From the NCBI RefSeq assembly GCF_034259205.1, contig NZ_CP139487.1, forward strand, positions 2,976,001 through 3,040,000: DNA of 64,000 nucleotides, in the 5' to 3' direction. The translations under genes were made by a program, and so were the position numbers. The stretch comes from Peredibacter starrii (GTDB lineage Bacteria; Bdellovibrionota; Bacteriovoracia; Bacteriovoracales; Bacteriovoracaceae). The notes under the pieces were generated by a model that searched no databases, had not been told where the DNA came from, and saw only the letters and a program-made list of their open reading frames with translations. Below are positions 1 through 64,000 of this stretch, in pieces (position 1 is the first letter of the stretch; the number at the start of each line of letters is the position of its first letter).

Positions 1-65
1 GACTAGCTTGCGCGAAGGGAATAAATCTTCCACTTCAGGTAGGAATATGTTCCAGTCTGGTCAAG

Positions 66-1199
66 ATGGAAAAAGATCGCATCAGCGTAGAAGCAGATTT
101 AGAAGACACTGAAGAAGAACTAATTATCAAATTCAGACAATTCCCTGACAATAAGGGCATTGTTTTTCCAGTAAAAAGCAGTAGCGCATTCACAAGATAC
201 TATCCAATGCTCTCCACTTTTTATCTCGACTTTCCCTACCCTGGTCCCTGGGAAGAAATTGGACCTGAGTCCATACTACTGGACACTGTCGAAACCTGGA
301 TTGAAAACTTTGCGAGTGAATTCAGTGAAGGGGACAATTTCACAGTACAGGTACTTTCATCAGACTTTGAATTCTTGGCCGGCACCTTTGGAGGGATCGA
401 GGATAGAATTAAATTCATCTTCACGACCTCATCAGAGAGCTGTCCGATTGAAATCATGTTAGAAGACAAACCAGACCTAATCATTGCCAATCTCTCCCGG
501 CCTGAGGAAGAAGGTATCACTCCAGAAGTCCTGGATTTCTTATATTCTAACGACTTCGTAGTGAGCGAATACCGTCCAGTCATAGTCATTATGAATACTC
601 CTTCAAAAAGTGGAGCACTTCAAAAACTTTTTAACTACGAACGAATAGTGGCTTCGCATTCTCCTTTAGACAAAGACATGTTCGGGAAGCTATTAGAGAA
701 ATTCAAAACGAAGGACTCCGAAGGCAATAAAAGCTCCGGTCTTTTGAAAGTAAATTCTCCCTACCGTCCGGTGGATATATTACAAGAATTTTATATCGTC
801 GGCCTCACTGAGCATGAAATATCCTTCATCTCCCAAAGAGAACTTCCATTTTTTGCTGTCCTTCACTTTGAACTTCCAATCGAATTTCACGCAACTATCG
901 TTCCCCCTATTTGGACAATCGACAAAAAAAATGACAAAAACTATTACATGGCCCTGATACATGGTCTTTCAGAAGAAAAACTCATGATCCTAAGAAAATT
1001 CATTAACCAGATTATCCATTCCCCTCTTAAAGAATTTACAGCAGAAGCTGTTGCTGAAAAGCTAGGTGAAAAAGCACTAGAATCGGCCAAAGCGCCTTCG
1101 GAAACAATTGCTGTTGAGGCCAACGTAGTAGTCAAATCAGCTCCAACGACAAAAAAAGAAGTAAGAACATTAAAAATATCAGGAAAAAGTAAACTATAA
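66..1199 (+). CDS. Conserved protein of unknown function (possible PilZ-like C-terminus)
   Basis: Cytoplasmic-looking protein of 377 residues with no signal peptide or membrane segment. The acidic N-terminus is followed by a mixed alpha/beta region. Residues about 235-325 loosely resemble a PilZ-type beta-barrel followed by a helix, but I cannot see a clean RxxxR motif, so this is only a suggestion. The last 50 residues are Ala/Lys/Val rich and probably disordered. The ATG at 66 has no convincing ribosome binding site, and the frame stays open to the left edge, so the true start may lie outside the window. It ends directly at the Shine-Dalgarno of the receiver gene that follows, so the two are probably co-transcribed and may act in one signalling pathway. 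Confidence 0.6.
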   Translation: MEKDRISVEADLEDTEEELIIKFRQFPDNKGIVFPVKSSSAFTRYYPMLSTFYLDFPYPGPWEEIGPESILLDTVETWIENFASEFSEGDNFTVQVLSSDFEFLAGTFGGIEDRIKFIFTTSSESCPIEIMLEDKPDLIIANLSRPEEEGITPEVLDFLYSNDFVVSEYRPVIVIMNTPSKSGALQKLFNYERIVASHSPLDKDMFGKLLEKFKTKDSEGNKSSGLLKVNSPYRPVDILQEFYIVGLTEHEISFISQRELPFFAVLHFELPIEFHATIVPPIWTIDKKNDKNYYMALIHGLSEEKLMILRKFINQIIHSPLKEFTAEAVAEKLGEKALESAKAPSETIAVEANVVVKSAPTTKKEVRTLKISGKSKL

Positions 1200-1209
1200 G
1201 GAGTAAAAC

Positions 1210-1641
1210 TTGAAAAAGGGAAATTTATTAATTGTCGATGACGAACCCATTCTGCTTGAAACTCTAAAGTACAACCTTAGTGATTTAGCAGAAAAAATTT
1301 TCCTGGCCATAAATGGAAAAATGGCCCTCGAGATTATTAAAAGAGAATCTATTCAATGCATCCTTTGCGACATTAACATGCCTGTTATGAATGGGGTTGA
1401 GCTTGTAAAGAACATCAGGGCCCTTGGGCTTGAAACTCCTCTCATTTTTTATACAGGCCATGGGAACCATGACCTGATGCTGGAAGCCGTCAAATACGGA
1501 GCTTTTGATTTTATAAACAAACCGGCCCTTGATCACATCGAAGAAGTCGTTGAGCGAGGTCTTCAAGTAGGCCGTGGGGATCATCAGGAATCAAAGAGTG
1601 ATTTTATGAGTGAATACAGAAAACTTTTGGCATCTCAGTAA
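1210..1641 (+). CDS. CheY-like response regulator receiver protein
   Basis: Stand-alone receiver domain of 143 residues. Acidic pocket residues D10 and D11, phospho-acceptor D54 (in CDINMP), switch Thr82 and Lys104 (in NKP) are all in place, so it should be phosphorylated by a histidine kinase or phosphotransferase. A short tail of about 25 residues follows, with no output domain. The start is TTG, chosen because AAGGAG lies six bases upstream, overlapping the stop of the preceding gene. Its partner kinase is not in this window. The function as a receiver is clear; the process it controls is unknown. Confidence 0.9.
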   Translation: MKKGNLLIVDDEPILLETLKYNLSDLAEKIFLAINGKMALEIIKRESIQCILCDINMPVMNGVELVKNIRALGLETPLIFYTGHGNHDLMLEAVKYGAFDFINKPALDHIEEVVERGLQVGRGDHQESKSDFMSEYRKLLASQ

Positions 1642-1880
1642 GGGGATTATTCATATATTCACTACCGCTTCCATTGTGACTTTTTTAGACAATTGAGGAA
1701 ATTAAAATTGTCGTGACTAAAAGTCAGTGAGATCCGAAATCAATTTTCGGATGGCCTTTACTACATCTGCTGCCAAAGCTGATTGAAAATAAGTGAATTA
1801 ATCTATCGGCGCCAAACTGTCACCAATAGATATTCATTAAAAAGACCATGACGTGATGTTTCTGGTCACCTGATTTTTTA
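1642..1880. other. Highly folded intergenic region, possible structured RNA
   Basis: No plausible ORF with a ribosome binding site occurs here, but inverted repeats follow one another closely. There is a 7-bp stem at 1688-1694/1706-1712, a 5-bp stem at 1714-1718/1722-1726 and an 8-bp stem at 1732-1739/1745-1752. An 11-bp stem with a 2-nt bulge pairs 1794-1806 with 1826-1836. A 5-bp stem at 1844-1848/1863-1867 and a 6-bp stem at 1869-1874/1880-1885 complete the series. None is followed by a convincing U-tract. It may be a 3' UTR of the receiver gene or an independent RNA; I recognise no known family. Confidence 0.35.
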
Positions 1881-1988
1881 TCAGGATTCGTAATTGATGG
1901 CGCCGATGACAATCAAAGCCGCGAGCACCAACGTTGACACAATCTCAAAGTTCGAAAACTCTTTTCTAAAATCTCGCAAGCTTCTCAT
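1881..1988 (-). CDS. Small single-span membrane protein, 35 residues
   Basis: Short ORF starting ATG with the purine-rich AAGGGAAG about five bases upstream. The peptide begins with a basic segment (MRSLRDFRKEF) and then a hydrophobic stretch rich in Val, Leu, Ala and Ile (about residues 16-31), ending in NYES. This is the layout of a one-pass inner-membrane peptide, N-terminus probably inside by the positive-inside rule. It stands alone upstream of the hairpin-rich region, with mscL in the same direction on the other side of a gap of about 80 bases. I do not recognise a family. Codon pattern, ribosome binding site and topology together make it more likely real than chance. Confidence 0.5.
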   Translation of the reverse strand: MRSLRDFRKEFSNFEIVSTLVLAALIVIGAINYES

Positions 1989-2070
1989 GTTCTTCCCTTA
2001 ACGATGAAAATTAGCAGACATTATAGGGATTTTGAAAAACTTCGTTTGTTAAGATTCTAAGTGGATTTTT

Positions 2071-2370
2071 TTACCGCTTCGCTACTAGTTCTTCTTTCAT
2101 AACCTTCTTAGCGAAGATGAATACAATCCAGGCCACGATAATAAAATCGATCCCTGCTCCAAGAACTTTACCGTACATAATTCCGTTGTAGCTAAGCTCG
2201 TAAATGCTCGCAACTCCAGCGGCCTTAAGGGCAGGTTGAAGAATAAGCGGAGTGATGAGGTCATTGACGAGACTCGTTACAAGCAAATTTAATTTACCAC
2301 CGATGATCACGGCAATCGCCAAACCAATAACACCATATTGTTTTAAGAAGCCAACGAACTCTCTAACCAT
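2071..2370 (-). CDS. mscL: Large-conductance mechanosensitive channel MscL
   Basis: Inner-membrane channel that opens under membrane tension to release osmolytes during hypo-osmotic shock. The 99-residue product has the MscL plan: an amphipathic N-terminal helix (residues 1-12), TM1 with a glycine/alanine-rich pore face (about 14-40, leading into SLVNDLITP), a short periplasmic loop and TM2 (about 70-90) ending in a basic tail. It is shorter than the E. coli protein (136), mainly in the loop and the C-terminal bundle. A GGAGGG ribosome binding site precedes ATG. It lies 51 bases downstream of meaB in the same direction, so read-through from the mutase operon is possible although the functions are unrelated. 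Confidence 0.9.
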   Translation of the reverse strand: MVREFVGFLKQYGVIGLAIAVIIGGKLNLLVTSLVNDLITPLILQPALKAAGVASIYELSYNGIMYGKVLGAGIDFIIVAWIVFIFAKKVMKEELVAKR

Positions 2371-2421
2371 AGACCCTCCAGTATTTTGTACTATTAGGAT
2401 GGCAAAGAAATTCTGGTTTGA

Positions 2422-3399
2422 CTATTTTAGGTGGGAGAAGAATTGTTTAAGAAGTTCCTGGGCCACTTCTGGTGGAGTCCCCTTATTACTTTTGATTTTG
2501 TTCTCGGATGTCGCGATCGCTTTTTGATCAATCACTTCCTGAAAGCTTGATTTAAGGCCCTCATGGATAAGTTGCCACATCCAATCCAGTCCCTGCTTCT
2601 CACGCTTCTTCTGAATTTGAGCAGCTTCTTTTGAAAAGTAATCTTCCATAGTCTTCTCCACTTCCGGAAGACCTTTCTTAGTTACTGCAGAACAAGAAAG
2701 AACCGGTGGAATCCAACCATCATGGCGAAGAATCTGAAGCGCTTGTTGATAATCATGTTTTGCACGAAGGATGATCTTTTCTTGATCGCCATCGTCTTTT
2801 GTTACAACCACCATATCTACAACTTCTAAGATCCCGCGCTTAATCCCTTGAAGATCATCGCCGGCGCCCGGTTGAAGGAGCATCACGAAAAGATCCACCA
2901 TCTGAGCGACAGTTGTTTCAGACTGTCCCACGCCAACAGTTTCCACTAAGACGTAATCAAAACCATAGGCTTCACAAATAAGCATTGATTCACGAGTTCT
3001 GCGCGCCACTCCACCCAAAGTTTCACCTGATGGACTCGGGCGAATGAATGCCATGGGATCAATCGCCAGTTCATTCATACGGGTCTTATCACCTAAGATA
3101 GATCCGCCACTCACCTGAGAAGTCGGATCAACCGCCAGAACTGCCACAGTTTTATTTTGTGAGGTAAGTTGTTTTCCAAAGGCCTCAATGAATGTGGATT
3201 TACCCACTCCTGGAGTTCCGGAAATCCCGACGCGTTTTGATTTACCAGTCAGAGGCAATATCGCTTTAAGAAGTTCCTGAGCTAGTTTTTGATGATCAGG
3301 ATTATGGGACTCCACGAGTGTAATTGCTCGTGCCAGAATCGTTAAATTCTTGTTCTTAATCCCGTCTAGATAATCCTGGAGCTCAAGTTGCTTTCTCAT
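2422..3399 (-). CDS. meaB: Methylmalonyl-CoA mutase-associated GTPase MeaB
   Basis: G3E-family GTPase that protects methylmalonyl-CoA mutase from inactivation and gates cobalamin loading. The 325 residues contain a P-loop GTPGVGKST (61-69), the AVDPTS segment and switch region, and the ETVGVGQSE segment typical of the MeaB/ArgK group. The expected NKxD guanine-recognition motif reads TKDD here, a deviation worth noting. The ATG overlaps the stop of the large mutase subunit (ATGA), so translation is coupled and the chaperone is made with its client. Family assignment is secure from motifs and operon context; older annotations call such proteins LAO/AO transport ATPase (ArgK). Confidence 0.93.
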
Positions 3400-5531
3400 T
3401 TATATCCCAGGGCCTCGTTAAGTTTTTTCACCAGATCCCGGGCCGCATCGGCAATGACTGTACCTGGACCGAAAATTCCCGCCACACCCATCTGATAAAG
3501 TTTATCGTAGTCCTGCGGAGGAATAACTCCACCAATGGTTACAAGGATATCTTCACGTCCCAGTTTTTTTAGTTCAGCTTTTAATTCTGGCACAAGAGTT
3601 AAGTGACCAGCAGCAAGGGATGATACACCAATGATGTGTACGTCATTTTCCACTGCTTGTTTTGCTGTCTCTTCTGGAGTCTGGAACAGAGGACCCACAT
3701 CCACATCAAAGCCCAAGTCTGCGAAGGCAGTTGAAATAACCTTCTGACCACGGTCGTGTCCATCTTGTCCCATCTTCGCGATAAGAACACGTGGACGACG
3801 TCCTTCGTTCTTCTGGAATTTTTCCATGAGAAGTTGGAGTTCTTTCACGTCGTATTTTCCTTGTTGAACTTCTTTTAAATACACACCCTGAATAGTTCTG
3901 ATCTCAGCTTGGTGACGGCCAAATACTTTTTCCATCGCCATACTCATCTCACCGACAGTGGCGTGAGCACGAGCGGCCTCAACCGCTAGAGCGAGAAGGT
4001 TGCCAGTTCCGTTCCTACAAGCCTCAGTCATAGCATTGAGTTTTTCCTGAACCACTGCTTCGTTACGTTCAGCTTTAAGTTTTTTCAGACGATTAATCTG
4101 AGCTTCACGCACCTGTGAGTTTTCTACTTGAAGAATATTTGGAGTATCGTCTTTTTCACGTTTATAAAGGTTAACTCCTACGATTGGCTGAACACCTGAA
4201 TCAATTCGACCTTGAGTGCGAGCAGCGGCTTCTTCAATGCGCATCTTAGGAATGCCCTTGGCGATGGCGTGAGACATACCACCCAGAGACTCCACTTCCT
4301 CAATCAGGGCCCAAGCTTTTTGCGCCAGTTCCTGAGTAAGGCTTTCTACGAAATAACTTCCCCCCCATGGATCAATCACATCACAGGTATCAGTTTCAGT
4401 CTGAATGAAGAGCTGAGTGTTCCGAGCGATACGGGCCGAGAATTCACTTGGAAGAGCAAGTGCTTCATCCAGAGAGTTTGTGTGTAAGCTTTGAGTGTGA
4501 CCGTGAGTTGCGGCAAGGGCCTCAATTCCCGTTCTTGTGACGTTATTGAAAACGTCTTGAGCAGTTAAGCTCCAACCAGAAGTCTGAGAGTGAGTTCTAA
4601 GGGCCAGAGACTTTTGGTTCTTTGGTTTGAAGTCCGAAACGATTTTACTCCAAAGAAGTCGACCCGCTCTCATCTTCGCTACTTCCATGAAGTAGTTCAT
4701 TCCGATCGCCCAGAAGAAAGAAAGACGAGGAGCAAACTGATCCACATCAATCCCTGCTTTCACACCAGTACGAAGGTATTCAAGACCATCGGCCAGGGTA
4801 TAACCAAGTTCAATATCTGCAGTCGCACCAGCTTCCTGCATGTGGTAACCCGAAATTGAAATCGAGTTAAACTTCGGCATGTTCTTAGATGTGTAACTAA
4901 AGATATCCGCGATGATTCTCATCGAAGGCTCAGGTGGGTAAATATAAGTATTTCTCACCATGAATTCTTTCAAGATATCGTTTTGAATCGTCCCTGTGAG
5001 TTGCTCCGGCTTCACACCCTGCTCTTCACCCGCCACGATAAACAAAGCAAGAATTGGAATCACTGCTCCGTTCATCGTCATTGATACCGACATCTGATCA
5101 AGCGGAATACCTTTGAAAAGAATGCGCATATCAAGGATGGAATCAATCGCCACCCCTGCCATACCAACGTCACCCTTTACACGAGGGTGATCAGAGTCAT
5201 AACCACGGTGAGTAGCAAGATCGAAAGCAATTGAAAGACCTTTTTGACCTTTCGTAAGATTGTCACGATAGAAACGGTTTGATTCTTCCGCCGTCGAAAA
5301 CCCCGCGTACTGACGAATGGTCCAAGGGCGAACCGAATACATCGAAGCATAAGGGCCACGAAGAAAAGGTTTGTTACCCGGAAGAGTCTTCATGAGTTTT
5401 TTAAACTTCACGTCCTTCTCAGTATAAGCACTCTTAAGTGCGATGCCTTCCGGCATCACGGTGATCTTTTTAGGAGCTGGCTCAGATAGTTTTGGAGTCT
5501 TCCAAGGAATTTTGCTGAAATCAGTTGTCAT
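3396..5531 (-). CDS. mutB: Methylmalonyl-CoA mutase, large (catalytic) subunit
   Basis: Adenosylcobalamin-dependent mutase interconverting (R)-methylmalonyl-CoA and succinyl-CoA. The N-terminal TIM barrel carries the substrate segment [11 protein letters not shown]. The C-terminal B12 domain (from about residue 579) has the lower-ligand motif DGHDRG (about 591-596) and the downstream GGVIPP loop. The 711-residue length is normal for a catalytic subunit. The start is ATG with GGGAGG in front, overlapping the stop of the small subunit by close spacing. It lies between the small subunit and meaB, all in one transcript. With the acyl-CoA dehydrogenase elsewhere in the window it indicates propionyl-CoA or succinyl-CoA metabolism. 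Confidence 0.95.
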
Positions 5532-5534
5532 AGG

Positions 5535-7085
5535 TTACCTCCCCTCGAACTTTGAGGCCAGATTCTGGAGTACCTCATACACGTTTTGACCGGCGAATAG
5601 ATTATTGAATCCCGCCATCTCAAATTTTCCAGCGATATACTTATGTTGTGCCTTCACTGAACTCACAGTATCCGAAATTGTTGGATACTGATCATCCAAA
5701 GCGCAGAGAACGATAATGTCTTCTTTTCTCTCCGAAAGAGTCTTCTTAAAGTTTTCAATATCCAGTTCAGAATGACCAGGCTCATTTACAGTAAGACCTA
5801 AAAGTTCAAAGTAGTTCTTCACGAAGTTCAGACGAGCATTAAGCGCGCCATACTCTCCGAAAAGCGCCACATATACACTTGGCTTCTGCTTCACGTTTTC
5901 CATACCAAGACGAAGGTCTTCAAAAATACGGGCCACACGGAAGACCGTTGGCTTTTTAAGTTTTAGTTTTAAGTGTTCCTTCACGTCCGGGAAATCATTC
6001 ATCCCCGACATCACGTGGCGACGAGTCTTCACCATCTCAAGGCGCTTTTCGCGAACAGTGGCAGTTTCTTTTTCTAAATAAGAATGAAGTTCACTGTCAT
6101 TCATCACAATCATCGTCTGCATCAGTTTCCAAGCTTCTTCAGCAAGGGCACTGGTTAGACTTTCTAAGTGATAACTTCCGAAGGCAGCATCTTCCACCAC
6201 TCCCAGCATACTCTCAAGTGCCAGAACGTGAGACGTATTACGGGCCATTCGACGAGAGCGCTCAACGTGTTCCATATCCGGAGCACCATCTACCTCGAGT
6301 TCAATTAAAGAATTATATCCAGCAGACTGAACGTGATCAGCACCACCAATGTAGGCCGAAGCAACTGCCGTTTCATTACGAAGCATATTTGAGTAACGCT
6401 CAAACAGTGTCCACTCTCTCATCGAGGTAAGCCCCACGATGTTGAGCTTCATCTTCTTCCCAGACTCTTCCAGGATTTTATGAGCAAGAAGTTTCGCCGC
6501 TCGAATCTTAGCGATGTTGTGGAAGAATTGAGAATCCACATAAACACCAAGATAAACCTCAGACTGAGTTCCAAGATTTTTAATAAAATTTGTCGCTAGA
6601 AGCGCCAACTCTTGAATCGAGTGCCCGCCTTGATCATGGGCTTTTTGACCAGAAATGATATTTGAAACAACTTTGAAGGCATTACTTGAATAGTTCCCAC
6701 CGAGAATGAACACTTCAAGCTCTTTTGGAGAGGCAAATTTTGTCAGGGTGCTCTCAATAATTTTCCACTTAGTTTCATTTAGGTCCGGACCAGAAAAGAA
6801 GAAATTTCTCACCCCCTGTCCGAGGTCTTCAGTCAAAACCTTCTCAATTTCATGCTGATCGAGATGAACATAAGTTGTTGAGGCCTTCTTCCAATTTTCA
6901 TTGGCATTCAAATGAACTTCAGATTTAGTCTCTAGGGAAAGTGTGGGCCAGCTGGCACCGGTAATGAGCTTTTTTGTGGCCTTATTCCCCACTTCCGTCA
7001 GCTTTAGCTCCGATTTCAGGGCATTTTCCCACTGTTCTCGTTGGGTATTAAAATCACTCTCAAAAAAACTTGTTAAGGAACTCAC
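5535..7085 (-). CDS. mutA: Methylmalonyl-CoA mutase, small subunit
   Basis: Non-catalytic partner of the heterodimeric mutase. The 516 residues share the barrel fold of the large subunit (SMREWTLFERYSNMLRNE, GGADHVQSAGYNSL), but the C-terminal flavodoxin-like domain lacks the cobalamin DxHxxG motif, as expected for the small chain. The start is GTG, supported by GGAG six bases upstream; no better ATG lies nearby. First gene of the operon small subunit - large subunit - meaB, three bases from the next ORF. A divergent HD-like gene lies about 100 bases away. No epimerase or propionyl-CoA carboxylase gene is visible in the window. Confidence 0.92.
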   Translation of the reverse strand: MSSLTSFFESDFNTQREQWENALKSELKLTEVGNKATKKLITGASWPTLSLETKSEVHLNANENWKKASTTYVHLDQHEIEKVLTEDLGQGVRNFFFSGPDLNETKWKIIESTLTKFASPKELEVFILGGNYSSNAFKVVSNIISGQKAHDQGGHSIQELALLATNFIKNLGTQSEVYLGVYVDSQFFHNIAKIRAAKLLAHKILEESGKKMKLNIVGLTSMREWTLFERYSNMLRNETAVASAYIGGADHVQSAGYNSLIELEVDGAPDMEHVERSRRMARNTSHVLALESMLGVVEDAAFGSYHLESLTSALAEEAWKLMQTMIVMNDSELHSYLEKETATVREKRLEMVKTRRHVMSGMNDFPDVKEHLKLKLKKPTVFRVARIFEDLRLGMENVKQKPSVYVALFGEYGALNARLNFVKNYFELLGLTVNEPGHSELDIENFKKTLSERKEDIIVLCALDDQYPTISDTVSSVKAQHKYIAGKFEMAGFNNLFAGQNVYEVLQNLASKFEGR

Positions 7086-7135
7086 AATAGACTCCGGGAC
7101 GTAAAAAATCTTAGATGATTTATCCTAACAAAAAA

Positions 7136-7164
7136 TTGAGTAAAAATCCCTCTCAGATTAAACT
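7136..7164 (+). promoter_or_regulatory. Possible sigma-70 promoter for the HD-like gene
   Basis: TTGAGT at 7136-7141 and TAAACT at 7159-7164 are separated by 17 bases, 26 bases before the TTG start at 7190. Each hexamer matches the consensus at about four of six positions. This is a plausible but unproven promoter in the 104-base divergent gap. Confidence 0.3.
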
Positions 7165-7189
7165 ATAGGCACCCCAACGGAGGCCTTTT

Positions 7190-8518
7190 TTGAGTCTAAC
7201 GCTTTTAGTAGAACACAATCCCATGATTGAGAGCTGTTACATGCTCAATTTATCCACATGGCTGGGGTTGGAGATCCTTCCTAAAAAGAAGGCAGAGTTC
7301 GCAGTTAAATATCTTGAAACTGATAGTCAAAACATCAAATTGATCATTGTTCGCGCAACAATTGAGAAAGAACCCTCTGCCGCGATCATGATCGATTACG
7401 TAAAGAAGAAGGGTCTAAATATCCCGGTGATTGTGATTGGCCCTGGAAAAGAGATTCCAGGCAGCGCCGCCCACGTCCCAAATTCCTTACAGCTAAAAAT
7501 TCTGATTCAAAGCTCCGCAAGGGCCCTCAATATCACCGCCAAGGACATGTCGAACAAGGTGGTACCGGACTACTTCCCGATTCCTATCACCTACTTCAAA
7601 GTGATTAAGCGTTCGGTTTGTAAGGTCTACTCACAGGACATCGACGATGCGAATAAATACAACCTTCGTATTGAAAGAATGTCTGAGTTTGAAGAGTCTT
7701 ACATCCAGAGCATGATTCAGGAAGGGATGACCCATTTGTATGTCGATAAAATGGATCGCCTGGAATTCGTAAACAACGTAACTGCTGAACTCATGGCCAT
7801 GCTTGAAACCATGGATCTTTCCGCAGAGGAAGAACTATCAGTTCAAGACAAGAGCATGGAACTTCTCTCGAAGAAGCTTCTCACTATTGGTGTTAATGAA
7901 GAGACGATTAAACTCGCACGTAAAAACATCGATGCCATGAAGAAGACCGTTCAGAAGAACCCGAAACTTTCAAAACTTCTGGAACGTCTGTTAAGCAACA
8001 AGTCTTCTTACCTCTTTAAGCACACTCAGATCCTGACTTACATTGGTCTCCATATCATTAAGAACATTGATTGGGGTAATGCTGAACAAGAAGAGAAGAT
8101 GAGCTTCATCGCCTTCTTCCACGATATTGTGCTGGAAACGGATGAGCAGGCCCAAATTAAATCAACGCTTGAACTAAAAAAAGCGAACTTCCCACTCCCG
8201 GAAAGACTTCTGGTCGAGAAGCACGCTCAAATGGCGGCGGAATTTGTTTCAAAATTCCCCCACGCTCCTATGGGTGCGGATCAACTAATTCGTCAGCACC
8301 ACGGCATGCTCAACGGCGTTGGTTTTTCAGAACACTATGGTAATAACGTCTCTCCTCTGGCGATCGTTTTCATCGTGGCCGAAGAGTATACACGAATTAT
8401 TATGAAGCGTGAGAATGGTCCCTTTGATCGAGAAGAGATGATGCAGGAACTCAAAGCTGAGTTCCCGACCACCAGATTCCAAAAAGTCGTCGATATTCTG
8501 CAGAACGTGACATTTTAA
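7190..8518 (+). CDS. HD-domain (HDOD/HD-GYP-like) signalling protein, degenerate
   Basis: 442 residues. The N-terminal 100 or so residues look like a receiver-type alpha/beta fold without a clear phospho-acceptor. After a linker, the C-terminal half has HD-superfamily features: KHTQ (about 280), FFHD (about 318), an EKHA segment and QHHG, then VAEEY. Arrangement and lengths resemble HD-GYP phosphodiesterases, but the GYP signature is absent (HGMLNGVGF instead). It may be a divergent c-di-GMP phosphodiesterase or a non-catalytic sensor. The start is TTG with GGAGG six bases before it. The stop overlaps that of the convergent methyltransferase gene. Confidence 0.7.
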   Translation: MSLTLLVEHNPMIESCYMLNLSTWLGLEILPKKKAEFAVKYLETDSQNIKLIIVRATIEKEPSAAIMIDYVKKKGLNIPVIVIGPGKEIPGSAAHVPNSLQLKILIQSSARALNITAKDMSNKVVPDYFPIPITYFKVIKRSVCKVYSQDIDDANKYNLRIERMSEFEESYIQSMIQEGMTHLYVDKMDRLEFVNNVTAELMAMLETMDLSAEEELSVQDKSMELLSKKLLTIGVNEETIKLARKNIDAMKKTVQKNPKLSKLLERLLSNKSSYLFKHTQILTYIGLHIIKNIDWGNAEQEEKMSFIAFFHDIVLETDEQAQIKSTLELKKANFPLPERLLVEKHAQMAAEFVSKFPHAPMGADQLIRQHHGMLNGVGFSEHYGNNVSPLAIVFIVAEEYTRIIMKRENGPFDREEMMQELKAEFPTTRFQKVVDILQNVTF

Positions 8519-9309
8519 GTTAAAGCAGCAATGTAAGAGACCCAAGCGTCACAGTTTTCTGCGTCTTCTGCAGGCGTGAACACACCATTACCGCCTCCAT
8601 CTTCATCATCCCCTTCCCAGTAAGCAACAGTCTTAGAAAACCCTGCTTCAATCAGAAGGTCGCGAAGTTCAGGCATCATCCACATACGCCAGTGGTACGT
8701 GAATACATTCTCATGCTTCTTGCCTTTAGCATCTTTAAAGTGAATGGCGAAAGTACAGTCGTGAGTCAGAGGATTGAAGTGTTGGCATTCCCAATAATAA
8801 GTCAGGCCTTTCATCTTCTTCACATCTGTCACCAGACGCTGACTTTCAGGGCCCGCGAAGATATCAAGGAAGAATACACCTTGCTTATTAAGCGACTTAC
8901 GAACTGATTTGAAATACTTCAAAAGGTCTTTACGTGACTTGAAGATAAAATATGAAAAGTTAAAAGCACAAACTACATCGGCCTTTGGGGCCGAAGTTTT
9001 AAGTACGTTTTGTTCAAGGTAGTGCATGCGAGATTGCTGAGCTTTTGAAAGCTTACTGTAGTGACGAGTTTTACCCATTTTAATTGGCTCAGGATCAAGA
9101 TCTACACCATAGGCCTCGCATCCCTTATCCTGTTCAACCCACTTACAAGAAATAGCACCAGTACCACAGAAATCCTCTCTCATGACATATGGAGAATGAC
9201 CATAGAAGCGCTTGAATTCATCGTGCATGAAAGAGACTTCGCCTTCTGCATTCTGTACTGAGCGTTCATAGAAGTCATACTTTTGTTCGAGAGTGAGCGT
9301 CGATTTCAC
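8515..9309 (-). CDS. SAM-dependent methyltransferase, class I
   Basis: Rossmann-fold methyltransferase of 264 residues. Motif I is EDFCGTGAIS (about residues 41-50), the acidic residue of motif II is in YGVDLDPEP and motif IV-like residues lie in ADVVCAFNFSYF. The substrate cannot be read from the sequence. The start is GTG and overlaps the stop of the upstream small protein (GTGA), suggesting translational coupling. The end overlaps the convergent HD-like gene by four bases. It is the last gene of a chain running from prc through two small proteins. Confidence 0.8.
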   Translation of the reverse strand: MKSTLTLEQKYDFYERSVQNAEGEVSFMHDEFKRFYGHSPYVMREDFCGTGAISCKWVEQDKGCEAYGVDLDPEPIKMGKTRHYSKLSKAQQSRMHYLEQNVLKTSAPKADVVCAFNFSYFIFKSRKDLLKYFKSVRKSLNKQGVFFLDIFAGPESQRLVTDVKKMKGLTYYWECQHFNPLTHDCTFAIHFKDAKGKKHENVFTYHWRMWMMPELRDLLIEAGFSKTVAYWEGDDEDGGGNGVFTPAEDAENCDAWVSYIAALT

Positions 9310-9704
9310 TTAAGTTCCTTTTCGTTATCTAGAAATACCCTTAGTGGGTGCTTATTATTAATGAGTCCATTTAGTAACTGCTTGATGGCCTTTTTCTTAC
9401 CCAGATCAATGTCCCAAATAAGTGTGCCAGTCGCCCCGTCCGGAGTCAGGATGATTAAAACCTCGCGGTTATTAACCATTTTCTTTTCAATCCCCGTGAT
9501 GTCTTTCCATTTTACAAATACCCGAGTCACTAGTTCTTTCGAACCATGCTCCAGGACCTTTCTCACGGTCTTTATTCCATCAAATGTGACTTCAAAATAA
9601 TAATCCGAAACCTTGGTAAATTTGAAGAATAATGGTGTTAAAAGTGTCAGGATAATTGGATTTCGGATCAAAAACTCAAGATACACCGTGAAGTCCCGGA
9701 GCAC
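9306..9704 (-). CDS. Small protein, possible bacterial PH-like domain
   Basis: 132 residues. The hydrophobic start (FLIRNPIILTLLTPLFF) could be a membrane anchor. The remainder alternates beta-strand-like segments (YYFEVTFDGI, RVFVKWKDITGIEK, REVLIILTPDGATG) and ends with a helix, similar in pattern to short bacterial PH domains. That is only a structural guess. The GTG start overlaps the upstream gene by 37 bases; an internal GTG or TTG slightly downstream could be the true start. Linked by overlaps to both neighbours. Confidence 0.55.
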   Translation of the reverse strand: MLRDFTVYLEFLIRNPIILTLLTPLFFKFTKVSDYYFEVTFDGIKTVRKVLEHGSKELVTRVFVKWKDITGIEKKMVNNREVLIILTPDGATGTLIWDIDLGKKKAIKQLLNGLINNKHPLRVFLDNEKELK

Positions 9705-10015
9705 TCCCCAAACAGGTCCATGGTGTTGTCATCCAGAAGCTGAATCTCGGCCAGATAGGCCTCATAGGGTGTGCTGAACTGCAGTCCCGCCAAAATCAAA
9801 ACATAGATCACCCAACCAAAACTCCAGTTGGGCCTATCGAAGAACCAGGTCTGAGTCATGACCGCCACTTTTTCTCGTTCTGATAAAAGTTGGAGCTTCT
9901 CGACTCTTGGATCGGGATCTTTTCTTAAAACTGTTTTTTTGGGAGGTTTGGGAGAAGAAGAGCTCCCCTCATCGGGGAGCTCAGAGATTTTGAACTTTTT
10001 TTCGTCGTCAGACAT
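9668..10015 (-). CDS. Small protein with one membrane span, unknown function
   Basis: 115 residues. The N-terminal half is charged and Ser/Pro rich (residues 1-45) and probably disordered. A hydrophobic helix follows (about 76-92, in WSFGWVIYVLILAGLQF), then a short tail containing two cysteines. ATG overlaps the stop codon of the protease gene (TAATG), so translation is probably coupled. A perfect 9-bp inverted repeat (9960-9968/9974-9982) lies inside its early coding sequence. No family recognised. Confidence 0.6.
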   Translation of the reverse strand: MSDDEKKFKISELPDEGSSSSPKPPKKTVLRKDPDPRVEKLQLLSEREKVAVMTQTWFFDRPNWSFGWVIYVLILAGLQFSTPYEAYLAEIQLLDDNTMDLFGECSGTSRCILSF

Positions 10016-12177
10016 TATTTTTGTTTAAGCATGTCTTGCATGATCATCATTGATTCTTCGATCACAGCATCTTTCTTCAGAGTCTTAGAGAACTCTTCGA
10101 ATTTTTCCTGCTGAGCTTTTTCACCGCTCTTAGGGCTTAGATCTTTAACCATGAGATTCTTGCTTTCTTCTTCTTTCTTGAACACGTCAGTCATCTCACG
10201 GATCGACTTACGCTCTTTCTCGAAATCAGCAGCAACTAGAGAACGTTTTGTTTTCTCTTTTTGCTCTTTGTACCACTTGATCGAGTTTTGAAGGTGTTGG
10301 AATTTCTCACTCTTCTTCACACGTGCCTGGCTGTTTCCACGTAGAGACTTAAGGTCATACTTCTTGTCCCATTTTGTGTACTTAACAGGTTTTACTTCAC
10401 CCCAAGGGATTGAGTAATCAAGAAACTTCTCACCAGACTCAAGATGTGAGAACTGGTCTGGAAGAATGATATCCGGAGTAACACCTTTGTACTGAGTTGA
10501 GCTTCCGTTTACACGGTAGAACTTCTGGATCGTGATCTTAAGCGCACCAAGTGGTGAGTAAGACTTCGCCATCGGCGAGATATATCCATCAAGATCAACT
10601 ACGGCCTGTACTGTACCCTTACCGTGAGAGAACTCTCCACCCACGATAACAGCGCGGTTATAGTCCTGAAGAGCGGCCGCTACGATCTCTGAAGCAGAGG
10701 CCGAAAAACGGTTAATCAGAACGATCACAGGTTTTTGGAAATCAACTTTCGGATCTGTATCAGCAAGGATATCAACCGTTCCAGTGTGCGCCTTAACTTG
10801 TACGATCGGACCCTTTTCAATGAAAAGACCAGAGATCATACGAGCGTCCTCAAGAGCACCACCGCCGTTGTTACGTAGATCGATGATGAGACCTTCAACA
10901 CCCTCTTTATTCAGGCGCTCAATTTCTCTTCTTGTATCATCAGTAACGTTACGTCCAGCGCGATCATTGAAGTCACGGTAGAACTTAGGAATGTTGATGT
11001 AACCAACTTTCGTTTTGTTTGGAGCAAGTTCAAGAACTGTTCCACGAGCGTAAGATTCTTCAATCTCTACAACATCACGAATGATAGGTACTACTTTTAC
11101 AAGACCGTTTGGCTTCTTAATTGTAAGACGAACTTCAGAGCCCTTCTTACCACGGATAAGTTTAACCGCGTCTCTAAGAGACATATCAACCACATCAACC
11201 GGCTCTTCTTTGCCTTGGCCAACTTTTAGAATAACGTCTTCGGCTTCGATTTCTTTGGTCTTCCAAGAAGCAGAACCCGGAACGATTCTTTCAACTTTAA
11301 TGTAAGAGTTTTCTTCGCGAAGGATAGCACCGATACCTTCAAGCTTCCCTGACATATCGATATCGAAATCTTCTTTTTCTTCCGGCACCAGGTAGTTTGT
11401 GTGCGGATCGAAAACTTTTGTGATTGCGTTGTAGAACTTATCAAGTTTGTCAGAGCGCTTCTCATTCACAAGACGAGAGAAAATTTTCTTATATGATTTA
11501 AGAACTTTCTCACGAGCGTCTTTTTCAATTTCAACTTCAGTAAGTTTCTTCTCAGACTTGGGCTTCTTCTTCTGGCCCTTATCATCAAGAACAAGTCCGT
11601 TCTGCTCTTCACGCTGATCGATGATGCGAGAAAGAACTTCATACTTCATGAGTTTTTCCCAATGAGCAAAAAGTTCGTTTTCCGATTTAAGGAACGAGCG
11701 CTTCTTCGGATCAGTTTCTAGTTGTTCTTTTGTGTTGTAATCAAGCGGCTTAGCAAGAAGTGTTTCAACATACTTCTCGATCTGACCAATGCGCTTATTC
11801 ATAAGTTCAGCACTTGTATCAAGGATACGAAGATCACCCGACTTCAACATGTCATCGAATTTATCTTTGTAAACATCAAGCTGCTTAACGTCGCTATCAA
11901 GAAGGAACTGCTTACCGTAATCAAGACGCTCGAGATACAACTTGTAAGCGTTCTCAGAAAGTTGATTATCAACTTTCTTGTTTGATAGGTGCATGTTCTC
12001 TAATGCTCCAAGAAGGATACTTCCTAGGATCATTTCACGCGGATATGCCGGCTTTTGAGACATGATACTTCCGAGAATTGAAGGATCATCACTTGAAGAC
12101 ATTGGCGAACTTTTCTGTTGGGCCACTGCTCCCGTCGTCACTAGAGCTAAACTGAGCAATAAAACATGGGATTTCAT
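10015..12177 (-). CDS. prc: Carboxy-terminal (tail-specific) protease, S41 family
   Basis: Periplasmic processing protease of the Prc/CtpA family that cleaves proteins from their C-terminal end. It has a signal peptide (MKSHVLLLSLALVTTGAVAQ), a long helical N-terminal domain, a PDZ domain (about 275-365) starting GIGAIL, and the S41 core. The catalytic serine is within SASASEI (492-498) and the lysine is K520 in FSHGK. The C-terminal region matches the extra helical domain found in Prc of about 680-720 residues. A GAGG ribosome binding site precedes ATG. Upstream lies a small exported protein gene, downstream three small genes in tight linkage. Such proteases often adjust murein hydrolases and lipoproteins; the target here is unknown. 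Confidence 0.93.
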   Translation of the reverse strand: MKSHVLLLSLALVTTGAVAQQKSSPMSSSDDPSILGSIMSQKPAYPREMILGSILLGALENMHLSNKKVDNQLSENAYKLYLERLDYGKQFLLDSDVKQLDVYKDKFDDMLKSGDLRILDTSAELMNKRIGQIEKYVETLLAKPLDYNTKEQLETDPKKRSFLKSENELFAHWEKLMKYEVLSRIIDQREEQNGLVLDDKGQKKKPKSEKKLTEVEIEKDAREKVLKSYKKIFSRLVNEKRSDKLDKFYNAITKVFDPHTNYLVPEEKEDFDIDMSGKLEGIGAILREENSYIKVERIVPGSASWKTKEIEAEDVILKVGQGKEEPVDVVDMSLRDAVKLIRGKKGSEVRLTIKKPNGLVKVVPIIRDVVEIEESYARGTVLELAPNKTKVGYINIPKFYRDFNDRAGRNVTDDTRREIERLNKEGVEGLIIDLRNNGGGALEDARMISGLFIEKGPIVQVKAHTGTVDILADTDPKVDFQKPVIVLINRFSASASEIVAAALQDYNRAVIVGGEFSHGKGTVQAVVDLDGYISPMAKSYSPLGALKITIQKFYRVNGSSTQYKGVTPDIILPDQFSHLESGEKFLDYSIPWGEVKPVKYTKWDKKYDLKSLRGNSQARVKKSEKFQHLQNSIKWYKEQKEKTKRSLVAADFEKERKSIREMTDVFKKEEESKNLMVKDLSPKSGEKAQQEKFEEFSKTLKKDAVIEESMMIMQDMLKQK

Positions 12178-12249
12178 GAAACCTCGATTTCGATAACTTG
12201 TGATTTAAGTATTTTCTACTTATGAGAGAGAGGATGCAATCTTTTTCAC

Positions 12250-12672
12250 TTAGAATCGTTTACCGATAGCATCCAGAAAAGGTTTGATCTCTTGAGTCTT
12301 TTTGTCGTCTTTCTTGCAAACTTCCTGACTCTCGCCCTTCAAGCTTAGGCGAAGCGTTACTTCACACTTCCCTTCCGAGGCCGGAAGTTCGTATTGGATC
12401 TTTAAAAAACGTGAGGCGAAATCCATCTCAAGCTTCTTAGCATCACGACTATCCACTTTACGGATGCTCTCATCGTCATCGTCTTTCAAACGAAGGAAGT
12501 AATCCAAATTCGCAGTGCGCTCAAGCCAATAAATTTTCTCTGAATCAGTGTCTTCGATGCTGAAGATGCTAAGACTAGAACGAAGGTCAGAAGTGCTTTC
12601 CTTCTCAGGTTGGGCCGCATGTTGGGCCATAGCTCCAAAGCTAATAAGAAACAATACAATCCATGTACGCAT
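12250..12672 (-). CDS. Small exported protein of unknown function
   Basis: 140 residues with a typical signal peptide (MRTWIVLFLISFGAMAQ). The mature part is highly charged, with an acidic run around KDDDDES and two cysteines near residues 102 and 118 that could form a disulfide. ATG is preceded by GAGG. It lies 72 bases upstream of prc on the same strand and may share its transcript. No recognised family. Confidence 0.65.
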   Translation of the reverse strand: MRTWIVLFLISFGAMAQHAAQPEKESTSDLRSSLSIFSIEDTDSEKIYWLERTANLDYFLRLKDDDDESIRKVDSRDAKKLEMDFASRFLKIQYELPASEGKCEVTLRLSLKGESQEVCKKDDKKTQEIKPFLDAIGKRF

Positions 12673-12742
12673 GAAGACCTCGTGCCGAGAATTGTCTCAC
12701 ACGCTTTAATGACTTTCAAAGAAAAGATGCTAGTATTCAATC

Positions 12743-13777
12743 ATGCTATACCCATTCATAAAACCCCTGCTGTTTCGTCTTGAACCTGAGACGGCCCACA
12801 ATCTTACGATTGAAATGGCCAAACTCTCTCCCGTCATTGGGAAACTCACTGGTCAACCAATTGACTCTCGTCTGAGTTTGAAAGTCGGCTCAGTCAATTG
12901 GACTTTTCCCATCGGCCTTGCCGCCGGTTTGGATAAAAATGCAGAGGCCTTAACCTTCATGGGTCACCAGGGTTTTGGTGCCATTGAATGTGGAACTGTG
13001 ACTTTAAAACCTCAGCTTGGAAATCCTCGTCCAAGAATGTTTCGTTACCCCGATGAACAGAGTCTTCGTAACGCCATGGGCTTCCCTAACCAGGGACTTT
13101 TAGAAATCCTTCCTCGCCTTCGTGCTTATGGTGGGGCCACTCCACTAGGAGTAAACATCGGCAAAAACAAAGACACGACAGCTGAAGAGAGTATTGAAGA
13201 ACTTTCGCTTTTGCTTGAGACCATGGAAGAGGCTGCGCAATATTTTGTGATCAATGTCTCTTCGCCAAATACTCCGGGTCTTCGCGCCCTTCAGGAAAAA
13301 ACTTATTTAAGTGAACTTTTCACTGAACTCAACAAAGTGAGAAACGGCAAAGATCTTTATCTGAAGATCGCTCCTGATCTTGATCAAAACAAGATCGTGG
13401 AACTCACGCATCTCGCTCAAGAGTATAAGCTCACCGGGATCATCGCCACGAACACCACCATCATGCCTGACCGAGGTGTGGGCGGAGTTTCGGGAGTTCT
13501 TCTTCGTGAGAAGTCCCGTGAAGTGAGAAAAATCATTTTGAAAGAAAGCACTAACCTTGAACTCATCGCTGTTGGCGGCATCACTGATCCTCAAGATCTT
13601 TTCAATCTTTGGAAAGACGGCGGGAAGGTGGCGCAGGTCTACACGGCCTATGTTTATCAGGGACCAGATTTATTAAAAAAATTTCATCAAGAGCTTGTGA
13701 ACTTTGTTAAAAAACAAAATATGACTCTGGAAAAGTTTTTTGAACTTCCGCTAAGCGAGAGACAATACCGACTCTAA
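12743..13777 (+). CDS. pyrD: Dihydroorotate dehydrogenase (quinone), class 2
   Basis: Membrane-associated flavoprotein that oxidises dihydroorotate to orotate in pyrimidine synthesis, passing electrons to quinone. The N-terminal helix region [19 protein letters not shown] is the class 2 membrane hook. The FMN barrel shows [17 protein letters not shown]-like sequence ([10 protein letters not shown]), NVSSPNTPG with the class 2 catalytic serine, LKIAPDL and TNTT. Length (344) is normal. No clear Shine-Dalgarno precedes ATG. The stop overlaps the convergent rimK stop by four bases. Confidence 0.95.
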
Positions 13778-14667
13778 CCGGCGTAGTCTCTCTTACCTAC
13801 GTTTTGCTCGATGTATTCAATCATCATGCTGGCGATATCAAGCCCAGTCGAAGTTTCAATTCCCTGAAGTCCAGGCGAAGAGTTTACTTCCAGGACCAGT
13901 GGACCACGGTGCGAGCGAAGTAAGTCCACACCCGCAACATTCAGTCCCAATGCTTTTGCAGCATTCACGGCCATTGCCGCTTCTTCTTCAGAAATTTTTA
14001 CCGGAACAGCAGAGCCCCCGCGGTGAAGGTTAGAACGGAACTCACCTTCTTTTGCTTGTCTCATCATGCTCGCCACAACTTTGTCACCAATCACGAAGGC
14101 ACGAATATCAGAGCCATTACATTCTTTGATAAATTCCTGAACCAGGAAGTGGGCCTTCATCTGGCGGAACCCATCAATTACTGACTCAGCAGATTTTGCG
14201 GTATCACCGAGGATCACTCCTTTGCCCTGAGTTCCTTCGATGAGTTTAATCACACAAGGGGCACCCCCCACCATCTTGATGAGTTTCTCTGTCATCTTGG
14301 TTGAGTGGGCATAACTCGTCGTTGGTAGACCAATTCCCGAGCGAGATAGAATTTGAAGACAGCGCAGTTTATCCCGCGAACGAGTGATAGAAGTTGATTC
14401 ATTCATCGAATAAACACCCATCATTTCAAACTGACGAAGGACCGCAGTCCCATAATAAGTAATTGAAGCGCCAATTCGCGGAACGATCACATCCAGATCA
14501 TCAAGCATCTGGTCCTTGTAGTGCACCATCGGTTTTGACGAAGTGATGTTCATGTAACAGCGAAGCGGGTTAATGACTTTAACTTTGTGGCCACGAGAGA
14601 TAGCGGCCTTCACCAAACGGTGAGTTGAATAAATTTTTGGATTACGGGACAGGATACCAATCTTCAA
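13774..14667 (-). CDS. rimK: RimK-family ATP-grasp ligase
   Basis: ATP-grasp enzyme of the RimK group, which in E. coli adds glutamate residues to the C-terminus of ribosomal protein S6. The 297 residues include the N-terminal pre-ATP-grasp region with VPRIG, the ATP-binding strands ([16 protein letters not shown]) and Mg-binding [13 protein letters not shown]. The start is TTG with AAGGA upstream. Last gene of an operon HMA protein - flavodoxin - RimK. Substrate may differ from E. coli, since the family also includes other peptide ligases, but length and motifs fit RimK well. Confidence 0.9.
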
Positions 14668-14696
14668 AAGAAGTCCTTAGTTGTTTCACAACTAGT

Positions 14697-15146
14697 TTAC
14701 TCTTCCTGATGATTTTTTAACACTCCCAAGAGTTCTTTTAACCATTCTGGATACTGTTCTTCATAATATAAATCACAGTCCAGACGTTTAAGCATCGCAT
14801 GGGCATCTCGTTTAGACAGGTAATGATCAAAGTCTTTTCCTGCTTGGCAAAAATGCGGGTAGTACGTGTCACCCAAACCAATCACCGCGTAACGAAGATG
14901 CGAGAGCTTCAACTCCTCATCAAACTTCACATAGCTCATCCACTCTGAAGCATTGTCAGGTGGTTCACCGTCTCCATAAGTTGAAGTCACGATGATGAGA
15001 GTTTGAATGTTTTGAATTTCTTCCGGATTCATCTCACCCATGTCGTGAACTTCAGCAACGTGGCCGTTGTCGTTTAAGGAATCACCAATGACATGGGCAA
15101 GATTCTGAGCGTTTCCACTCTGACTGCCGAAGAGGATATGAATCAT
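14697..15146 (-). CDS. Flavodoxin-like protein (MioC type)
   Basis: Short-chain flavodoxin of 149 residues. The FMN phosphate loop is GSQSGNAQ (about residues 7-14); TSTYGDGEPPDN and GLGDTYYPHFCQAG form the isoalloxazine loops. It resembles MioC and the flavodoxin domain of sulfite reductase and should act as a cytoplasmic one-electron carrier. It lies three bases downstream of the HMA gene and 29 bases upstream of rimK. Its redox partner is not evident. Confidence 0.88.
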   Translation of the reverse strand: MIHILFGSQSGNAQNLAHVIGDSLNDNGHVAEVHDMGEMNPEEIQNIQTLIIVTSTYGDGEPPDNASEWMSYVKFDEELKLSHLRYAVIGLGDTYYPHFCQAGKDFDHYLSKRDAHAMLKRLDCDLYYEEQYPEWLKELLGVLKNHQEE

Positions 15147-15149
15147 ATT

Positions 15150-15425
15150 TTAGTAACGACGAATTTTTCCAGTCTCGTAGCCCGCGCGCTTAATGATTGA
15201 ACGGATCTCACCGTCACTCATTTTCTTATCTTTTACTTCTGTGAAACGGGCTTTTTTGTCTTCCAGGCTCACAGAAATGTTCTCAGCTTTTTCTGTCGAT
15301 TTAAACTCTTTCGTGATGGATTCGATACACATGCCACAGCTCATGCCATTAACTTCGACCTCTACTCTCGCAGCGAAGACCGATACAGATAGGAATAATC
15401 CAACAAAAAATGATGAAATTTTCAT
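15150..15425 (-). CDS. Exported heavy-metal-associated (HMA) domain protein
   Basis: 91 residues: a signal peptide (MKISSFFVGLFLSVSVFAA) followed by a single ferredoxin-like HMA domain whose metal motif is MSCGMC (Cys30 and Cys33). Such domains bind Cu(I), Hg(II) or Zn(II). Export makes it comparable to periplasmic MerP-type carriers rather than cytoplasmic CopZ. A GGAG site precedes ATG. It faces a MerC-like membrane protein across a short divergent gap, which supports a role in metal binding or transport. Confidence 0.85.
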   Translation of the reverse strand: MKISSFFVGLFLSVSVFAARVEVEVNGMSCGMCIESITKEFKSTEKAENISVSLEDKKARFTEVKDKKMSDGEIRSIIKRAGYETGKIRRY

Positions 15426-15501
15426 GATTTAACTCCGGAAAACTATGAAGTATTTTTCTACCATTATAGACGAGGTCTGTAATCTCAGGTATACCCGCAT
15501 C

Positions 15502-15882
15502 ATGAAAAAAGTTTGGGATCGTCTTGGTATAGCTTTTTCATCGGCCTGTGTTGTCCACTGTATTCTAGTGGCGTTCCTTCCTATTTTCTTTCCTGCGATC
15601 TCTGCCTACACTCACTCAACTTGGGTTCACGTTGTAGTCGGCTTTATTATTCTCTTCACTTCACCTCTCGCTTTCATTCCTGGATACCGTAAGCACGGTC
15701 TTACTTGGATCATTGGAACTGCTGTGAGCGGTTTGTTCTTCATCCTTCTTGGAATCATGCTAGAGGGTCGCTTCAGCGATCAGGTAAGCCACGGAGTTTC
15801 GATCTTCGGCTCGGTATTACTGGTATTCGCTCATGCCAAAAATCTTCAGCATTCGCACCGTCATCAGCATCAGTGTTGTTAA
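15502..15882 (+). CDS. MerC-domain membrane protein
   Basis: Four-span inner-membrane protein of 126 residues related to the mercury transporter MerC. The first helix carries Cys16 and Cys20 (ACVVHC), the likely metal ligands, and the C-terminus is a His/Cys-rich tail (HSHRHQHQCC). I chose ATG 15502 because alignment with the family starts there; an in-frame ATG at 15445 would add 19 unrelated residues and crowd the divergent promoter region. Adjacent to the MerP-like HMA gene on the other strand. The ion carried cannot be decided from sequence. Confidence 0.8.
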   Translation: MKKVWDRLGIAFSSACVVHCILVAFLPIFFPAISAYTHSTWVHVVVGFIILFTSPLAFIPGYRKHGLTWIIGTAVSGLFFILLGIMLEGRFSDQVSHGVSIFGSVLLVFAHAKNLQHSHRHQHQCC

Positions 15883-15963
15883 TTCACTTTCGCCAGCGAA
15901 AGTAAAATCAATCTAACTCATTAAAATTGAAGAGTTCGTATTAAATGAAACGCGGATTTTGGG

Positions 15964-15993
15964 CAAAAAAAAAGCCACCCGAAGGTGGCTTTC
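15964..15993 (-). terminator. Rho-independent terminator after rpmE2
   Basis: On the minus strand, GCCACC and GGTGGC pair around a TTCG tetraloop and are followed by a run of nine T. It lies about 10 bases after the L31 stop codon. Strong intrinsic terminator. Confidence 0.9.
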
Positions 15994-16003
15994 TCTATAG
16001 AAC

Positions 16004-16246
16004 TTATTTTTTCCCGTATTTCTTTTTGAAACGGTCAACACGTCCTTCAGTATCCATAACACGCTGAGTACCAGTGTAGAATGGGTGTGAACCTGAAGAG
16101 ATATCAACTTTGAATAGTGGATACTCAACACCGTTAACAGTGATTTTATCTGTTGTTTTGATTGTTGATTTAGTGATGATTTCGAAATCACAAGATACGT
16201 CTTTGAAAACTACGTCTCTGTAAACTGGGTGAATACCTTTTTTCAT
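16004..16246 (-). CDS. rpmE2: 50S ribosomal protein L31, type B
   Basis: 80-residue L31 beginning MKKGIHPVYRDVVF and containing SSGSHPFYTGTQ, the signature of the family. It lacks the CxxC pair of zinc-binding L31 (only one cysteine, at residue 19) and has the type B length, so it should be the zinc-independent form, often induced under zinc limitation. A near-ideal promoter and a strong terminator bracket it, so it is a single-gene transcript. No Zur box could be identified with confidence. Confidence 0.95.
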   Translation of the reverse strand: MKKGIHPVYRDVVFKDVSCDFEIITKSTIKTTDKITVNGVEYPLFKVDISSGSHPFYTGTQRVMDTEGRVDRFKKKYGKK

Positions 16247-16290
16247 ACGCTTATCCTTATAATTAACAATATATCAATTGAAGTTCTGGC

Positions 16291-16319
16291 AATTTACCGA
16301 TCTGGCCGCTCACTGTCAA
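16291..16319 (-). promoter_or_regulatory. Sigma-70-type promoter of rpmE2
   Basis: On the minus strand a perfect TTGACA (16314-16319) is followed after 17 bases by TAAATT (16291-16296, four of six). The start codon lies about 45 bases downstream, preceded by AAGGA. Confidence 0.6.
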
Positions 16320-16339
16320 CCCAGAAATAGTTATTTACC

Positions 16340-18904
16340 CTACTTCTTCGCCGCAGCAAGAACAATACTCGCCAACTCGGCCTCAGTCATCTTCTCAATC
16401 ACCTTAGGATCACGTTTGTCCTCAGGCAGAGTGATGTTCTTCGTACCGACTTTAATATATGGCCCGTATTTTCCGTCCAGAACCTGAACTTTCTTCTTCA
16501 ATTTCGCCACCAGACCGAAGTCTTTCAGCACTTTACCACCACGGCGGCTCGCCCCTTTTTCTTCAGAAAGTAGCTCAATCGCGCGTTTTAGGTCCACGGT
16601 GAAAAGGTCATCTTCCTTCTTCAAAGAGCGGAAGTTCCCGTCGTGCATAACATATGGCCCAAAACGGCCGTTATTGGCGAGAATTGGCTTTTTCGTCTCT
16701 GGGTGAACACCTAGCTCACGAGGAAGTGAAAGCGCCTGAATAGCGTCTTCAATCGTCGCCGTTTTCGGGTCCTTACCTTTCGGTAACGAAGCACGCTTCG
16801 GCTTTGGATTTTCTTCCGTCACTTCTCCCAATTGGAAGTAAGCACCATAACGGCCAACGAGACAGTAGATCTTCTCTTTTGTCTTCGGATCTGTACCAAT
16901 CGGAGTCGGGCCATTGGCCTGATTCTTCAAAAGTTCTTTGATCTGTTCAGGATCAAGATCCGCTGGAGCGATGTCTTCCGGAATTGAAGCGTGAACTTCT
17001 TCCTTTCCTTCACCTTTTTCCACAACGTAAGGTCCAAATCGACCTACTTTAATGTCCATCGGTTTCCCGTCTTTCATAATATGAATAGTACGAGATTCTT
17101 CTGGTTTAATTTTCTTATCTTGCTCTTCAACTTTCTTCGCAAGACCGCCCTTGCCTTTGTAGAACTTAGTTAAATACTTTAACCAGTCTTCTTCACCGTA
17201 AGCGATCTTATCCAGAGACTCTTCCATCTCTGATGTGAATGAATAATCCACTAAATGTTCGAAGTGATTTTCAAGAAGCTGAATCACGGCCATACCAGTA
17301 AATGTAGGAACCAGTGCCGAGCCTTCCTTACGAACATAACCACGATCCAGAATTGTTCCGATAATCGAAGCGTATGTAGACGGACGACCTACACCCTCTT
17401 TCTCGAGAGCTTGAACGATGGAAGCTTCTGTGAAACGCGCAGGTGGTTTTGTCTCGTGCATATCAGGAGTGATCGTAGCAGCTTTAAGGGAGTCGCCTTT
17501 TTTCAAGACAGGAAGGATAACTTCTTTATCCTCGAGAGCTGCTTCCGGATCATCCGATCCTTCTACGTAAACGCGAAGGAAACCAGGGAATAAAATACGT
17601 GTTCCTGAAGCTGAGAACTCTGCGTCTCCGGCCTCAATTTTGATCGTCATCGATGCCTTCTCAGCTTCTTTCATCTGAGTGGCCATCGTACGTTTCCAAA
17701 TGAGTTCATAAAGAGCAAGCTCGCGACCGCTCATGCCAGTTTTGTCCGGATGAGTGAATTCAGCACCCGCAGGACGGATGGCTTCGTGGGCCTCTTGAGC
17801 ACCTTTTTGTTTGGCCGCATACTGACGAACTTCTGGATTCAGATACTCTTTTCCATAAAGCTCAACCACCATGTTTCGGGCAGCATTGATTGCTTCCTGA
17901 GAAAGGTTTGGTGAGTCAGTTCTCATATAAGTAATGAGACCTTCTTCATACAGACGCTGAGCTGTTCTCATGGTGTCTTTTGACGACATACCAAGTTTAC
18001 GGTTCGCTTCCATTTGAAGAGTCGAAGTAATGAATGGGATCGCAGGTTTTGAATTGAAAGTTTTCTCTTCTACCGAAGTTACTTTCCACTCTGCTTTCTC
18101 GATATTTTTCGCGAGGTCTTTCGACTTTTTCTCGTCTAGTAGAACGACCTTTTTATCATCAACCAATTTACCAGTCAGACCATCAAAGTCCTTACCACCG
18201 GCAACGCGTCCACCTTTAATAGATGTAAGTTTGGCGTCAAAGAGAGCTTTTTTATCAGCGGCCGGATGAACCTGGGCCTTAATGTCCCAATAAACTGAAC
18301 GCTTAAAGCGCATGCGCTCACGTTCACGTTCCGCGATCATTCTCAGACCAGTTGATTGTACGCGCCCGGCCGAAAGACCGTAGGCGATTTTCTTCCATAT
18401 TAAAGGAGAGAGCGTGTAGCCATAAAGACGGTCAAGGATTCGGCGAGTTTCCTGCGCACGAACCAGTTTTTCGTCCACTTCACGGGTCTCTTTCAGGGCC
18501 TTTTGGATCGCAGTTTTGGTAATTTCATGGAAAACCATTCGTTTTACCGGGACCTTAGGCTTCAATAATTCTAATAAATGCCACGAGATAGACTCACCTT
18601 CGCGGTCTTCATCGGTCGCAAGATAGATGGTGGCACAGTCTTTCATCTTCGATTTCAGATCTGTGATAATTTTCTTCTTATCTTTTGGAACAATATATAG
18701 AGGGTCGAAATCCTCATCAACATTCACGCCAAGCTTCGCCCATTCTTCTTTTTTTAGAGCAGCTGGAATATCTGAGGCCGATTGAGGCAGGTCACGAATG
18801 TGCCCCATACTTGCTTCAACAATATAATTACTTGGGAGAAATTTACGAATGGTCTTAGCTTTTGTGGGAGACTCCACAATAACCAGATACTTTTTGTCTG
18901 CCAT
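16340..18904 (-). CDS. topA: DNA topoisomerase I
   Basis: Type IA topoisomerase relaxing negative supercoils. The Toprim domain has LVIVESPTKAK at the N-terminus and the acidic ATDEDREGE motif. The active-site tyrosine is in GLITYMRTDS. The C-terminal third holds at least four repeated modules (GRFGPYV, GRYGAYFQ, GRFGPYVM, GKYGPYIK) rather than zinc fingers. Start ATG 18904 is chosen because AGGA lies about eight bases upstream and MADKKYLVIVES is the family start; the frame is open for 28 more codons upstream. Length is 855 residues. Convergent genes are absent; rpmE2 follows after its own promoter. Confidence 0.96.
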   Translation of the reverse strand: MADKKYLVIVESPTKAKTIRKFLPSNYIVEASMGHIRDLPQSASDIPAALKKEEWAKLGVNVDEDFDPLYIVPKDKKKIITDLKSKMKDCATIYLATDEDREGESISWHLLELLKPKVPVKRMVFHEITKTAIQKALKETREVDEKLVRAQETRRILDRLYGYTLSPLIWKKIAYGLSAGRVQSTGLRMIAERERERMRFKRSVYWDIKAQVHPAADKKALFDAKLTSIKGGRVAGGKDFDGLTGKLVDDKKVVLLDEKKSKDLAKNIEKAEWKVTSVEEKTFNSKPAIPFITSTLQMEANRKLGMSSKDTMRTAQRLYEEGLITYMRTDSPNLSQEAINAARNMVVELYGKEYLNPEVRQYAAKQKGAQEAHEAIRPAGAEFTHPDKTGMSGRELALYELIWKRTMATQMKEAEKASMTIKIEAGDAEFSASGTRILFPGFLRVYVEGSDDPEAALEDKEVILPVLKKGDSLKAATITPDMHETKPPARFTEASIVQALEKEGVGRPSTYASIIGTILDRGYVRKEGSALVPTFTGMAVIQLLENHFEHLVDYSFTSEMEESLDKIAYGEEDWLKYLTKFYKGKGGLAKKVEEQDKKIKPEESRTIHIMKDGKPMDIKVGRFGPYVVEKGEGKEEVHASIPEDIAPADLDPEQIKELLKNQANGPTPIGTDPKTKEKIYCLVGRYGAYFQLGEVTEENPKPKRASLPKGKDPKTATIEDAIQALSLPRELGVHPETKKPILANNGRFGPYVMHDGNFRSLKKEDDLFTVDLKRAIELLSEEKGASRRGGKVLKDFGLVAKLKKKVQVLDGKYGPYIKVGTKNITLPEDKRDPKVIEKMTEAELASIVLAAAKK

Positions 18905-18939
18905 TTTTTTCCTAATTTGGGGAGCTTGTCTTTTAATAG

Positions 18940-18967
18940 AGATAAGGGCCATCCGGAAAAGAGTCAA
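18940..18967 (-). promoter_or_regulatory. Possible promoter of topA
   Basis: On the minus strand TTGACT (18962-18967) and TTATCT (18940-18945) are 16 bases apart, about 35 bases ahead of the topA ATG. The -35 is good and the -10 is weak. Confidence 0.35.
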
Positions 18968-19130
18968 GGAATAAAATATCCGACACATCGAACATTCGCG
19001 CCCCTACAACACTTAACTTAACCTCAATTTCCCTCTGAAACCGTGAAATTTTACACCCAGAGAAAAAGTTTTTTTACGTCCAACATTAAAACTGCGGTAG
19101 AAGCTCTCCAAATTAACCAGGAGCTTTAAA

Positions 19131-19625
19131 ATGAAATCAATTTTAGGTCTTATGCTTTGTCTTGTTGCTGGTTCGGCCCTTGCCGCATCATCACCGATTC
19201 TTGAAAACGTTCAGGTTAAAAACAAAAAGTTCGCGGAATTGATCTTTATTGCCATCAAAAACAAGGCACCGACTAAAACAAGTGGCGCCATTACTGCTGC
19301 TACGATTCCAGGTCTTATCACGTGTCAAAGTATTGTGGGTGTTGTGAAAACTGATTTCAACTGCTGGCTTCTAAAAGGTGGTTGGAACTATTTAGGCTCA
19401 GAGGCCTATGGTTCAGGAGATCAGGAAAAAGCCACTCGCGCACTTTACAATGCACTTAACCTTCGCGAAACAAACGAAGAAGGTATGAAGTTCAAAACAA
19501 TCGAACTTAATGTTCCTGACCGCACCGGCGGAACTGAAAGAAACCAACTTGTGTGTACACGTATGGCCCCGGAGCACCGTCAGATGGGCTTCCGTGATAC
19601 TTGTCAGCTTCTGAACGCACTTTAA
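19131..19625 (+). CDS. Exported protein of unknown function
   Basis: 164 residues with a clear signal peptide (MKSILGLMLCLVAGSALA, cleavage about residue 19). The mature protein has four cysteines (in LITCQS, FNCWL, LVCTR, DTCQLL) that could form two disulfides, and a Gly/Trp-rich centre (LKGGWNYLGSEAYGSG). ATG is preceded by AGGAG. It is followed directly by a terminator, so it is a monocistronic unit facing away from topA. No family recognised. Confidence 0.7.
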   Translation: MKSILGLMLCLVAGSALAASSPILENVQVKNKKFAELIFIAIKNKAPTKTSGAITAATIPGLITCQSIVGVVKTDFNCWLLKGGWNYLGSEAYGSGDQEKATRALYNALNLRETNEEGMKFKTIELNVPDRTGGTERNQLVCTRMAPEHRQMGFRDTCQLLNAL

Positions 19626-19642
19626 TCAAGATTTAAACGAAA

Positions 19643-19672
19643 GGGCCCGTCGTCTGTGCGGGCCTGCTTTTT
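19643..19672 (+). terminator. Terminator after the exported protein gene
   Basis: GGCCCG (19644-19649) pairs with CGGGCC (19659-19664), followed by TGCTTTTT. It lies 18 bases after the stop codon. Confidence 0.75.
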
Positions 19673-19771
19673 CCACTGTTTACTTTTTAAAACAGATTTC
19701 AATCACTTGCCTTCGATTTCACAACCTAGAATATTTTAAAGATGTAAGAATAGCTCTTAGGAGCTTTCTTT

Positions 19772-19798
19772 ATGAGTGGTGAAAAAGGTAACGGATAA
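19772..19798 (+). other. Eight-codon ORF with strong ribosome binding site, possible leader peptide or small RNA
   Basis: AGGAG at 19759-19763 lies nine bases before ATG AGT GGT GAA AAA GGT AAC GGA TAA (MSGEKGNG). The AGGAG itself lies in a perfect 5-bp hairpin (AGCTC/GAGCT, loop TTAG), which could hide it. A weak promoter-like pair, TTGCCT and GAATAT, is upstream. A strong terminator follows 12 bases after the stop. The unit sits between two terminators and so would be an independent transcript of about 100 nt. It may be chance; no protein family can be assigned. Confidence 0.3.
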
Positions 19799-19809
19799 TT
19801 TAAATAGAA

Positions 19810-19838
19810 AAGGCCCGCTTTTGCGGGCCTTGTTTTTT
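19810..19838. terminator. Bidirectional terminator between convergent units
   Basis: A 9-bp perfect stem AAGGCCCGC/GCGGGCCTT with loop TTTT. On the plus strand it is followed by GTTTTTT; on the minus strand by TTCTATTT, directly after the stop of the minus-strand exported protein gene. The plus-strand tail is the better one. Confidence 0.8.
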
Positions 19839-21030
19839 ATAGAAGCTCAGTTTTTTGTTCAATTTCTTTTTGCTGCTTTTCCAGCGCTTTCTTCTCTCTT
19901 CTCGCCTTCCACTTTTCTTTTGCTTCTTTGTACTTCTCGACAACTTTTGAATGGAACTTTTTCCCCGACACGTAACCCTTCGCGCGGCTCTTCATTAATT
20001 CATAACCCGTGCGATTGGTAACGTAGCTACAGAAAGAGCGAAGTTCTTTATCTTTAGAAAGTTTTTCTTTGGTCTCAGGTTGCGAACATACTGCTACAGA
20101 TACACCTGTCGCCACATCCGCTGCCACTACTGGCACAGTGTAAAGACTTGCGAGCGTGCTTGAAACTACACCCAGGGCGATTCTTGGAGCGTAGATTTGA
20201 CCAACAATTGAACCAGCAGCTTCATAGATCGTCGGAATCGCCGCTTTGTATTTGTCTTGTGCGATCGATTTATTAAACTTACCAGTCGTTAGAATGCTCT
20301 GAATGTCTTCTTTTGTAAGTTCACCAAGAAGAGGTTTTAGTTCCAGGTATTCTGGGTGCTGGTTGATGAGCTCAAGGTTGAGGTCATTTACATCAAGACG
20401 AGATAGCTCTTCGGGAGTCAGATCAAAGCGCGAAAAATTATCTGGCATGTCGGCCTTAACACCTGTGATGAACAGGAAGTCCTTCATGATGGAGTTGGTT
20501 TTCTGATCCAGAATTTCTTCAGTTTTAGCGATCATGAGATCAATCATTTCTTCAGGTGTTCCCGCTTGAAGATAAAGATCATCATACTTTTCTTGGTTGT
20601 TTAAAAAGAACTGATAGAAGGCAGCAAGGTCCTTGTTTTTTTCTTCTTTTTCGACACTGCCTTTGATGAAGCCAGCTGTGGCCATAAAAGGTTTAGCAGT
20701 TGTCGTTGATAACCAGGCCGCCCCTTTACCAATGGACATGCCCAAGCGCTTAAAGATACCTTTGGTTTTTTCTTCACGAGAACAGTTGGCGCAGTCGCCT
20801 TTGATCTTCTCGTAGCCCACTTCAATGGAGTCCTTGGAAGCTTTGAAGGCCTCAGAAACTTTCTTCAGGAGAAGTCTGGTTTTACTGTCTTCGTGTTGAT
20901 CAGCTTCTTTTTCAAGTTGCTGAGACACGACTTCTTTATCAGCTGAAGTCACTTCAAGCGTTGATTCCTCAGCGCGAGTGTTGGCCATACAAAGAAGCAT
21001 CATAATCAGTAAAGCAGCGGTCATTTTCAT
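19837..21030 (-). CDS. Exported protein of unknown function, helical
   Basis: 397 residues with a signal peptide (MKMTAALLIMMLLCMANTRA). The mature protein is mainly helical and charged. Two cysteines lie in DCANCS (about 80-83). A hydrophobic Ala/Val-rich stretch around 285-315 (APRIALGVVSSTLASLYTVPVVAADVATGVSV) could be a membrane-associated hairpin. The C-terminal 45 residues are a Lys/Glu-rich coiled-coil-like helix. ATG is preceded by GGAG. Monocistronic by context, with a terminator at its end. No known domain recognised. Confidence 0.65.
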   Translation of the reverse strand: MKMTAALLIMMLLCMANTRAEESTLEVTSADKEVVSQQLEKEADQHEDSKTRLLLKKVSEAFKASKDSIEVGYEKIKGDCANCSREEKTKGIFKRLGMSIGKGAAWLSTTTAKPFMATAGFIKGSVEKEEKNKDLAAFYQFFLNNQEKYDDLYLQAGTPEEMIDLMIAKTEEILDQKTNSIMKDFLFITGVKADMPDNFSRFDLTPEELSRLDVNDLNLELINQHPEYLELKPLLGELTKEDIQSILTTGKFNKSIAQDKYKAAIPTIYEAAGSIVGQIYAPRIALGVVSSTLASLYTVPVVAADVATGVSVAVCSQPETKEKLSKDKELRSFCSYVTNRTGYELMKSRAKGYVSGKKFHSKVVEKYKEAKEKWKARREKKALEKQQKEIEQKTELL

Positions 21031-21161
21031 ACCGGTCTCCTGGTTAAATTCATTGATGGCTTTTCAAAAGCAAAAAGTGGGCCAAAAAGGCCCTCTTTAT
21101 TTCAATGAATTAGGAGAATTGAAAGTGTCTAAACTTTAGACACTGAAGGAAATCGTTACAA

Positions 21162-21971
21162 TTAGCCTTTAAAGAAATCGATACAGATAGCTTGGATCTC
21201 TTCCTCTTTCGATTCCTTAATCACCTTACGGCAATCTTCAATCGCTTTGAGAAGAATCTCTCTCACCACCGGCACATCCTTGCGGCTCATAGATACTAGA
21301 CTTGAATAATGGAGGTCCTGATTAAGATTAAGATCAATGGAGTCAATCGCACGCAGGCGCCAGTTGGTATGGTGTCTTTGAATCTGAGGAGAATCTTTAT
21401 TGAGGTGAATTCTTGTGACCCCAATTTCATAGTGCTCACCCTTCTTAACCGCTAACCCCGTGTCTTGCAAAAAGTTTAAGATCTCCGTCACCTTCTCGCG
21501 AGATAAGTGAAGGCGCTCAATGATCTTCTCCGCGGTCTGGAACTCTTTGATTGAGAGGAGCATATGAATGGCACCATAGTACCAGCTGGAATAATAGATC
21601 TGCTGATCCACCGGTTTAAGCGACTTCTTGATATCAATCCGGTTTTTAATCTCGCTGCGCTTACTGAGGATGTCTTTGATTTCCTCCATGAAGTAATCAC
21701 GCAGTTCGTTCGTTCCAGCTCTTTCAAGTTGCAAGAGCAGAAGAAAAAACCGTGACTCTTCCTTAGTGTGTCCGAGGAAAGAATTGAGTTTTACTCCCTG
21801 CTCGAGGCTAAAATGAGGAATGCCATTTAAGACCTGAGAAACAAAAGCAGACTGGCAGTTAAGATACTCGGCGATTTTAAGCTTTATCCCCCTGCCCTTA
21901 GAGGGAGAATTATCAATTCGCTCATTGAGGTAAAGCTTGTAATCGAGGTAATCGAAAAGTGTCTTTTTCAT
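21162..21971 (-). CDS. TIGR02147-family (DUF4423) putative transcriptional regulator
   Basis: 269-residue protein matching the pattern of the TIGR02147 family known from Fibrobacter and Bdellovibrio. The N-terminal FDYLDYKLYLNERI and an HTH-like region (KIAEYLNCQSAFVSQVLNG, about 31-50) come first. A middle segment follows with YYSSWYYGAIHMLL, a winged-helix-like stretch (TEILNFLQDTGLAVKKGEHYEI) and a C-terminal helical domain. No enzymatic motif is present. It is divergent from the secreted HEALH protein gene, with a 208-base AT-rich gap between them; such pairings suggest it controls its neighbour, an inference only. No clear ribosome binding site precedes ATG. Confidence 0.8.
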   Translation of the reverse strand: MKKTLFDYLDYKLYLNERIDNSPSKGRGIKLKIAEYLNCQSAFVSQVLNGIPHFSLEQGVKLNSFLGHTKEESRFFLLLLQLERAGTNELRDYFMEEIKDILSKRSEIKNRIDIKKSLKPVDQQIYYSSWYYGAIHMLLSIKEFQTAEKIIERLHLSREKVTEILNFLQDTGLAVKKGEHYEIGVTRIHLNKDSPQIQRHHTNWRLRAIDSIDLNLNQDLHYSSLVSMSRKDVPVVREILLKAIEDCRKVIKESKEEEIQAICIDFFKG

Positions 21972-22179
21972 ATAGTTTTTACAAACCTGTTTAAGGGCCA
22001 GACAAAGGTCTTAAATGATCTTTCATGCTCGTAATATCGGAGCATTAACTATCTTTAATTAATAATTTTGTTAATTATAACATACCTTTTTTATTAAATT
22101 CACGTATTTCAAAATCCTTACATGCTTTAATCTCCGGCCAACCTAAATCGGTGCTAACCTCAAACAAATTGGAGATATT
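21972..22179. other. AT-rich divergent intergenic region
   Basis: Contains an inverted repeat ATGCTC/GAGCAT (loop nine bases) near 22025-22045. A run of TAATTA-type palindromic sequence lies at about 22055-22080. A possible plus-strand promoter has TTGTTA at 22068-22073 and TATTAA at 22092-22097. GGAG precedes the plus-strand gene. It probably carries the operators for the divergent regulator and secreted protein; no exact site can be defined. Confidence 0.3.
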
Positions 22180-23349
22180 ATGAAGCGACTTTTATTATCC
22201 CTGGCCCTGGCCACATCTATGACAACATCCCTATCAAGCTTTGCAGGTGGCGAAACCAGTGGCGGTGGAGATGCGGTGTATGTGGAAGACCAACTAATTC
22301 TTCGTGACTTCATTGAAGCATCTAGCTTTAAGACAATTTTGCGGAACGATGAATTTTTGCATTCAATTTCTGATTTTCAGGATTTGATCCAAGACATCTC
22401 TAAAGCTCAGCCAGAGTTGGCGTTGGCAGTTATTAAAGATCTAATGAGAGTTAACTTCTATCAATCAGGCTCCGCACTTCCTCTTCTTCCGGCCAGTACG
22501 ACAGCACTGAGTGGCCCGAAGGCAGATGTTCAGTTAGCGATCAGAACTGGTAACGACATTTTTCTTGCTCCTGGAATTCAATCGATCAAAGACGCTTCCT
22601 ACATTATGATTCATGAGGCCCTTCATTCACTTTTAAGTGACAATCAAGGCCCAGTTCATCACCACAGAGTTCGAGCGATCGTAAAATACCTAAAAGACAA
22701 TCGCGGCAAGTATGATAAAAAATCTTTGCAAATTCTTCTAAGTAAGAACAATTATATCTTTAACAAATCCCCGCTCCTCTCCGAGGGATTTTTCAATGTT
22801 AATGATCCTGGACTTAAATGCCAAATCCTGGGTCAAGACTCTGCAGCGGACTTCTTTCAGATTGATTGCGCGAATCAAAATGCAGAGACTTTTCTTCGTA
22901 AAAATATCTTCTCGATTTCACCCGCAAAGGGCAGCTATAAAGAAGACTTTGACATGATTACATTTTATGCATTCTTTAGTGGCGGTGCAGGTGAAGTCAT
23001 CTATAAGCTAGAGCTTCCAGCAATCCGTTTTCATAACAAGAATGAAAAAATGAAACAGTTAGAAGCTTGTAATAGAAATGCCTCTATTCTAAATAGGTTT
23101 AAAACTGATTCCCAAAAATTCCAAACTTACCAAACCCTAGGACAGGAATTCTTGGAGGCCCAAGCCTCAAACGTTTTAGGTGAATGGGAAAAGTATCTTA
23201 TTGGAAATTATTTGGTGGAAAACTATAATGTTCATGTCCAAAATGGCGTCGATAATATAAAAGCCGAACTTGCTAAACTGAATCCACAAATTGCTATCGG
23301 CGAAGACAATGCTCAAAGATGTGCTGCTAAATTTCCTGACGAGCTTTAA
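22180..23349 (+). CDS. Secreted protein with HExxH-type motif, possible metallopeptidase
   Basis: 389 residues with a signal peptide ending near FAGG (residue 24) and a GGETSGGGDA segment common in exported proteins of predatory bacteria. Residues 141-162 read as a helix with HEALH (145-149) followed by GPVHHH, giving plausible zinc ligands H145, H149 and one of H160-162. Spacing is longer than in metzincins, so the assignment to a known peptidase clan is not possible. The rest is unrecognised, with four cysteines in the second half. GGAG lies upstream of ATG. Divergent from the TIGR02147-type regulator. Confidence 0.65.
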   Translation: MKRLLLSLALATSMTTSLSSFAGGETSGGGDAVYVEDQLILRDFIEASSFKTILRNDEFLHSISDFQDLIQDISKAQPELALAVIKDLMRVNFYQSGSALPLLPASTTALSGPKADVQLAIRTGNDIFLAPGIQSIKDASYIMIHEALHSLLSDNQGPVHHHRVRAIVKYLKDNRGKYDKKSLQILLSKNNYIFNKSPLLSEGFFNVNDPGLKCQILGQDSAADFFQIDCANQNAETFLRKNIFSISPAKGSYKEDFDMITFYAFFSGGAGEVIYKLELPAIRFHNKNEKMKQLEACNRNASILNRFKTDSQKFQTYQTLGQEFLEAQASNVLGEWEKYLIGNYLVENYNVHVQNGVDNIKAELAKLNPQIAIGEDNAQRCAAKFPDEL

Positions 23350-23357
23350 TTGATTTC

Positions 23358-23384
23358 AAGTGGTCCGGAGAACCCGGACCACCT
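23358..23384. terminator. Bidirectional hairpin terminator
   Basis: GTGGTCCGG (23360-23368) and CCGGACCAC (23374-23382) form a perfect 9-bp stem with a five-base loop, placed between two convergent stop codons. The U-tracts on both sides are weak. Confidence 0.6.
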
Positions 23385-23393
23385 CATTATTTC

Positions 23394-24830
23394 TTACTTA
23401 CAAGATTCCTTCACACCATTCATCTGATCCACCACTCCCTGCACCGTACAAACAGTCAGCTTCTTCTGATTGAAATAATCCATCAGCATTGATGAAGCTG
23501 TCACAGATTGCTTGTGAATATCGTGAAAAAGAACAATACCAGCGTTTTTAGACGAAGCATTCATCTGTTTTAACGTACGGTTATAAATCGACGTCGGGTT
23601 CTTGTCCTGCCAGTCCAGCGTATCCACCGTCCAGAACACGTGAATCATGCCATGATCTGCGATCTTCTGACGAACTCTGGCCACACTCACCCCAGCGCCA
23701 TACGGAAGGCGGAAGAGCTTCACCTTTGTATCAAGTTTCGTCTCGATGGTTTTTTTAGAAGAACCGATCTCTCTTTCCAGATTAACTCCCTCTTTCGTGA
23801 GCTGCGCATGTGTATAGGAGTGGCTCGCGATATCAAAGCCCGCCTCTTTTAGAGACAGAGCGGTCTTGGGAAGCTTCTCTACTTGCTGGGCCAGCACAAA
23901 GAACGTCGCCGGGATTTTCTTTTCTTGGAGGTTCTTGATCACATCCGGAGTTGTGGCACCCGGACCATCATCATAAGTTAAAGACCAAGTTTTGGCCGGA
24001 AAATTTTGGCCCGAAATATTACCGTTCTTTCCTGCCGACGGCGTGATCGTATCAGAACTAGTGTCACGGCCGATTTCTGAAGTATATTCTCTGATTTCTT
24101 CAGACAAATTCTGAATACTTGATTCTAAATTCTTATAACTGTCTTTTGCCTTCTCAGCTTTGATAGTCTCTTGCAGAAGCTTCTCATCGACCTTGTAATT
24201 TTTCACTTCTTTGAAGTATGAAAGTCTGGTCGCGCGAAGTTTTGCCATGTTCTTCCATAGCACTTCCTTCACGGCCGGATCATTGTTTGTGACTGACTCA
24301 TCATCACGAAGTTCCTTTAGCTCATCATACAGCTCAGTGATTTTTTCACGAAGGTTACCCAGGATCATGGGTTTTAAATTCTCAGGCAATGCCTTGTTAT
24401 CTCTCTTCACCCCTTCATAGAACTTACCAAAAGTATCGAGGGCCTCTTGAGCATTCTGTTTTTGAATTTCAGAATACTGAGGAAGTGCCGTCGCCAATAC
24501 CAGATCAATATAAAGATCATTGAAGTCATGTTCAAACTGATCCACATGAGTACGAATAGAAAGGAGCTTCATATACGTCTTTGACTTCAGCGCCTTATTC
24601 GGAGACTTGTCCAATTGCTTATCAAAATCATGAAGAAAGATCTGACCCATTAAGTGGCCATGAAAAATACCACTCATAAGCCTTTCCATTCTGTTATTCA
24701 ATACTGCCTGACTGCTCATGATCTCATTGACAGAAGCGAGAGTTCGGTGAGTATGTGTATGTTTTGGTGCAGTGGAACAGCCCACCAAACCAACGAGCGT
24801 AATAAGTGGAAGAACTTTGATTATTTTCAT
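23394..24830 (-). CDS. Polysaccharide deacetylase (CE4, NodB domain) lipoprotein
   Basis: 478 residues. The lipoprotein signal has lipobox LVGC (Cys18). A long charged helical region, probably coiled coil (about 85-255), precedes the NodB domain. Catalytic motifs are all visible: TYDDGP (285-290; base Asp and metal Asp), HSYTH (337-341), RLPYGAG (374-380), DTLDW (403-407) and LFHDIH (434-439). It should remove N- or O-acetyl groups from peptidoglycan or another glycan in the cell envelope. In Bdellovibrio, related enzymes deacetylate prey murein; such a role here is inference. A GGAG site precedes ATG. Next gene convergent across a hairpin terminator. Confidence 0.92.
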   Translation of the reverse strand: MKIIKVLPLITLVGLVGCSTAPKHTHTHRTLASVNEIMSSQAVLNNRMERLMSGIFHGHLMGQIFLHDFDKQLDKSPNKALKSKTYMKLLSIRTHVDQFEHDFNDLYIDLVLATALPQYSEIQKQNAQEALDTFGKFYEGVKRDNKALPENLKPMILGNLREKITELYDELKELRDDESVTNNDPAVKEVLWKNMAKLRATRLSYFKEVKNYKVDEKLLQETIKAEKAKDSYKNLESSIQNLSEEIREYTSEIGRDTSSDTITPSAGKNGNISGQNFPAKTWSLTYDDGPGATTPDVIKNLQEKKIPATFFVLAQQVEKLPKTALSLKEAGFDIASHSYTHAQLTKEGVNLEREIGSSKKTIETKLDTKVKLFRLPYGAGVSVARVRQKIADHGMIHVFWTVDTLDWQDKNPTSIYNRTLKQMNASSKNAGIVLFHDIHKQSVTASSMLMDYFNQKKLTVCTVQGVVDQMNGVKESCK

Positions 24831-24892
24831 GAGGTCTCCTGACGAGATTTATATCGAATACTTATCGTCAGAAGAGGGAAAAAATTGATGGG

Positions 24893-25243
24893 CTAAAAGG
24901 CTGATTTCACACGTTCCATTAAAAGTTTGAGGGAGTATGGCTTTCTGAAGAAGGCCAGGGCCCCAGCGGAAATAAGGTATTTCTCGGTCGCCCTAATGTC
25001 TCCAGAAACGATGATAATTTTAGGGGCCTTTTCAAAGGTTTTAAGCTGATTTAAAAGCCAGTGCCCATCACCATTCCTCATTTCCAAATCTGAGATGATT
25101 AAATCAATTTTAAATGTCTTTAAAAGGATAATTGCCTCTTCACCCGAGGAGGCCGCGATAGGAATATAACCGTGATCTTCGAGAATCATCTCTAAGAGAT
25201 TGCGAGCTTCAGCTGAATCATCTACCACTAAAATATTTTTCAT
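24893..25243 (-). CDS. CheY-like response regulator receiver protein
   Basis: Single receiver domain of 116 residues with D8 and D9, phospho-acceptor D52 (in ISDLEM), Ser80 and Lys101 (in RKP). No output domain is present, so it signals through a partner. The ATG start at 25243 gives the canonical MKNILVVDD; the frame runs 11 codons further to a GTG that has no better ribosome binding site. It stands alone between the deacetylase and the divergent XRE regulator. Partner kinase not in the window. Confidence 0.88.
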   Translation of the reverse strand: MKNILVVDDSAEARNLLEMILEDHGYIPIAASSGEEAIILLKTFKIDLIISDLEMRNGDGHWLLNQLKTFEKAPKIIIVSGDIRATEKYLISAGALAFFRKPYSLKLLMERVKSAF

Positions 25244-25362
25244 AAAATTCAAAATAGCACGACCAGATATCGTCACAACTCAAGAAAACTTATCAGCGTA
25301 TTTTCTTAAGGTAAGCCAAAAAAATAATGATTGTCTTGAGCCAACTCATTCTTAATCTATTA

Positions 25363-25466
25363 AGAGTTCAATAACTAATTTCTCTTATCTACCTGGCACC
25401 TTTTGGACATTTATTTAGAGTTCAATCAAAGCTATTCTTATGACAATATTCAGCTTTTCTAGAGTT
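25363..25466 (+). promoter_or_regulatory. Direct repeats upstream of the XRE gene, possible operator
   Basis: AGAGTTCAAT occurs at 25363-25372 and again at 25417-25426, 54 bases apart. A partial third copy, AGAGTT, is at 25461-25466. They lie in the divergent gap upstream of a small HTH gene and could be binding sites for it. Repeat length is short, so chance is not excluded. Confidence 0.25.
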
Positions 25467-25500
25467 ATAAAACTTTTAAGAGACGGCCATACTGATAGAA

Positions 25501-25788
25501 ATGGAACTAGCTAAAAATCTTCTGAAACTCTCTCGAAAAAAGAAAATGAGCATTGCTTCCCTGGCCAAAAAAAGCGGAGTCAAGCAACCTACTCTTCACG
25601 GATGGACCACGGGTCGCTCCGTGCAGAACATCGATGATCTAAAAAGAGTCTGCGAGGTTCTGGAAGTTGGACTTCATACTCTGCTCTTTGGTAGGCCCGA
25701 TCCGTATGAGACCAATCAAAAACTGTTGGAAGAAATTTTTAAAGGTGATATTACTGTGACCATTCACAAGATTGTGAAAGACGATTAA
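25501..25788 (+). CDS. Small XRE-family DNA-binding protein
   Basis: 95 residues with a Cro/CI-type helix-turn-helix at about 7-62. The recognition pattern SIASLAKKSGVKQPTLHGWTTGR is followed by LKRVCEVLEVGLHTLLFG. A 30-residue tail of alternating charge could dimerise. No effector domain. ATG with a weak upstream purine stretch. Its stop overlaps that of the convergent kelch gene by four bases. Likely targets include its own upstream region, where short direct repeats occur. Confidence 0.85.
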   Translation: MELAKNLLKLSRKKKMSIASLAKKSGVKQPTLHGWTTGRSVQNIDDLKRVCEVLEVGLHTLLFGRPDPYETNQKLLEEIFKGDITVTIHKIVKDD

Positions 25789-27821
25789 GGTCGCGTGCTG
25801 ATCCATAAGTCTGTTTGAGGATCATAAATAGCGAAGCTTGAACTCGCTCCAAAAAAGCCAACTCCTCCCACTACGACTACTCGCCCATCGGAAAGAAGAG
25901 TTGAAGAATGAAAAGCTCGTTGGGTTCCTTCTACTGCTCCATTCATGAGTGACCACGTATTAAGTACGGGGTCATAAATTTCCGCAGGTGGAATCATCAC
26001 GGCAACACCACTTCCTCCAAGAACCATGATTCGACCATCTAAAAGAGTATGCATAGTATGCTCAACTCTATCAAAGTTCAGAGGGGCCACCACGGTCCAG
26101 GTATTATTAGTAGGATCATAAATTTCAGTCAGCTTAAGCCGAGTTGAAGTACTTGGTGCATAGCCACCAGTTACCATCACCCGACCGTCTGCCATGACTG
26201 AAGCAGTATGATAGAAACGTCCCACAGACATAGGGGCCGTCAAGGTCCAGGTATTTGTTCCAGGATCATAGATCTCTGCACTCGCAAGCCCATTGGCACC
26301 AGTACTCGAACCACCAATTGCCATGACTCGACCATCTTGTAAAAGAACAGAGGCGTGTTCAAGTCTCGCTATCGACATTGGGGGAAGGGCCGCCCAAATA
26401 TTGGTAGTAGGGTCATAGATCGCGGCACTGGCCAGAGGAGTTGCCCCCCTCCCACCTAAGACTATTACTCTGCCATCTAGAAGAACATGTGAAGTATGAT
26501 TGTGTTTTCCTACCGGCATTGGGGCCACTGTCGACCAACTGTTCGTCACTGGATTATAGATTTCAACACTGGTTAGTGCTGTAGTGCCATCACTTGTTCC
26601 ACCCATGGCGATGACTCGTCCGTCAAGGAGAACTTCGCTTGTATGTTTAATTCGTCCAGTAGTGATTGGGGCCATTGTACTCCAGCTATACGTGGTGGGA
26701 TCAAGCATGAAGGGAGTTAAAAATGTCGTTAGGTTATCAGTGGTTCCTCCGACTATTAAAAGTCTTCCGTCAGGTAATGCATTCCCAGTTTGTGCGACTA
26801 AAGGAGACGCCATGGCCGAGAAGGAATTGCTTAGCCATTCATTTTTATTTGGATCAAAAACTTCTACTGTACGAGTGCCTGGACCATTTGCACCACCCAC
26901 GACCATGACTCTTCCATCTGACAATAGAACTGACCCATGAAGCAGTCGAGGAAAGTTTAAAGAAGCACCCACTGACCAAGTCGCACTCGCTGGATCATAA
27001 ATATCAACTCTGTTCGTAACGAAATTATTTGCTCCCATTCCTCCAATCGCCATCACTCGACCATCAGACAATACAGTCGATGAATGTAGGGCTTTTTGCT
27101 CGGGCATAGCAGCAGTACTCCAGGTATTAGTCACCGGATTATAAATTTCCATCGTTGAGAGGATGGTCATTGAGCCTCCCTGCCCACCCATAATCAGAAC
27201 TCTTCCATCTGAAAGTACACTTGCAGAATGATTGGCCCGTGCTGTAGTCATCGGAGGTACCGTCACCGAGTCCCAGGTATTTGTAACAGGATCATAAATT
27301 TCTGAGCTTGATAAGAAAGTCGAATTGTCACTCATCCCACCGACAATTAAAACTCTTCCATCTGAAAGCACACTCGAGGTATGCCCTGCCCTCGGGAGAC
27401 TCATATCTGGAATGCTCGAGGCCCAACTGTTGGAGATCGGATCATAAACTTCAACACTCGAGAAAAAATTTAATCCTTCCCGACCGCCTGTCACCAATAC
27501 TCTACCGTCCAAGAGTACACTGCCAGTATGAAAAAATCTTCCAACTCCCATAGGAGCAATGCTCGTGGTGTCCCACGTATTTGTTTCTAGTGAAAACAGC
27601 TCCGCATTTGGTGTCGCAGTTTGAGAATCAGCTGCCCCACCCAAGAGTAGAATTCTTCCATCCTGAAGTTTATTGAGAGTAAAAGCAGGATTAGAATTAC
27701 TGCGATTTTTTAAGTAACGATGAAAAGGAGCGACGGTCTTACCAGCTTCCACTAACCACACATGAACTTCTGATTCACAACCAGAAAAGATAATACAACA
27801 GGCCATGAGAAGAACTCTCAT
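25785..27821 (-). CDS. Kelch-repeat lipoprotein, copy 1
   Basis: Exported lipoprotein: the N-terminus MRVLLMACCIIFSGC has a lipobox ending in Cys15, followed by ESEVHVWL. The rest is 13 kelch motifs of about 50 residues, each with a DGRVxxxGG strand and an EIYDPxTNTWS strand, as in bacterial kelch beta-propellers. Thirteen repeats would make two propellers of six or seven blades. I chose the ATG at 27821, where the lipobox distance is typical; the frame continues upstream to a GTG at 27863, and neither has a clear ribosome binding site. It is downstream of a paralogue in the same direction, clearly a tandem duplication. Likely surface- or periplasm-exposed binding protein; ligand unknown. Confidence 0.85.
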   Translation of the reverse strand: MRVLLMACCIIFSGCESEVHVWLVEAGKTVAPFHRYLKNRSNSNPAFTLNKLQDGRILLLGGAADSQTATPNAELFSLETNTWDTTSIAPMGVGRFFHTGSVLLDGRVLVTGGREGLNFFSSVEVYDPISNSWASSIPDMSLPRAGHTSSVLSDGRVLIVGGMSDNSTFLSSSEIYDPVTNTWDSVTVPPMTTARANHSASVLSDGRVLIMGGQGGSMTILSTMEIYNPVTNTWSTAAMPEQKALHSSTVLSDGRVMAIGGMGANNFVTNRVDIYDPASATWSVGASLNFPRLLHGSVLLSDGRVMVVGGANGPGTRTVEVFDPNKNEWLSNSFSAMASPLVAQTGNALPDGRLLIVGGTTDNLTTFLTPFMLDPTTYSWSTMAPITTGRIKHTSEVLLDGRVIAMGGTSDGTTALTSVEIYNPVTNSWSTVAPMPVGKHNHTSHVLLDGRVIVLGGRGATPLASAAIYDPTTNIWAALPPMSIARLEHASVLLQDGRVMAIGGSSTGANGLASAEIYDPGTNTWTLTAPMSVGRFYHTASVMADGRVMVTGGYAPSTSTRLKLTEIYDPTNNTWTVVAPLNFDRVEHTMHTLLDGRIMVLGGSGVAVMIPPAEIYDPVLNTWSLMNGAVEGTQRAFHSSTLLSDGRVVVVGGVGFFGASSSFAIYDPQTDLWISTRP

Positions 27822-27964
27822 TGAAAAAACGAGGTAGAATCTGGAATAGACGATGGCTTTCACTAAAGAACTTATCGATATCTATTAAGTCTAAATTAAA
27901 AGGTTAAGTCGATCTTAAGATTGAGCTGCTTTATCCGTTGGTTGCAAGATGTTCCTGAAGAAAA

Positions 27965-30055
27965 CTACGGCCTTTCATTCATCCAAGAGCTTGTTTGGGG
28001 ATTAAAAATCAAGGTGCTGGAAAAGAAACCAAACATACCAAATCCCCCTACCAGCATCACCGAACCATCATTCAAGACAACCGAATGATGATAAATTCTC
28101 TTCGCTTCTAATTCAGCTCCTCCAGGTGTACTCCAGGAATCTGTTACGGGGTCGTAAATTTCACTCCCGAAAATTGAAACGTTGTCGGTTCCACCCATAA
28201 CAAGCACTCGATCATCTGGGAGGAGCGCTCCTGTATGCGCCCTTCTGGCCTGAGGCAATGGGGCCACAGAACTCCAGGAATTAGTCGAAGGATTATAGAT
28301 TTCTGCGCTTGATAGAAAAATTCCATCTAATCCTCCTGCTACGAACACTCTTCCATCTGATAAAACATTTGAAGAAAAGTAGGCCCTTTTTACTGCCATT
28401 GGTGCCACCACCGTCCAAGTGTTGGCCAGAGGATCGTAAATTTCTCCAGTGTCCAATGCTGTAGCATTATTAGGAGTTCCTCCCATGACGAAGACTCGAC
28501 CATCATTCAAGAGCACAGCTTGGTGTAGGGCCCTTGGGCCAGAAAGAGAAGCCGTCGCACTCCATGTATTGGTAGTTGGATCATAGATTTCAGTACTGGC
28601 CAAGATCCCCGCCCCTAGTCCACCAACAACCAAGACACGACCATCATTAAGAACAGTTGCCGTGTGAAGCATTCTGCCTGTAGACATAGGAGCTGCTACT
28701 GACCAAGTATTCAATCCAGGATCATAGATTTCAGCAGAGGATAATTTACTCGCGTTATCCGGGGTTCCCCCTGCGATGAGCACACGCCCATCATCTAAAA
28801 CACTGGACGTATGTTCAGTTCGGCCTATGGACATAGAAGAGACCGTTTGCCACGAAGATGTAACAGGATTAAAAATCTGGGCAAGTGTCGTTCTGTTCAT
28901 ATCTTTATCTATCCCACCGGCCACAAATACCTGGCCCGTAGGCAGAAGGTTTGAAGTATGCAACCCTATATCAAAACTCATTCCACTAAACGAATGAGTG
29001 AACCACTTGTTCTTTATCGGGTCATAGACCTCTACACTATTAAGAGGCATTCCATTCGCTCCACCTGCTACCATGATTCTTCCATCTGAAAGTTTGGTCG
29101 CACTATGAGCATATCTCGAAAGATTGAGAGAAGAGACCCCTGTCCATGAATCAGTGGCAGGATCATAAATATCGACCTGTGCCGATCCACTGGTATTACT
29201 CACCATTGCACCTACAACCAGGACTTTTCCGTCCTGCATGGCCGTTGCGGTATGAGAGAACCTTGAAGAAGGCATTGCTCTCACACTCCATGAGTTTGTT
29301 ACCGGATCATAAATTTCCATCGTTGAAAGAGGAGTTCCGTTGTCATTACCACCAATCACTAAAACTTTTCCATCTGCGAGTATTGTGGCGGTATGGGAAC
29401 CCCTTGGTGTACTCATGGGTGGAACAGTTGCTGAGTCCCAGGTGTTTGTGACCGGATCATAGATCTCTGAAGTTGCCAAATAAGTGCTGCCGTCGCTCGC
29501 ACCACCGATCACCAAAACACGTCCATCTAAAAGGACAGTTGAAGTATGTCCATTTCTGGGAGAGGCCATACTTGGTACTCCCGAAGAGTCCCAGGTGTTT
29601 GTCACAGGATCATAGATCTCAGCGCTTGTTAAAAAAGTAACAGCATCACTTTTTCCTCCTGTCACTAGCACTCTCCCATCCCCGAGGACACTTGCTGCAT
29701 GTTGAGACCTTGCTGTTCCCATTGGTGAAATGCCAACCGAAGACCAGGTGTTCGTTTCCAATGAATATATTTCCGTCGTGTTGGTCATGACAGACATATC
29801 CAAGGTTCCCCCAAGCTTTAATACTCTTCCGTCTTGAAGGGTATTTAAGGAGAATAGAGTTTGAGGAGAACTTAATTTTTTTAGATAGAGATACTGAGTA
29901 TTACTTTTTTTGTAATGAAAACCGTCCGTAAGATTTATGAAGACTTCCGATTTACATGCTGAAAAAATAAGTGAGCAAAGCAAAAGGACGAAAGAAAAAT
30001 TAATCTTCCTTATGAGAGTAAGTCGATTCAAGGACAGTCGTTGGGGTTGATTCAT
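27965..30055 (-). CDS. Kelch-repeat lipoprotein, copy 2
   Basis: 696 residues. N-terminal basic segment, hydrophobic stretch and lipobox IFSAC (Cys34), followed by KSEVFINLTDG, which parallels the start of the mature neighbouring copy (ESEVHVWLVEAG). Thirteen kelch repeats with DGRVxVxGG and EIYDPxTNxW elements, arranged as in the other copy; repeats 5, 7, 12 and 13 deviate (DGKVLVVGA, TGQVFVAGG, DDRVLVMGG, DGSVMLVGG). A promoter-like pair lies about 50 bases upstream, so the two kelch genes probably form one transcript, with about 140 bases between them. Function as an envelope beta-propeller is inferred; partners unknown. Confidence 0.85.
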   Translation of the reverse strand: MNQPQRLSLNRLTLIRKINFSFVLLLCSLIFSACKSEVFINLTDGFHYKKSNTQYLYLKKLSSPQTLFSLNTLQDGRVLKLGGTLDMSVMTNTTEIYSLETNTWSSVGISPMGTARSQHAASVLGDGRVLVTGGKSDAVTFLTSAEIYDPVTNTWDSSGVPSMASPRNGHTSTVLLDGRVLVIGGASDGSTYLATSEIYDPVTNTWDSATVPPMSTPRGSHTATILADGKVLVIGGNDNGTPLSTMEIYDPVTNSWSVRAMPSSRFSHTATAMQDGKVLVVGAMVSNTSGSAQVDIYDPATDSWTGVSSLNLSRYAHSATKLSDGRIMVAGGANGMPLNSVEVYDPIKNKWFTHSFSGMSFDIGLHTSNLLPTGQVFVAGGIDKDMNRTTLAQIFNPVTSSWQTVSSMSIGRTEHTSSVLDDGRVLIAGGTPDNASKLSSAEIYDPGLNTWSVAAPMSTGRMLHTATVLNDGRVLVVGGLGAGILASTEIYDPTTNTWSATASLSGPRALHQAVLLNDGRVFVMGGTPNNATALDTGEIYDPLANTWTVVAPMAVKRAYFSSNVLSDGRVFVAGGLDGIFLSSAEIYNPSTNSWSSVAPLPQARRAHTGALLPDDRVLVMGGTDNVSIFGSEIYDPVTDSWSTPGGAELEAKRIYHHSVVLNDGSVMLVGGFGMFGFFSSTLIFNPQTSSWMNERP

Positions 30056-30104
30056 TTAAATGATCTCAAACACCTAATCGTCTTAAATCTTATTTTTTCT
30101 TAAT

Positions 30105-30132
30105 ATTTTAAGAAGTCCTTAAAGTCACTCAA
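30105..30132 (-). promoter_or_regulatory. Promoter of the kelch gene pair
   Basis: On the minus strand TTGAGT (30127-30132) and TAAAAT (30105-30110, five of six) are separated by 16 bases, about 50 bases ahead of the ATG of kelch copy 2. Confidence 0.45.
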
Positions 30133-30162
30133 GTATTATCTGTGGGTTATACCGAATATCTA

Positions 30163-30189
30163 AAGAAAGGCCCCTCAAAGAGGGGCCTT
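30163..30189 (-). terminator. Rho-independent terminator of glnN
   Basis: On the minus strand AAGGCCCCTC and GAGGGGCCTT form a 10-bp perfect stem with a three-base loop, followed by TCTTTAGAT. It starts five bases after the glnN stop codon. Confidence 0.85.
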
Positions 30190-30194
30190 AAAGA

Positions 30195-32387
30195 TTAGCG
30201 AATAAATAGCATGTCGTAGAACTTAGGCACCGGCCAGTTTTCATCCGGGATGATCTCTTCGATGCGGTTACAAAGTTCAGCAATTTTCACCGACTGAGGC
30301 ATAAGCTCAAGGGCGATTTTTTTCGCGAATGATTCTTCATCCAGCTTATGGTGAAGATCATCAAGCGAAGTTGAAAGATTGATGGTCTGTTCATAAAGAG
30401 ACTTTGAGTGATTTGAAAGATCTTTCAATAACTCAAGCTCTAAAGAAGAATCGGCCCCACAGTCTTTTTGTTTCTTAATCGATTCAGCAAGCTGGGCCTT
30501 ATACTCTACTGCAGCTGGAACAACTTGTTTTAAAACCATACCAGCAAGTGTCTTAAGCTCGATCTGACGACACTTGATATAGCGCTCAAGCATTACGTTA
30601 TGACGAGTAGAGATTTCAGATTCTTTAAACACACCAGACTTCACGAGAACGTTTGTCTTCTTAGCGTCTTTAAGAACTGAAATCGCCTCTGGAGTTGTTC
30701 TCATGTTACCAAGGCCACGCTTCTCAGCTTCTTTCACCCACTCTTGTGAGTAACCGTCACCATTGAACACCACTTTCTGAGCGTTACCGTACCACTTAAG
30801 GATCACGGCCGTAAGAGCATCGTCTTGTGACTTACCGGCAGCAAGTTCAGCTTCTAAGAAAGCGTTTGTTTCTTCGAAGATATCAATCACTGCAGCGTTT
30901 AGAATTGAAAGCGGGTAACCAATTGAAGCCGAAGATCCGCAAGCACGGAACTCGAACTTGTTACCAGTAAACGCGAACGGTGAAGTTCTATTTCGGTCAG
31001 TATTATCTTTAACAAGATCTGCAAGCTGACGAGCACCAAGATCAAGAAGTGTTTTTCCAGAAGCAACATACTTACCACCAGACACCATTGAATCAAGGAT
31101 CTGAGTCAGAGTTGTTCCAAGGAACACCGACATGATTGAAGGAGGAGCTTCGTTTGCACCTAGACGGTGGTCATTTCCGTGGGAAGCAATACCCATACGG
31201 ATAACGTCAGCGTGACGGTAAACGGCCTCTGTTACAGTCGCAACTACGGCAAGGAAGCGGTAGTTTTCGTGAGGGTTATGACCTGGCTCAAGAAGGTTCA
31301 CACCTGTATCAGTCGATAGTGACCAGTTTAAGTGTTTCCCTGAACCGTTTACACCTGCGAATGGCTTCTCGTGAAGAAGACATACGAAATCGTGTTTAAG
31401 AGCAACGTTACGAAGAACTGTCATAACAATTTGGTTGTTATCAGCAGCAACGTTAGCGTCTTTGAAGATAGGAGCAAGCTCGAATTGACCTGGAGCAACT
31501 TCGTTGTGACGAGTTTTGGCCGGGATGCCCATTTTATAAAGCTCGATCTCAACTTCTTGCATGTAAGCAAGAACGCGATCTTCAATCATACCGAAGTAGT
31601 GATCTTCGAGCTGTTGGTTACGAGAAGTTAGTGAACCCATAAGAGCTCGGCCCGTCATCACCAGATCCTGACGACCAAAGTAGAAGGCCTTATCAATCAG
31701 GAAGTACTCTTGTTCAGCACCACATGTTGAATAAACTTTTGAAACATCTTTCATGCCGGCCAGGTGACAGAATTTCGTCATCACTTCGTTGATTCGAAGG
31801 TCTGAACGAAGAAGTGGAACTTTAGTATCCAGAGCATCACCATGATATGAAACGAAAGCTGTAGGAATAACCAGCGTCTTACCGTTCGTTGATTCCTGAA
31901 TAAATAGCGGAGAAGTTAAATCCCAAGTTGTGTAACCGCGTGCTTCGAAAGTTGCACGAGATCCACCGTTCGGGAATGAAGAAGCATCAGGCTCCCCTTG
32001 CATAAGCTGAGAAGCAGAAAGAGTTTCAATCGCGCGATCATTATCGAAGTTCAGGAAGGCATCGTGTTTTTCAGCAGTCGATCCTGTCAGAGGTTGGAAC
32101 CAGTGACAAAAGTGAGTAGCACCTTTTGAGATCGCCCACTCTAGAACTGAATTAGCAATTTTCGTTGCGAGTGGTTTATCTATCGTGCGCTTACCATCGA
32201 TAACTTGTTTAAGTGCATCTTTGTCTTCAAGAGAAAGTGATTTTGAGAGGTGATAGTTATAAACGTTCTCACCATAGTATTGAGAAATTTTTAAATATTT
32301 CCCTTGTTCATTAATAGGTACGTTACACTTGCGTGGCTTTCTGCCATAAACGGTGAGCTTCGCTTGTTGACGTAAATGATTGGCCAT
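30195..32387 (-). CDS. glnN: Glutamine synthetase, type III
   Basis: Large glutamine synthetase of the GSIII class, 730 residues, forming glutamine from glutamate, ammonia and ATP. Family signatures: VPINEQGKYLK-like start, the Mg-binding catalytic segment GAEQEYFLID, VNGSGKHLNWSL, and TGNKFEFRACGSSASIGYP. A C-terminal helical extension typical of GSIII completes the protein. ATG is preceded by AGGAG. It is transcribed alone from a good sigma-70 promoter with a leader of about 100 bases and ends in a terminator. No GlnB-type regulator lies nearby. No GSI gene is present in the window. Confidence 0.96.
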   Translation of the reverse strand: MANHLRQQAKLTVYGRKPRKCNVPINEQGKYLKISQYYGENVYNYHLSKSLSLEDKDALKQVIDGKRTIDKPLATKIANSVLEWAISKGATHFCHWFQPLTGSTAEKHDAFLNFDNDRAIETLSASQLMQGEPDASSFPNGGSRATFEARGYTTWDLTSPLFIQESTNGKTLVIPTAFVSYHGDALDTKVPLLRSDLRINEVMTKFCHLAGMKDVSKVYSTCGAEQEYFLIDKAFYFGRQDLVMTGRALMGSLTSRNQQLEDHYFGMIEDRVLAYMQEVEIELYKMGIPAKTRHNEVAPGQFELAPIFKDANVAADNNQIVMTVLRNVALKHDFVCLLHEKPFAGVNGSGKHLNWSLSTDTGVNLLEPGHNPHENYRFLAVVATVTEAVYRHADVIRMGIASHGNDHRLGANEAPPSIMSVFLGTTLTQILDSMVSGGKYVASGKTLLDLGARQLADLVKDNTDRNRTSPFAFTGNKFEFRACGSSASIGYPLSILNAAVIDIFEETNAFLEAELAAGKSQDDALTAVILKWYGNAQKVVFNGDGYSQEWVKEAEKRGLGNMRTTPEAISVLKDAKKTNVLVKSGVFKESEISTRHNVMLERYIKCRQIELKTLAGMVLKQVVPAAVEYKAQLAESIKKQKDCGADSSLELELLKDLSNHSKSLYEQTINLSTSLDDLHHKLDEESFAKKIALELMPQSVKIAELCNRIEEIIPDENWPVPKFYDMLFIR

Positions 32388-32493
32388 AAAAAACTTCTCC
32401 TGAAAGTTATCTTTCGATCTCGCGCTAATTAGTTCAATTTTTTGGGGAACATAGGATTATTATCGGTAAAAATACGTTTTTTTCTAACTACTT

Positions 32494-32522
32494 TTTATAA
32501 CTTATCACTCTATTGCTTTCAA
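32494..32522 (-). promoter_or_regulatory. Sigma-70-type promoter of glnN
   Basis: On the minus strand TTGAAA (32517-32522, five of six) and TATAAA (32494-32499, five of six) are separated by exactly 17 bases. The implied leader to the glnN ATG is about 100 bases and AT-rich. I see no sigma-54 (GG-N10-GC) element. Confidence 0.6.
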
Positions 32523-32539
32523 GATAAACTAGGTCAACT

Positions 32540-33118
32540 ATGCTTACCTATAAACTGTCTACAACCTTAACAGATTCTCAACGACCGGAATGGGATTTGC
32601 TCACCGAATCGACATTAGGTAGCGAGGTTCATTCTGATCGGAAAATGGGCTTCCTTCTCTCGAGAGTTGCGCTGAAAAACGCTCTTAAGGATTTTGGATA
32701 CGAAGTATCAATAGGTGACTTAAAACTCACGGATTATCATTTAATCCCCAAATGTCCCCAACTTACCATTTCACTCTCCCATACAAAAACCTGTGGTGCC
32801 GCAATAGTGGCAGAGCGGAAAGAATTTCGCTCAGTCGGTATCGACATCGAAGAAGAGAAGCGTGTTGTTAAGGACTCAATCATTGAAAGGATCGCTCATC
32901 CCAATGATCATAACCTAAGAAATATTGAGCTATGGTGTGTGAAGGAAGCGGTCTTCAAAGTGCTTATGAACACCGGTCTGTTCCCGAAACCCATCGAATT
33001 TGGCAGTATCGAGATTGGCCCTAACAATTGGGTCCACTCCCCTTCAAATCTATCCGGGGAGTGGAAAATGGTAGAGACTACGCCATATGTGGTGGCGATT
33101 GCCTTTTTGAGAAACTAA
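32540..33118 (+). CDS. 4'-phosphopantetheinyl transferase (Sfp/AcpS superfamily)
   Basis: Transfers the phosphopantetheine arm of coenzyme A to carrier proteins. The 192-residue length and motifs fit the Sfp-like group: SLSHTKT near residue 78, the Mg-binding VGIDIEEEKRV, and WCVKEAVFKVL with the conserved Trp/Lys-Glu. ATG with weak AGGTC upstream. Divergent from glnN and convergent with the M61 peptidase gene, overlapping it tail to tail by 41 bases. The carrier protein is not in the window. Confidence 0.85.
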   Translation: MLTYKLSTTLTDSQRPEWDLLTESTLGSEVHSDRKMGFLLSRVALKNALKDFGYEVSIGDLKLTDYHLIPKCPQLTISLSHTKTCGAAIVAERKEFRSVGIDIEEEKRVVKDSIIERIAHPNDHNLRNIELWCVKEAVFKVLMNTGLFPKPIEFGSIEIGPNNWVHSPSNLSGEWKMVETTPYVVAIAFLRN

Positions 33119-34832
33119 AAACTTTCTCGGCAAGAGAACGATCAATCACTGCGATCTCTCTTAATTGCTTCGGACCTTTGCCGGGCATGATTTCAAGTCG
33201 AACCAGTTTTCCAAGACGAGTGATGATCATTTCATAATTCTGATCAACCAGAACCATTGAACCAAGTCTTTCAGCATCTTCTTTCATGAAGCGGTAGCCG
33301 TTTAAGAAAACCATTTCATCACCCGCATTCACACCAGCTTTATAGGCCGGAGAATCAAGAGTCACGGCCTTCGCAATAGCGCGGTCACCGATGAACTCCC
33401 AATCAATTCCAAGATACGGGTTTGGATTCTCAGCAAAGCGAAGTTCAAGCCCCATTTTTTTGAAAGCAGAATCAAAATCAATGTCCTGAGTTGTTTCAAC
33501 CATGTTCGAGAACTTCTGAAGAATCTCTTCTCCACCGATCTCTTTGACCATTTGGTACACTTGTTCACGGGTCACACCAACTGCTGGACGCTTCTTATAA
33601 TCGTCCCACAGAGCGCGAAGAAGATCGTCCACAGACTTCCCTTTCTCTGCGAGTAAACTGTGAAGAACTGTGAATACCAGACCACCCTTCAGGTAATAGC
33701 TTACTGAAGAGTTCTTAGAGTTTTCATCAGGACGATAAAGTTTGATCCAGGCATTGAATGAACTCTGTTCAAGAGAGTGGTACATGCGCCCTGGAGTCGA
33801 AAGATAAGTTTCAAGGTTCCCCTTAACTACCTCAAGATACTCTTCCAGAGTCGAAAGTCCTGCACGGTAAACGAAAAGATCGTCCATGAATGAAGTGAGG
33901 CCTTCCGCTAACCACAACAACGTTGTGTAGTTTTCATTCAGATAATCGAATGGCCCAAGTTCCTTTGGACGAATGCGTTTCACGTTCCATAGGTGGAAGT
34001 ATTCGTGGGCAGCAAGGGCCATATAGGCCTGATAGTCTTTTTTATTCGCGAGCTTTCTTCCATCAAACTGCAAAGCAGTTGAGTTTAAGTGCTCAAGACC
34101 ACCGAAGAGTTTTGGCACAAAGTGCGTGATGAAAAGATACTGCTCGTACGGAAGCTCTCCATCAAAGTGCATGGCAACCGTTTCCACGATCTTTTTAAGG
34201 TCACCTTTGATGTTCTGGCGATGAGGATAAAGATCGCCGTAATGGGCCATGTGGTGAGGTTTTCCGTTGTATTCAAAACCATCTGTCTCGTGACAACCAA
34301 TCTCAACCGGTGAATCAAGAAGTTCATCATAGTCAGCGGCAGTGTAAATAAATTCATTTCTTTTTTGAGAGACATCTTTAAGACCCGTGCTTAGTTTTGA
34401 CCACGCAGGTGGGAAACGGAATTCAATGGTTGGATCTTTAATATCCGCACCCATGACTCCCATAAGGTAGGCCGGGCCCTGAAGATAAGCGTGAGAAGCA
34501 TCAATGTGAGATGTTCTTACTGTCAGTTCTTTACCATAAATTTCATAAGTCACTTCAAAGGTATCAAGTGGGCGTTTAAGATCAGATTTTTTCCAATCAA
34601 TTTCCCAGGTTCCTTTCGCAGTTTGAGTATGGAAAAGCACTTCACCATTACTCGAAGTCGCCTGAAACCATCTTACATGACGAGAATATTCTCTTAAAAG
34701 GTACGAGCCCGGGCTCCATGAAGGCAGGAATACTTTCATCGTGTCCTGGTTCTTCGGTTTCTCGAGTTTCATGGTCACTTTAACCAGGTTATTTTCAGGT
34801 TTATCAATTTGAACGAGGTAATGCACTTTCAT
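33078..34832 (-). CDS. M61-family metallopeptidase with PDZ domain
   Basis: 584 residues with an N-terminal beta-rich domain and the gluzincin core: AAHEYFHLWNVKRIRP with HEYFH at 276-280 and the third ligand Glu310 in WLAEG. The GGLEH segment (244-248) is also typical of M61 (glycyl aminopeptidase) proteins. A C-terminal PDZ domain starts at about 475 (NPYLGIDWEF). No signal peptide is seen, so it is probably cytoplasmic. ATG is preceded by AAGGAC. Its start overlaps the region upstream of the IscA-like gene on the other strand. Confidence 0.92.
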   Translation of the reverse strand: MKVHYLVQIDKPENNLVKVTMKLEKPKNQDTMKVFLPSWSPGSYLLREYSRHVRWFQATSSNGEVLFHTQTAKGTWEIDWKKSDLKRPLDTFEVTYEIYGKELTVRTSHIDASHAYLQGPAYLMGVMGADIKDPTIEFRFPPAWSKLSTGLKDVSQKRNEFIYTAADYDELLDSPVEIGCHETDGFEYNGKPHHMAHYGDLYPHRQNIKGDLKKIVETVAMHFDGELPYEQYLFITHFVPKLFGGLEHLNSTALQFDGRKLANKKDYQAYMALAAHEYFHLWNVKRIRPKELGPFDYLNENYTTLLWLAEGLTSFMDDLFVYRAGLSTLEEYLEVVKGNLETYLSTPGRMYHSLEQSSFNAWIKLYRPDENSKNSSVSYYLKGGLVFTVLHSLLAEKGKSVDDLLRALWDDYKKRPAVGVTREQVYQMVKEIGGEEILQKFSNMVETTQDIDFDSAFKKMGLELRFAENPNPYLGIDWEFIGDRAIAKAVTLDSPAYKAGVNAGDEMVFLNGYRFMKEDAERLGSMVLVDQNYEMIITRLGKLVRLEIMPGKGPKQLREIAVIDRSLAEKVFSFSKRQSPPHMA

Positions 34833-34918
34833 TGGCGGAGTCCTTTCAAGATGTTGGGAGTAGAATAAGACTGGAGAGGTCTAAAGACAATATTCAAAAA
34901 GGTTGCTATGATGCCTTC

Positions 34919-35320
34919 ATGGAAAAGACTCTTACTGCCTCTGATATTAAGCTTTTTGTGACTGATAGTGCTGTTCGCCAAATCCAGGTAATGCAGGAAA
35001 ACGACTACACCCTTGAGGGTCTGTCATTCCGTATTAAAATTGGCGGGAAAGGCTGCGAAGGCTTTACTTATGACACTGGATTCTCTGAGCTGCATGCTGA
35101 TGATCTCGTAATCAAGCAAGACTACCCTCTGATTAACTTTGAACTCACGGTTTTGATCGACCCATTTACGGCTTTCTATACCCAGGAAGCTACATTAGAC
35201 TATCTACTAGATACCACTAATAACGAAGAAGGTTTCATCCTGACAAACGCCGCTGATGGACAACATCGCGGGAAGTTTTTCAAGGACGAGTCTCGACTTC
35301 CACCCTGGGCAAAGAAATGA
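34919..35320 (+). CDS. HesB/IscA-like protein lacking the C-terminal CxC motif
   Basis: 133 residues from the ATG at 34919 (MEKTLTASDIKLFVTDSAV), which matches the start of A-type iron-sulfur carriers. The first conserved cysteine is present (Cys46 in GGKGCEGF) and the body FELTVLIDP...LDYL fits the fold. The expected CGCG near the end is replaced by ADGQHRGKFFKDE, so iron-sulfur binding through the usual three cysteines is not possible. The frame extends 29 codons upstream to a TTG that overlaps the M61 gene. It is linked to the LysR gene by ATGA overlap. Confidence 0.75.
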   Translation: MEKTLTASDIKLFVTDSAVRQIQVMQENDYTLEGLSFRIKIGGKGCEGFTYDTGFSELHADDLVIKQDYPLINFELTVLIDPFTAFYTQEATLDYLLDTTNNEEGFILTNAADGQHRGKFFKDESRLPPWAKK

Positions 35321-36132
35321 AAGAGATTTCTCTCGATTATCGCTACCTCAAGGCCTTCATGGTCACTTCTCGTTATCTGAATTTCTCCAAGGCCGCTCAA
35401 GAACTCAACATTGCTCAATCAGCTGTAAGTCGCCAGATTAAACTTCTGGAGGCCTCGGTTGGTGATCAACTCATTATTCGATCTTCCAAAAAAGTCCTTC
35501 TCACAGAGAAAGGTCAAGCACTCCTGAACGAACTTGGCCATTTTGAAGCGAGAGTCCAGGACATCTTCTTTGGACATATGAACAAAACCATTCGCGTGGG
35601 AATCCTTCAAGGGGTGCTTGAGAACTGGTTCAACGACATCATGGTTGAGTTTACCAAAACGAGTAAGCACCAGCTTACGGTAGAAGTGAATACTCTTGAT
35701 CAATTGAAAGAAAAACTTCATAGCGGAAAGTACGATCTCATTTTCACCACTGAGAACATTCAGAGTGAACTTGCGAGTTCCTTGAAGCTTTTTGAAGAGA
35801 AGATGGTTCTTATCAGCAAGAATGAAATTAATTCTAAAGAGGCCTCTGAGTATCCCTGGATTGTTTATTCAGAACAGGATCACCTCTTCCAGTTAAATAA
35901 AAAGCGTTCGAGTAAAATCATTGTCGTGAATTCAATTACGACCATCTTGAAATTAGTCAAACGTGGCGTGGGAATTGCCATTGTCCCAGAACACACAATC
36001 GATCAAGATCAGCATCTCAAGACCTACGATCTTAAAGGGCTTCAGAAAGGCCATATTCACCTCTCAAGTCTTAACTTTAAGACCATGCCAGAACACATTA
36101 AGCAATTAGTTGATGTGATTAAGAAGCGCTAA
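35317..36132 (+). CDS. LysR-family transcriptional regulator
   Basis: 271 residues. N-terminal winged HTH: YLKAFMVTSRYLNFSKAAQELNIAQSAVSRQIKLLEASVG is the classic LysR pattern (about residues 7-46). A linker helix follows, then a periplasmic-binding-protein-like effector domain beginning near residue 88 (TIRVGILQGVLENW). The effector domain is shorter than usual (whole protein normally about 300). ATG overlaps the stop of the IscA-like gene, so the two are co-translated, an unusual pairing that may reflect redox or iron sensing. Convergent with the FG-GAP lipoprotein gene. Confidence 0.88.
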   Translation: MKEISLDYRYLKAFMVTSRYLNFSKAAQELNIAQSAVSRQIKLLEASVGDQLIIRSSKKVLLTEKGQALLNELGHFEARVQDIFFGHMNKTIRVGILQGVLENWFNDIMVEFTKTSKHQLTVEVNTLDQLKEKLHSGKYDLIFTTENIQSELASSLKLFEEKMVLISKNEINSKEASEYPWIVYSEQDHLFQLNKKRSSKIIVVNSITTILKLVKRGVGIAIVPEHTIDQDQHLKTYDLKGLQKGHIHLSSLNFKTMPEHIKQLVDVIKKR

Positions 36133-37976
36133 AACTGGCAAGACATCTTGCCGGAAAGAACTTTTCCGTCTTCACAGACAGTGACTTCAACGAAATCTTT
36201 ATCCGTGTAGCCTTTAAGAGAATAAAGTTTTTCCAGAACTTCACCTGAGCTATAGCCTGATTTTCTGAGATAAGGCCAGCGTACCTTTACTCCCACAACT
36301 TCCACACCTTCCGGAACTCCGAAATGAATACCAGATTCATTTTGAGAAGGAAGACCACCTTGAGTGTATTCGACCCAGCGGCGCTGAACGATTTTCTTGT
36401 TCTTGGATTGAGTGTAAAGCATCACCATCGCTCCAATGCCTTCAGTATTGGATTTAATGCCGTGAAGATGAATCTTGAAGGCCTTTCTGCCGATGGTCTT
36501 AGTTTGGTTCTCAAATAGATATAAGCGCGGTGAGATATCTGCCTTACGAATATTATTCTGTGAAGTTAATAAATCTGGACGGCCATCACGATTCACATCG
36601 ATCTGAATGGTACCAGTTGGATTTACCACATCAATCCCGGCCTGAGGTCCCACGTTCACAAATGCACGAGTCTCATCCTGCTCGAACAACACGAGTCGCG
36701 AATAAGGAGGGAATCCGGAATTATCAACCACGATATCAATCTTTCCATCGAGATTATAGTCGGTCCACACTGCTCTTCTGTCCCCTTGGTTCCAGGACTC
36801 AGAAGAAGCATCACTTAGGTACTCAGTACGAATAAAATAAGGTGGAAACGTTTCTTTTGATCCCGTCAGAATACTGGATTTATCAACCGACTCGTTATCG
36901 TAGGCATGTGACAGTTCACCTAAAAAAATGTCCATGAGACCATCATCATTGTAATCAGTACAAGCACTGAAGAATGATCGCCCGCCGCCAGTCGGAATAA
37001 GACTTCCATCCGGATCAGATGCGTAGTTAGAAACAGGTCCCAGATCCTCATAGAAGCGCTCACCCGTGCGAGGCTCAGTGATGTTCATCCATAGTTTATT
37101 TTTGTGACCTGAGGAAGATACGGTCAAAATATCAGGATAGCCGTTCTGATCAATGTCACACGTCGAGGCGCCATAAGTTGGTTTGGCGTTTGGTGGGAAA
37201 AGTTGATCAGATTTTTTGTCCGCCTCCCCTTTTAAAAAAGAGGTCACGTCTTCAAACTTCCCCTTATTATTGCGAAGGAGTCGATCGGCCACAGGAATGT
37301 ACTGGTTATTTTTGTTCTCGTACCAGTTAGAAACAAAGATGTCGGCCCAGCCATCGAGATCATAGTCAACCAAGGTTAAACTTGAAGTTGGTTCCACTGG
37401 TGCAGTGATTGCTTTAGGATCTTCAGTAAACTTGAGTTTACCGCCCCAGACTGATCCCACATACAGCTTAATGGGAATCTGACTAATTTCACTTCTTTGA
37501 TTCAAAACTCCGGCCAGAAGATCCGGGACGCGGTCCTTATTGAGGTCATAAATAAGAATGAAACTTGCTTTAAAGTCCAGAGGAAGAGGATCATGCTCCC
37601 AAGGTTTGAACTTTTTGATCTTAGGATCAAAAACGTAAAACTTGGGTCTTGAATAATAAGTCGGAAGGATCACCAGATCGGTATATCCATCAAAGTTTAA
37701 GTCCACGGCATTAAAAGTCACTGCAAAGAGATCTTTCAACCCATAATCATTGGTCTTGTCCGCAAAAGTTCCGCCCTCTTTAACAGTCGGGCCATAGTTT
37801 ATGGTTTGAACTTTTTTAGAGAGAGAATCCAGTTCTTCAGAAAGCTTAATAGATTCTTCATCCTCGCTTTTTTTAGGAGGAGTTGAACAACCAAGAACTA
37901 TGAGGGAAAGGAGACCCACGTGAGTGAGCCTCCTTAAAAATGAATTAGAAATCAATGATGTCAAAACCGAATCCAT
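36129..37976 (-). CDS. FG-GAP/VCBS-repeat lipoprotein (UnbV/ASPIC-like C-terminus)
   Basis: About 616 residues. The lipobox IVLGC lies behind a hydrophobic stretch preceded by two arginines. The body has seven or so FG-GAP/VCBS units with calcium-loop-like aspartate runs (DLNFDGYTDLVI, DLDGWADIFVS, DYNDDGLMDIFLG, DYNLDGKIDIVVD, DVNRDGRPDLLTS), forming an integrin-alpha-type propeller. The C-terminal region with YTQGGLPSQNESGIHFG and VKVRWP matches ASPIC/UnbV. Start uncertain: ATG 37976 gives a charged signal peptide; a GTG at 37919 has the strong AAGGAGG but leaves only ten uncharged residues before the cysteine. The gene overlaps or abuts the acyl-CoA dehydrogenase stop. Function: envelope binding protein, ligand unknown. 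Confidence 0.8.
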   Translation of the reverse strand: MDSVLTSLISNSFLRRLTHVGLLSLIVLGCSTPPKKSEDEESIKLSEELDSLSKKVQTINYGPTVKEGGTFADKTNDYGLKDLFAVTFNAVDLNFDGYTDLVILPTYYSRPKFYVFDPKIKKFKPWEHDPLPLDFKASFILIYDLNKDRVPDLLAGVLNQRSEISQIPIKLYVGSVWGGKLKFTEDPKAITAPVEPTSSLTLVDYDLDGWADIFVSNWYENKNNQYIPVADRLLRNNKGKFEDVTSFLKGEADKKSDQLFPPNAKPTYGASTCDIDQNGYPDILTVSSSGHKNKLWMNITEPRTGERFYEDLGPVSNYASDPDGSLIPTGGGRSFFSACTDYNDDGLMDIFLGELSHAYDNESVDKSSILTGSKETFPPYFIRTEYLSDASSESWNQGDRRAVWTDYNLDGKIDIVVDNSGFPPYSRLVLFEQDETRAFVNVGPQAGIDVVNPTGTIQIDVNRDGRPDLLTSQNNIRKADISPRLYLFENQTKTIGRKAFKIHLHGIKSNTEGIGAMVMLYTQSKNKKIVQRRWVEYTQGGLPSQNESGIHFGVPEGVEVVGVKVRWPYLRKSGYSSGEVLEKLYSLKGYTDKDFVEVTVCEDGKVLSGKMSCQF

Positions 37977-39717
37977 CACGCTCACTAACCGCTTTTGAAA
38001 TCTTAGGAATGAGTTTGTCATAGCTAGAGTTCAGACGCTTGAAGTTACGAGTGAATGACTGACGGCTGTCACGACAGATAAGTTCTGTTAAGTGAGTTAC
38101 GTACTCTTTATCTTTATCAGAAACATCTGTGCGGTTAAGAATTGATGTTGTACGAGATAGAACTGCCAGTTGAGCGTAAAGTTCCATCGTCATATTCGCG
38201 ATTCTCATCTGAAGAAGCTCATTACCGATAATGTTCTTACCGAACTTCATGATGGTATTTTCAACTGCGATTGAGAAATCTTTCATCATAGATACGAAGT
38301 GGTTACCGTGAACTTCAAGGCTCGGATGAACCTTCGTGAGAGTCTTAGAACCAAAACGTTTGCTCATGCGCTTCTTAGCGAAATCAGTCAACACACCCAC
38401 TGATTTGATAGGATCCTGAATCGCCTTAGAAACGTCTGCAATCTTGCCTAGTTCTTTTAGGTCATCAGAAGGCCCTTTAATACCAGAAAGGGCCGTGAAG
38501 ATACGAAGGATTTCGTTTGTTCCTTCAAAGATTAGATTAATACGACAGTCACGCATGATACGCTCATAAGGATATTCCTTCATGTAAGCATTACCGGCCG
38601 CGATCTGAGTTGCTTTATCGATTGTGTCCCAAAGTCTCTCAGAACAGTAGACCTTACAGATGGCAGACTCGTGCTCAAAGTGATTCATCCCTTGAACAAT
38701 TTTACCTGTCGTCATGTAAACCATCGATTCACATGCGTAAATATTAGCGGCCATGGTCGCCAGTTTTTCCTGGATCAGACCGAATTGATCGATCGTGCTT
38801 CCGAACTGCTTACGCGTTTTAGCTTGAGCAGTCGCGAGCTTCAGGATCATTTTCATCCCGCCCACTGAACCAGAACCAAGCGAGAGACGACCAGTGTTAA
38901 GAACGTTCATGGCGATTTTGAAACCTTTACCTGGCTCGCCAATCATGTTCGAAGCTGGAACTTTAACGTTATCGAAGTACACCGCGCGAGTTTCAGAAGC
39001 ACGGATACCCATTTTGTCTTCTTTCTCACCGAAAGAAACACCTTCTCTTTCTTTCTCAACGATAAAGCATGAGATCTTCTCTACTTTGCCGCCTTTGCCA
39101 TCATCGTGCTCAGTTTTCGCAAATACTGAGTAGAAACCGGCCATACCAGCGTTTGTGATCCAAAGCTTCTGACCGTTGATCGTATAAGTGCCATCAGCGT
39201 TCTTAGTTGCTTTCGTTTTGATTGAGTAAGCGTCTGATCCAGAGCCCGGCTCAGTTAAACAGAAGGCAGCGAATACTTCACCACTTGCTAGTTTTGGAAG
39301 CCAGTGTTTTTTCTGCTCTTCATTACCTTCATTTAATAAAGCCTTATAACCAATCGATTGGTGAGCACCTAATGTTGTGGCAACGGCACCATCGTATCCT
39401 GCGATTTGTGAGAAAACGCGGGCATAAAGTGTCGTATCAAGACCAAGACCACCGTAATCCTCACCTACCGCCAGACCGCAAAGTCCAAGACCGGCAAGAC
39501 CATCCAAAACTTCCTTAGGAATCTTTGAATCTTTATCAAACTTCGGAGAATCGATATTGTCCTGAGCAAACTTATCAATTGCATCGATCATGGCCTTGGC
39601 CATTTCGATTTGGCTTTCTGAAAATTGTGGATAAGGGAAAACTTCGTCCTCCATCACCTCACCGTAAAACAGGCTGGCGACAATGGAAGGAATTTCTTTT
39701 TCGGTTTTTGCTGACAT
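37945..39717 (-). CDS. Acyl-CoA dehydrogenase
   Basis: FAD-dependent dehydrogenase introducing the alpha-beta double bond of acyl-CoA in fatty-acid oxidation. The 590 residues contain the substrate signature FCLTEPGSGSDA, LWITNAGMAGFYSVFAKT, and RINLIFEGTNEILRIF with the putative catalytic Glu. A C-terminal extension of about 200 residues beyond the core resembles the long-chain (ACADVL/ACAD9-like) group, suggesting long-chain substrates. ATG is preceded by GAGG; the upstream region has two TATAAT-like boxes. Together with the mutase operon it supports use of lipid or amino-acid carbon. Confidence 0.93.
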   Translation of the reverse strand: MSAKTEKEIPSIVASLFYGEVMEDEVFPYPQFSESQIEMAKAMIDAIDKFAQDNIDSPKFDKDSKIPKEVLDGLAGLGLCGLAVGEDYGGLGLDTTLYARVFSQIAGYDGAVATTLGAHQSIGYKALLNEGNEEQKKHWLPKLASGEVFAAFCLTEPGSGSDAYSIKTKATKNADGTYTINGQKLWITNAGMAGFYSVFAKTEHDDGKGGKVEKISCFIVEKEREGVSFGEKEDKMGIRASETRAVYFDNVKVPASNMIGEPGKGFKIAMNVLNTGRLSLGSGSVGGMKMILKLATAQAKTRKQFGSTIDQFGLIQEKLATMAANIYACESMVYMTTGKIVQGMNHFEHESAICKVYCSERLWDTIDKATQIAAGNAYMKEYPYERIMRDCRINLIFEGTNEILRIFTALSGIKGPSDDLKELGKIADVSKAIQDPIKSVGVLTDFAKKRMSKRFGSKTLTKVHPSLEVHGNHFVSMMKDFSIAVENTIMKFGKNIIGNELLQMRIANMTMELYAQLAVLSRTTSILNRTDVSDKDKEYVTHLTELICRDSRQSFTRNFKRLNSSYDKLIPKISKAVSERDGFGFDIIDF

Positions 39718-39917
39718 AAGGCCTCTTTGAGAAAGGAAAAATTATACCTAAATATTATAAGGTGTGACCCGAATCAAAGTACAGAAAATCTAAAGAAGCG
39801 AGAGACAAACCAAAACCATCAACCATTCCTTTCGAGCCCCCAATACCTGACGATCACGCTTCAATATAATTCACATTCTGAACGCTTGCACATCACATTA
39901 ATTTTGAAGACAATTAA
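39718..39917. other. Divergent promoter region of the gsp operon and acyl-CoA dehydrogenase
   Basis: 200 bases without a supported gene. On the minus strand TATAAT at 39741-39746 could be a -10 box for the dehydrogenase. On the plus strand TATAAT at 39865-39870 lies about 50 bases ahead of gspC. Neither has a good -35 at the right distance, so an activator may be used. The gspC ATG lacks a clear ribosome binding site. Confidence 0.35.
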
Positions 39918-41159
39918 TTGATGATAAATAAAATCAAAGACTTCCTAAAAACCAAGCTTTCACGTTTGAAGAAAGACTCTTCTGATCAAGAAGACATTTC
40001 TTCGCAACCTCCATTTGAAGAAAACACATCATATGAAGTACTTCCTCCAGAAGATAAAACTGGTGAAGCACCTATGCCTGTTTTGAAATCAAACTGGAAA
40101 GATAAGTTCTCTTCTTCTGTGCGTGATTTAAGAACGAAGATGAGCTCGGTTAACGCTAAAGAATGGAAACTACCGGAAGGTTTTAAATCGAAAAGTGGTG
40201 AAGGTCTTTCTATTCTCTCTCCGAGTTTAAGCAAAGGGATTGAGAAGTTTCTATCGCGTGAAGCACGTGAACCTATTCATCAAGTTGCGACGGTAATTAT
40301 TGTTTGTGGTATCACTTACACTCTGGGAAAAATCACGGCGCTAGTTCTTCGCGGAACCCCTGTCTTCGACTCTCCTCGCGATTATACGGTTTCAATTTCT
40401 CTTGAGAATGACTTCAACGCCGGAACACTTAATCAGGTGAAGAGCATTAACCCTTTCCGCACTAATGCTGGTGCGAAGAAAGGAACTCAGAAAGTCGCTG
40501 ATACAAAATGTGAAGAGGCCCAGCAGTCTTCTACACTTCCGATCAAGCTTGTAAACACTATCGTTCTTCAAGACACTGTTAAATCACTTGCTTCTGTTCA
40601 AGTCAGAGGTGATCGTGATCTTCAGGAAGTTCGCATCGGTGACTCAATCGATAACCTTGCTAAGATCTTCAAAATCACGCGTCTGGAAATTCTGGTTAAA
40701 AACCTTGAGAGTGGCGTTTGTGAATCAATCTCTTCTGATAAAGCAAAAGAAGTCCGCTCTCCGATTTCTGTCATGACTCCAGCTCAAAGCCGTGAGTTTA
40801 AGGCCAATAAGAAAATGTCTGGTATCGATAACGTGGGTAACAAGTTCACGATTTCGAAAACACTTCTGGATGAAAAGATGAAAGACATCGCGGCCATCCT
40901 GACACAGGCACGCGCGATTAAAATCCAGAACCCGGATGGTTCACTCTCTTTCAAATTAACTGAAATGGATCCTCAAGGGATCTTCCCATACCTGGGTCTT
41001 CAGGATCAGGACATCATTACAAGCATTAATGGTAAGCCGATCTATGACCTGAACGAAGTGATGGGACTATTTTCAAGAATTAAAAACCTGGAGAATCTTC
41101 AGCTTGGAGTTAAGCGTGAAGGTTCAGACTCTGTACAAGAGTATTCCATTAAAAAATAA
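39918..41159 (+). CDS. gspC: Type II secretion system protein GspC
   Basis: Inner-membrane clamp protein linking the secretin to the inner-membrane platform. Residues 1-120 are a long charged cytoplasmic region, longer than usual for GspC. A membrane segment follows at about 122-144. The periplasmic homology region (about 205-275, SASVQVRGDRDLQEVRIGD-like) binds the secretin N0 domain, and a C-terminal PDZ-like domain (about 310-413, LGLQDQDIITSINGKPI) completes it. First gene of the operon, so it also tells where transcription starts. It assembles with the GspD encoded 12 bases downstream. Confidence 0.9.
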   Translation: MMINKIKDFLKTKLSRLKKDSSDQEDISSQPPFEENTSYEVLPPEDKTGEAPMPVLKSNWKDKFSSSVRDLRTKMSSVNAKEWKLPEGFKSKSGEGLSILSPSLSKGIEKFLSREAREPIHQVATVIIVCGITYTLGKITALVLRGTPVFDSPRDYTVSISLENDFNAGTLNQVKSINPFRTNAGAKKGTQKVADTKCEEAQQSSTLPIKLVNTIVLQDTVKSLASVQVRGDRDLQEVRIGDSIDNLAKIFKITRLEILVKNLESGVCESISSDKAKEVRSPISVMTPAQSREFKANKKMSGIDNVGNKFTISKTLLDEKMKDIAAILTQARAIKIQNPDGSLSFKLTEMDPQGIFPYLGLQDQDIITSINGKPIYDLNEVMGLFSRIKNLENLQLGVKREGSDSVQEYSIKK

Positions 41160-41171
41160 GGACGAACGGAA

Positions 41172-43694
41172 ATGAAGACAAGATGTCGTAATAAGCGTTT
41201 GATGAGCACCCTCATTTTTGCGGCCCTTTTGCTGTCAAATTATGAGGCCCATGCGCAATTCAACAAATACCGTTCGCAGACCCGCTTCAATACGAACCGT
41301 GGAGATGGAACTCCTCCGGCCGATGCTCAAGCTGCCCAGCCTTCTGCTAATGATATTGAATCAATGTCTGCTGAAGACGCGGCCGCCGCTTTGAAAGCAG
41401 CAGAGAAAATTGAAAGTGCGGACGCCGATCCGGATCCAACTGAAGTTTCAGATGACGATGCTTTCGAACCAGATAGTGATGATGATGCGAACCAGACAAC
41501 ATTTGGGAATCGCCCTTCTCCGGGTCTTAAAGCTCAGCCAAAAAACAGCAAGTATGTGAACCTTAACCCTGAGACTGCTTTCGGTCCTGAAATCGTTGAG
41601 AGCTTTGATTTTCCTGATACTGACATCATGGAAATCACCAAGCACATGCAGAAACTTACCGGGATAAACTTGATCCTTGATAAAGACGTTAAAGGTAAAG
41701 TTTCAATCATCGCACCTACTCCGATTACTGTGGGTGACGCTTGGAAGGCCTACCTTGCTGCCCTTAACATGGCCGGCTACTCTTTGATCAAGACTGGTGC
41801 TTTCTATAAAGTTATTAACGCTCGTGATATCCGTTACACTCCGACGAAGATCTATACTGGTAACTACACTCCTGATACTGAAAACTACGTGATGAGAGTT
41901 ATCTCACTTAAGTCAGTATCGGCGGCGGAGATTGCTCGTAACTTCCGTCCTTTCATGTCTCGTTACGGTCGAATCATCGATATTAAACAAACCAACACTA
42001 TCATCATCGCAGACACTGGTTCTAACATTAACCGTCTGGCGAAAATGGTGAAGTTCCTGGATGTTCCTGGTCACGAAGAGTCTCTTCAAATCGTTAAAGT
42101 GAAGAACTCATCTGCCCAAGAGATCGCGAAGCTTCTGGATAATATTCTTAAAGGTGGCTCAGGTGGAGCTGCTGGAAGAGCAGGTACTGCTACTCCACGT
42201 TTCACAGGTTCAACTGGTGGTGGCTCTGAATCAACCAGCATGATTTCTCGAATCATCGCTGAACCTAGAACAAACTCAATCATTGCCATGGCGAATGCTG
42301 AAGGTGCAAAGCAACTTCGCGACCTGATCAATAAACTAGACGTAAAACTTATCTCTTCTGGTTCTAACCGTGTTCACGTTTACTACTTAAACTACGGTGA
42401 CTCTGAAGAACTTTCGAAAACTCTTTCAAGCATCGTGACTGGTGCTGCTGCTAAAGATGGTGCTGCCGGTGGTGCAAGCCGTTTCACATCTTTTGCAGGT
42501 CCGGCAGAAAACCCGATTTTCTCTGCTGAAGTAAAAATTACTTCTGATAAAAACAACAACGCACTTGTGGTAACTGCCTCTCCTACTGACTGGTTAACAC
42601 TCAAGGACGTAATTGGTCGTCTGGATATTCCTCGTGACCAGGTTTACGTAGAAGGTCTGATCCTTGAAGCGAACGTGGCAAAAGAAAGATCGTTCGGGGT
42701 TGAATACGTTGGTGCTTACGGTAACGGAAACGCTCAGCGTGCTGGTTTCACAAGTAAATCTTCAAGCTTACTAGGTCTTTTAAGTACAGGTGTTCCAACT
42801 TCTCTTGGTGGTTTCTTCGCCGGAGCTGGTTTCGGTCCAACTCGTACAATTACTGTTCCGAACGCAACAGGTGGTGGTACGACTACTCAACGTGTGAACG
42901 CACTTAACGCTTTCATCAAAGCGATTGCTTCTCACTCTAGTACAAACATCCTCGCGACTCCTCAGATTCTGGCCCTGGATAACACTGAAGCAACGTTCGA
43001 AGTTGGTGATACAGTACCTATCCAGAACTCAACCATCTCTGGTACGGTTCAGAACTTTTCGACAACGAACCAAGAAGCGAAACTTTCTTTGAAGATCACT
43101 CCGCAGATCAACAAAGTGACTCGTTTCGTGAAACTTAAAATCAACCAGAAGATCGATGACTTTAAACAAACGTCTGGTGAAAACACTGGTCGAGGTCTTC
43201 CAACCACAACTCGTTCTGCTATCACTGAAGTGATGGTACGTGACCGTGATACGATCGCCATGGGTGGTCTACTTCGTGACCGTGAACTAGTGGCCAATAC
43301 GAAAGTACCTATTTTGGGTGATATTCCTGTACTAGGTTGGTTGTTTAAAAACAAAAGCCGTCAGATTGAGAAAGTTAATATCCTATTCTTCATGACTCCG
43401 AAGATTCTTTCTCCATATGCTAAAACTGCCTCTTCTAACACAAAACAAGTGCTTGAGAAGCGTTCTAGAGGTATGCAGGGAATGTTTGACGAGGATGAGA
43501 AAGATCCAAACGCCAAAGTATCTGAGGATTTAAATAAGAAGTTGGATGCACAAATTGCCGGTCCTCTTTACGATTTGTCTGATGCGGATCATTATAAGAA
43601 CCTCAATAATGAAGACATCGGTCCGGATCAGGACGCCCCATCAGATGAATTCGATACTCCTGACTATCAAGAGATTAGAAAATCGGTGCAATAA
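41172..43694 (+). CDS. gspD: Type II secretion system secretin GspD
   Basis: Outer-membrane channel of the secretion machine, 840 residues. A basic start and signal peptide (to about residue 29) are followed by about 100 residues of acidic, Asp/Ala/Glu-rich linker not usual in secretins. Then come the N0 domain (FPDTDIMEITKHMQKLTG), N1-N3 repeats (N3 with a Gly-rich insertion) and the C-terminal gate/barrel with VEGLILEANVAKERSFGVE, VGDTVPIQNS and PILGDIPVLGWLFK. No lipobox. An acidic tail of about 80 residues follows the barrel. AAGGACG precedes ATG by a few bases. Pilotin gene not seen nearby. Confidence 0.95.
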   Translation: MKTRCRNKRLMSTLIFAALLLSNYEAHAQFNKYRSQTRFNTNRGDGTPPADAQAAQPSANDIESMSAEDAAAALKAAEKIESADADPDPTEVSDDDAFEPDSDDDANQTTFGNRPSPGLKAQPKNSKYVNLNPETAFGPEIVESFDFPDTDIMEITKHMQKLTGINLILDKDVKGKVSIIAPTPITVGDAWKAYLAALNMAGYSLIKTGAFYKVINARDIRYTPTKIYTGNYTPDTENYVMRVISLKSVSAAEIARNFRPFMSRYGRIIDIKQTNTIIIADTGSNINRLAKMVKFLDVPGHEESLQIVKVKNSSAQEIAKLLDNILKGGSGGAAGRAGTATPRFTGSTGGGSESTSMISRIIAEPRTNSIIAMANAEGAKQLRDLINKLDVKLISSGSNRVHVYYLNYGDSEELSKTLSSIVTGAAAKDGAAGGASRFTSFAGPAENPIFSAEVKITSDKNNNALVVTASPTDWLTLKDVIGRLDIPRDQVYVEGLILEANVAKERSFGVEYVGAYGNGNAQRAGFTSKSSSLLGLLSTGVPTSLGGFFAGAGFGPTRTITVPNATGGGTTTQRVNALNAFIKAIASHSSTNILATPQILALDNTEATFEVGDTVPIQNSTISGTVQNFSTTNQEAKLSLKITPQINKVTRFVKLKINQKIDDFKQTSGENTGRGLPTTTRSAITEVMVRDRDTIAMGGLLRDRELVANTKVPILGDIPVLGWLFKNKSRQIEKVNILFFMTPKILSPYAKTASSNTKQVLEKRSRGMQGMFDEDEKDPNAKVSEDLNKKLDAQIAGPLYDLSDADHYKNLNNEDIGPDQDAPSDEFDTPDYQEIRKSVQ

Positions 43695-43697
43695 CAT

Positions 43698-45428
43698 ATG
43701 AGTTTATCTAACGAAGTTTTTGAGAACGTAGAGCATAGTAAAGAAAAGATTGGTGAGTTACTCATCAAGTTTACTTCTCTTACTCGCTCGCAATTGGATG
43801 AGGCCCTTGAGGCACAACGTGTGGAAGGTGGTCTTTTAGGAGATATTCTTCTAAAGCGTAACTATATCCATCCGCATGATCTCATCAAAATCGTTTGTCA
43901 TCAGATTGGTATTCCTTACCAGACTGATATCAAAATCGAAGAGATCGATGCCAACGTTGTAAAAGATCTTTCCATTAACTACGCCAAGAACCATGAGGTC
44001 CTACCTTGCATGGAAACTGATTTCTCAGTGACTGTGCTGATGAGTAACCCGTTTAACTTCAACGTGGTGAATGATCTTCACATGATCTACAAAAAAGAGA
44101 TCAAGATCATTTGTACTACCCCACTTCGTATTCAAGACGCCATTAACCGCGTTTATGAGAAGGCCAACCGAAACCTGGTTGACTCGATCGAAGATGAAGA
44201 ATTTGAAGAGAACCTGGATCTTGAGGGTCCAATCGATATCTTAGATGCCACGGCCGATGAAGCTCCGGTAATTCGTTTCGTGAACTCTATTATCTTCCGT
44301 GCCGTTAAAGAGCGTGCTTCCGATATTCACATTGAACCGTATGAACGTGATGTGGTTTATCGCTTCCGTATTAACGGGGTCATGACTGAAATTCTTCGTC
44401 AGCCAAAGAAAACTCACGCCGCGGTTTCTTCACGTATTAAAGTTATGGCCCGTCTGGACATCGCTGAAAAGCGTCTTCCTCAAGATGGTCGTATTAAAAT
44501 TAAAATTGCCGGTAAAGATATCGATATCCGTCTTTCGACTGTGCCTATTCAGTCCGGCGAACGTATCGTTATGCGTGTACTCGAGAAGAACAACACGGCC
44601 CTGAACCTTGAAACTCTTGGTTTCCGCGGTAAAGTTCTTGAAGGACTTCAAGAGCTAGGCGGACGTAAGCACGGGGTTCTTTATGTTACCGGTCCAACAG
44701 GTCACGGTAAAACAACGACTCTCTTCGCTCTCTTAGATAGAATTAAAACTCCGGATAAAATGATCATCACTGTGGAAGATCCGGTAGAGTATGAAATTCC
44801 TGGTATCTCTCAGATCCAGGTAAATCACAAAATTGAACTTACCTTTGCGGTGGCCCTTCGTTCGATTCTTCGTCAAAACCCGGATGTGGTGATGATCGGG
44901 GAAACCCGTGATAGAGAGACGGCAGAGATCGCGATTAACGCCTCGTTAACGGGTCACTTTGTATTATCTACTCTTCACACCAACGATGCTTCTTCGGCAC
45001 CTACTCGTTTGATCGATATGGGTGTTCAGCCGTTCTTGATTTCATCATCGCTTGCAGGTGTTCTGGCCCAACGACTTATTCGTACGCTGTGCTCGGCATG
45101 TAAACAAAGAACCACTCTTTCAGATTTTGAAAAAGTGATTCTTGATGTGAATGATATTCCTGATAGTGCCACCATCTTCAAACCAGTTGGTTGTGGTCGC
45201 TGTTCAAATACCGGTTACTCTGGTCGAACAGTGGTTTCAGAACTTCTGATGATGAACGATGAAATCCGTGCCCTGATTATTCAGAAAACCGATGCTGCCA
45301 CGATTAAAAAAGCGGCGGTTCGCGCTGGGATGAGAACTCTTCGTGGTGATGCCCTTGATAAAATTTATGAAGGGATCACATCGGTTGAAGAAGTAATGCG
45401 CGCAATTAACGCAGAAGAGACAGAATAA
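43698..45428 (+). CDS. gspE: Type II secretion ATPase GspE
   Basis: Cytoplasmic hexameric ATPase that drives pseudopilus assembly. The N-terminal GspE-type domain (N1E, about 15-155) is followed by the ATPase: Walker A GPTGHGKTT (332-340), the Asp box ITVEDPVEYE, Walker B NPDVVMIGE and the His box STLHTNDA. A tetracysteine zinc module is present near the C-terminus (CSAC ... CGRC). Length 576 is normal. Three bases separate it from gspD and three from gspF. It works with GspF and GspL. Confidence 0.97.
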   Translation: MSLSNEVFENVEHSKEKIGELLIKFTSLTRSQLDEALEAQRVEGGLLGDILLKRNYIHPHDLIKIVCHQIGIPYQTDIKIEEIDANVVKDLSINYAKNHEVLPCMETDFSVTVLMSNPFNFNVVNDLHMIYKKEIKIICTTPLRIQDAINRVYEKANRNLVDSIEDEEFEENLDLEGPIDILDATADEAPVIRFVNSIIFRAVKERASDIHIEPYERDVVYRFRINGVMTEILRQPKKTHAAVSSRIKVMARLDIAEKRLPQDGRIKIKIAGKDIDIRLSTVPIQSGERIVMRVLEKNNTALNLETLGFRGKVLEGLQELGGRKHGVLYVTGPTGHGKTTTLFALLDRIKTPDKMIITVEDPVEYEIPGISQIQVNHKIELTFAVALRSILRQNPDVVMIGETRDRETAEIAINASLTGHFVLSTLHTNDASSAPTRLIDMGVQPFLISSSLAGVLAQRLIRTLCSACKQRTTLSDFEKVILDVNDIPDSATIFKPVGCGRCSNTGYSGRTVVSELLMMNDEIRALIIQKTDAATIKKAAVRAGMRTLRGDALDKIYEGITSVEEVMRAINAEETE

Positions 45429-45431
45429 TTT

Positions 45432-46646
45432 ATGCCTATTTACTCTTATCGAGGAATGGATCGAAGCGGAAAGGAAATTAAGAACACGGTTAACGTGGAA
45501 AGTATCGCTGCTGCCAAGCAGAAGATTAAATCCATGGGAATCATGCTAATTGATATCCGCGAACAAAAGGCCCAAGGTACTTCAGGTGGAAGTAGTCTTC
45601 TTCAATTACGTGGAAGTGTGAACGTAGAAGATCTGGCGATGATGACTCGTCAGCTTGCGACACTTATTAAAGCAAAGATTCAGATCGTTGAGGCCCTTGC
45701 TGCCCTCGTAGACCAAGTTGATAACGCTACCCTACGTCTGGTTCTGGCGGATCTAAGACAAAAGGTAAATGAAGGTGCTTCATTAGCAAAGGCCCTTCAG
45801 GATCACCCGAAGGTTTTTAACTCGGTATATGTAAACATGGTTGAGGCCGGCGAAGCATCAGGTACACTTGAAATCGTACTTCTTCGTCTTGCCGACTTTA
45901 CCGAAGCTCAAGTGAAACTTAAAAACAAAATCAAAGGTGCCATGACCTACCCGGTTATTATGGCAGTTTTTGGTTTTGCTATGATGAACGTTATTTTCAT
46001 CTTTGTTATTCCAAAGATGGCGAAGATCTTCACGTCGACTAAGCGTGAACTTCCCTTCATTACCAAAGTTTGTATCTGGATTTCGGAGTTCCTGCAAAAC
46101 TATTGGTGGCTCATGATTGCTGCCATTATTGGTGGCGCATTCCTTCTAAACAAATACCTTAACACCAATAAGGGACGCGCTCAGTGGCACTCCCTTCAGT
46201 TAAAATTGCCAGTTCTTGGAATGTTGATTAAAATGATCAACGTAAGCCGTTTTTGCTCGACTCTCGGAACACTGATGAACTCAGGGGTACCAATTTTAAC
46301 GGCATTGAATATCGTGAAAAACCTTATTCCGAATGTGCATATGAAAGATGCAGTGGAAAAGGCTCGAATTTCAGTTTCAGAAGGTGCTTCAATTACGAAC
46401 CCACTGATTCAAAGTGGATATTTTCCGGCCCTGGTTACCCATATGATTCGTCTGGGTGAGCGTTCAGGGGAATTAGAGCCGATGCTAAAAATTATTTCGG
46501 AAAACTATGAGGATCAAGTAGAATCGAAAATCAGTGGACTGACCTCGATCCTTGAACCGATTATGATGATTTGTCTCGGTGTTGCCGTAGGTTTCATTGT
46601 GTTCGCCGTAGTTATTCCGATGATGGATCTGAACAAAATTAGTTAA
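45432..46646 (+). CDS. gspF: Type II secretion inner-membrane platform protein GspF
   Basis: 404-residue polytopic protein with two repeated cytoplasmic GspF domains (about 65-185 and 270-395) and three membrane segments (about 170-192, 222-242, 375-398). Conserved motifs QLATLIKAKIQIVEAL and GTLMNSGVPILTAL, each at the start of a repeat, are the family mark. It forms the platform on which GspE acts. ATG closely follows the gspE stop. Confidence 0.96.
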   Translation: MPIYSYRGMDRSGKEIKNTVNVESIAAAKQKIKSMGIMLIDIREQKAQGTSGGSSLLQLRGSVNVEDLAMMTRQLATLIKAKIQIVEALAALVDQVDNATLRLVLADLRQKVNEGASLAKALQDHPKVFNSVYVNMVEAGEASGTLEIVLLRLADFTEAQVKLKNKIKGAMTYPVIMAVFGFAMMNVIFIFVIPKMAKIFTSTKRELPFITKVCIWISEFLQNYWWLMIAAIIGGAFLLNKYLNTNKGRAQWHSLQLKLPVLGMLIKMINVSRFCSTLGTLMNSGVPILTALNIVKNLIPNVHMKDAVEKARISVSEGASITNPLIQSGYFPALVTHMIRLGERSGELEPMLKIISENYEDQVESKISGLTSILEPIMMICLGVAVGFIVFAVVIPMMDLNKIS

Positions 46647-46658
46647 GAAGGAGCTCTT

Positions 46659-47105
46659 ATGCTGAAAAATACTACAAAGATCGTAGCGTCTCAAAACGGG
46701 ATGAGCTTGATCGAGATCTTGATCGCCCTGACCCTACTAGGTCTTGCTGGTACATTCGTTGCCGGTAAAGTAACTGAACGTCTTCAAGAAGGTCAGGTAC
46801 AAACTGCTAAAATTCAAATTCGTTCTCTTTCAGAGCGTCTGAAAGAATTCCGTCGTGACTGTAACTTCATTCCGACTACTGACCAGGGTCTTGATGCTCT
46901 AGTTGAAAAGCCAACAGGTGGCCGTGAATGTAAGCGTTATGCTCCAGGCGGTTATATCGAAGGTGGTAAAGTACCTCTAGATCCATGGGATGGTGAGTAC
47001 ATTTACGAATCAGACGGTAAAACATTTACCATCATCTCCCTAGGTGCTGATAACGCCGAAGGTGGTGAAGGTGCTGATGCCGACATCAATTCAAAAGATC
47101 TTTAA
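46659..47105 (+). CDS. gspG: Type II secretion major pseudopilin GspG
   Basis: 148-residue prepilin. The cleavage motif is QNG/MSLIEILIALTLL: residue +1 Met, +5 Glu. Then comes the pilin helix and a C-terminal domain with the GspG pattern GLDALVEKPTGGRECKRYAPGGYI and VPLDPWDGEYIYES, which in this family forms a calcium-binding loop. It builds the pseudopilus rod. AAGGAG precedes ATG. Prepilin peptidase (gspO) is not in the window. Confidence 0.96.
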   Translation: MLKNTTKIVASQNGMSLIEILIALTLLGLAGTFVAGKVTERLQEGQVQTAKIQIRSLSERLKEFRRDCNFIPTTDQGLDALVEKPTGGRECKRYAPGGYIEGGKVPLDPWDGEYIYESDGKTFTIISLGADNAEGGEGADADINSKDL

Positions 47106-47778
47106 TTCTCATAAGGGCCACCAATCCGGATTTTCATTAATTGAAATCCTGGTGGCCCTTCTTTTAGGTGCTCTGGTTTTCCTGGCCGTACCTTCTGGTG
47201 ATAGCGCTCAAAAACATAGAGACTTACAAACGACCATCGATGATATCGATCGCTCCGTCCGTTTTGCTTCCAACGAAGCTGTTCTAAGAAATACCGTTGT
47301 CCGACTTCGCTTCTCGCTTGATAAAGCTCCTGTGGAATATACTGTGGAATATGGCCCGGCCGGTAACCTTGCCTTGCCTGATCTGCCAGTTAAGACTTCT
47401 GGCCTCTCTCTGGCGGAAGAGAAGGCCGAGAAAGAAAGAAACGCGGCCCTTGATCGAAACTTTACGAAAGTGGAAGAGTTCGAAGAAATTAAACGCGAAA
47501 TTCATCCGGACGTGACCATCTTGGGTCTGGCAACTTCTGCACAAAAACGACTTTTTACTGATAATGATGCCTCTATTTATTTCTATCCGACTGGTGAAAA
47601 AGATGGTGCCATTGTATTTTTCTCTACCAATGAGGAGTTCGCCTTTCTAGAGATTGAACCATTTATGGCAGAAACCAATGCTGGCTTCCAAGTTCTCAGC
47701 TCAGACTCCGTGGCCAAACTGGAAGATATCCTTCAAACTAGAGTAGAAGAAACTTACAAGCAGTGGATCGGTCGATGA
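47077..47778 (+). CDS. gspH: Type II secretion minor pseudopilin GspH
   Basis: Prepilin of about 233 residues: after a basic leader the cleavage motif is QSG/FSLIEILVALLLGALVFLAV with Glu5. Start ATG 47077 is chosen, with GAAGG about five bases before it; it overlaps gspG by 29 bases. An in-frame ATG at 47044 is less likely. The C-terminal beta-rich domain is longer than that of the E. coli protein. The stop overlaps gspI (ATGA), so translation is coupled. Confidence 0.88.
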   Translation: MPTSIQKIFNSHKGHQSGFSLIEILVALLLGALVFLAVPSGDSAQKHRDLQTTIDDIDRSVRFASNEAVLRNTVVRLRFSLDKAPVEYTVEYGPAGNLALPDLPVKTSGLSLAEEKAEKERNAALDRNFTKVEEFEEIKREIHPDVTILGLATSAQKRLFTDNDASIYFYPTGEKDGAIVFFSTNEEFAFLEIEPFMAETNAGFQVLSSDSVAKLEDILQTRVEETYKQWIGR

Positions 47779-48338
47779 AGCAAAATCAAAAAGGGTTCTC
47801 ACTTTTAGAGGTCATGATTGCCCTGACCCTGTTTGCTTTTTTCGTTACGGCTTTTCTAACCAGTCAGGGTTATAACGTTGCCGACTCTACTCTTTCTGAA
47901 GAACAACTGATGCTTCAGCAACTTTGTGAAAGAAAAATCAATGAACTGGTGATTGATCCTCCAAAATTTTCCAATGCTCAGACTAATTTGAAAGAGACCA
48001 AGACTTTTGAAGAGTCGGACCTTAAAAATTTTGAGTACACATTGGAAATGAAGAAACTCACGGTTCCTGACTTTGCTCAACTCTTTGCTCAAAAAGACGC
48101 GACTTCTGAAGAAGCAAAAGACAGTTACGAAGGAAACTATTTTGGTAACAACCAAAACAGCGGAAATAGAAATGCCAGCTTAGAAAAAATGGTTTTCGAG
48201 GAACTTAAAAAGAACATTGAACGTGTCATCTGGCAGGCCAGAGTGACAGTTACCAATAAAGACACAAAGTACAGTTATACACTTTCAACTTATCTGACGA
48301 ATTATAATGAAAAGATCCAGCTCAACATCGGTTTTTAA
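47775..48338 (+). CDS. gspI: Type II secretion minor pseudopilin GspI
   Basis: Prepilin of 187 residues. Short basic leader MKQNQKG followed by FSLLEVMIALTLFAFFVTAF, the prepilin peptidase site and transmembrane helix. A Asn/Gly-rich insertion (around GNYFGNNQNSGNRN) interrupts the globular domain. ATG 47775 overlaps the gspH stop as ATGA, which decides the start; the frame also has a GTG-like candidate 12 bases earlier. It should form the pseudopilus tip complex with GspJ and GspK. Confidence 0.88.
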   Translation: MKQNQKGFSLLEVMIALTLFAFFVTAFLTSQGYNVADSTLSEEQLMLQQLCERKINELVIDPPKFSNAQTNLKETKTFEESDLKNFEYTLEMKKLTVPDFAQLFAQKDATSEEAKDSYEGNYFGNNQNSGNRNASLEKMVFEELKKNIERVIWQARVTVTNKDTKYSYTLSTYLTNYNEKIQLNIGF

Positions 48339-49335
48339 TGACCGAGGTTTTACATTAATTGAGATCTTAATTGCCATTACTCTTCTGGCATTCATTACAC
48401 TCGCCGTTGTAAACGTTACTGAAAACGCTTTTCTCACTAAAGACCGCACAACTGAGATCAATAAAAACAATCTTCAGATCGAAACGGCCATGAGTCGTTT
48501 TGAGTGGGACTTTGCTCAGATTTATTCTCCGCTCTACTTCTCGACTGTCATGAATATGAATCAAAACAACATGAACCAGTTTGGAAATGACGGAAGTGAT
48601 GGTGGTTTCGTGGGAAATACCACGGGCTCTACTCAAGGTGCCGCCCAACAAGGTGCTCAAGGTGGCGCTATGAACAGTCCCCTCCTTCAGCAATATTATG
48701 AACAACTAGTGACTCGCTTTGAACGAAACGAGCACTTTTCAGCAGTTTCAAAAGAAGGCTATCCGATTCCTCGCTTTTACTCTCCTGATAAGAGTACTTT
48801 TGAGTTTTTCACTTCTTCAAACCGTAGAAAGCTTCAAAATATGAAGCAATCTCACTTTGCCTGGGTCCGTTATGCGCTTGCAGCTCAACAGGAACTTCCG
48901 AGTGACGAGGGTAAAGAAGAAAATCCAAATGTTCCGAAATCCCTCAGAAGTTTAGTTCGTTACTACACGGCCGATGATCCTTATTCTGATAAACGCATCA
49001 ACATTGATGACGTTGATAGAGTTAAAGGTGCGGTCCTTCTTAGAAATGTTGAGGCCCTGGAGTTCCAGTTCTGGAACTTAAACCGCCGTAAGTGGGAAAC
49101 CAATATTAAAACTGTTCCTCAGGGTGAGAGTGTTCTGCACGGTGTGCGCATGCTTGTGACCTGGTACGATTCTGCAGGCAATAAGAGAACCACGTCTCGT
49201 ATTTTCCGCACTCACTGGCCACTTCAAGCGCCACAAGACCAGGCGACTACCACCACTACTCCTCAGGGTGGAGCAACCGCAGGAACGACTGGCGTGAACA
49301 TGGGAAATCAGGATGGAGGTAATGATGGGTTTTAG
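48307..49335 (+). CDS. gspJ: Type II secretion minor pseudopilin GspJ
   Basis: 342 residues, much longer than common GspJ (about 200). Leader with RG/FTLIEILIAITLLAFITLAV prepilin motif; the globular domain has VKGAVLLRNVEALEFQFWN and VRMLVTWYD typical of GspJ. Two low-complexity stretches set it apart: Asn/Gly/Gln-rich residues about 80-118 and a Thr/Gly/Gln C-terminal tail of about 35 residues. It overlaps gspI by 32 bases. Confidence 0.88.
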   Translation: MKRSSSTSVFNDRGFTLIEILIAITLLAFITLAVVNVTENAFLTKDRTTEINKNNLQIETAMSRFEWDFAQIYSPLYFSTVMNMNQNNMNQFGNDGSDGGFVGNTTGSTQGAAQQGAQGGAMNSPLLQQYYEQLVTRFERNEHFSAVSKEGYPIPRFYSPDKSTFEFFTSSNRRKLQNMKQSHFAWVRYALAAQQELPSDEGKEENPNVPKSLRSLVRYYTADDPYSDKRINIDDVDRVKGAVLLRNVEALEFQFWNLNRRKWETNIKTVPQGESVLHGVRMLVTWYDSAGNKRTTSRIFRTHWPLQAPQDQATTTTTPQGGATAGTTGVNMGNQDGGNDGF

Positions 49336-50695
49336 AAAAGACCTCCAAAAGATCATGAATAATGAACGCGGTATTGCGCTCATGATGATTCTGACTGCCA
49401 TTATCATTCTCATGGCCATTTATGGTGAATTTACTTTTGAATCGAAAATCAGTCGTATCAAAGCGACCAATATTCTAGACCGCTCGCAGGCCAAACTCCT
49501 GGCCGAGTCAGGTCTTCAGCTCGCAATTACTCGTCTGCGTCTCTACAAAGAGGCCTACAATTACGTTCAAGGTAACCAGAACGCCAAGCAGGCGGTTTCT
49601 TCTCAGCTCCTAAACCAGTTATGGGAAGTACCTTTCATGTATCCCATTCCGGTGGGAGGAAACGCCACCCGAGCTTTCAAGGACACCGTAGATAAATTTC
49701 AATTTGAATCTCTGCTTGATGGCCAGATGAAGGTCTCGATCCAGAATATTTCAAACCGCCTGAACCTCAATATGCTTCGTATTGATATGACCAAATTTAA
49801 TCCTGACCCGAATGCAGAAGACGGAATGGATCATAATTCGACCCTTAATATGAACGAAGGCGCAATCCTGACAGATGTATCTGTGGATCAGTCTCTCTTT
49901 TATCTCCTTAAGCGTCTGGTGGATGACAAGAAAGAAAAAGATGAATCGTTTGCTGATCGATATGGTTCCATTAATTACCAGGAACTTCTGACAAATCTAA
50001 AGTACTACATGTCAGATTATCAAAGTATGAACCAGGATCCATTAGTCGGTGAAGCTGAATCAAACTTCCAACAAGTTCCTCTTGCTCCAAAGTTTGGTCC
50101 TCTAAGTTCAGCGAGTGAGCTTTATACAATTCCGGGTTGGGACGATGAGCTGATTGAACTTATTCATAATGAATTCAGTGTTTATCCATCAACACAAATT
50201 GATTTCAACAAACTTACTCTCAACATGTTTAAGATCCTTATTCCTCAGGCAACTGAGGACGACATCAAGGAATTTTTCCTGTGGAGAGATAATCCGGAAC
50301 AACCAAGATTCTTAAACACACTGGAAGATTTCAAAAAGTACATCGTTCAACAAGAGCGTCTGATGAACGAGACGGATTTTGATAATCGTATGAAGCTTTT
50401 CCAACAAAAAGGCATTAGCTTCGGATCAAACCCTAACCTTTTTAGAATCGTCTCTGAAGGTTCCTACAACCGTTCCAACTACACACTTGTGGCCTTTGTG
50501 GTTCTACCAAAAAACTCCGTTGGCCAAAACACAGCTGGTACAACTGGCACTACTGGTAACACTACGGGAACAACGACCGGCGGTTCTACTACCGGCTCAA
50601 CAACAGGCGGAGCGACGACTGGTGGTAACACTGCAGGCGCAAATCAAAACGCTCAACTACTTGAACCACGTATTATAGAAATCCAAATCAATTAA
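49325..50695 (+). CDS. gspK: Type II secretion minor pseudopilin GspK
   Basis: 456-residue tip protein. After a basic leader, ERG/IALMMILTAIIILMAIYGEFTFES is the prepilin helix; residue +5 is Met rather than Glu, a known feature of GspK. The SAM-like helical core with LNLNMLRIDM-type and IDFNKLTLNMFKIL segments follows. The last 60 residues are a striking Thr/Gly repeat (TTG-type triplets) ahead of the final ARIIEIQIN-like strand. ATG 49325 is chosen since GGAGG is about five bases before it. A 47-base gap separates it from gspL, the largest in the operon. Confidence 0.9.
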   Translation: MGFRKDLQKIMNNERGIALMMILTAIIILMAIYGEFTFESKISRIKATNILDRSQAKLLAESGLQLAITRLRLYKEAYNYVQGNQNAKQAVSSQLLNQLWEVPFMYPIPVGGNATRAFKDTVDKFQFESLLDGQMKVSIQNISNRLNLNMLRIDMTKFNPDPNAEDGMDHNSTLNMNEGAILTDVSVDQSLFYLLKRLVDDKKEKDESFADRYGSINYQELLTNLKYYMSDYQSMNQDPLVGEAESNFQQVPLAPKFGPLSSASELYTIPGWDDELIELIHNEFSVYPSTQIDFNKLTLNMFKILIPQATEDDIKEFFLWRDNPEQPRFLNTLEDFKKYIVQQERLMNETDFDNRMKLFQQKGISFGSNPNLFRIVSEGSYNRSNYTLVAFVVLPKNSVGQNTAGTTGTTGNTTGTTTGGSTTGSTTGGATTGGNTAGANQNAQLLEPRIIEIQIN

Positions 50696-50742
50696 TCAGT
50701 AATTACTAGGCTTTATTTCCAGTCTCTGGTTAAAATAATACT

Positions 50743-52332
50743 ATGCATGTATTAGCCATTGATATCGGATCCTACAGTGTAAAGTATGTTTCCTCTTTCG
50801 TTGATAAAAGGAAGATCAATCACGTCGACATGAGTGAAATCATTGTTCGTGATTTTCTAAGTGATCATTCCGAATTAACGGTTGAAGAGGCGCAGGCAAA
50901 AATCGTTCAGGAAATTATCGATTCTGTCGCACGTCCTGATACCAAGATCATCTATCCGGCCAATCATGAAATGATGACGACACGTTTTCTTACTCTTCCG
51001 GTGAAGAGCAAAAAGAAAGCGGAACTCATGCTCCCATTCCTACTTGAAGAAGACATTCCTTACGCGCTTAGTGAGATTCACTATGCTTATCGTATGGAAG
51101 CTCAAAAAACTCAGTTTACTGCTCTAGTGGAACTGGTTCGTGAAAACATTTTTGAACCATACTATGAACTTCTCCGCAGTAAAAACGTTCTGCCGAATGT
51201 TCTAACAACTGAATCTTCAAGTGTTGAAAACTATTTCAATCAAAATCCGATGGCCGGTCCGTTCTGTGTTCTCGATATGGGACACAAAACAACGAAGGCC
51301 TATTTCTTTTACAACTCTCGCCTACTTATGACTCACGTAAGTTACGTGGGTGGTACGCATGTAAACGAAATGATCGCTCAAACTTATAAGATCGATCCGG
51401 ATGAGGCGATTTTCTATAAGCACCAAAACGCTTTCCTTCTGACTTCTTCTCAATACGCTGAAGTAGAGGCGACTCAAAGCGAATTCGCTCATTCAATGGA
51501 GCGTGTGTTCTCACCACTTGTTTCTGACTTCCTACGCTGGAAAGTTGGTTTCAAAGTGAATTTTGGTCTGGCAGTTCAACATGTATTCATCTGCGGTGGT
51601 ACATCGAACATTAAGAACATTGCCAACTTCCTGACTGAAAAGTGGGACACCAAAGTTACTCTGCTTGAGAGCTTCGAGAAAGTTGAAGGCGAAAAAGTTG
51701 ATCTAAATCCAAAGAATAAATCTAAATTTGCTCTGGTAAATATGATGGCGATCGGTTTCCGTAGAAAGAACCGCTTCATCAACCTTCTTACCGGTAAATT
51801 TGCTCAGGCCTCAACATCAGAAGTTCCTCTCTACTCTTTCTCTTTCATTGGAGTTCGAGTGGCAGCGGCCGCCCTGATTCTGGCAGTATCGCTCTTTGCT
51901 GAACGCTTCTTCATCGAGCGTGACATTAAGGCGGTGAATGCAAAAATCGCCAACGTGATGAAAAACGACGAGCTTATGATCAGCAGTCGTCTTCGTCGTT
52001 CTATTCAGCAAAATCCCAAACCGGTCTACGACGCTCTTGTTAAAAAGCAGCGTGGTGTTCGTCAGGAAATTTCAACTCTTCAATCAGCGATTGAAATCCA
52101 GGCCCTTTCTCCTCTGGTTCATGTGAGCCAAATTGCAGCAAGTGCTCAAGGTGCGACGATGGTTGAGTTCAAATCAACTGACGTGGGCGAAATCACTGCG
52201 GTCTTCACTTCTGAGACGATGGATGAGCTTAATAATCTTAAGGCCGCATTTGAACGTTCTACCTTGAACGACCTTACGGCGCAGATTGATCAGACTAAAA
52301 TGCAATTAACTGTAACAGCTTCAGGTAACTAA
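50743..52332 (+). CDS. gspL: Type II secretion protein GspL (PilM/PilN-like fusion)
   Basis: 529 residues. The N-terminal two thirds are an actin-like ATPase fold (IDIGSYSVKYV at the start, VLDMGHKTTKAYFF at about 172, ICGGTSNIKNI at about 285), as in PilM and GspL cytoplasmic domains. One membrane helix follows at about 367-388 (VRVAAAALILAVSLFAE), then a periplasmic ferredoxin-like region, comparable to PilN. It couples GspE to GspM. It follows a 47-base gap after gspK, where an internal promoter is conceivable but not visible. Confidence 0.85.
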   Translation: MHVLAIDIGSYSVKYVSSFVDKRKINHVDMSEIIVRDFLSDHSELTVEEAQAKIVQEIIDSVARPDTKIIYPANHEMMTTRFLTLPVKSKKKAELMLPFLLEEDIPYALSEIHYAYRMEAQKTQFTALVELVRENIFEPYYELLRSKNVLPNVLTTESSSVENYFNQNPMAGPFCVLDMGHKTTKAYFFYNSRLLMTHVSYVGGTHVNEMIAQTYKIDPDEAIFYKHQNAFLLTSSQYAEVEATQSEFAHSMERVFSPLVSDFLRWKVGFKVNFGLAVQHVFICGGTSNIKNIANFLTEKWDTKVTLLESFEKVEGEKVDLNPKNKSKFALVNMMAIGFRRKNRFINLLTGKFAQASTSEVPLYSFSFIGVRVAAAALILAVSLFAERFFIERDIKAVNAKIANVMKNDELMISSRLRRSIQQNPKPVYDALVKKQRGVRQEISTLQSAIEIQALSPLVHVSQIAASAQGATMVEFKSTDVGEITAVFTSETMDELNNLKAAFERSTLNDLTAQIDQTKMQLTVTASGN

Positions 52333-52333
52333 T

Positions 52334-52984
52334 ATGGTTGAAGACGTAAACACCTCGATTCCAATGTTTAAGAAAATCGATCGTTCAGTTTTTGATCGCA
52401 TCGATAAATTTAAGCTGACTCCTGGATATAATAATCTACAGGACTTCTATAACGGTCTCGAAGAAGAGCAACAGAAACTCTTCAAGGCCGCTGTGATCCT
52501 TTTGATCTTCCTTCTTCCGACAATGGTTCTTGGACTTGTTTATTGGCAGAACAATACACTTAAGGCCGATCTGGCGACTCGTCAGGCGCTTATTACGAAG
52601 GCAAATGAAATCATCGGCCAGAATCAGGGACTTCGCGAGATCTTCCCTGCAGTTCTTTCTCAAAATCCAATTGATGGCCAGGACATGATGTCTTCGCGTA
52701 TGTCGAATATGCTTTCGGCAGCGGGAATTGAACTTTCAAAAATTCAGGTGAAAAACTACAACGGCGAGATGATCTCTCCCGTGGTGATGAAATCTGAGGC
52801 GGATTTCGCTTTCTCAAACATCACTAATGATGAACTCATGAATATCTTCGTGAACATGATTCAACGTGAGAAATTCCGCATTCAAAGTGTGGACATTAAA
52901 CGTAACAATGACACTGGTCTTCTTCAGGGTCAGTTTCACGCAATTCACTTCAGTAACGCTCAGAACACCGAAGAGGAAGAATAA
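52334..52984 (+). CDS. gspM: Type II secretion protein GspM
   Basis: 216 residues with a cytoplasmic N-terminus (about 50 residues), one membrane helix (AVILLIFLLPTMVLGLVYW, about 55-73), a helical coil and a periplasmic ferredoxin-like domain (SRMSNMLSAAGIELSKIQV onward). Position between gspL and gspN and topology support GspM; sequence conservation of this family is low. ATG sits two bases after the gspL stop, and its end touches the gspN ATG. Confidence 0.82.
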   Translation: MVEDVNTSIPMFKKIDRSVFDRIDKFKLTPGYNNLQDFYNGLEEEQQKLFKAAVILLIFLLPTMVLGLVYWQNNTLKADLATRQALITKANEIIGQNQGLREIFPAVLSQNPIDGQDMMSSRMSNMLSAAGIELSKIQVKNYNGEMISPVVMKSEADFAFSNITNDELMNIFVNMIQREKFRIQSVDIKRNNDTGLLQGQFHAIHFSNAQNTEEEE

Positions 52985-53901
52985 TGGCCGCTTCAGTAGA
53001 ATTAACTTCTCTGGATAACATCAATTATAAAAGTAAGATCAAGGTCATCTTTTATGTCCTGATAGTCTTCTTTCTTTTTGTCTTCTCCTTCATGAGCTAC
53101 TACCCGATTGGTGATAAGCTTAAAGTTTTCCTAAAAAGTAATTTGAAAGGTACTGGCTGTAATCCGGACTTCGATCAGATCCGCATGGAATGGATCATGC
53201 CAAAAATCGTGGTCTCGGGTCTAAAACTTCCGGCAAGCTGCCTTGGTCGCACTGGTGATACTCTGGACTTCAGTCACGTGACACTGAACTACCAATTAAT
53301 TAATTTCGCTCCATTTGGTCTTCCTTTCCGCTTAGACACTGAGCTTTATGGCCAGCCACTGACAGTTTATTTTGTTCAGGGATTTGGCCAGCGTATGGTG
53401 CGTCTAAAGGACCAGACCATCGCTCTAAACCGCATTCAGCCTCTTCTTGGTGGGAACTTCAAACTTGCTGGAAACGTAACAGTGGATCTTAGTGTGATCC
53501 TCTCCAACAATTTAGTTAAGAGTCTTTCACTTCTAGCTGAATCAAAAGACCTGCAGATTCCTTCTCAAAGTATTCAGGGCTTCACTGCACCAAATCTTAA
53601 AATCAACACTCTAAGAATCGAGGCAAATTCAGAAAACTCTCCTCGTCTGAACGTTGATAAGTTGATTTTGGGTGATGCCGATTCTCCCCTTCGCGCCAAC
53701 TTCAAAGGACGCATCGATCTTCAAGAAGGTGCCATTGCTTTCTCACCAATCAATCTTGGTGGTGAAGTGGCCTTCTCTGAGACTTTCAAGCAGCAACTTC
53801 CTCTGATTGATATGATGTTTCAGTCATTCACGCAAAAAGATGGCTTTTATCAAATCCGTTTAGGTGGTACATTGGGGGCGCCAAAACCGTCTGCACCGTA
53901 A
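52984..53901 (+). CDS. gspN: Type II secretion protein GspN (deltaproteobacterial type)
   Basis: 305 residues, one N-terminal membrane segment (about 20-40, IKVIFYVLIVFFLFVFSFMSYY-like) followed by a large periplasmic beta-rich domain resembling AsmA-like repeats (VSGLKLPASCLGRTGDTLDFSHVTLNYQL). GspN of this sort is found at the end of gsp operons in related bacteria. Short Pro-rich C-terminus. Its ATG overlaps the stop of gspM (TAATG) and it is ten bases from the prenyl synthase gene. Confidence 0.8.
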   Translation: MAASVELTSLDNINYKSKIKVIFYVLIVFFLFVFSFMSYYPIGDKLKVFLKSNLKGTGCNPDFDQIRMEWIMPKIVVSGLKLPASCLGRTGDTLDFSHVTLNYQLINFAPFGLPFRLDTELYGQPLTVYFVQGFGQRMVRLKDQTIALNRIQPLLGGNFKLAGNVTVDLSVILSNNLVKSLSLLAESKDLQIPSQSIQGFTAPNLKINTLRIEANSENSPRLNVDKLILGDADSPLRANFKGRIDLQEGAIAFSPINLGGEVAFSETFKQQLPLIDMMFQSFTQKDGFYQIRLGGTLGAPKPSAP

Positions 53902-53910
53902 GGATTTGCC

Positions 53911-54801
53911 ATGCTCACCGAGGCCATTCATAAAGCCTTAAATAAAACGACTTTTCACAAAGAACTTTTAGAAGTGATGGATTATGCAGTTTTCCCTGCC
54001 GGAAAACTCTTTCGTCCTCGCTTGGTGGAAGCTCTGGCCCTGGATCTGAATCACGAGTTAACCCAAGCCCATTTGCATCTGGCGAGTGCCATCGAAATGC
54101 ACCACGCTTATACCCTCGTTCACGATGATCTTCCGGCCATGGACAATGATCTCATGAGACGTGGAAAACCTTCTACACACGCGCATTTTGGCGAATGGAA
54201 GGCCATTCTCGCGGGCGACGCTCTTCTCATCGCTTCGTTCGGTGAATTGATGGAAATGGATCATCCTCGTGCTCGTAATATTCATAAGCTCATGACCTGG
54301 GCGACGGGTGCCAAGGGTCTCATCGAAGGACAGTTCCGAGATCTTGCAGCAGATGGGAAAGTTGATATTCAAAATGTCGTTCGCATTCATGAACTAAAGA
54401 CCGCGCGCCTGATCCAACTTGCAACTCTGGGCTCATATCTTCTCTCACCAAAGGTAACTCTCAGAGGAAAAATCGAATTTTTCCGTCTAGGCCGTGAAAT
54501 TGGCGTGAGCTTTCAGCTCCTGGATGATTTATCTGATCTGACAGAAACCGAAGTTTCCCCTCACGAAAAAGCGATCAATCCATTCATTAGCAATGGAGAA
54601 AAAGCACTGAATGAACTTCGCCTTTCTCATATGCGCTTAACGGCAATTACATTCAAGCATCGCCTTACTCACGTTGAAAAAATGCTTCAGGATTATTTCA
54701 AAGCAAATCAGGACAATCTTCTGAAGAAGTTTGCCATTATTGAGCAGAATTCCGGGGATGATTTGCGCGCACTTCGTGAGTGGCTTACCACTTTCGTTTA
54801 A
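53911..54801 (+). CDS. ispA: Polyprenyl synthetase (FPP/GPP synthase type)
   Basis: Isoprenoid chain-elongating enzyme of 296 residues. The first aspartate-rich motif is HDDLPAMDNDLMRRGKPSTH (about residues 71-90). The second region QLLDDLSDLT keeps the DDxxD plan with one Asp replaced (DDLSD). Length and motifs fit farnesyl- or geranyl-diphosphate synthase. Chain length cannot be set from sequence. AAGGA precedes ATG. It ends the gsp transcript and overlaps the convergent MerR gene by 17 bases. It is not part of the secretion machine. Confidence 0.88.
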   Translation: MLTEAIHKALNKTTFHKELLEVMDYAVFPAGKLFRPRLVEALALDLNHELTQAHLHLASAIEMHHAYTLVHDDLPAMDNDLMRRGKPSTHAHFGEWKAILAGDALLIASFGELMEMDHPRARNIHKLMTWATGAKGLIEGQFRDLAADGKVDIQNVVRIHELKTARLIQLATLGSYLLSPKVTLRGKIEFFRLGREIGVSFQLLDDLSDLTETEVSPHEKAINPFISNGEKALNELRLSHMRLTAITFKHRLTHVEKMLQDYFKANQDNLLKKFAIIEQNSGDDLRALREWLTTFV

Positions 54802-55150
54802 ACTTTATATCGCGAATAAAATCGAGTGATTTTAGAATCTGATTTTTAACATTTTCCATTGCAGCAGTATCAACTACCGGCGCCGGAACTTGTGCGACTG
54901 CAGCCTCTTCAGGTGCTGCTTGCATGCGTGCTTTTGCTTCAGGAATAGAAAGTTTTTCTTCAAACAAAAGCTTCTTAATTCGAAGAATTGCTTCAACGTC
55001 TTTACGAGCATAAATCTTCTGCCCACCCTCTGAATCGAAGGGAGCAATCTCAGGAAATTCAGTTTCCCAATACCTGATTACATAAGGCTTCACCCCGGTA
55101 ATCGGGGTGAGCTCTTGAAATTTGAAATTGGATTTATTCGGAATCGACAT
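54785..55150 (-). CDS. MerR-family transcriptional regulator
   Basis: 121 residues. MerR-type winged HTH: FKFQELTPITGVKPYVIRYWETEFPEIAPF, then YARKDVEAILRIKKLLFEEKLSIPEAK. The second half is Ala/Pro/Val-rich and lacks a metal-binding or drug-binding domain. A MerR protein downstream of ihfA is a common order in many deltaproteobacteria. No good ribosome binding site precedes ATG, consistent with coupling to ihfA 25 bases upstream. Targets unknown. Confidence 0.88.
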   Translation of the reverse strand: MSIPNKSNFKFQELTPITGVKPYVIRYWETEFPEIAPFDSEGGQKIYARKDVEAILRIKKLLFEEKLSIPEAKARMQAAPEEAAVAQVPAPVVDTAAMENVKNQILKSLDFIRDIKFKRKW

Positions 55151-55175
55151 GGAGAGAGGCCATCAAAGCACGAGA

Positions 55176-55601
55176 CTATTCGTCATTGTCGTCATCGTCA
55201 CCATCATCGTAGACGGTATCGTCTTCGTTATTCAGGAACGAGCTTAGTGCACGTGGTTTTGCTTCTTTAATCGGAAGAGCTGTGTTCTCTTTTCCGTTCT
55301 CATCTAGACGGTGAGAATATCGCTCAGTGATGTCCTCTTTTAGAATTTGCGAAGGTTTGAAAGTTAGTACACGACGTGCACTAATATTCATCGCAGTTCC
55401 CGTTTGAGGGTTACGACCGATACGAGTTGCTTTGTCGCGAATAGAAAAATTCCCGAAACCAGAAATTTTAACTTTCTCGCCTTTTGCTAGAGTGTCTTTA
55501 ATTACTTTAAAGACGAGATCTACTAATTCCGCAGCTTCTTTCTTCGAGAATCCTGCTTCTTTGTAGATACGCTCTACTATGTCTGCCTTAGTCATGCTCA
55601 T
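55176..55601 (-). CDS. ihfA: Integration host factor alpha subunit, with acidic tail
   Basis: DNA-bending protein of the HU/IHF family. The core (residues 1-95) follows IhfA: MTKADIVERIYKEAGFSKKEA, VKISGFGNFSIRDKATRIGRNPQTG and RRVLTFKPSQ, with the Pro of GRNPQTG that intercalates DNA. A tail of about 45 residues ends in a run of Asp (DDGDDDDNDE), not found in usual IhfA. Start ATG 55601 is chosen because GGGAGA lies seven to eight bases upstream. Its transcript probably starts in the 170-base gap before rplT and continues into merR. Confidence 0.88.
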   Translation of the reverse strand: MSMTKADIVERIYKEAGFSKKEAAELVDLVFKVIKDTLAKGEKVKISGFGNFSIRDKATRIGRNPQTGTAMNISARRVLTFKPSQILKEDITERYSHRLDENGKENTALPIKEAKPRALSSFLNNEDDTVYDDGDDDDNDE

Positions 55602-55762
55602 TGAAAATCTCCCATGAAGTTTCAAAAGCTTATCGCCAATTTTTTAGAATTATTAATAGGTTAGCAGTAAACAGGATTAGTTCAAGAGAAAAAAAATCCG
55701 TTTTCTTCGAAATTTCGATGATTTGGGCAGATTATAAATAGATTTCTTTGAAAGACTGGACG

Positions 55763-55786
55763 AAAAAAAAGCCCCTTACGGGGCCT
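55763..55786 (-). terminator. Rho-independent terminator of the infC-rpmI-rplT operon
   Basis: On the minus strand GGCCCC, loop GTAA, GGGGC and then eight T. It begins about 13 bases after the rplT stop. Confidence 0.85.
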
Positions 55787-55798
55787 TCTCAATAAGAA

Positions 55799-56143
55799 TT
55801 ACTTAGTTGCTTCAAAGATAGCTTTGAAAGCGTTGAAGTCATGAACTGCAAGCTCAGAAAGCATCTTACGGTTGATCGTAATATCTTTCTTCTTAAGACC
55901 AGAGATGAACTGGCTGTAAGAAGTGCCAAGCATACGAGCTCCAGCATTGATACGAACGATCCAAAGCTTACGTACATCTCTCTTAAGAAGACGACGACCG
56001 ATGAATGCGTAATGAAGAGCACGACGAACTGTCTCAGAAGCATGCTTATACTTCGTACGACGGTCGAAGTGGAAACCCTTCGCTAGTTTAAGTACTTTGT
56101 TTCTACGTTGGCGGGCTTTAAAACCGCGTTTTACACGTGCCAT
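55799..56143 (-). CDS. rplT: 50S ribosomal protein L20
   Basis: 114-residue L20: MARVKRGFKARQRRNKVLKLAKGF, then DVRKLWIVRINAGARMLGTSYSQFI. Primary binder of 23S rRNA and in other bacteria the repressor of its own operon. GGAG precedes ATG. Last gene of infC-rpmI-rplT; a hairpin with a short U-tract lies between it and rpmI. Confidence 0.97.
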   Translation of the reverse strand: MARVKRGFKARQRRNKVLKLAKGFHFDRRTKYKHASETVRRALHYAFIGRRLLKRDVRKLWIVRINAGARMLGTSYSQFISGLKKKDITINRKMLSELAVHDFNAFKAIFEATK

Positions 56144-56214
56144 GATGGCTCTCCTTCTTCGTTCATAGGGGGACTAATTGTCACTTAACCCTATTTCACT
56201 ACTCTTGATTAATA

Positions 56215-56238
56215 TAAAATCGCGCCAGAGGCGCGATC
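56215..56238 (-). terminator. Terminator-like hairpin between rpmI and rplT
   Basis: On the minus strand ATCGCGCC/GGCGCGAT is a perfect 8-bp stem with loop TCT, followed by TTTATATT. It lies directly after the rpmI stop but inside the operon. It may reduce rplT transcription or protect the rpmI mRNA end. Confidence 0.5.
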
Positions 56239-56244
56239 AAAAAA

Positions 56245-56445
56245 CTACACTAGGTATGGAATACACATTGCGGCGTTATGATAATCACCTGGGTGAACGT
56301 AACCCGGAGTGTTCTTATCTTTCTTCGCTTTCTTAGACTTGTTTACAAGTAAGTGACGAAGGTGAGCCTTCTTATACTTAATTTTACCAGTAGCTGTTAC
56401 TTTGAAGCGTTTTGCAGCTGCACGCTTAGTTTTCATCTTAGCCAT
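56245..56445 (-). CDS. rpmI: 50S ribosomal protein L35
   Basis: 66-residue basic protein starting MAKMKTKRAAAKRFKVTATGK and containing HLLVNKSKKAKK, as in L35. ATG 56445 is chosen because GGGAG is about ten bases upstream and the family begins with MAKxKT; the frame is open 14 codons further. A terminator-like hairpin with eight U ends just before its ribosome binding site. Confidence 0.95.
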   Translation of the reverse strand: MAKMKTKRAAAKRFKVTATGKIKYKKAHLRHLLVNKSKKAKKDKNTPGYVHPGDYHNAAMCIPYLV

Positions 56446-56458
56446 ATTATGGACTCCC

Positions 56459-56487
56459 AAAAAAAATGCACCCTTAAAAGAGTGCAT
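56459..56487 (-). terminator. Terminator-like hairpin with U8 between infC and rpmI, candidate attenuator
   Basis: On the minus strand TGCAC (56482-56486) pairs with GTGCA (56467-56471), with additional inner pairing CTT/AAG and a T-G wobble, followed directly by eight T. The rpmI ribosome binding site comes right after the U-run. A second perfect hairpin, GTTATC/GATAAC at 56491-56506, precedes it. This is the arrangement of a ribosomal-protein attenuator, though no L20-binding fold can be proven by eye. Confidence 0.6.
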
Positions 56488-56528
56488 GAAGTTATCACGG
56501 GATAACTCATATTTAAAGTGTTTTCGTA

Positions 56529-57056
56529 CTATTTTTTCTTGCCTGGGGCAACCATCGCAATTACTCGATTCCCCATCATTTTAGACGGAGCTTCGATCAC
56601 AGCACCCTTCTCAAGGATCTGTTTCACGATTTCATCGAACTTGGCCAAACCAATTTCTTTATGGGCCATCTCACGTCCGCGGAATTGCATAAGTAGCTTA
56701 ACTTTATCCCCATGATCAAGGAATTTTTCAATGTGATTCAGTTTCACTTCCATATCGTGTTTTTCGATGTTTGGACGGAACTTGATCTCTTTGATCTCGA
56801 TCACAACTTGCTTCTTCTTAGCTTCAGCAAGTTTCTTCTGGATTTGGTATTTATACTTACCGTAATCCATCATCTTCACGACTGGTGGAACAGCATTCGG
56901 AGAAATTTCGATTAGGTCCAATCCTTCTGAATCGGCCATAATACGTGCCTGGGCCAGAGTAACAATCCCGTAGGCCTTACCATCGTCTCCGAGTAAACGG
57001 ATTTCATGAGCACGAATTCTCTCATTCACACGTGGTTCTTGAACTTTCTCGCTTAT
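56529..57056 (-). CDS. infC: Translation initiation factor IF-3 (probable ATA start)
   Basis: IF-3 assists selection of the start codon and subunit dissociation. The core runs VNERIRAHEIRLLGDDGKAYGIVTLAQA to FRGREMAHKEIGLAKF, all IF-3 marks. No ATG lies near the N-terminus. GGAGG (57063-57067) ends six bases before ATA (57054-57056), giving 175 residues (ISEKVQEPRVNERI); the alternative GTG at 57027-57029 has no ribosome binding site. Non-AUG starts are known for infC and let IF-3 limit its own synthesis. First gene of infC-rpmI-rplT. Confidence 0.93.
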   Translation of the reverse strand: MSEKVQEPRVNERIRAHEIRLLGDDGKAYGIVTLAQARIMADSEGLDLIEISPNAVPPVVKMMDYGKYKYQIQKKLAEAKKKQVVIEIKEIKFRPNIEKHDMEVKLNHIEKFLDHGDKVKLLMQFRGREMAHKEIGLAKFDEIVKQILEKGAVIEAPSKMMGNRVIAMVAPGKKK

Positions 57057-57131
57057 AACCCACCTCCAGAAGTGTTTGGGGTCTTTCTAAATAAATGAAA
57101 AATTACAACGCTTTGAATAACCTGACAAGCC

Positions 57132-57575
57132 TCATTCATGGAAGATAACTTCCGTTTCAAGCACAAGTCCAGGTACCAGTCGTCGACGGACGCAAATGCT
57201 AAAGGGTTTTGCGAACGCTTTTGTGGCCTTTTGGGCCCGTAAACGCTTTTCCTCTGCGTCTTCCAGGAGTTCCTGCAGGGTCTCCCCTACAAGCTTCTCA
57301 CGCCATACTGGAGCGGCCTTCCAATCAATCAGCTTGAGAGGAGCTTCCAGATTCTTTTTCGGTCCAATGACCGATCTTGCTATAAGAGCCCTTCCATTTC
57401 CCTCCAGCATTTCGCTCGGGGTATCGGAAAAGAGTAAATAAACGGCCTCTTCTGCCAGATCCATCCCCTCATGAGGAAGGCGATCGTCCAGTTCCTGGCT
57501 CTTTTGAAGCCAGTCCTGGCCCATGGAATCCGAAGGAACACAGATCCATCGCATGTTAGCGAGGAGCGAATTCAT
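57132..57575 (-). CDS. Conserved protein of unknown function coupled to plsB
   Basis: 147 residues, soluble, no signal peptide. Charged, helical, with basic VRRRLVPGLVLETEVIFHE near the C-terminus. ATG overlaps the plsB stop (TGATG); a GTG one codon earlier could also serve. No ribosome binding site, so translation probably depends on plsB. Location between a membrane lipid enzyme and infC gives no clear functional hint. Family not recognised. Confidence 0.6.
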   Translation of the reverse strand: MNSLLANMRWICVPSDSMGQDWLQKSQELDDRLPHEGMDLAEEAVYLLFSDTPSEMLEGNGRALIARSVIGPKKNLEAPLKLIDWKAAPVWREKLVGETLQELLEDAEEKRLRAQKATKAFAKPFSICVRRRLVPGLVLETEVIFHE

Positions 57576-59347
57576 CACGGCAGGGCCTTATTGAATTTAA
57601 GATTAATGGCCACCTGATCATTTAGATCACGGATGAACTTCTCAATCGATTCATCAAGTTTCGCCTGATCGACCACTTTAAACGTACGGTCTTCGTTTCG
57701 ATCAATCACTTTAGCGTTCTGATGATAAATCAGAGTATCTTTAATGATTGGCACTGCAAATGACTCTGGGTACTTCACGACTCTTCCATGCTCGATCTCA
57801 AGCGCGAAAAGTTCTTTCGCCACCTGAATAAAGCGCTCTTGTGTGAAGTTCTCTTGCGAGAGGTATTTCACGGCAAGACTTGAAATGTAGTAGGCCTCGT
57901 AAAGATATGAAAGTGCGGTCGAGAAACGACGAACTTTAGTCGCAAGTTGGTAAAGCTCCTGCGAAGAGAGTTTCATACACTCTTCCAGCGACTCCACCCT
58001 TCTTCCAAGGGCGTAAGAGATAATGTTCAGAGCTTCTTTGATCATTTCTTTTGCTGAAGGAAGGTAGAACTCGTACTTAAGTTCCTTACGTTTTGCCATA
58101 AGGAAGCGAGTCAGTTGCATGCCGTCTTTGATTGAACCGTTGAAAACGTTAAACCAAGTAGCATTAATGATAGCAGGTACTAAGAAGTGATGAAGGATCA
58201 TGTTCTTGTGGTAGAGAACTTCCACACGACGCTCATCCTTAATCACGTAGTATACCTGATTCAGCTTTTCACGTTTAAGAACTTCGATCTTTTTGTTCCC
58301 GATAAACATATCAAGGGCAGAACGAAGAGAATCACGGAAAGAATCGCAATCCAGAGACGGAGTCATCGGGATTTTAAGAGCGCGGCAGTAATCGATCACG
58401 TCAATGGCGCGGTCTTCGATTTGTTTCCAGGTAAGAGCACCCGACGGTTCGTCGAGCATAATGAGAGCAAGAAGTGATGAAGGTGTGATCGGCATGCCAC
58501 GGCCCACGGCCGTAAAACACGAGAACGCTAGCTTCTGAGTGGCTTCTTTTAAGTCACCCTCAAAGCCATTCATCACGAGTGGATCACCAAAGTGAATGTG
58601 AATTGTACCCAGGCGCTTGTTAACGAGTTTAATGAGTTTAAAAAGCTGGGCCCCTCTTTCAGGAACCTTCTTACCACCGCCAAGTTCTCTGGCGTGGGCC
58701 TTCTCTTCCGGAATGTGCTCGTGAGCAAGTGAAACCGGAATGAACATCAGAGGCTTCTCTTTCATTTGAGAATGGGCCTCAAGAAGCATCTGGAACAGAC
58801 CGTACTTTGGCTTTAAAAGTTTACCGGTACGGGTACGTCCACCTTCAAAGAAGAACTCTACTACCTGATCGGTTTTCAGAAGATAGTAGATGTAGCCTTC
58901 AAACGTGAGCTTATAAAGATGATCTGAAGTGAATGAACGGCGAATGAAAAACGCGCCGGCCTTACCGAAGAATTGGCCAAGTGGGAAAACGTTTAAGTTG
59001 ATTCCGGCCGCAACTCGAATTGGAACTTCAAAGTTTTTAAACATACTGTAAGTCAGGGCCACATAGTCCGCGTGAGACTGATGGTTAGGCACGAGCACAA
59101 TATGGTTTTTCTTTTTTAGTTCGTGGAAATCCATTCCTGGAGGAACTTCAAGGTTCACACCATCATAGAGCTTTAAGAAAGTCATATCTACAATAGCAGC
59201 AGCAGACTTAACTAAAGTCGGAGAAAACTCTCCGTGAATTTCTTTGAATAGCTTTTTAATTTTCTGAACGTCCTCAGGCTTGGCCTGAAGACGCTCTTGA
59301 AGTTTTGGATAAGTTAAAACGATATCTAATGCATTATCAGAAAACAT
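57575..59347 (-). CDS. plsB: Glycerol-3-phosphate 1-O-acyltransferase (PlsB-like)
   Basis: First step of phospholipid synthesis: acylates sn-1 of glycerol-3-phosphate. The 590-residue protein is shorter than E. coli PlsB (807) at the N-terminus. Acyltransferase motifs: NHQSHADYV (HX4D, motif I), GAFFIRRSF (motif II), FFEGGRTRTGK (motif III) and FIPVSLAHEHIPE (motif IV). AGGA precedes ATG. Six bases separate it from the upstream IMPDH/GMPR gene and its stop overlaps the next ORF. Confidence 0.9.
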   Translation of the reverse strand: MFSDNALDIVLTYPKLQERLQAKPEDVQKIKKLFKEIHGEFSPTLVKSAAAIVDMTFLKLYDGVNLEVPPGMDFHELKKKNHIVLVPNHQSHADYVALTYSMFKNFEVPIRVAAGINLNVFPLGQFFGKAGAFFIRRSFTSDHLYKLTFEGYIYYLLKTDQVVEFFFEGGRTRTGKLLKPKYGLFQMLLEAHSQMKEKPLMFIPVSLAHEHIPEEKAHARELGGGKKVPERGAQLFKLIKLVNKRLGTIHIHFGDPLVMNGFEGDLKEATQKLAFSCFTAVGRGMPITPSSLLALIMLDEPSGALTWKQIEDRAIDVIDYCRALKIPMTPSLDCDSFRDSLRSALDMFIGNKKIEVLKREKLNQVYYVIKDERRVEVLYHKNMILHHFLVPAIINATWFNVFNGSIKDGMQLTRFLMAKRKELKYEFYLPSAKEMIKEALNIISYALGRRVESLEECMKLSSQELYQLATKVRRFSTALSYLYEAYYISSLAVKYLSQENFTQERFIQVAKELFALEIEHGRVVKYPESFAVPIIKDTLIYHQNAKVIDRNEDRTFKVVDQAKLDESIEKFIRDLNDQVAINLKFNKALP

Positions 59348-59353
59348 GCCGTC

Positions 59354-60400
59354 CTAAAGGTTAAGTCCATGTGGTTTCGACTCCATCATACCAGAGGCAG
59401 TCATTTCCATGAAACGGGCATTTTTATTAATATCCGCTAATGTGAACGCGTTAAGGTAGGTCATACCTGATCTCACGCCTCCAGTAAGCTCGTGAACAAT
59501 ATTTTCTACTGAGCCTTTGCAGTTGACCCAACGTGCCTCACCTTCTGCGGCCATACCTGTAGGAAGTTCGCCACGCCATGACACTTGTGCGTCTTTAGAG
59601 GCCATACCGCGGTAACGCTTGCGCCCACCTTCGATTTCGCCTGGAGTTTCAAGACAACCTGAAAGCATTGAACCAAGCATAACTGTTTGAGCGCCGGCCG
59701 CGAAAGCTTTCACGATATCACCTGAAGTCTTGATACCACCGTCAGCAATAACTGGAATGTTATGCTTACGAGCTTCCAGAACACACATGGCAACTGCTGT
59801 TAACTGAGGAACACCACAACCAGTGATGATACGAGTTGTACACATTGAGCCTGGACCGATACCTACTTTAACGGCATCAGCACCGTGCTCGATCATTCCG
59901 CGAACACCTTCTGGCATCGCTGTATTTCCTGCGATCACGTCGATCTTAGGATATTTCTTTTTTACGTAATCAAGAGTTTCAAACATCATCACCGAGTCGC
60001 CGTGAGCGATATCGATGGTGAAGATATCAACACCAGCATCTGCCAGCATATCAGCTCTTCTCATACCGTCTTCTTTCACACCGATTGAAGCAGCAACCAG
60101 AACTTTTGCATCTTTTAGAAGCTTCACTTGTCTTACTTGCTCCTCTGGAGACATAAAACGGTGAAGAATACCAAGTCCACCAAGCTCGGCCATCTTTAGC
60201 GCCATCTGGTACTCAGTAACTGTGTCCATGTTGGCAGAGATGATCGGAGTTTTCAGGGTGAAGTTTTTTGTCACCTTAGTTTCAAGATTTGGAGCACGAC
60301 GAGAGTTCATCTCTGAATGCTTAGGCATTAGTAGAACGTCATCGAAAGTTAGACCACGCGATCTTTCCAAAATATCATTTGCTGAGAAGATCAATCCCAT
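59354..60400 (-). CDS. IMP dehydrogenase/GMP reductase family protein without CBS domains
   Basis: Purine nucleotide barrel enzyme of 348 residues. Motifs: [36 protein letters not shown] with the catalytic cysteine, and [10 protein letters not shown]. Unlike classic IMP dehydrogenase (about 490 residues) there is no CBS insertion: the frame passes directly from [16 protein letters not shown] to [12 protein letters not shown]. This length suits GMP reductase (GMP to IMP with NADPH) but the [11 protein letters not shown] end resembles IMP dehydrogenase. AAGGA precedes ATG 60400. I cannot decide between the two by motifs alone. Confidence 0.85.
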
Positions 60401-60465
60401 GAAAATTTCCTTGGTAAATGTTAGGTGTACGGCCAATCATGCCAAAGGGAGAGAGGTAATGTCTA

Positions 60466-61248
60466 CTAGAAGAAAAATACCGAATCTTCCCTCACGACTT
60501 TTCGATCACTTGCCGGCAAATCCGGGCGGTTCGGATATATTAAGATTTTGTTGCGGCTTTCAATGATCTGATCGAATTCTGGTTCAGGATAAGTTTCATG
60601 CTCCCCTTTCAAAGGAACAAAACTACAGGCCAGAGTGTCCAGAGACTCAAAATGGTCCGCTTTTTTCTCCAACAAAAGGAGCTGATCAGAGTAACGAAAA
60701 CCTTTTAGTACAAACAAAAGTTTTCCTCCAACCTTGATTTGCTCATGAAAAGCGCGAGGTAAATCTGAAGCTCCGGCAGTGAAAATTCCCCGATCGTAGG
60801 GTGCTTCCGGCGCATATCCTTCTGCTCCATCCGCTAGCAAAATCTCTAAATTAGGAAGATTCATTTTTTGAATATTTTTCTGGGTCGCCCGAGCGAGATC
60901 GGGAATTATTTCGAGACTAATGACCTTACCAGAGGGCCCAACCAGATGACTCATGAGGGCCGCATTCCACCCACTTCCCGCTCCTAATTCAATCACTTTT
61001 TGTCCAGGATGAAGGTCCAGCATGTCGAGCATCAAGAGCACAAAAGAAGGTTGAGAAATAGTCGAGATGAAGCGCTCATCCTGATATATCCCTAGAGGAT
61101 AATCCGCGTACATCTCTTCCATGCTGTAATTTTCCTGAATGAATAAATGCCGAGGAGATTTTCGATAGGCCTCTGCGATCTCAGGAGAAAGATGATAACG
61201 GGAGACGGAATAGTTAAGAAGTTTTTCGAGATATGGTTCGTAGTTCAT
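60466..61248 (-). CDS. Protein-L-isoaspartate O-methyltransferase-like protein
   Basis: SAM-dependent methyltransferase of the PCMT group: PRHLFI (about 30-35), YQDERFISTISQPSFVLLMLDML, motif I VIELGAGSGWNAALMSHLVG and VISLEI. These resemble Pcm, which repairs isoaspartate residues. A C-terminal extension of about 70 residues is unlike normal Pcm (about 210). Start ATG 61248 is chosen; an upstream GTG at 61305 lies within a strong hairpin and has no better ribosome binding site. Confidence 0.8.
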   Translation of the reverse strand: MNYEPYLEKLLNYSVSRYHLSPEIAEAYRKSPRHLFIQENYSMEEMYADYPLGIYQDERFISTISQPSFVLLMLDMLDLHPGQKVIELGAGSGWNAALMSHLVGPSGKVISLEIIPDLARATQKNIQKMNLPNLEILLADGAEGYAPEAPYDRGIFTAGASDLPRAFHEQIKVGGKLLFVLKGFRYSDQLLLLEKKADHFESLDTLACSFVPLKGEHETYPEPEFDQIIESRNKILIYPNRPDLPASDRKVVREDSVFFF

Positions 61249-61301
61249 GGACCCATTTGAGCTCAGAACATTACGAAGGTCATTTTGCAGACAAACATGC
61301 T

Positions 61302-61335
61302 GCACTGACTCGTCCGGCGTCGGACGAATCAGTGC
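61302..61335 (-). promoter_or_regulatory. Long hairpin between the cotransporter and PCMT genes
   Basis: Two 15-base arms (61302-61316 and 61321-61335) pair around a four-base loop, with one G-U wobble on the minus-strand RNA. It lies just after the cotransporter stop and has no U-run, so it is not a classical terminator. It could block 3' exonucleases or separate expression of the two genes. Confidence 0.6.
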
Positions 61336-61346
61336 GCAATTAATAA

Positions 61347-63020
61347 TTACTCGTGTTTAGAATTGAAGTTCTCAATGGCCCCGGCCATAAGAAGCGAGTG
61401 AGCACGAATTTTTCTAAGGGCCACAACCATATCTGAATAAGTCAGTGCGGTTACTGGTAAATAGTTTCCTTTTGAAATTCGATCCAAATGCTTCTCACGC
61501 ATACTATCGGCCCAAAGCTGAAGCTCATGAGACTTGGCCTCAATACGGCTCATGTCCATATCCTCAGAGTTTTGGAAGCCAATGCTGACCATCTCAAAGA
61601 AGACCCATACTTCGTCCATAAAACTGAAGAACTCAGTACGGCTTTCACCATCAAGTTTTTCATTCGACTTGAAACGATCGCGATAATTTGCCAGACGCTC
61701 GATATAATCGGCGACACTTTCAAGCTCATCAGTAATTTTGATCATGGCCTGAATTTGTTCCGACTGATGGTGCGACATCGGTTTTTCCATCACGTAACAA
61801 AGGAAAACTGTGATTTCTTTATGAATATTATCCGTGATGCGCTCATAATCGATGATTTTGGCGAGCATCTTTGGATCGTAATCATCTTTGAACCAGAATT
61901 CACGATTGAGTTTGTACATTCTCTCAACGATATCTCGCATCTTCTTAATTTCTGACTCTGCTTGTGCCATTGAGGCCGCAGGTAGCATGTTAGAAGGATC
62001 ACCAAGCATTAATAGATGAGGAACTTCTTTCTCGGCTCTGTCCGGAGTGAGTTTCGTCACCAGTGCTGCCAATTGGTTGATGAAAGGGATGAAAAGCAAT
62101 GTCGCCGTCAAATTAAATAGAGTGTGAGCAAGAGCGATATGCTGGGCCACATAAGGTGCCGATCCATCAGGAGCAATATAGCGGGCGTCCTGAGGAATCA
62201 GAGAATTCACGATATCAAAATAATAAGGAAGGATCATGAGCATCACGCAAACACCGAAAACATTGAAAAGCGCGTGAGCTCGTGCCGCTCTTTTAGCATT
62301 AACAGTGGCACCAATAGAAGCAAGAATCGCGGTAACTGTTGTTCCAATGTTTTCACCAAGAACTAACGTCACAGCTGTATGATATGGGATGACTCCAGAA
62401 GTTGCGAGGGCCATCGTAATCCCCAGCATGGCAGAAGACGATTGAACAATCATCGTGAGTAAACAACCCATCAAGATTGAAGCAATATAAGCGCCGTAAT
62501 GCTCGCCAGAGAAATAAGCAATCGAATCTAAAAAGGCCTGATTGTCACGAAGAGGGACAAAGGCGCTCGACATGGTTTGAAGACCAATGAAAACCAGACC
62601 CACACCTAGAACAGCGCGGCCCAAATGTTGCCATTTTTCTGATTTTGAAAAAAGACCTGGAATGAAGCCAAGACCAACAAGAAGAAGTCCGTATTTGTCG
62701 ACTTTGATGGAGATGATCCAACCCGTGATTGTGGTACCAATATTAGCACCGAAAATGACCCCAATCGCTTGGGTCAAATTCATAAGACCGGCGTTTACGA
62801 AACCCACGGTCATAACAGTTGTGACAGAAGAAGACTGAATAATACAAGTAACTAGTAGCCCTACTCCAACCGCCATAAACCGGTTAGAAGTGATGGAATT
62901 AATAATCTTCCGAATCACGTCTCCGGCCACCGCTTGCAGACCATCAGACATGAATTTCATTCCGAAGAAGAAAATCCCAAGGCCCCCTAACAGGGTGTAA
63001 ATAATAGTAAATGCTTCCAT
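61347..63020 (-). CDS. Na/phosphate cotransporter with PhoU-like C-terminal domain
   Basis: Sodium-dependent phosphate importer of the NptA/YjbB family, 557 residues. Two inverted repeats carry the QSSS motifs (IIQSSSVTTVMTVGF, about 55-70, and IVQSSSAMLG, about 205); GANIGTTITG and GENIGTTVTAILASIG are the paired motifs. Helical PhoU-like domain in residues about 340-557. ATG 63020 is chosen with GGAG upstream. It follows a small membrane protein gene by 22 bases, and a Pho-box match lies ahead of both, so expression under phosphate starvation is likely. Confidence 0.92.
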   Translation of the reverse strand: MEAFTIIYTLLGGLGIFFFGMKFMSDGLQAVAGDVIRKIINSITSNRFMAVGVGLLVTCIIQSSSVTTVMTVGFVNAGLMNLTQAIGVIFGANIGTTITGWIISIKVDKYGLLLVGLGFIPGLFSKSEKWQHLGRAVLGVGLVFIGLQTMSSAFVPLRDNQAFLDSIAYFSGEHYGAYIASILMGCLLTMIVQSSSAMLGITMALATSGVIPYHTAVTLVLGENIGTTVTAILASIGATVNAKRAARAHALFNVFGVCVMLMILPYYFDIVNSLIPQDARYIAPDGSAPYVAQHIALAHTLFNLTATLLFIPFINQLAALVTKLTPDRAEKEVPHLLMLGDPSNMLPAASMAQAESEIKKMRDIVERMYKLNREFWFKDDYDPKMLAKIIDYERITDNIHKEITVFLCYVMEKPMSHHQSEQIQAMIKITDELESVADYIERLANYRDRFKSNEKLDGESRTEFFSFMDEVWVFFEMVSIGFQNSEDMDMSRIEAKSHELQLWADSMREKHLDRISKGNYLPVTALTYSDMVVALRKIRAHSLLMAGAIENFNSKHE

Positions 63021-63042
63021 CAACTCTCCTTCACAGCGTTCT

Positions 63043-63294
63043 CTAATCAACCCAGATGGCAAAAGCTATGGGAATTAAAATGTAGAGAATGGTATCTCGA
63101 ATCAAATAAAATAAAAAAAAGTAAACAAATGCCTTGGGCCCTTTTAGAAACAGCTTTTCCAGCCCCAAATATTGGGCCTTTTTAGACATGGCCACCATGA
63201 ATTTGGTTTTGCCATAGTGCTTAACAAAAAAAGATATAGCTCCATCAACCCTCTTATCGAAGGCCAAAAAGCGTGATTTCAACCAATTTGTCAT
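63043..63294 (-). CDS. Small membrane protein linked to the phosphate cotransporter
   Basis: 83 residues from ATG 63294 (MTNWLKSRFLAFDKRV). The basic N-terminal half is followed by one long hydrophobic region (AFVYFFLFYLIRDTILYILIPIAFAIWVD), one or two spans. No domain recognised. A TTG start five codons upstream is possible. The first gene after the Pho-box match, 22 bases upstream of the cotransporter, so a role with it is plausible. Confidence 0.7.
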   Translation of the reverse strand: MTNWLKSRFLAFDKRVDGAISFFVKHYGKTKFMVAMSKKAQYLGLEKLFLKGPKAFVYFFLFYLIRDTILYILIPIAFAIWVD

Positions 63295-63421
63295 AGGCTG
63301 TTTTTCCAAAAGGTGAAGAGATTAGCAAAGATGAGATAAAGTGTTTGTGAAGAATGTGTCAAGAAACCTGAGCTCGATAAATTTTAATTGGCCCGGATTT
63401 TTTCCCATATTTTGATCGCTT

Positions 63422-63439
63422 ATGACACTTCTATGACAA
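63422..63439 (-). promoter_or_regulatory. Pho box (PhoB-binding site candidate)
   Basis: On the minus strand the 18 bases TTGTCAT AGAA GTGTCAT match the E. coli Pho-box consensus (CTGTCAT AWAW CTGTCAY) at 15 of 18 positions, with the right 11-base repeat period. It lies about 130 bases ahead of the small membrane protein and cotransporter genes. The hemA start is 31 bases away on the opposite strand. A -10-like AATATG follows about ten bases downstream. Confidence 0.55.
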
Positions 63440-63470
63440 AAATCTGGCCAAAAAATCTTAAGATTAGCCC

Positions 63471-64000
63471 ATGTTAAATCGCCTCCAGCTCTGGAACTTT
63501 GAATCAGGTAAGCTCAACAATGATGAGCTGGCCAGTCATGCATTTGTACTCCGTACATGCCAGCGCACACTCGTTTTAGCATATGATATCTACCCTTTTC
63601 ACCACGAAAAACTTCCCGAGCACGCATTGGTTGAAGGTCAGGACGCTTACTTATTTCTGCTGGAAACAATTTGTGGTCTTAAAAGTAAACTTATAGGTGA
63701 AAATGAAATCGTGGGCCAGTTCAAAGAAGCGTACAAAATCTACGCCTCTTCGACCCTGAAAGACACGAAACTTCTTCTAATCCTGGAAAAGCTTTTCAAA
63801 GACGCCAAAGAAATCCGCACTCAGTACTTGATCGGTATTTCTCAAAAGACCTACGCTTCTCTTACTCGCAGACACCTCATCTCTCGCGCAAAAGCTAAGC
63901 ATGTTGTGGTCATTGGCTCTGGGGCCATGGCGGAAGACCTTATCAATCAATTTAAGAAAAAAGCTCAGATTACAATCTGTGCCCGTAACGCTGAACGAGT
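63471..64000 (+). CDS. hemA: Glutamyl-tRNA reductase, partial (cut by window end)
   Basis: NADPH-dependent reduction of glutamyl-tRNA to glutamate-1-semialdehyde, first step of C5 tetrapyrrole synthesis. 176 residues are visible. LRTCQRTLV carries the catalytic Cys (residue 30), then GLKSKLIGENEIVGQFKEAY, and the NADPH-binding VVVIGSGAMAEDL (146-157). The usual first 20 residues (GLNHKTAPV-like strand) are missing, and a stop codon six bases upstream of ATG excludes an earlier start. Continues past the right edge, so the C-terminus is not seen. Confidence 0.88.
   Translation, partial: MLNRLQLWNFESGKLNNDELASHAFVLRTCQRTLVLAYDIYPFHHEKLPEHALVEGQDAYLFLLETICGLKSKLIGENEIVGQFKEAYKIYASSTLKDTKLLLILEKLFKDAKEIRTQYLIGISQKTYASLTRRHLISRAKAKHVVVIGSGAMAEDLINQFKKKAQITICARNAER

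Follow-up and report, generated by a model that had tools for sequence, protein, structure and literature searches.

The window, a stretch of 64,000 nt from Peredibacter starrii, carries infC, rpmI and rplT on its minus strand. These genes and the features described below are collected in Table 1. The infC frame most likely opens at an ATA codon (57056-57054) with GGAGG in front; across congeners GGAGGTGGGTT is followed, in frame, by ATA or ATT. The rare ATA codon behind GGAGG is the apparent start in nearly every listed congener, L171 having ATT, and ATT stands at a similar position in many other family members. In E. coli the infC start is AUU and serves the self-control of IF3. Judged by rplT, the nearest named relatives carry the record label Bacteriovoracaceae or Bacteriovorax stolpii, with 91-98% identity among the top entries. 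A search of the window against Rfam returned zero families at the gathering score.

Three samples were compared. The genus sample comprised 25 congeners, of which 24 distinct rows were used for pair counting. The family sample comprised 59 genomes; infC was found in 56, and all three genes lay on the fetched stretch in 53, rows L009, L010 and L052 dropping out. The 960-nt gap of L016 was excluded from the descriptor and terminator-pattern counts and was trimmed in the promoter-spacing tests. For the rest of the phylum, 60 of the 107 genomes with an rplT match were chosen by hand across families, and these gave 55 measurable rpmI-rplT gaps (>2 nt).

Table 1. Genes and sequence features of the infC-rpmI-rplT locus (positions in the window)
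Feature	Position	Strand	Basis or remark
infC (IF3)	56529..57056	minus	NCBIfam infC equivalog on 56529-57029, above cut-off
Predicted -35 of rpmI-rplT promoter	56512..56517	minus	Alignment A10 columns 22-27, mean identity 0.95
Hairpin 1	56491..56506	minus	GTTATC 56506-56501 pairs with GATAAC 56496-56491
Predicted extended -10, TGATAACTT	56489..56497	minus	Overlaps hairpin 1
Predicted transcription start, A56483 or C56482	56482..56483	minus	From position of the -10; inside 5' arm of terminator
Putative intrinsic terminator of infC transcripts	56459..56487	minus	Stem ATGCACTCTTTTAAGGGTGCAT 56487-56466, 9 bp, 4-nt loop; T run 56466-56459; fold energy and pattern scan
rpmI ribosome-binding site GGGAG	56454..56458	minus	Directly after T run
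rpmI (L35)	56245..56445	minus	NCBIfam rpmI_bact equivalog, above cut-off
Strong GC-rich GCGC hairpin, GATCGCGCCTCTGGCGCGATT	56218..56238	minus	Directly 3' of rpmI; single copy in genome
Candidate L20 leader	about 56158..56204	minus	Genus covariation, RNAalifold, model R2, 23S comparison
Candidate leader, P1		minus	56199-56198 with 56162-56161
Candidate leader, P2		minus	56194-56189 with 56170-56165
Candidate leader, core		minus	AAG 56186-56184; pair G56184-C56171; bulged T56183
Candidate leader, P3		minus	56182-56180 with 56174-56172
rplT ribosome-binding site AAGGAG	56151..56156	minus	Read in sequence; adjoins 3' side of L20-type element
rplT (L20), presumed regulator	55799..56143	minus	NCBIfam rplT_bact equivalog, above cut-off; single copy in genome
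End-of-operon terminator 3' of rplT	55766..55788	minus	Hairpin and T run read; hairpin aligned in lax Rfam match

A candidate L20 leader between rpmI and rplT

A small hairpin element was found in the gap between rpmI and rplT. Its plan (NNNGGG and a loop ending in AAG, then a single base and a small hairpin, then CCCC plus the complement of NNN) was recovered by an anchor search in 46 of the 53 family gaps. In these 46 sequences the bases flanking the anchors paired in 93, 78 and 70% of cases, as against 53, 54 and 46% in shuffles (reached by 0 of 2000), and at flanking positions 4, 5, 6 and 8 pairing was not above shuffles. The C run stopped 8-19 nt short of the rplT ribosome-binding site (median 12, same 46 sequences), and no terminator lies between the candidate leader and rplT in the window. 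A CCC run was absent in seven of the 53 family gaps, including L020 and L022; in L022 the candidate leader is apparently present with CCTCC in place of the run.

Covariation was assessed in the genus alignment A11 (25 congeners). Paired cells amounted to 93.8% versus 87.2% in shuffles, double-change cells to 23 versus 7.9, and the covariation score to 0.289 versus 0.139, none of these values being reached by any of 500 shuffles; two of the five measures were no higher than in shuffles (reached by 203 and 304 of 500), and kinship among the sequences can inflate the remaining ones. GGG/CCC and AAG were each present in 25/25 rows, and RNAalifold recovered P1 and P2 unprompted in the genus. When 23 other family members were aligned to model R1, the score was 0.210 versus 0.144 (0/500 shuffles), in a fitted alignment that leans to its structure. 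Beside the candidate leader, purine-rich GAGAGTAG and GAAGAAG (56156-56162 and 56200-56205) are near-invariant in the genus and are not complementary to each other. The GC-rich hairpin directly 3' of rpmI is not conserved in form; at this place congeners have either no hairpin or an unrelated one.

MAFFT alignments of the short elements (A1, A2 and A4-A7) slid the C run, and hence hand-chosen seeds were used for two covariance models. R1 was built from 15 seeds (A3) with the window's genus excluded, and R2 from three seeds (A8), the window not being among them. R1 matched eight non-seed family elements at E <0.01 and did not detect the window element at E 10. R2 matched the window element (E 2.1e-6) and all 24 genus loci scanned. 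Outside the window's clade its matches were few (5 of the 17 matches listed in 28 loci, one of them clearly significant; L031 was matched at E 0.0014), and little was gained on the 28 loci with filters off. As R1 misses the window and R2 finds few elements outside the clade, the family-wide unity of the element rests on position, descriptor and covariation. The strict descriptor, which was composed after sight of the sequences, fired in 33 of 53 family gaps (54/2650 shuffles) and in 22 of 23 further genus gaps (6/1150 shuffles). In infC-rpmI gaps it fired in 0/52 of the family, 0/23 of the further genus members and 2/31 of the rest of the phylum, and roughly twelve further matches lie at other places in the window. 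None of the 55 rpmI-rplT gaps from the remaining phylum matched the descriptor. The candidate leader appears to recur through one family, the Bacteriovoracaceae, and was not met in these 55 gaps. Five genomes of other families of the phylum (L105, L106, L107, L111 and L126, three of which belong to one family, f8) have rpmI-rplT gaps of 64-104 nt with unrelated hairpin-like sequence.

From the resemblance of the element to the H40/H41 site of 23S rRNA we infer that free L20 would bind it, and that bound L20 would hinder ribosome entry at the rplT ribosome-binding site 8-19 nt downstream; control would then be a translational block with no terminator involved. In this way the candidate leader probably lets L20 limit its own production. 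The element might instead be the leader for a different ligand, or a site of processing or of importance for stability. It is small, and domain II of 23S rRNA is bound by other proteins too; however, wherever found it stands just before the L20 gene, and its order of features is that of the 23S H40/H41 junction and of the Rfam family RF03126, which precedes rplT in Desulfuromonadales. We therefore regard a role unrelated to L20 as unlikely.

Terminator and predicted promoter between infC and rpmI

The gap between infC and rpmI had been interpreted, in a sequence-only reading, as holding attenuator-like tandem hairpins, with L20 as a possible sensor. The components of that description were found in place. 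The first hairpin is perfect, and the second is a terminator-grade stem followed by eight T, the first of them shared with the stem as its final base; the rpmI ribosome-binding site comes immediately after. An 85-nt segment (56444-56528) folded at -19.4 kcal/mol, as compared with -11.97 +/- 2.82 in shuffles (3/200 as good). For the terminator hairpin alone the values were -11.3 and -2.29 +/- 1.51 kcal/mol (0/200 as good). The terminator was also found by a simple pattern scan, although such patterns are fairly common in this region (six in 3 kb versus 3.3 expected).

Conservation of the two hairpins as one structure was not borne out. Neither stem covaried above shuffles in the 25 congeners. 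In the 24 distinct rows the score for both stems was 0.166 versus 0.155 in shuffles and 79.2% of cells were paired versus 78.2%, the pairing and score values being reached by 97 and 96 of 500 shuffles, respectively. Slid controls paired at most 47.9% of cells, below the actual hairpins, so that the sequence is kept, though without covariation. At three of the seven positions of hairpin 1, pairs formed in only 9-13 of the 24 distinct rows, and the RNAalifold consensus of the genus gap included neither hairpin. A conserved terminator stem with compensatory changes, the mark of a transcription attenuator, was not found in the genus rows. The strict terminator pattern was present in 17/25 genus rows and in 10/50 other family gaps. 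Seven of these ten family terminators (L027, L028, L029, L032, L036, L039 and L044) lie >100 nt before rpmI, or differ in sequence and place; three (L003, L024 and L026) are nearer. In eight of the 25 congeners the terminator is lost or weak and the promoter-like sequence is retained. A lax Rfam scan of the gap gave no L20-type match (the best hit, Yersinia Ysr49, scored 28 bits where the cut-off is 95), in agreement with the earlier remark that no classical L20 leader fold is visible there.

For the sequence conserved in hairpin 1, a promoter is a better fit than an attenuator hairpin. Throughout the genus the layout is a TTTATC -35 (TTTAAA in the window, TTTATC in most congeners), a 17-nt spacer and a TGnTAACTT extended -10. 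The spacer was gapless in 25/25 rows, and TG plus the T, A, T and T of TAnnTT were invariant in 25/25. Identity in the genus was 0.95 for the -35, 0.67 for the spacer, 1.0 for TG and 0.88 for the -10, so that the sequence displays the conserved -35, constant spacing, TGn and conserved -10 of an extended -10 promoter. Among the other family gaps, the pattern TTTA[CT][ACT]-N14-TGnTA (spacer 17) occurred in 24/51, and at each of 13 other spacings (11 to 24) in at most 1/51; the scoring of an earlier comparison was itself tilted towards spacing 17, so that the fixed pattern across spacings is the fair test. Genome-wide, the exact -10/-35 pattern with up to two mismatches occurred 82 times, versus 72 for the reversed control, and was not enriched; the case for a promoter hence rests on position and constant spacing. 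The conserved block resembles what an rpmI-rplT promoter would look like. A dyad, CRTG-N7-CAYG, surrounds the -10 (window 56484-56500; A10 columns 40-43 with 51-54), and one of its pairs is altered on both sides in three rows. It may act as an operator, or as a weak hairpin that competes for the arm of the terminator.

The predicted start lies within the terminator's 5' arm. RNA starting at A56483 or C56482 would retain a stem of -2.7 or -0.9 kcal/mol instead of -11.3; a start at G56485 would keep a stem of -9.7 kcal/mol, which counts against escape from termination. In the genus the 5' arm is kept (identity 0.99) and the 3' arm drifts (0.82), and the 5' arm sequence persists in congeners that have lost the stem. 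Such a difference is expected if the 5' arm doubles as a start region. We infer that infC transcripts end at this terminator and that a separate rpmI-rplT transcript starts from the extended -10 promoter within the same 83 nt. Read-through RNA from infC would carry the full stem and stop, whereas RNA begun at the predicted start would lack half of the stem and should pass. The infC-rpmI gap would then be an operon boundary, with stop and start in the same bases. In a search of open-licence papers no report of such a promoter-terminator overlap was found.

The hairpin might also serve mainly as a 5' stabiliser, or as a cleavage site separating infC from the rpmI-rplT mRNA, as RNase Y reportedly does in B. 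subtilis. Its position between infC and rpmI would suit this role, as would a functional wish to uncouple IF3 from L35 and L20. Nevertheless, the eight-T tract immediately 3' of the stem marks it as a terminator, and the conserved predicted promoter would already uncouple the genes; we give this explanation a low probability. An attenuator in which L20 or another signal sets read-through from infC into rpmI-rplT would draw on the terminator directly before rpmI (kept in 17/25 congeners), on possible pairing of the short CRTG-N7-CAYG dyad with the beginning of the 5' arm, and on B. subtilis, where L20 acts by stabilising a terminator according to passages of PMC6097659, but it appears improbable given stems that do not covary, a promoter-like sequence that outlasts the terminator, and an L20-like element that sits downstream, the infC-rpmI gap itself having no L20-type Rfam match.

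Proposed organisation of the locus

An operon boundary in the infC-rpmI gap, combined with L20 feedback through the rpmI-rplT element, is the explanation that we consider reasonably probable. More tentatively, the Bacteriovoracaceae may possess an L20 leader of their own, a fuller copy of H40/H41 than the deltaproteobacterial type, which would control rplT alone within the rpmI-rplT message; in the window's genus the start of this message would be built into the infC terminator. The sequence-only reading seems to have taken two ordinary parts for one unusual part. Two further readings, a kink-turn in the GAA/GA internal loop and an rpmI frame running on through the hairpin, were set aside. Its suggestion that L20 control here is a separate solution holds in so far as a non-classical element is supported; this element is placed before rplT, downstream of the terminator, and not at the hairpins where L20 had been proposed as the sensor.

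If this organisation is true, a family-wide L20 leader missed by current Rfam models would be added to those known; it would offer one more scaffold on which the same rRNA is mimicked, and would help to ask whether such leaders reflect shared descent or repeated origin. Having the start site overlap the terminator would offer a compact means of uncoupling the gene for a translation factor from those for ribosomal proteins. The case also cautions that a terminator within a ribosomal-protein cluster is not necessarily an attenuator. No L20 leader in Bacteriovoracaceae was reported in the open-licence papers searched.

Comparison with 23S rRNA and known L20 leaders

For the comparison with 23S rRNA, the Rfam bacterial LSU model was aligned to the genome's own 23S sequence. 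The LSU consensus at H40/H41 is GGu-[CCCuAA]-g-u-gcgggc opposite gcccgc-c-aCC, and the window element is GGG-[UUAA]-G-U-GAC opposite GUC-C-CCC. Both have GG pairs, a 5' loop ending in AA, one G-C pair, a bulged U, a helix and, on the 3' strand, C followed by NCC. They differ in that UAA/GAA adjoins the GG pairs in 23S, whereas the element in the mRNA has three more pairs first.

The L20 operator of E. coli is a two-site arrangement before rpmI. In contrast, one compact site is present here, before rplT only. The E. coli operator mRNA sites mimic 23S, and L20 leaders share with it two G-C pairs plus AA, as stated in parts of Eckert and Weinberg 2020 (PMC7247131). With the Firmicutes leader of the B. 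subtilis type (RF00558) the element has in common the L20 ligand, putative here, and a 23S-like site. That leader precedes infC and forms a terminator on L20 binding, according to the relevant passages of PMC6097659. A match to the RF00558 model before infC with a terminator was not found in the window, even by lax scan; the positive control, an Epulopiscium locus, was detected.

The closest counterpart is the deltaproteobacterial L20 leader, which sections of PMC7247131 report and propose as a 23S mimic (in a table there the gene appears as rpsT, probably in place of rplT). RF03126 (L20-Deltaproteobacteria) was recognised as that family by scanning named deltaproteobacterial loci, and the control scan was positive before rplT in 9/20 loci, from Desulfuromonadales and similar groups. 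At the gathering cut-off RF03126 gave 0/41 in family genomes, scanned with stricter filters and 100 candidates scored per genome, and 0/39 in phylum genomes. In lax scans neither RF03126 nor any other L20-type family matched the window stretch (E 5) or 20 family loci (E 1). Conversely, R1 had no match in 21 mostly Desulfuromonadales loci. In the RF03126 consensus an outer stem and a bulged u are followed by GA/UC and an A/A loop, and then by a stem that terminates in GG/CC with AA after it. The R1 consensus of the Bacteriovoracaceae element appears to keep the same order of features, and the element too lies directly upstream of rplT and has inner GG/CC pairs and AA nearby; unlike RF03126, it has after GGG a longer loop ending in AAG and then a G-C pair with a bulge before a third helix. 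At the GA/UC columns each pair was formed in 22 of 23 members from the rest of the family, in the alignment fitted to R1, and the window's genus has G-U/A-C or G-A/U-C type pairs instead. Because RF03126 stayed below its cut-off and R1 was without a match in that group, we call the element a variant that would work like RF03126, not a member of it. Overall, our verdict from the sequence comparisons is that the locus holds a divergent variant of the known L20-leader type, together with a predicted operon boundary.
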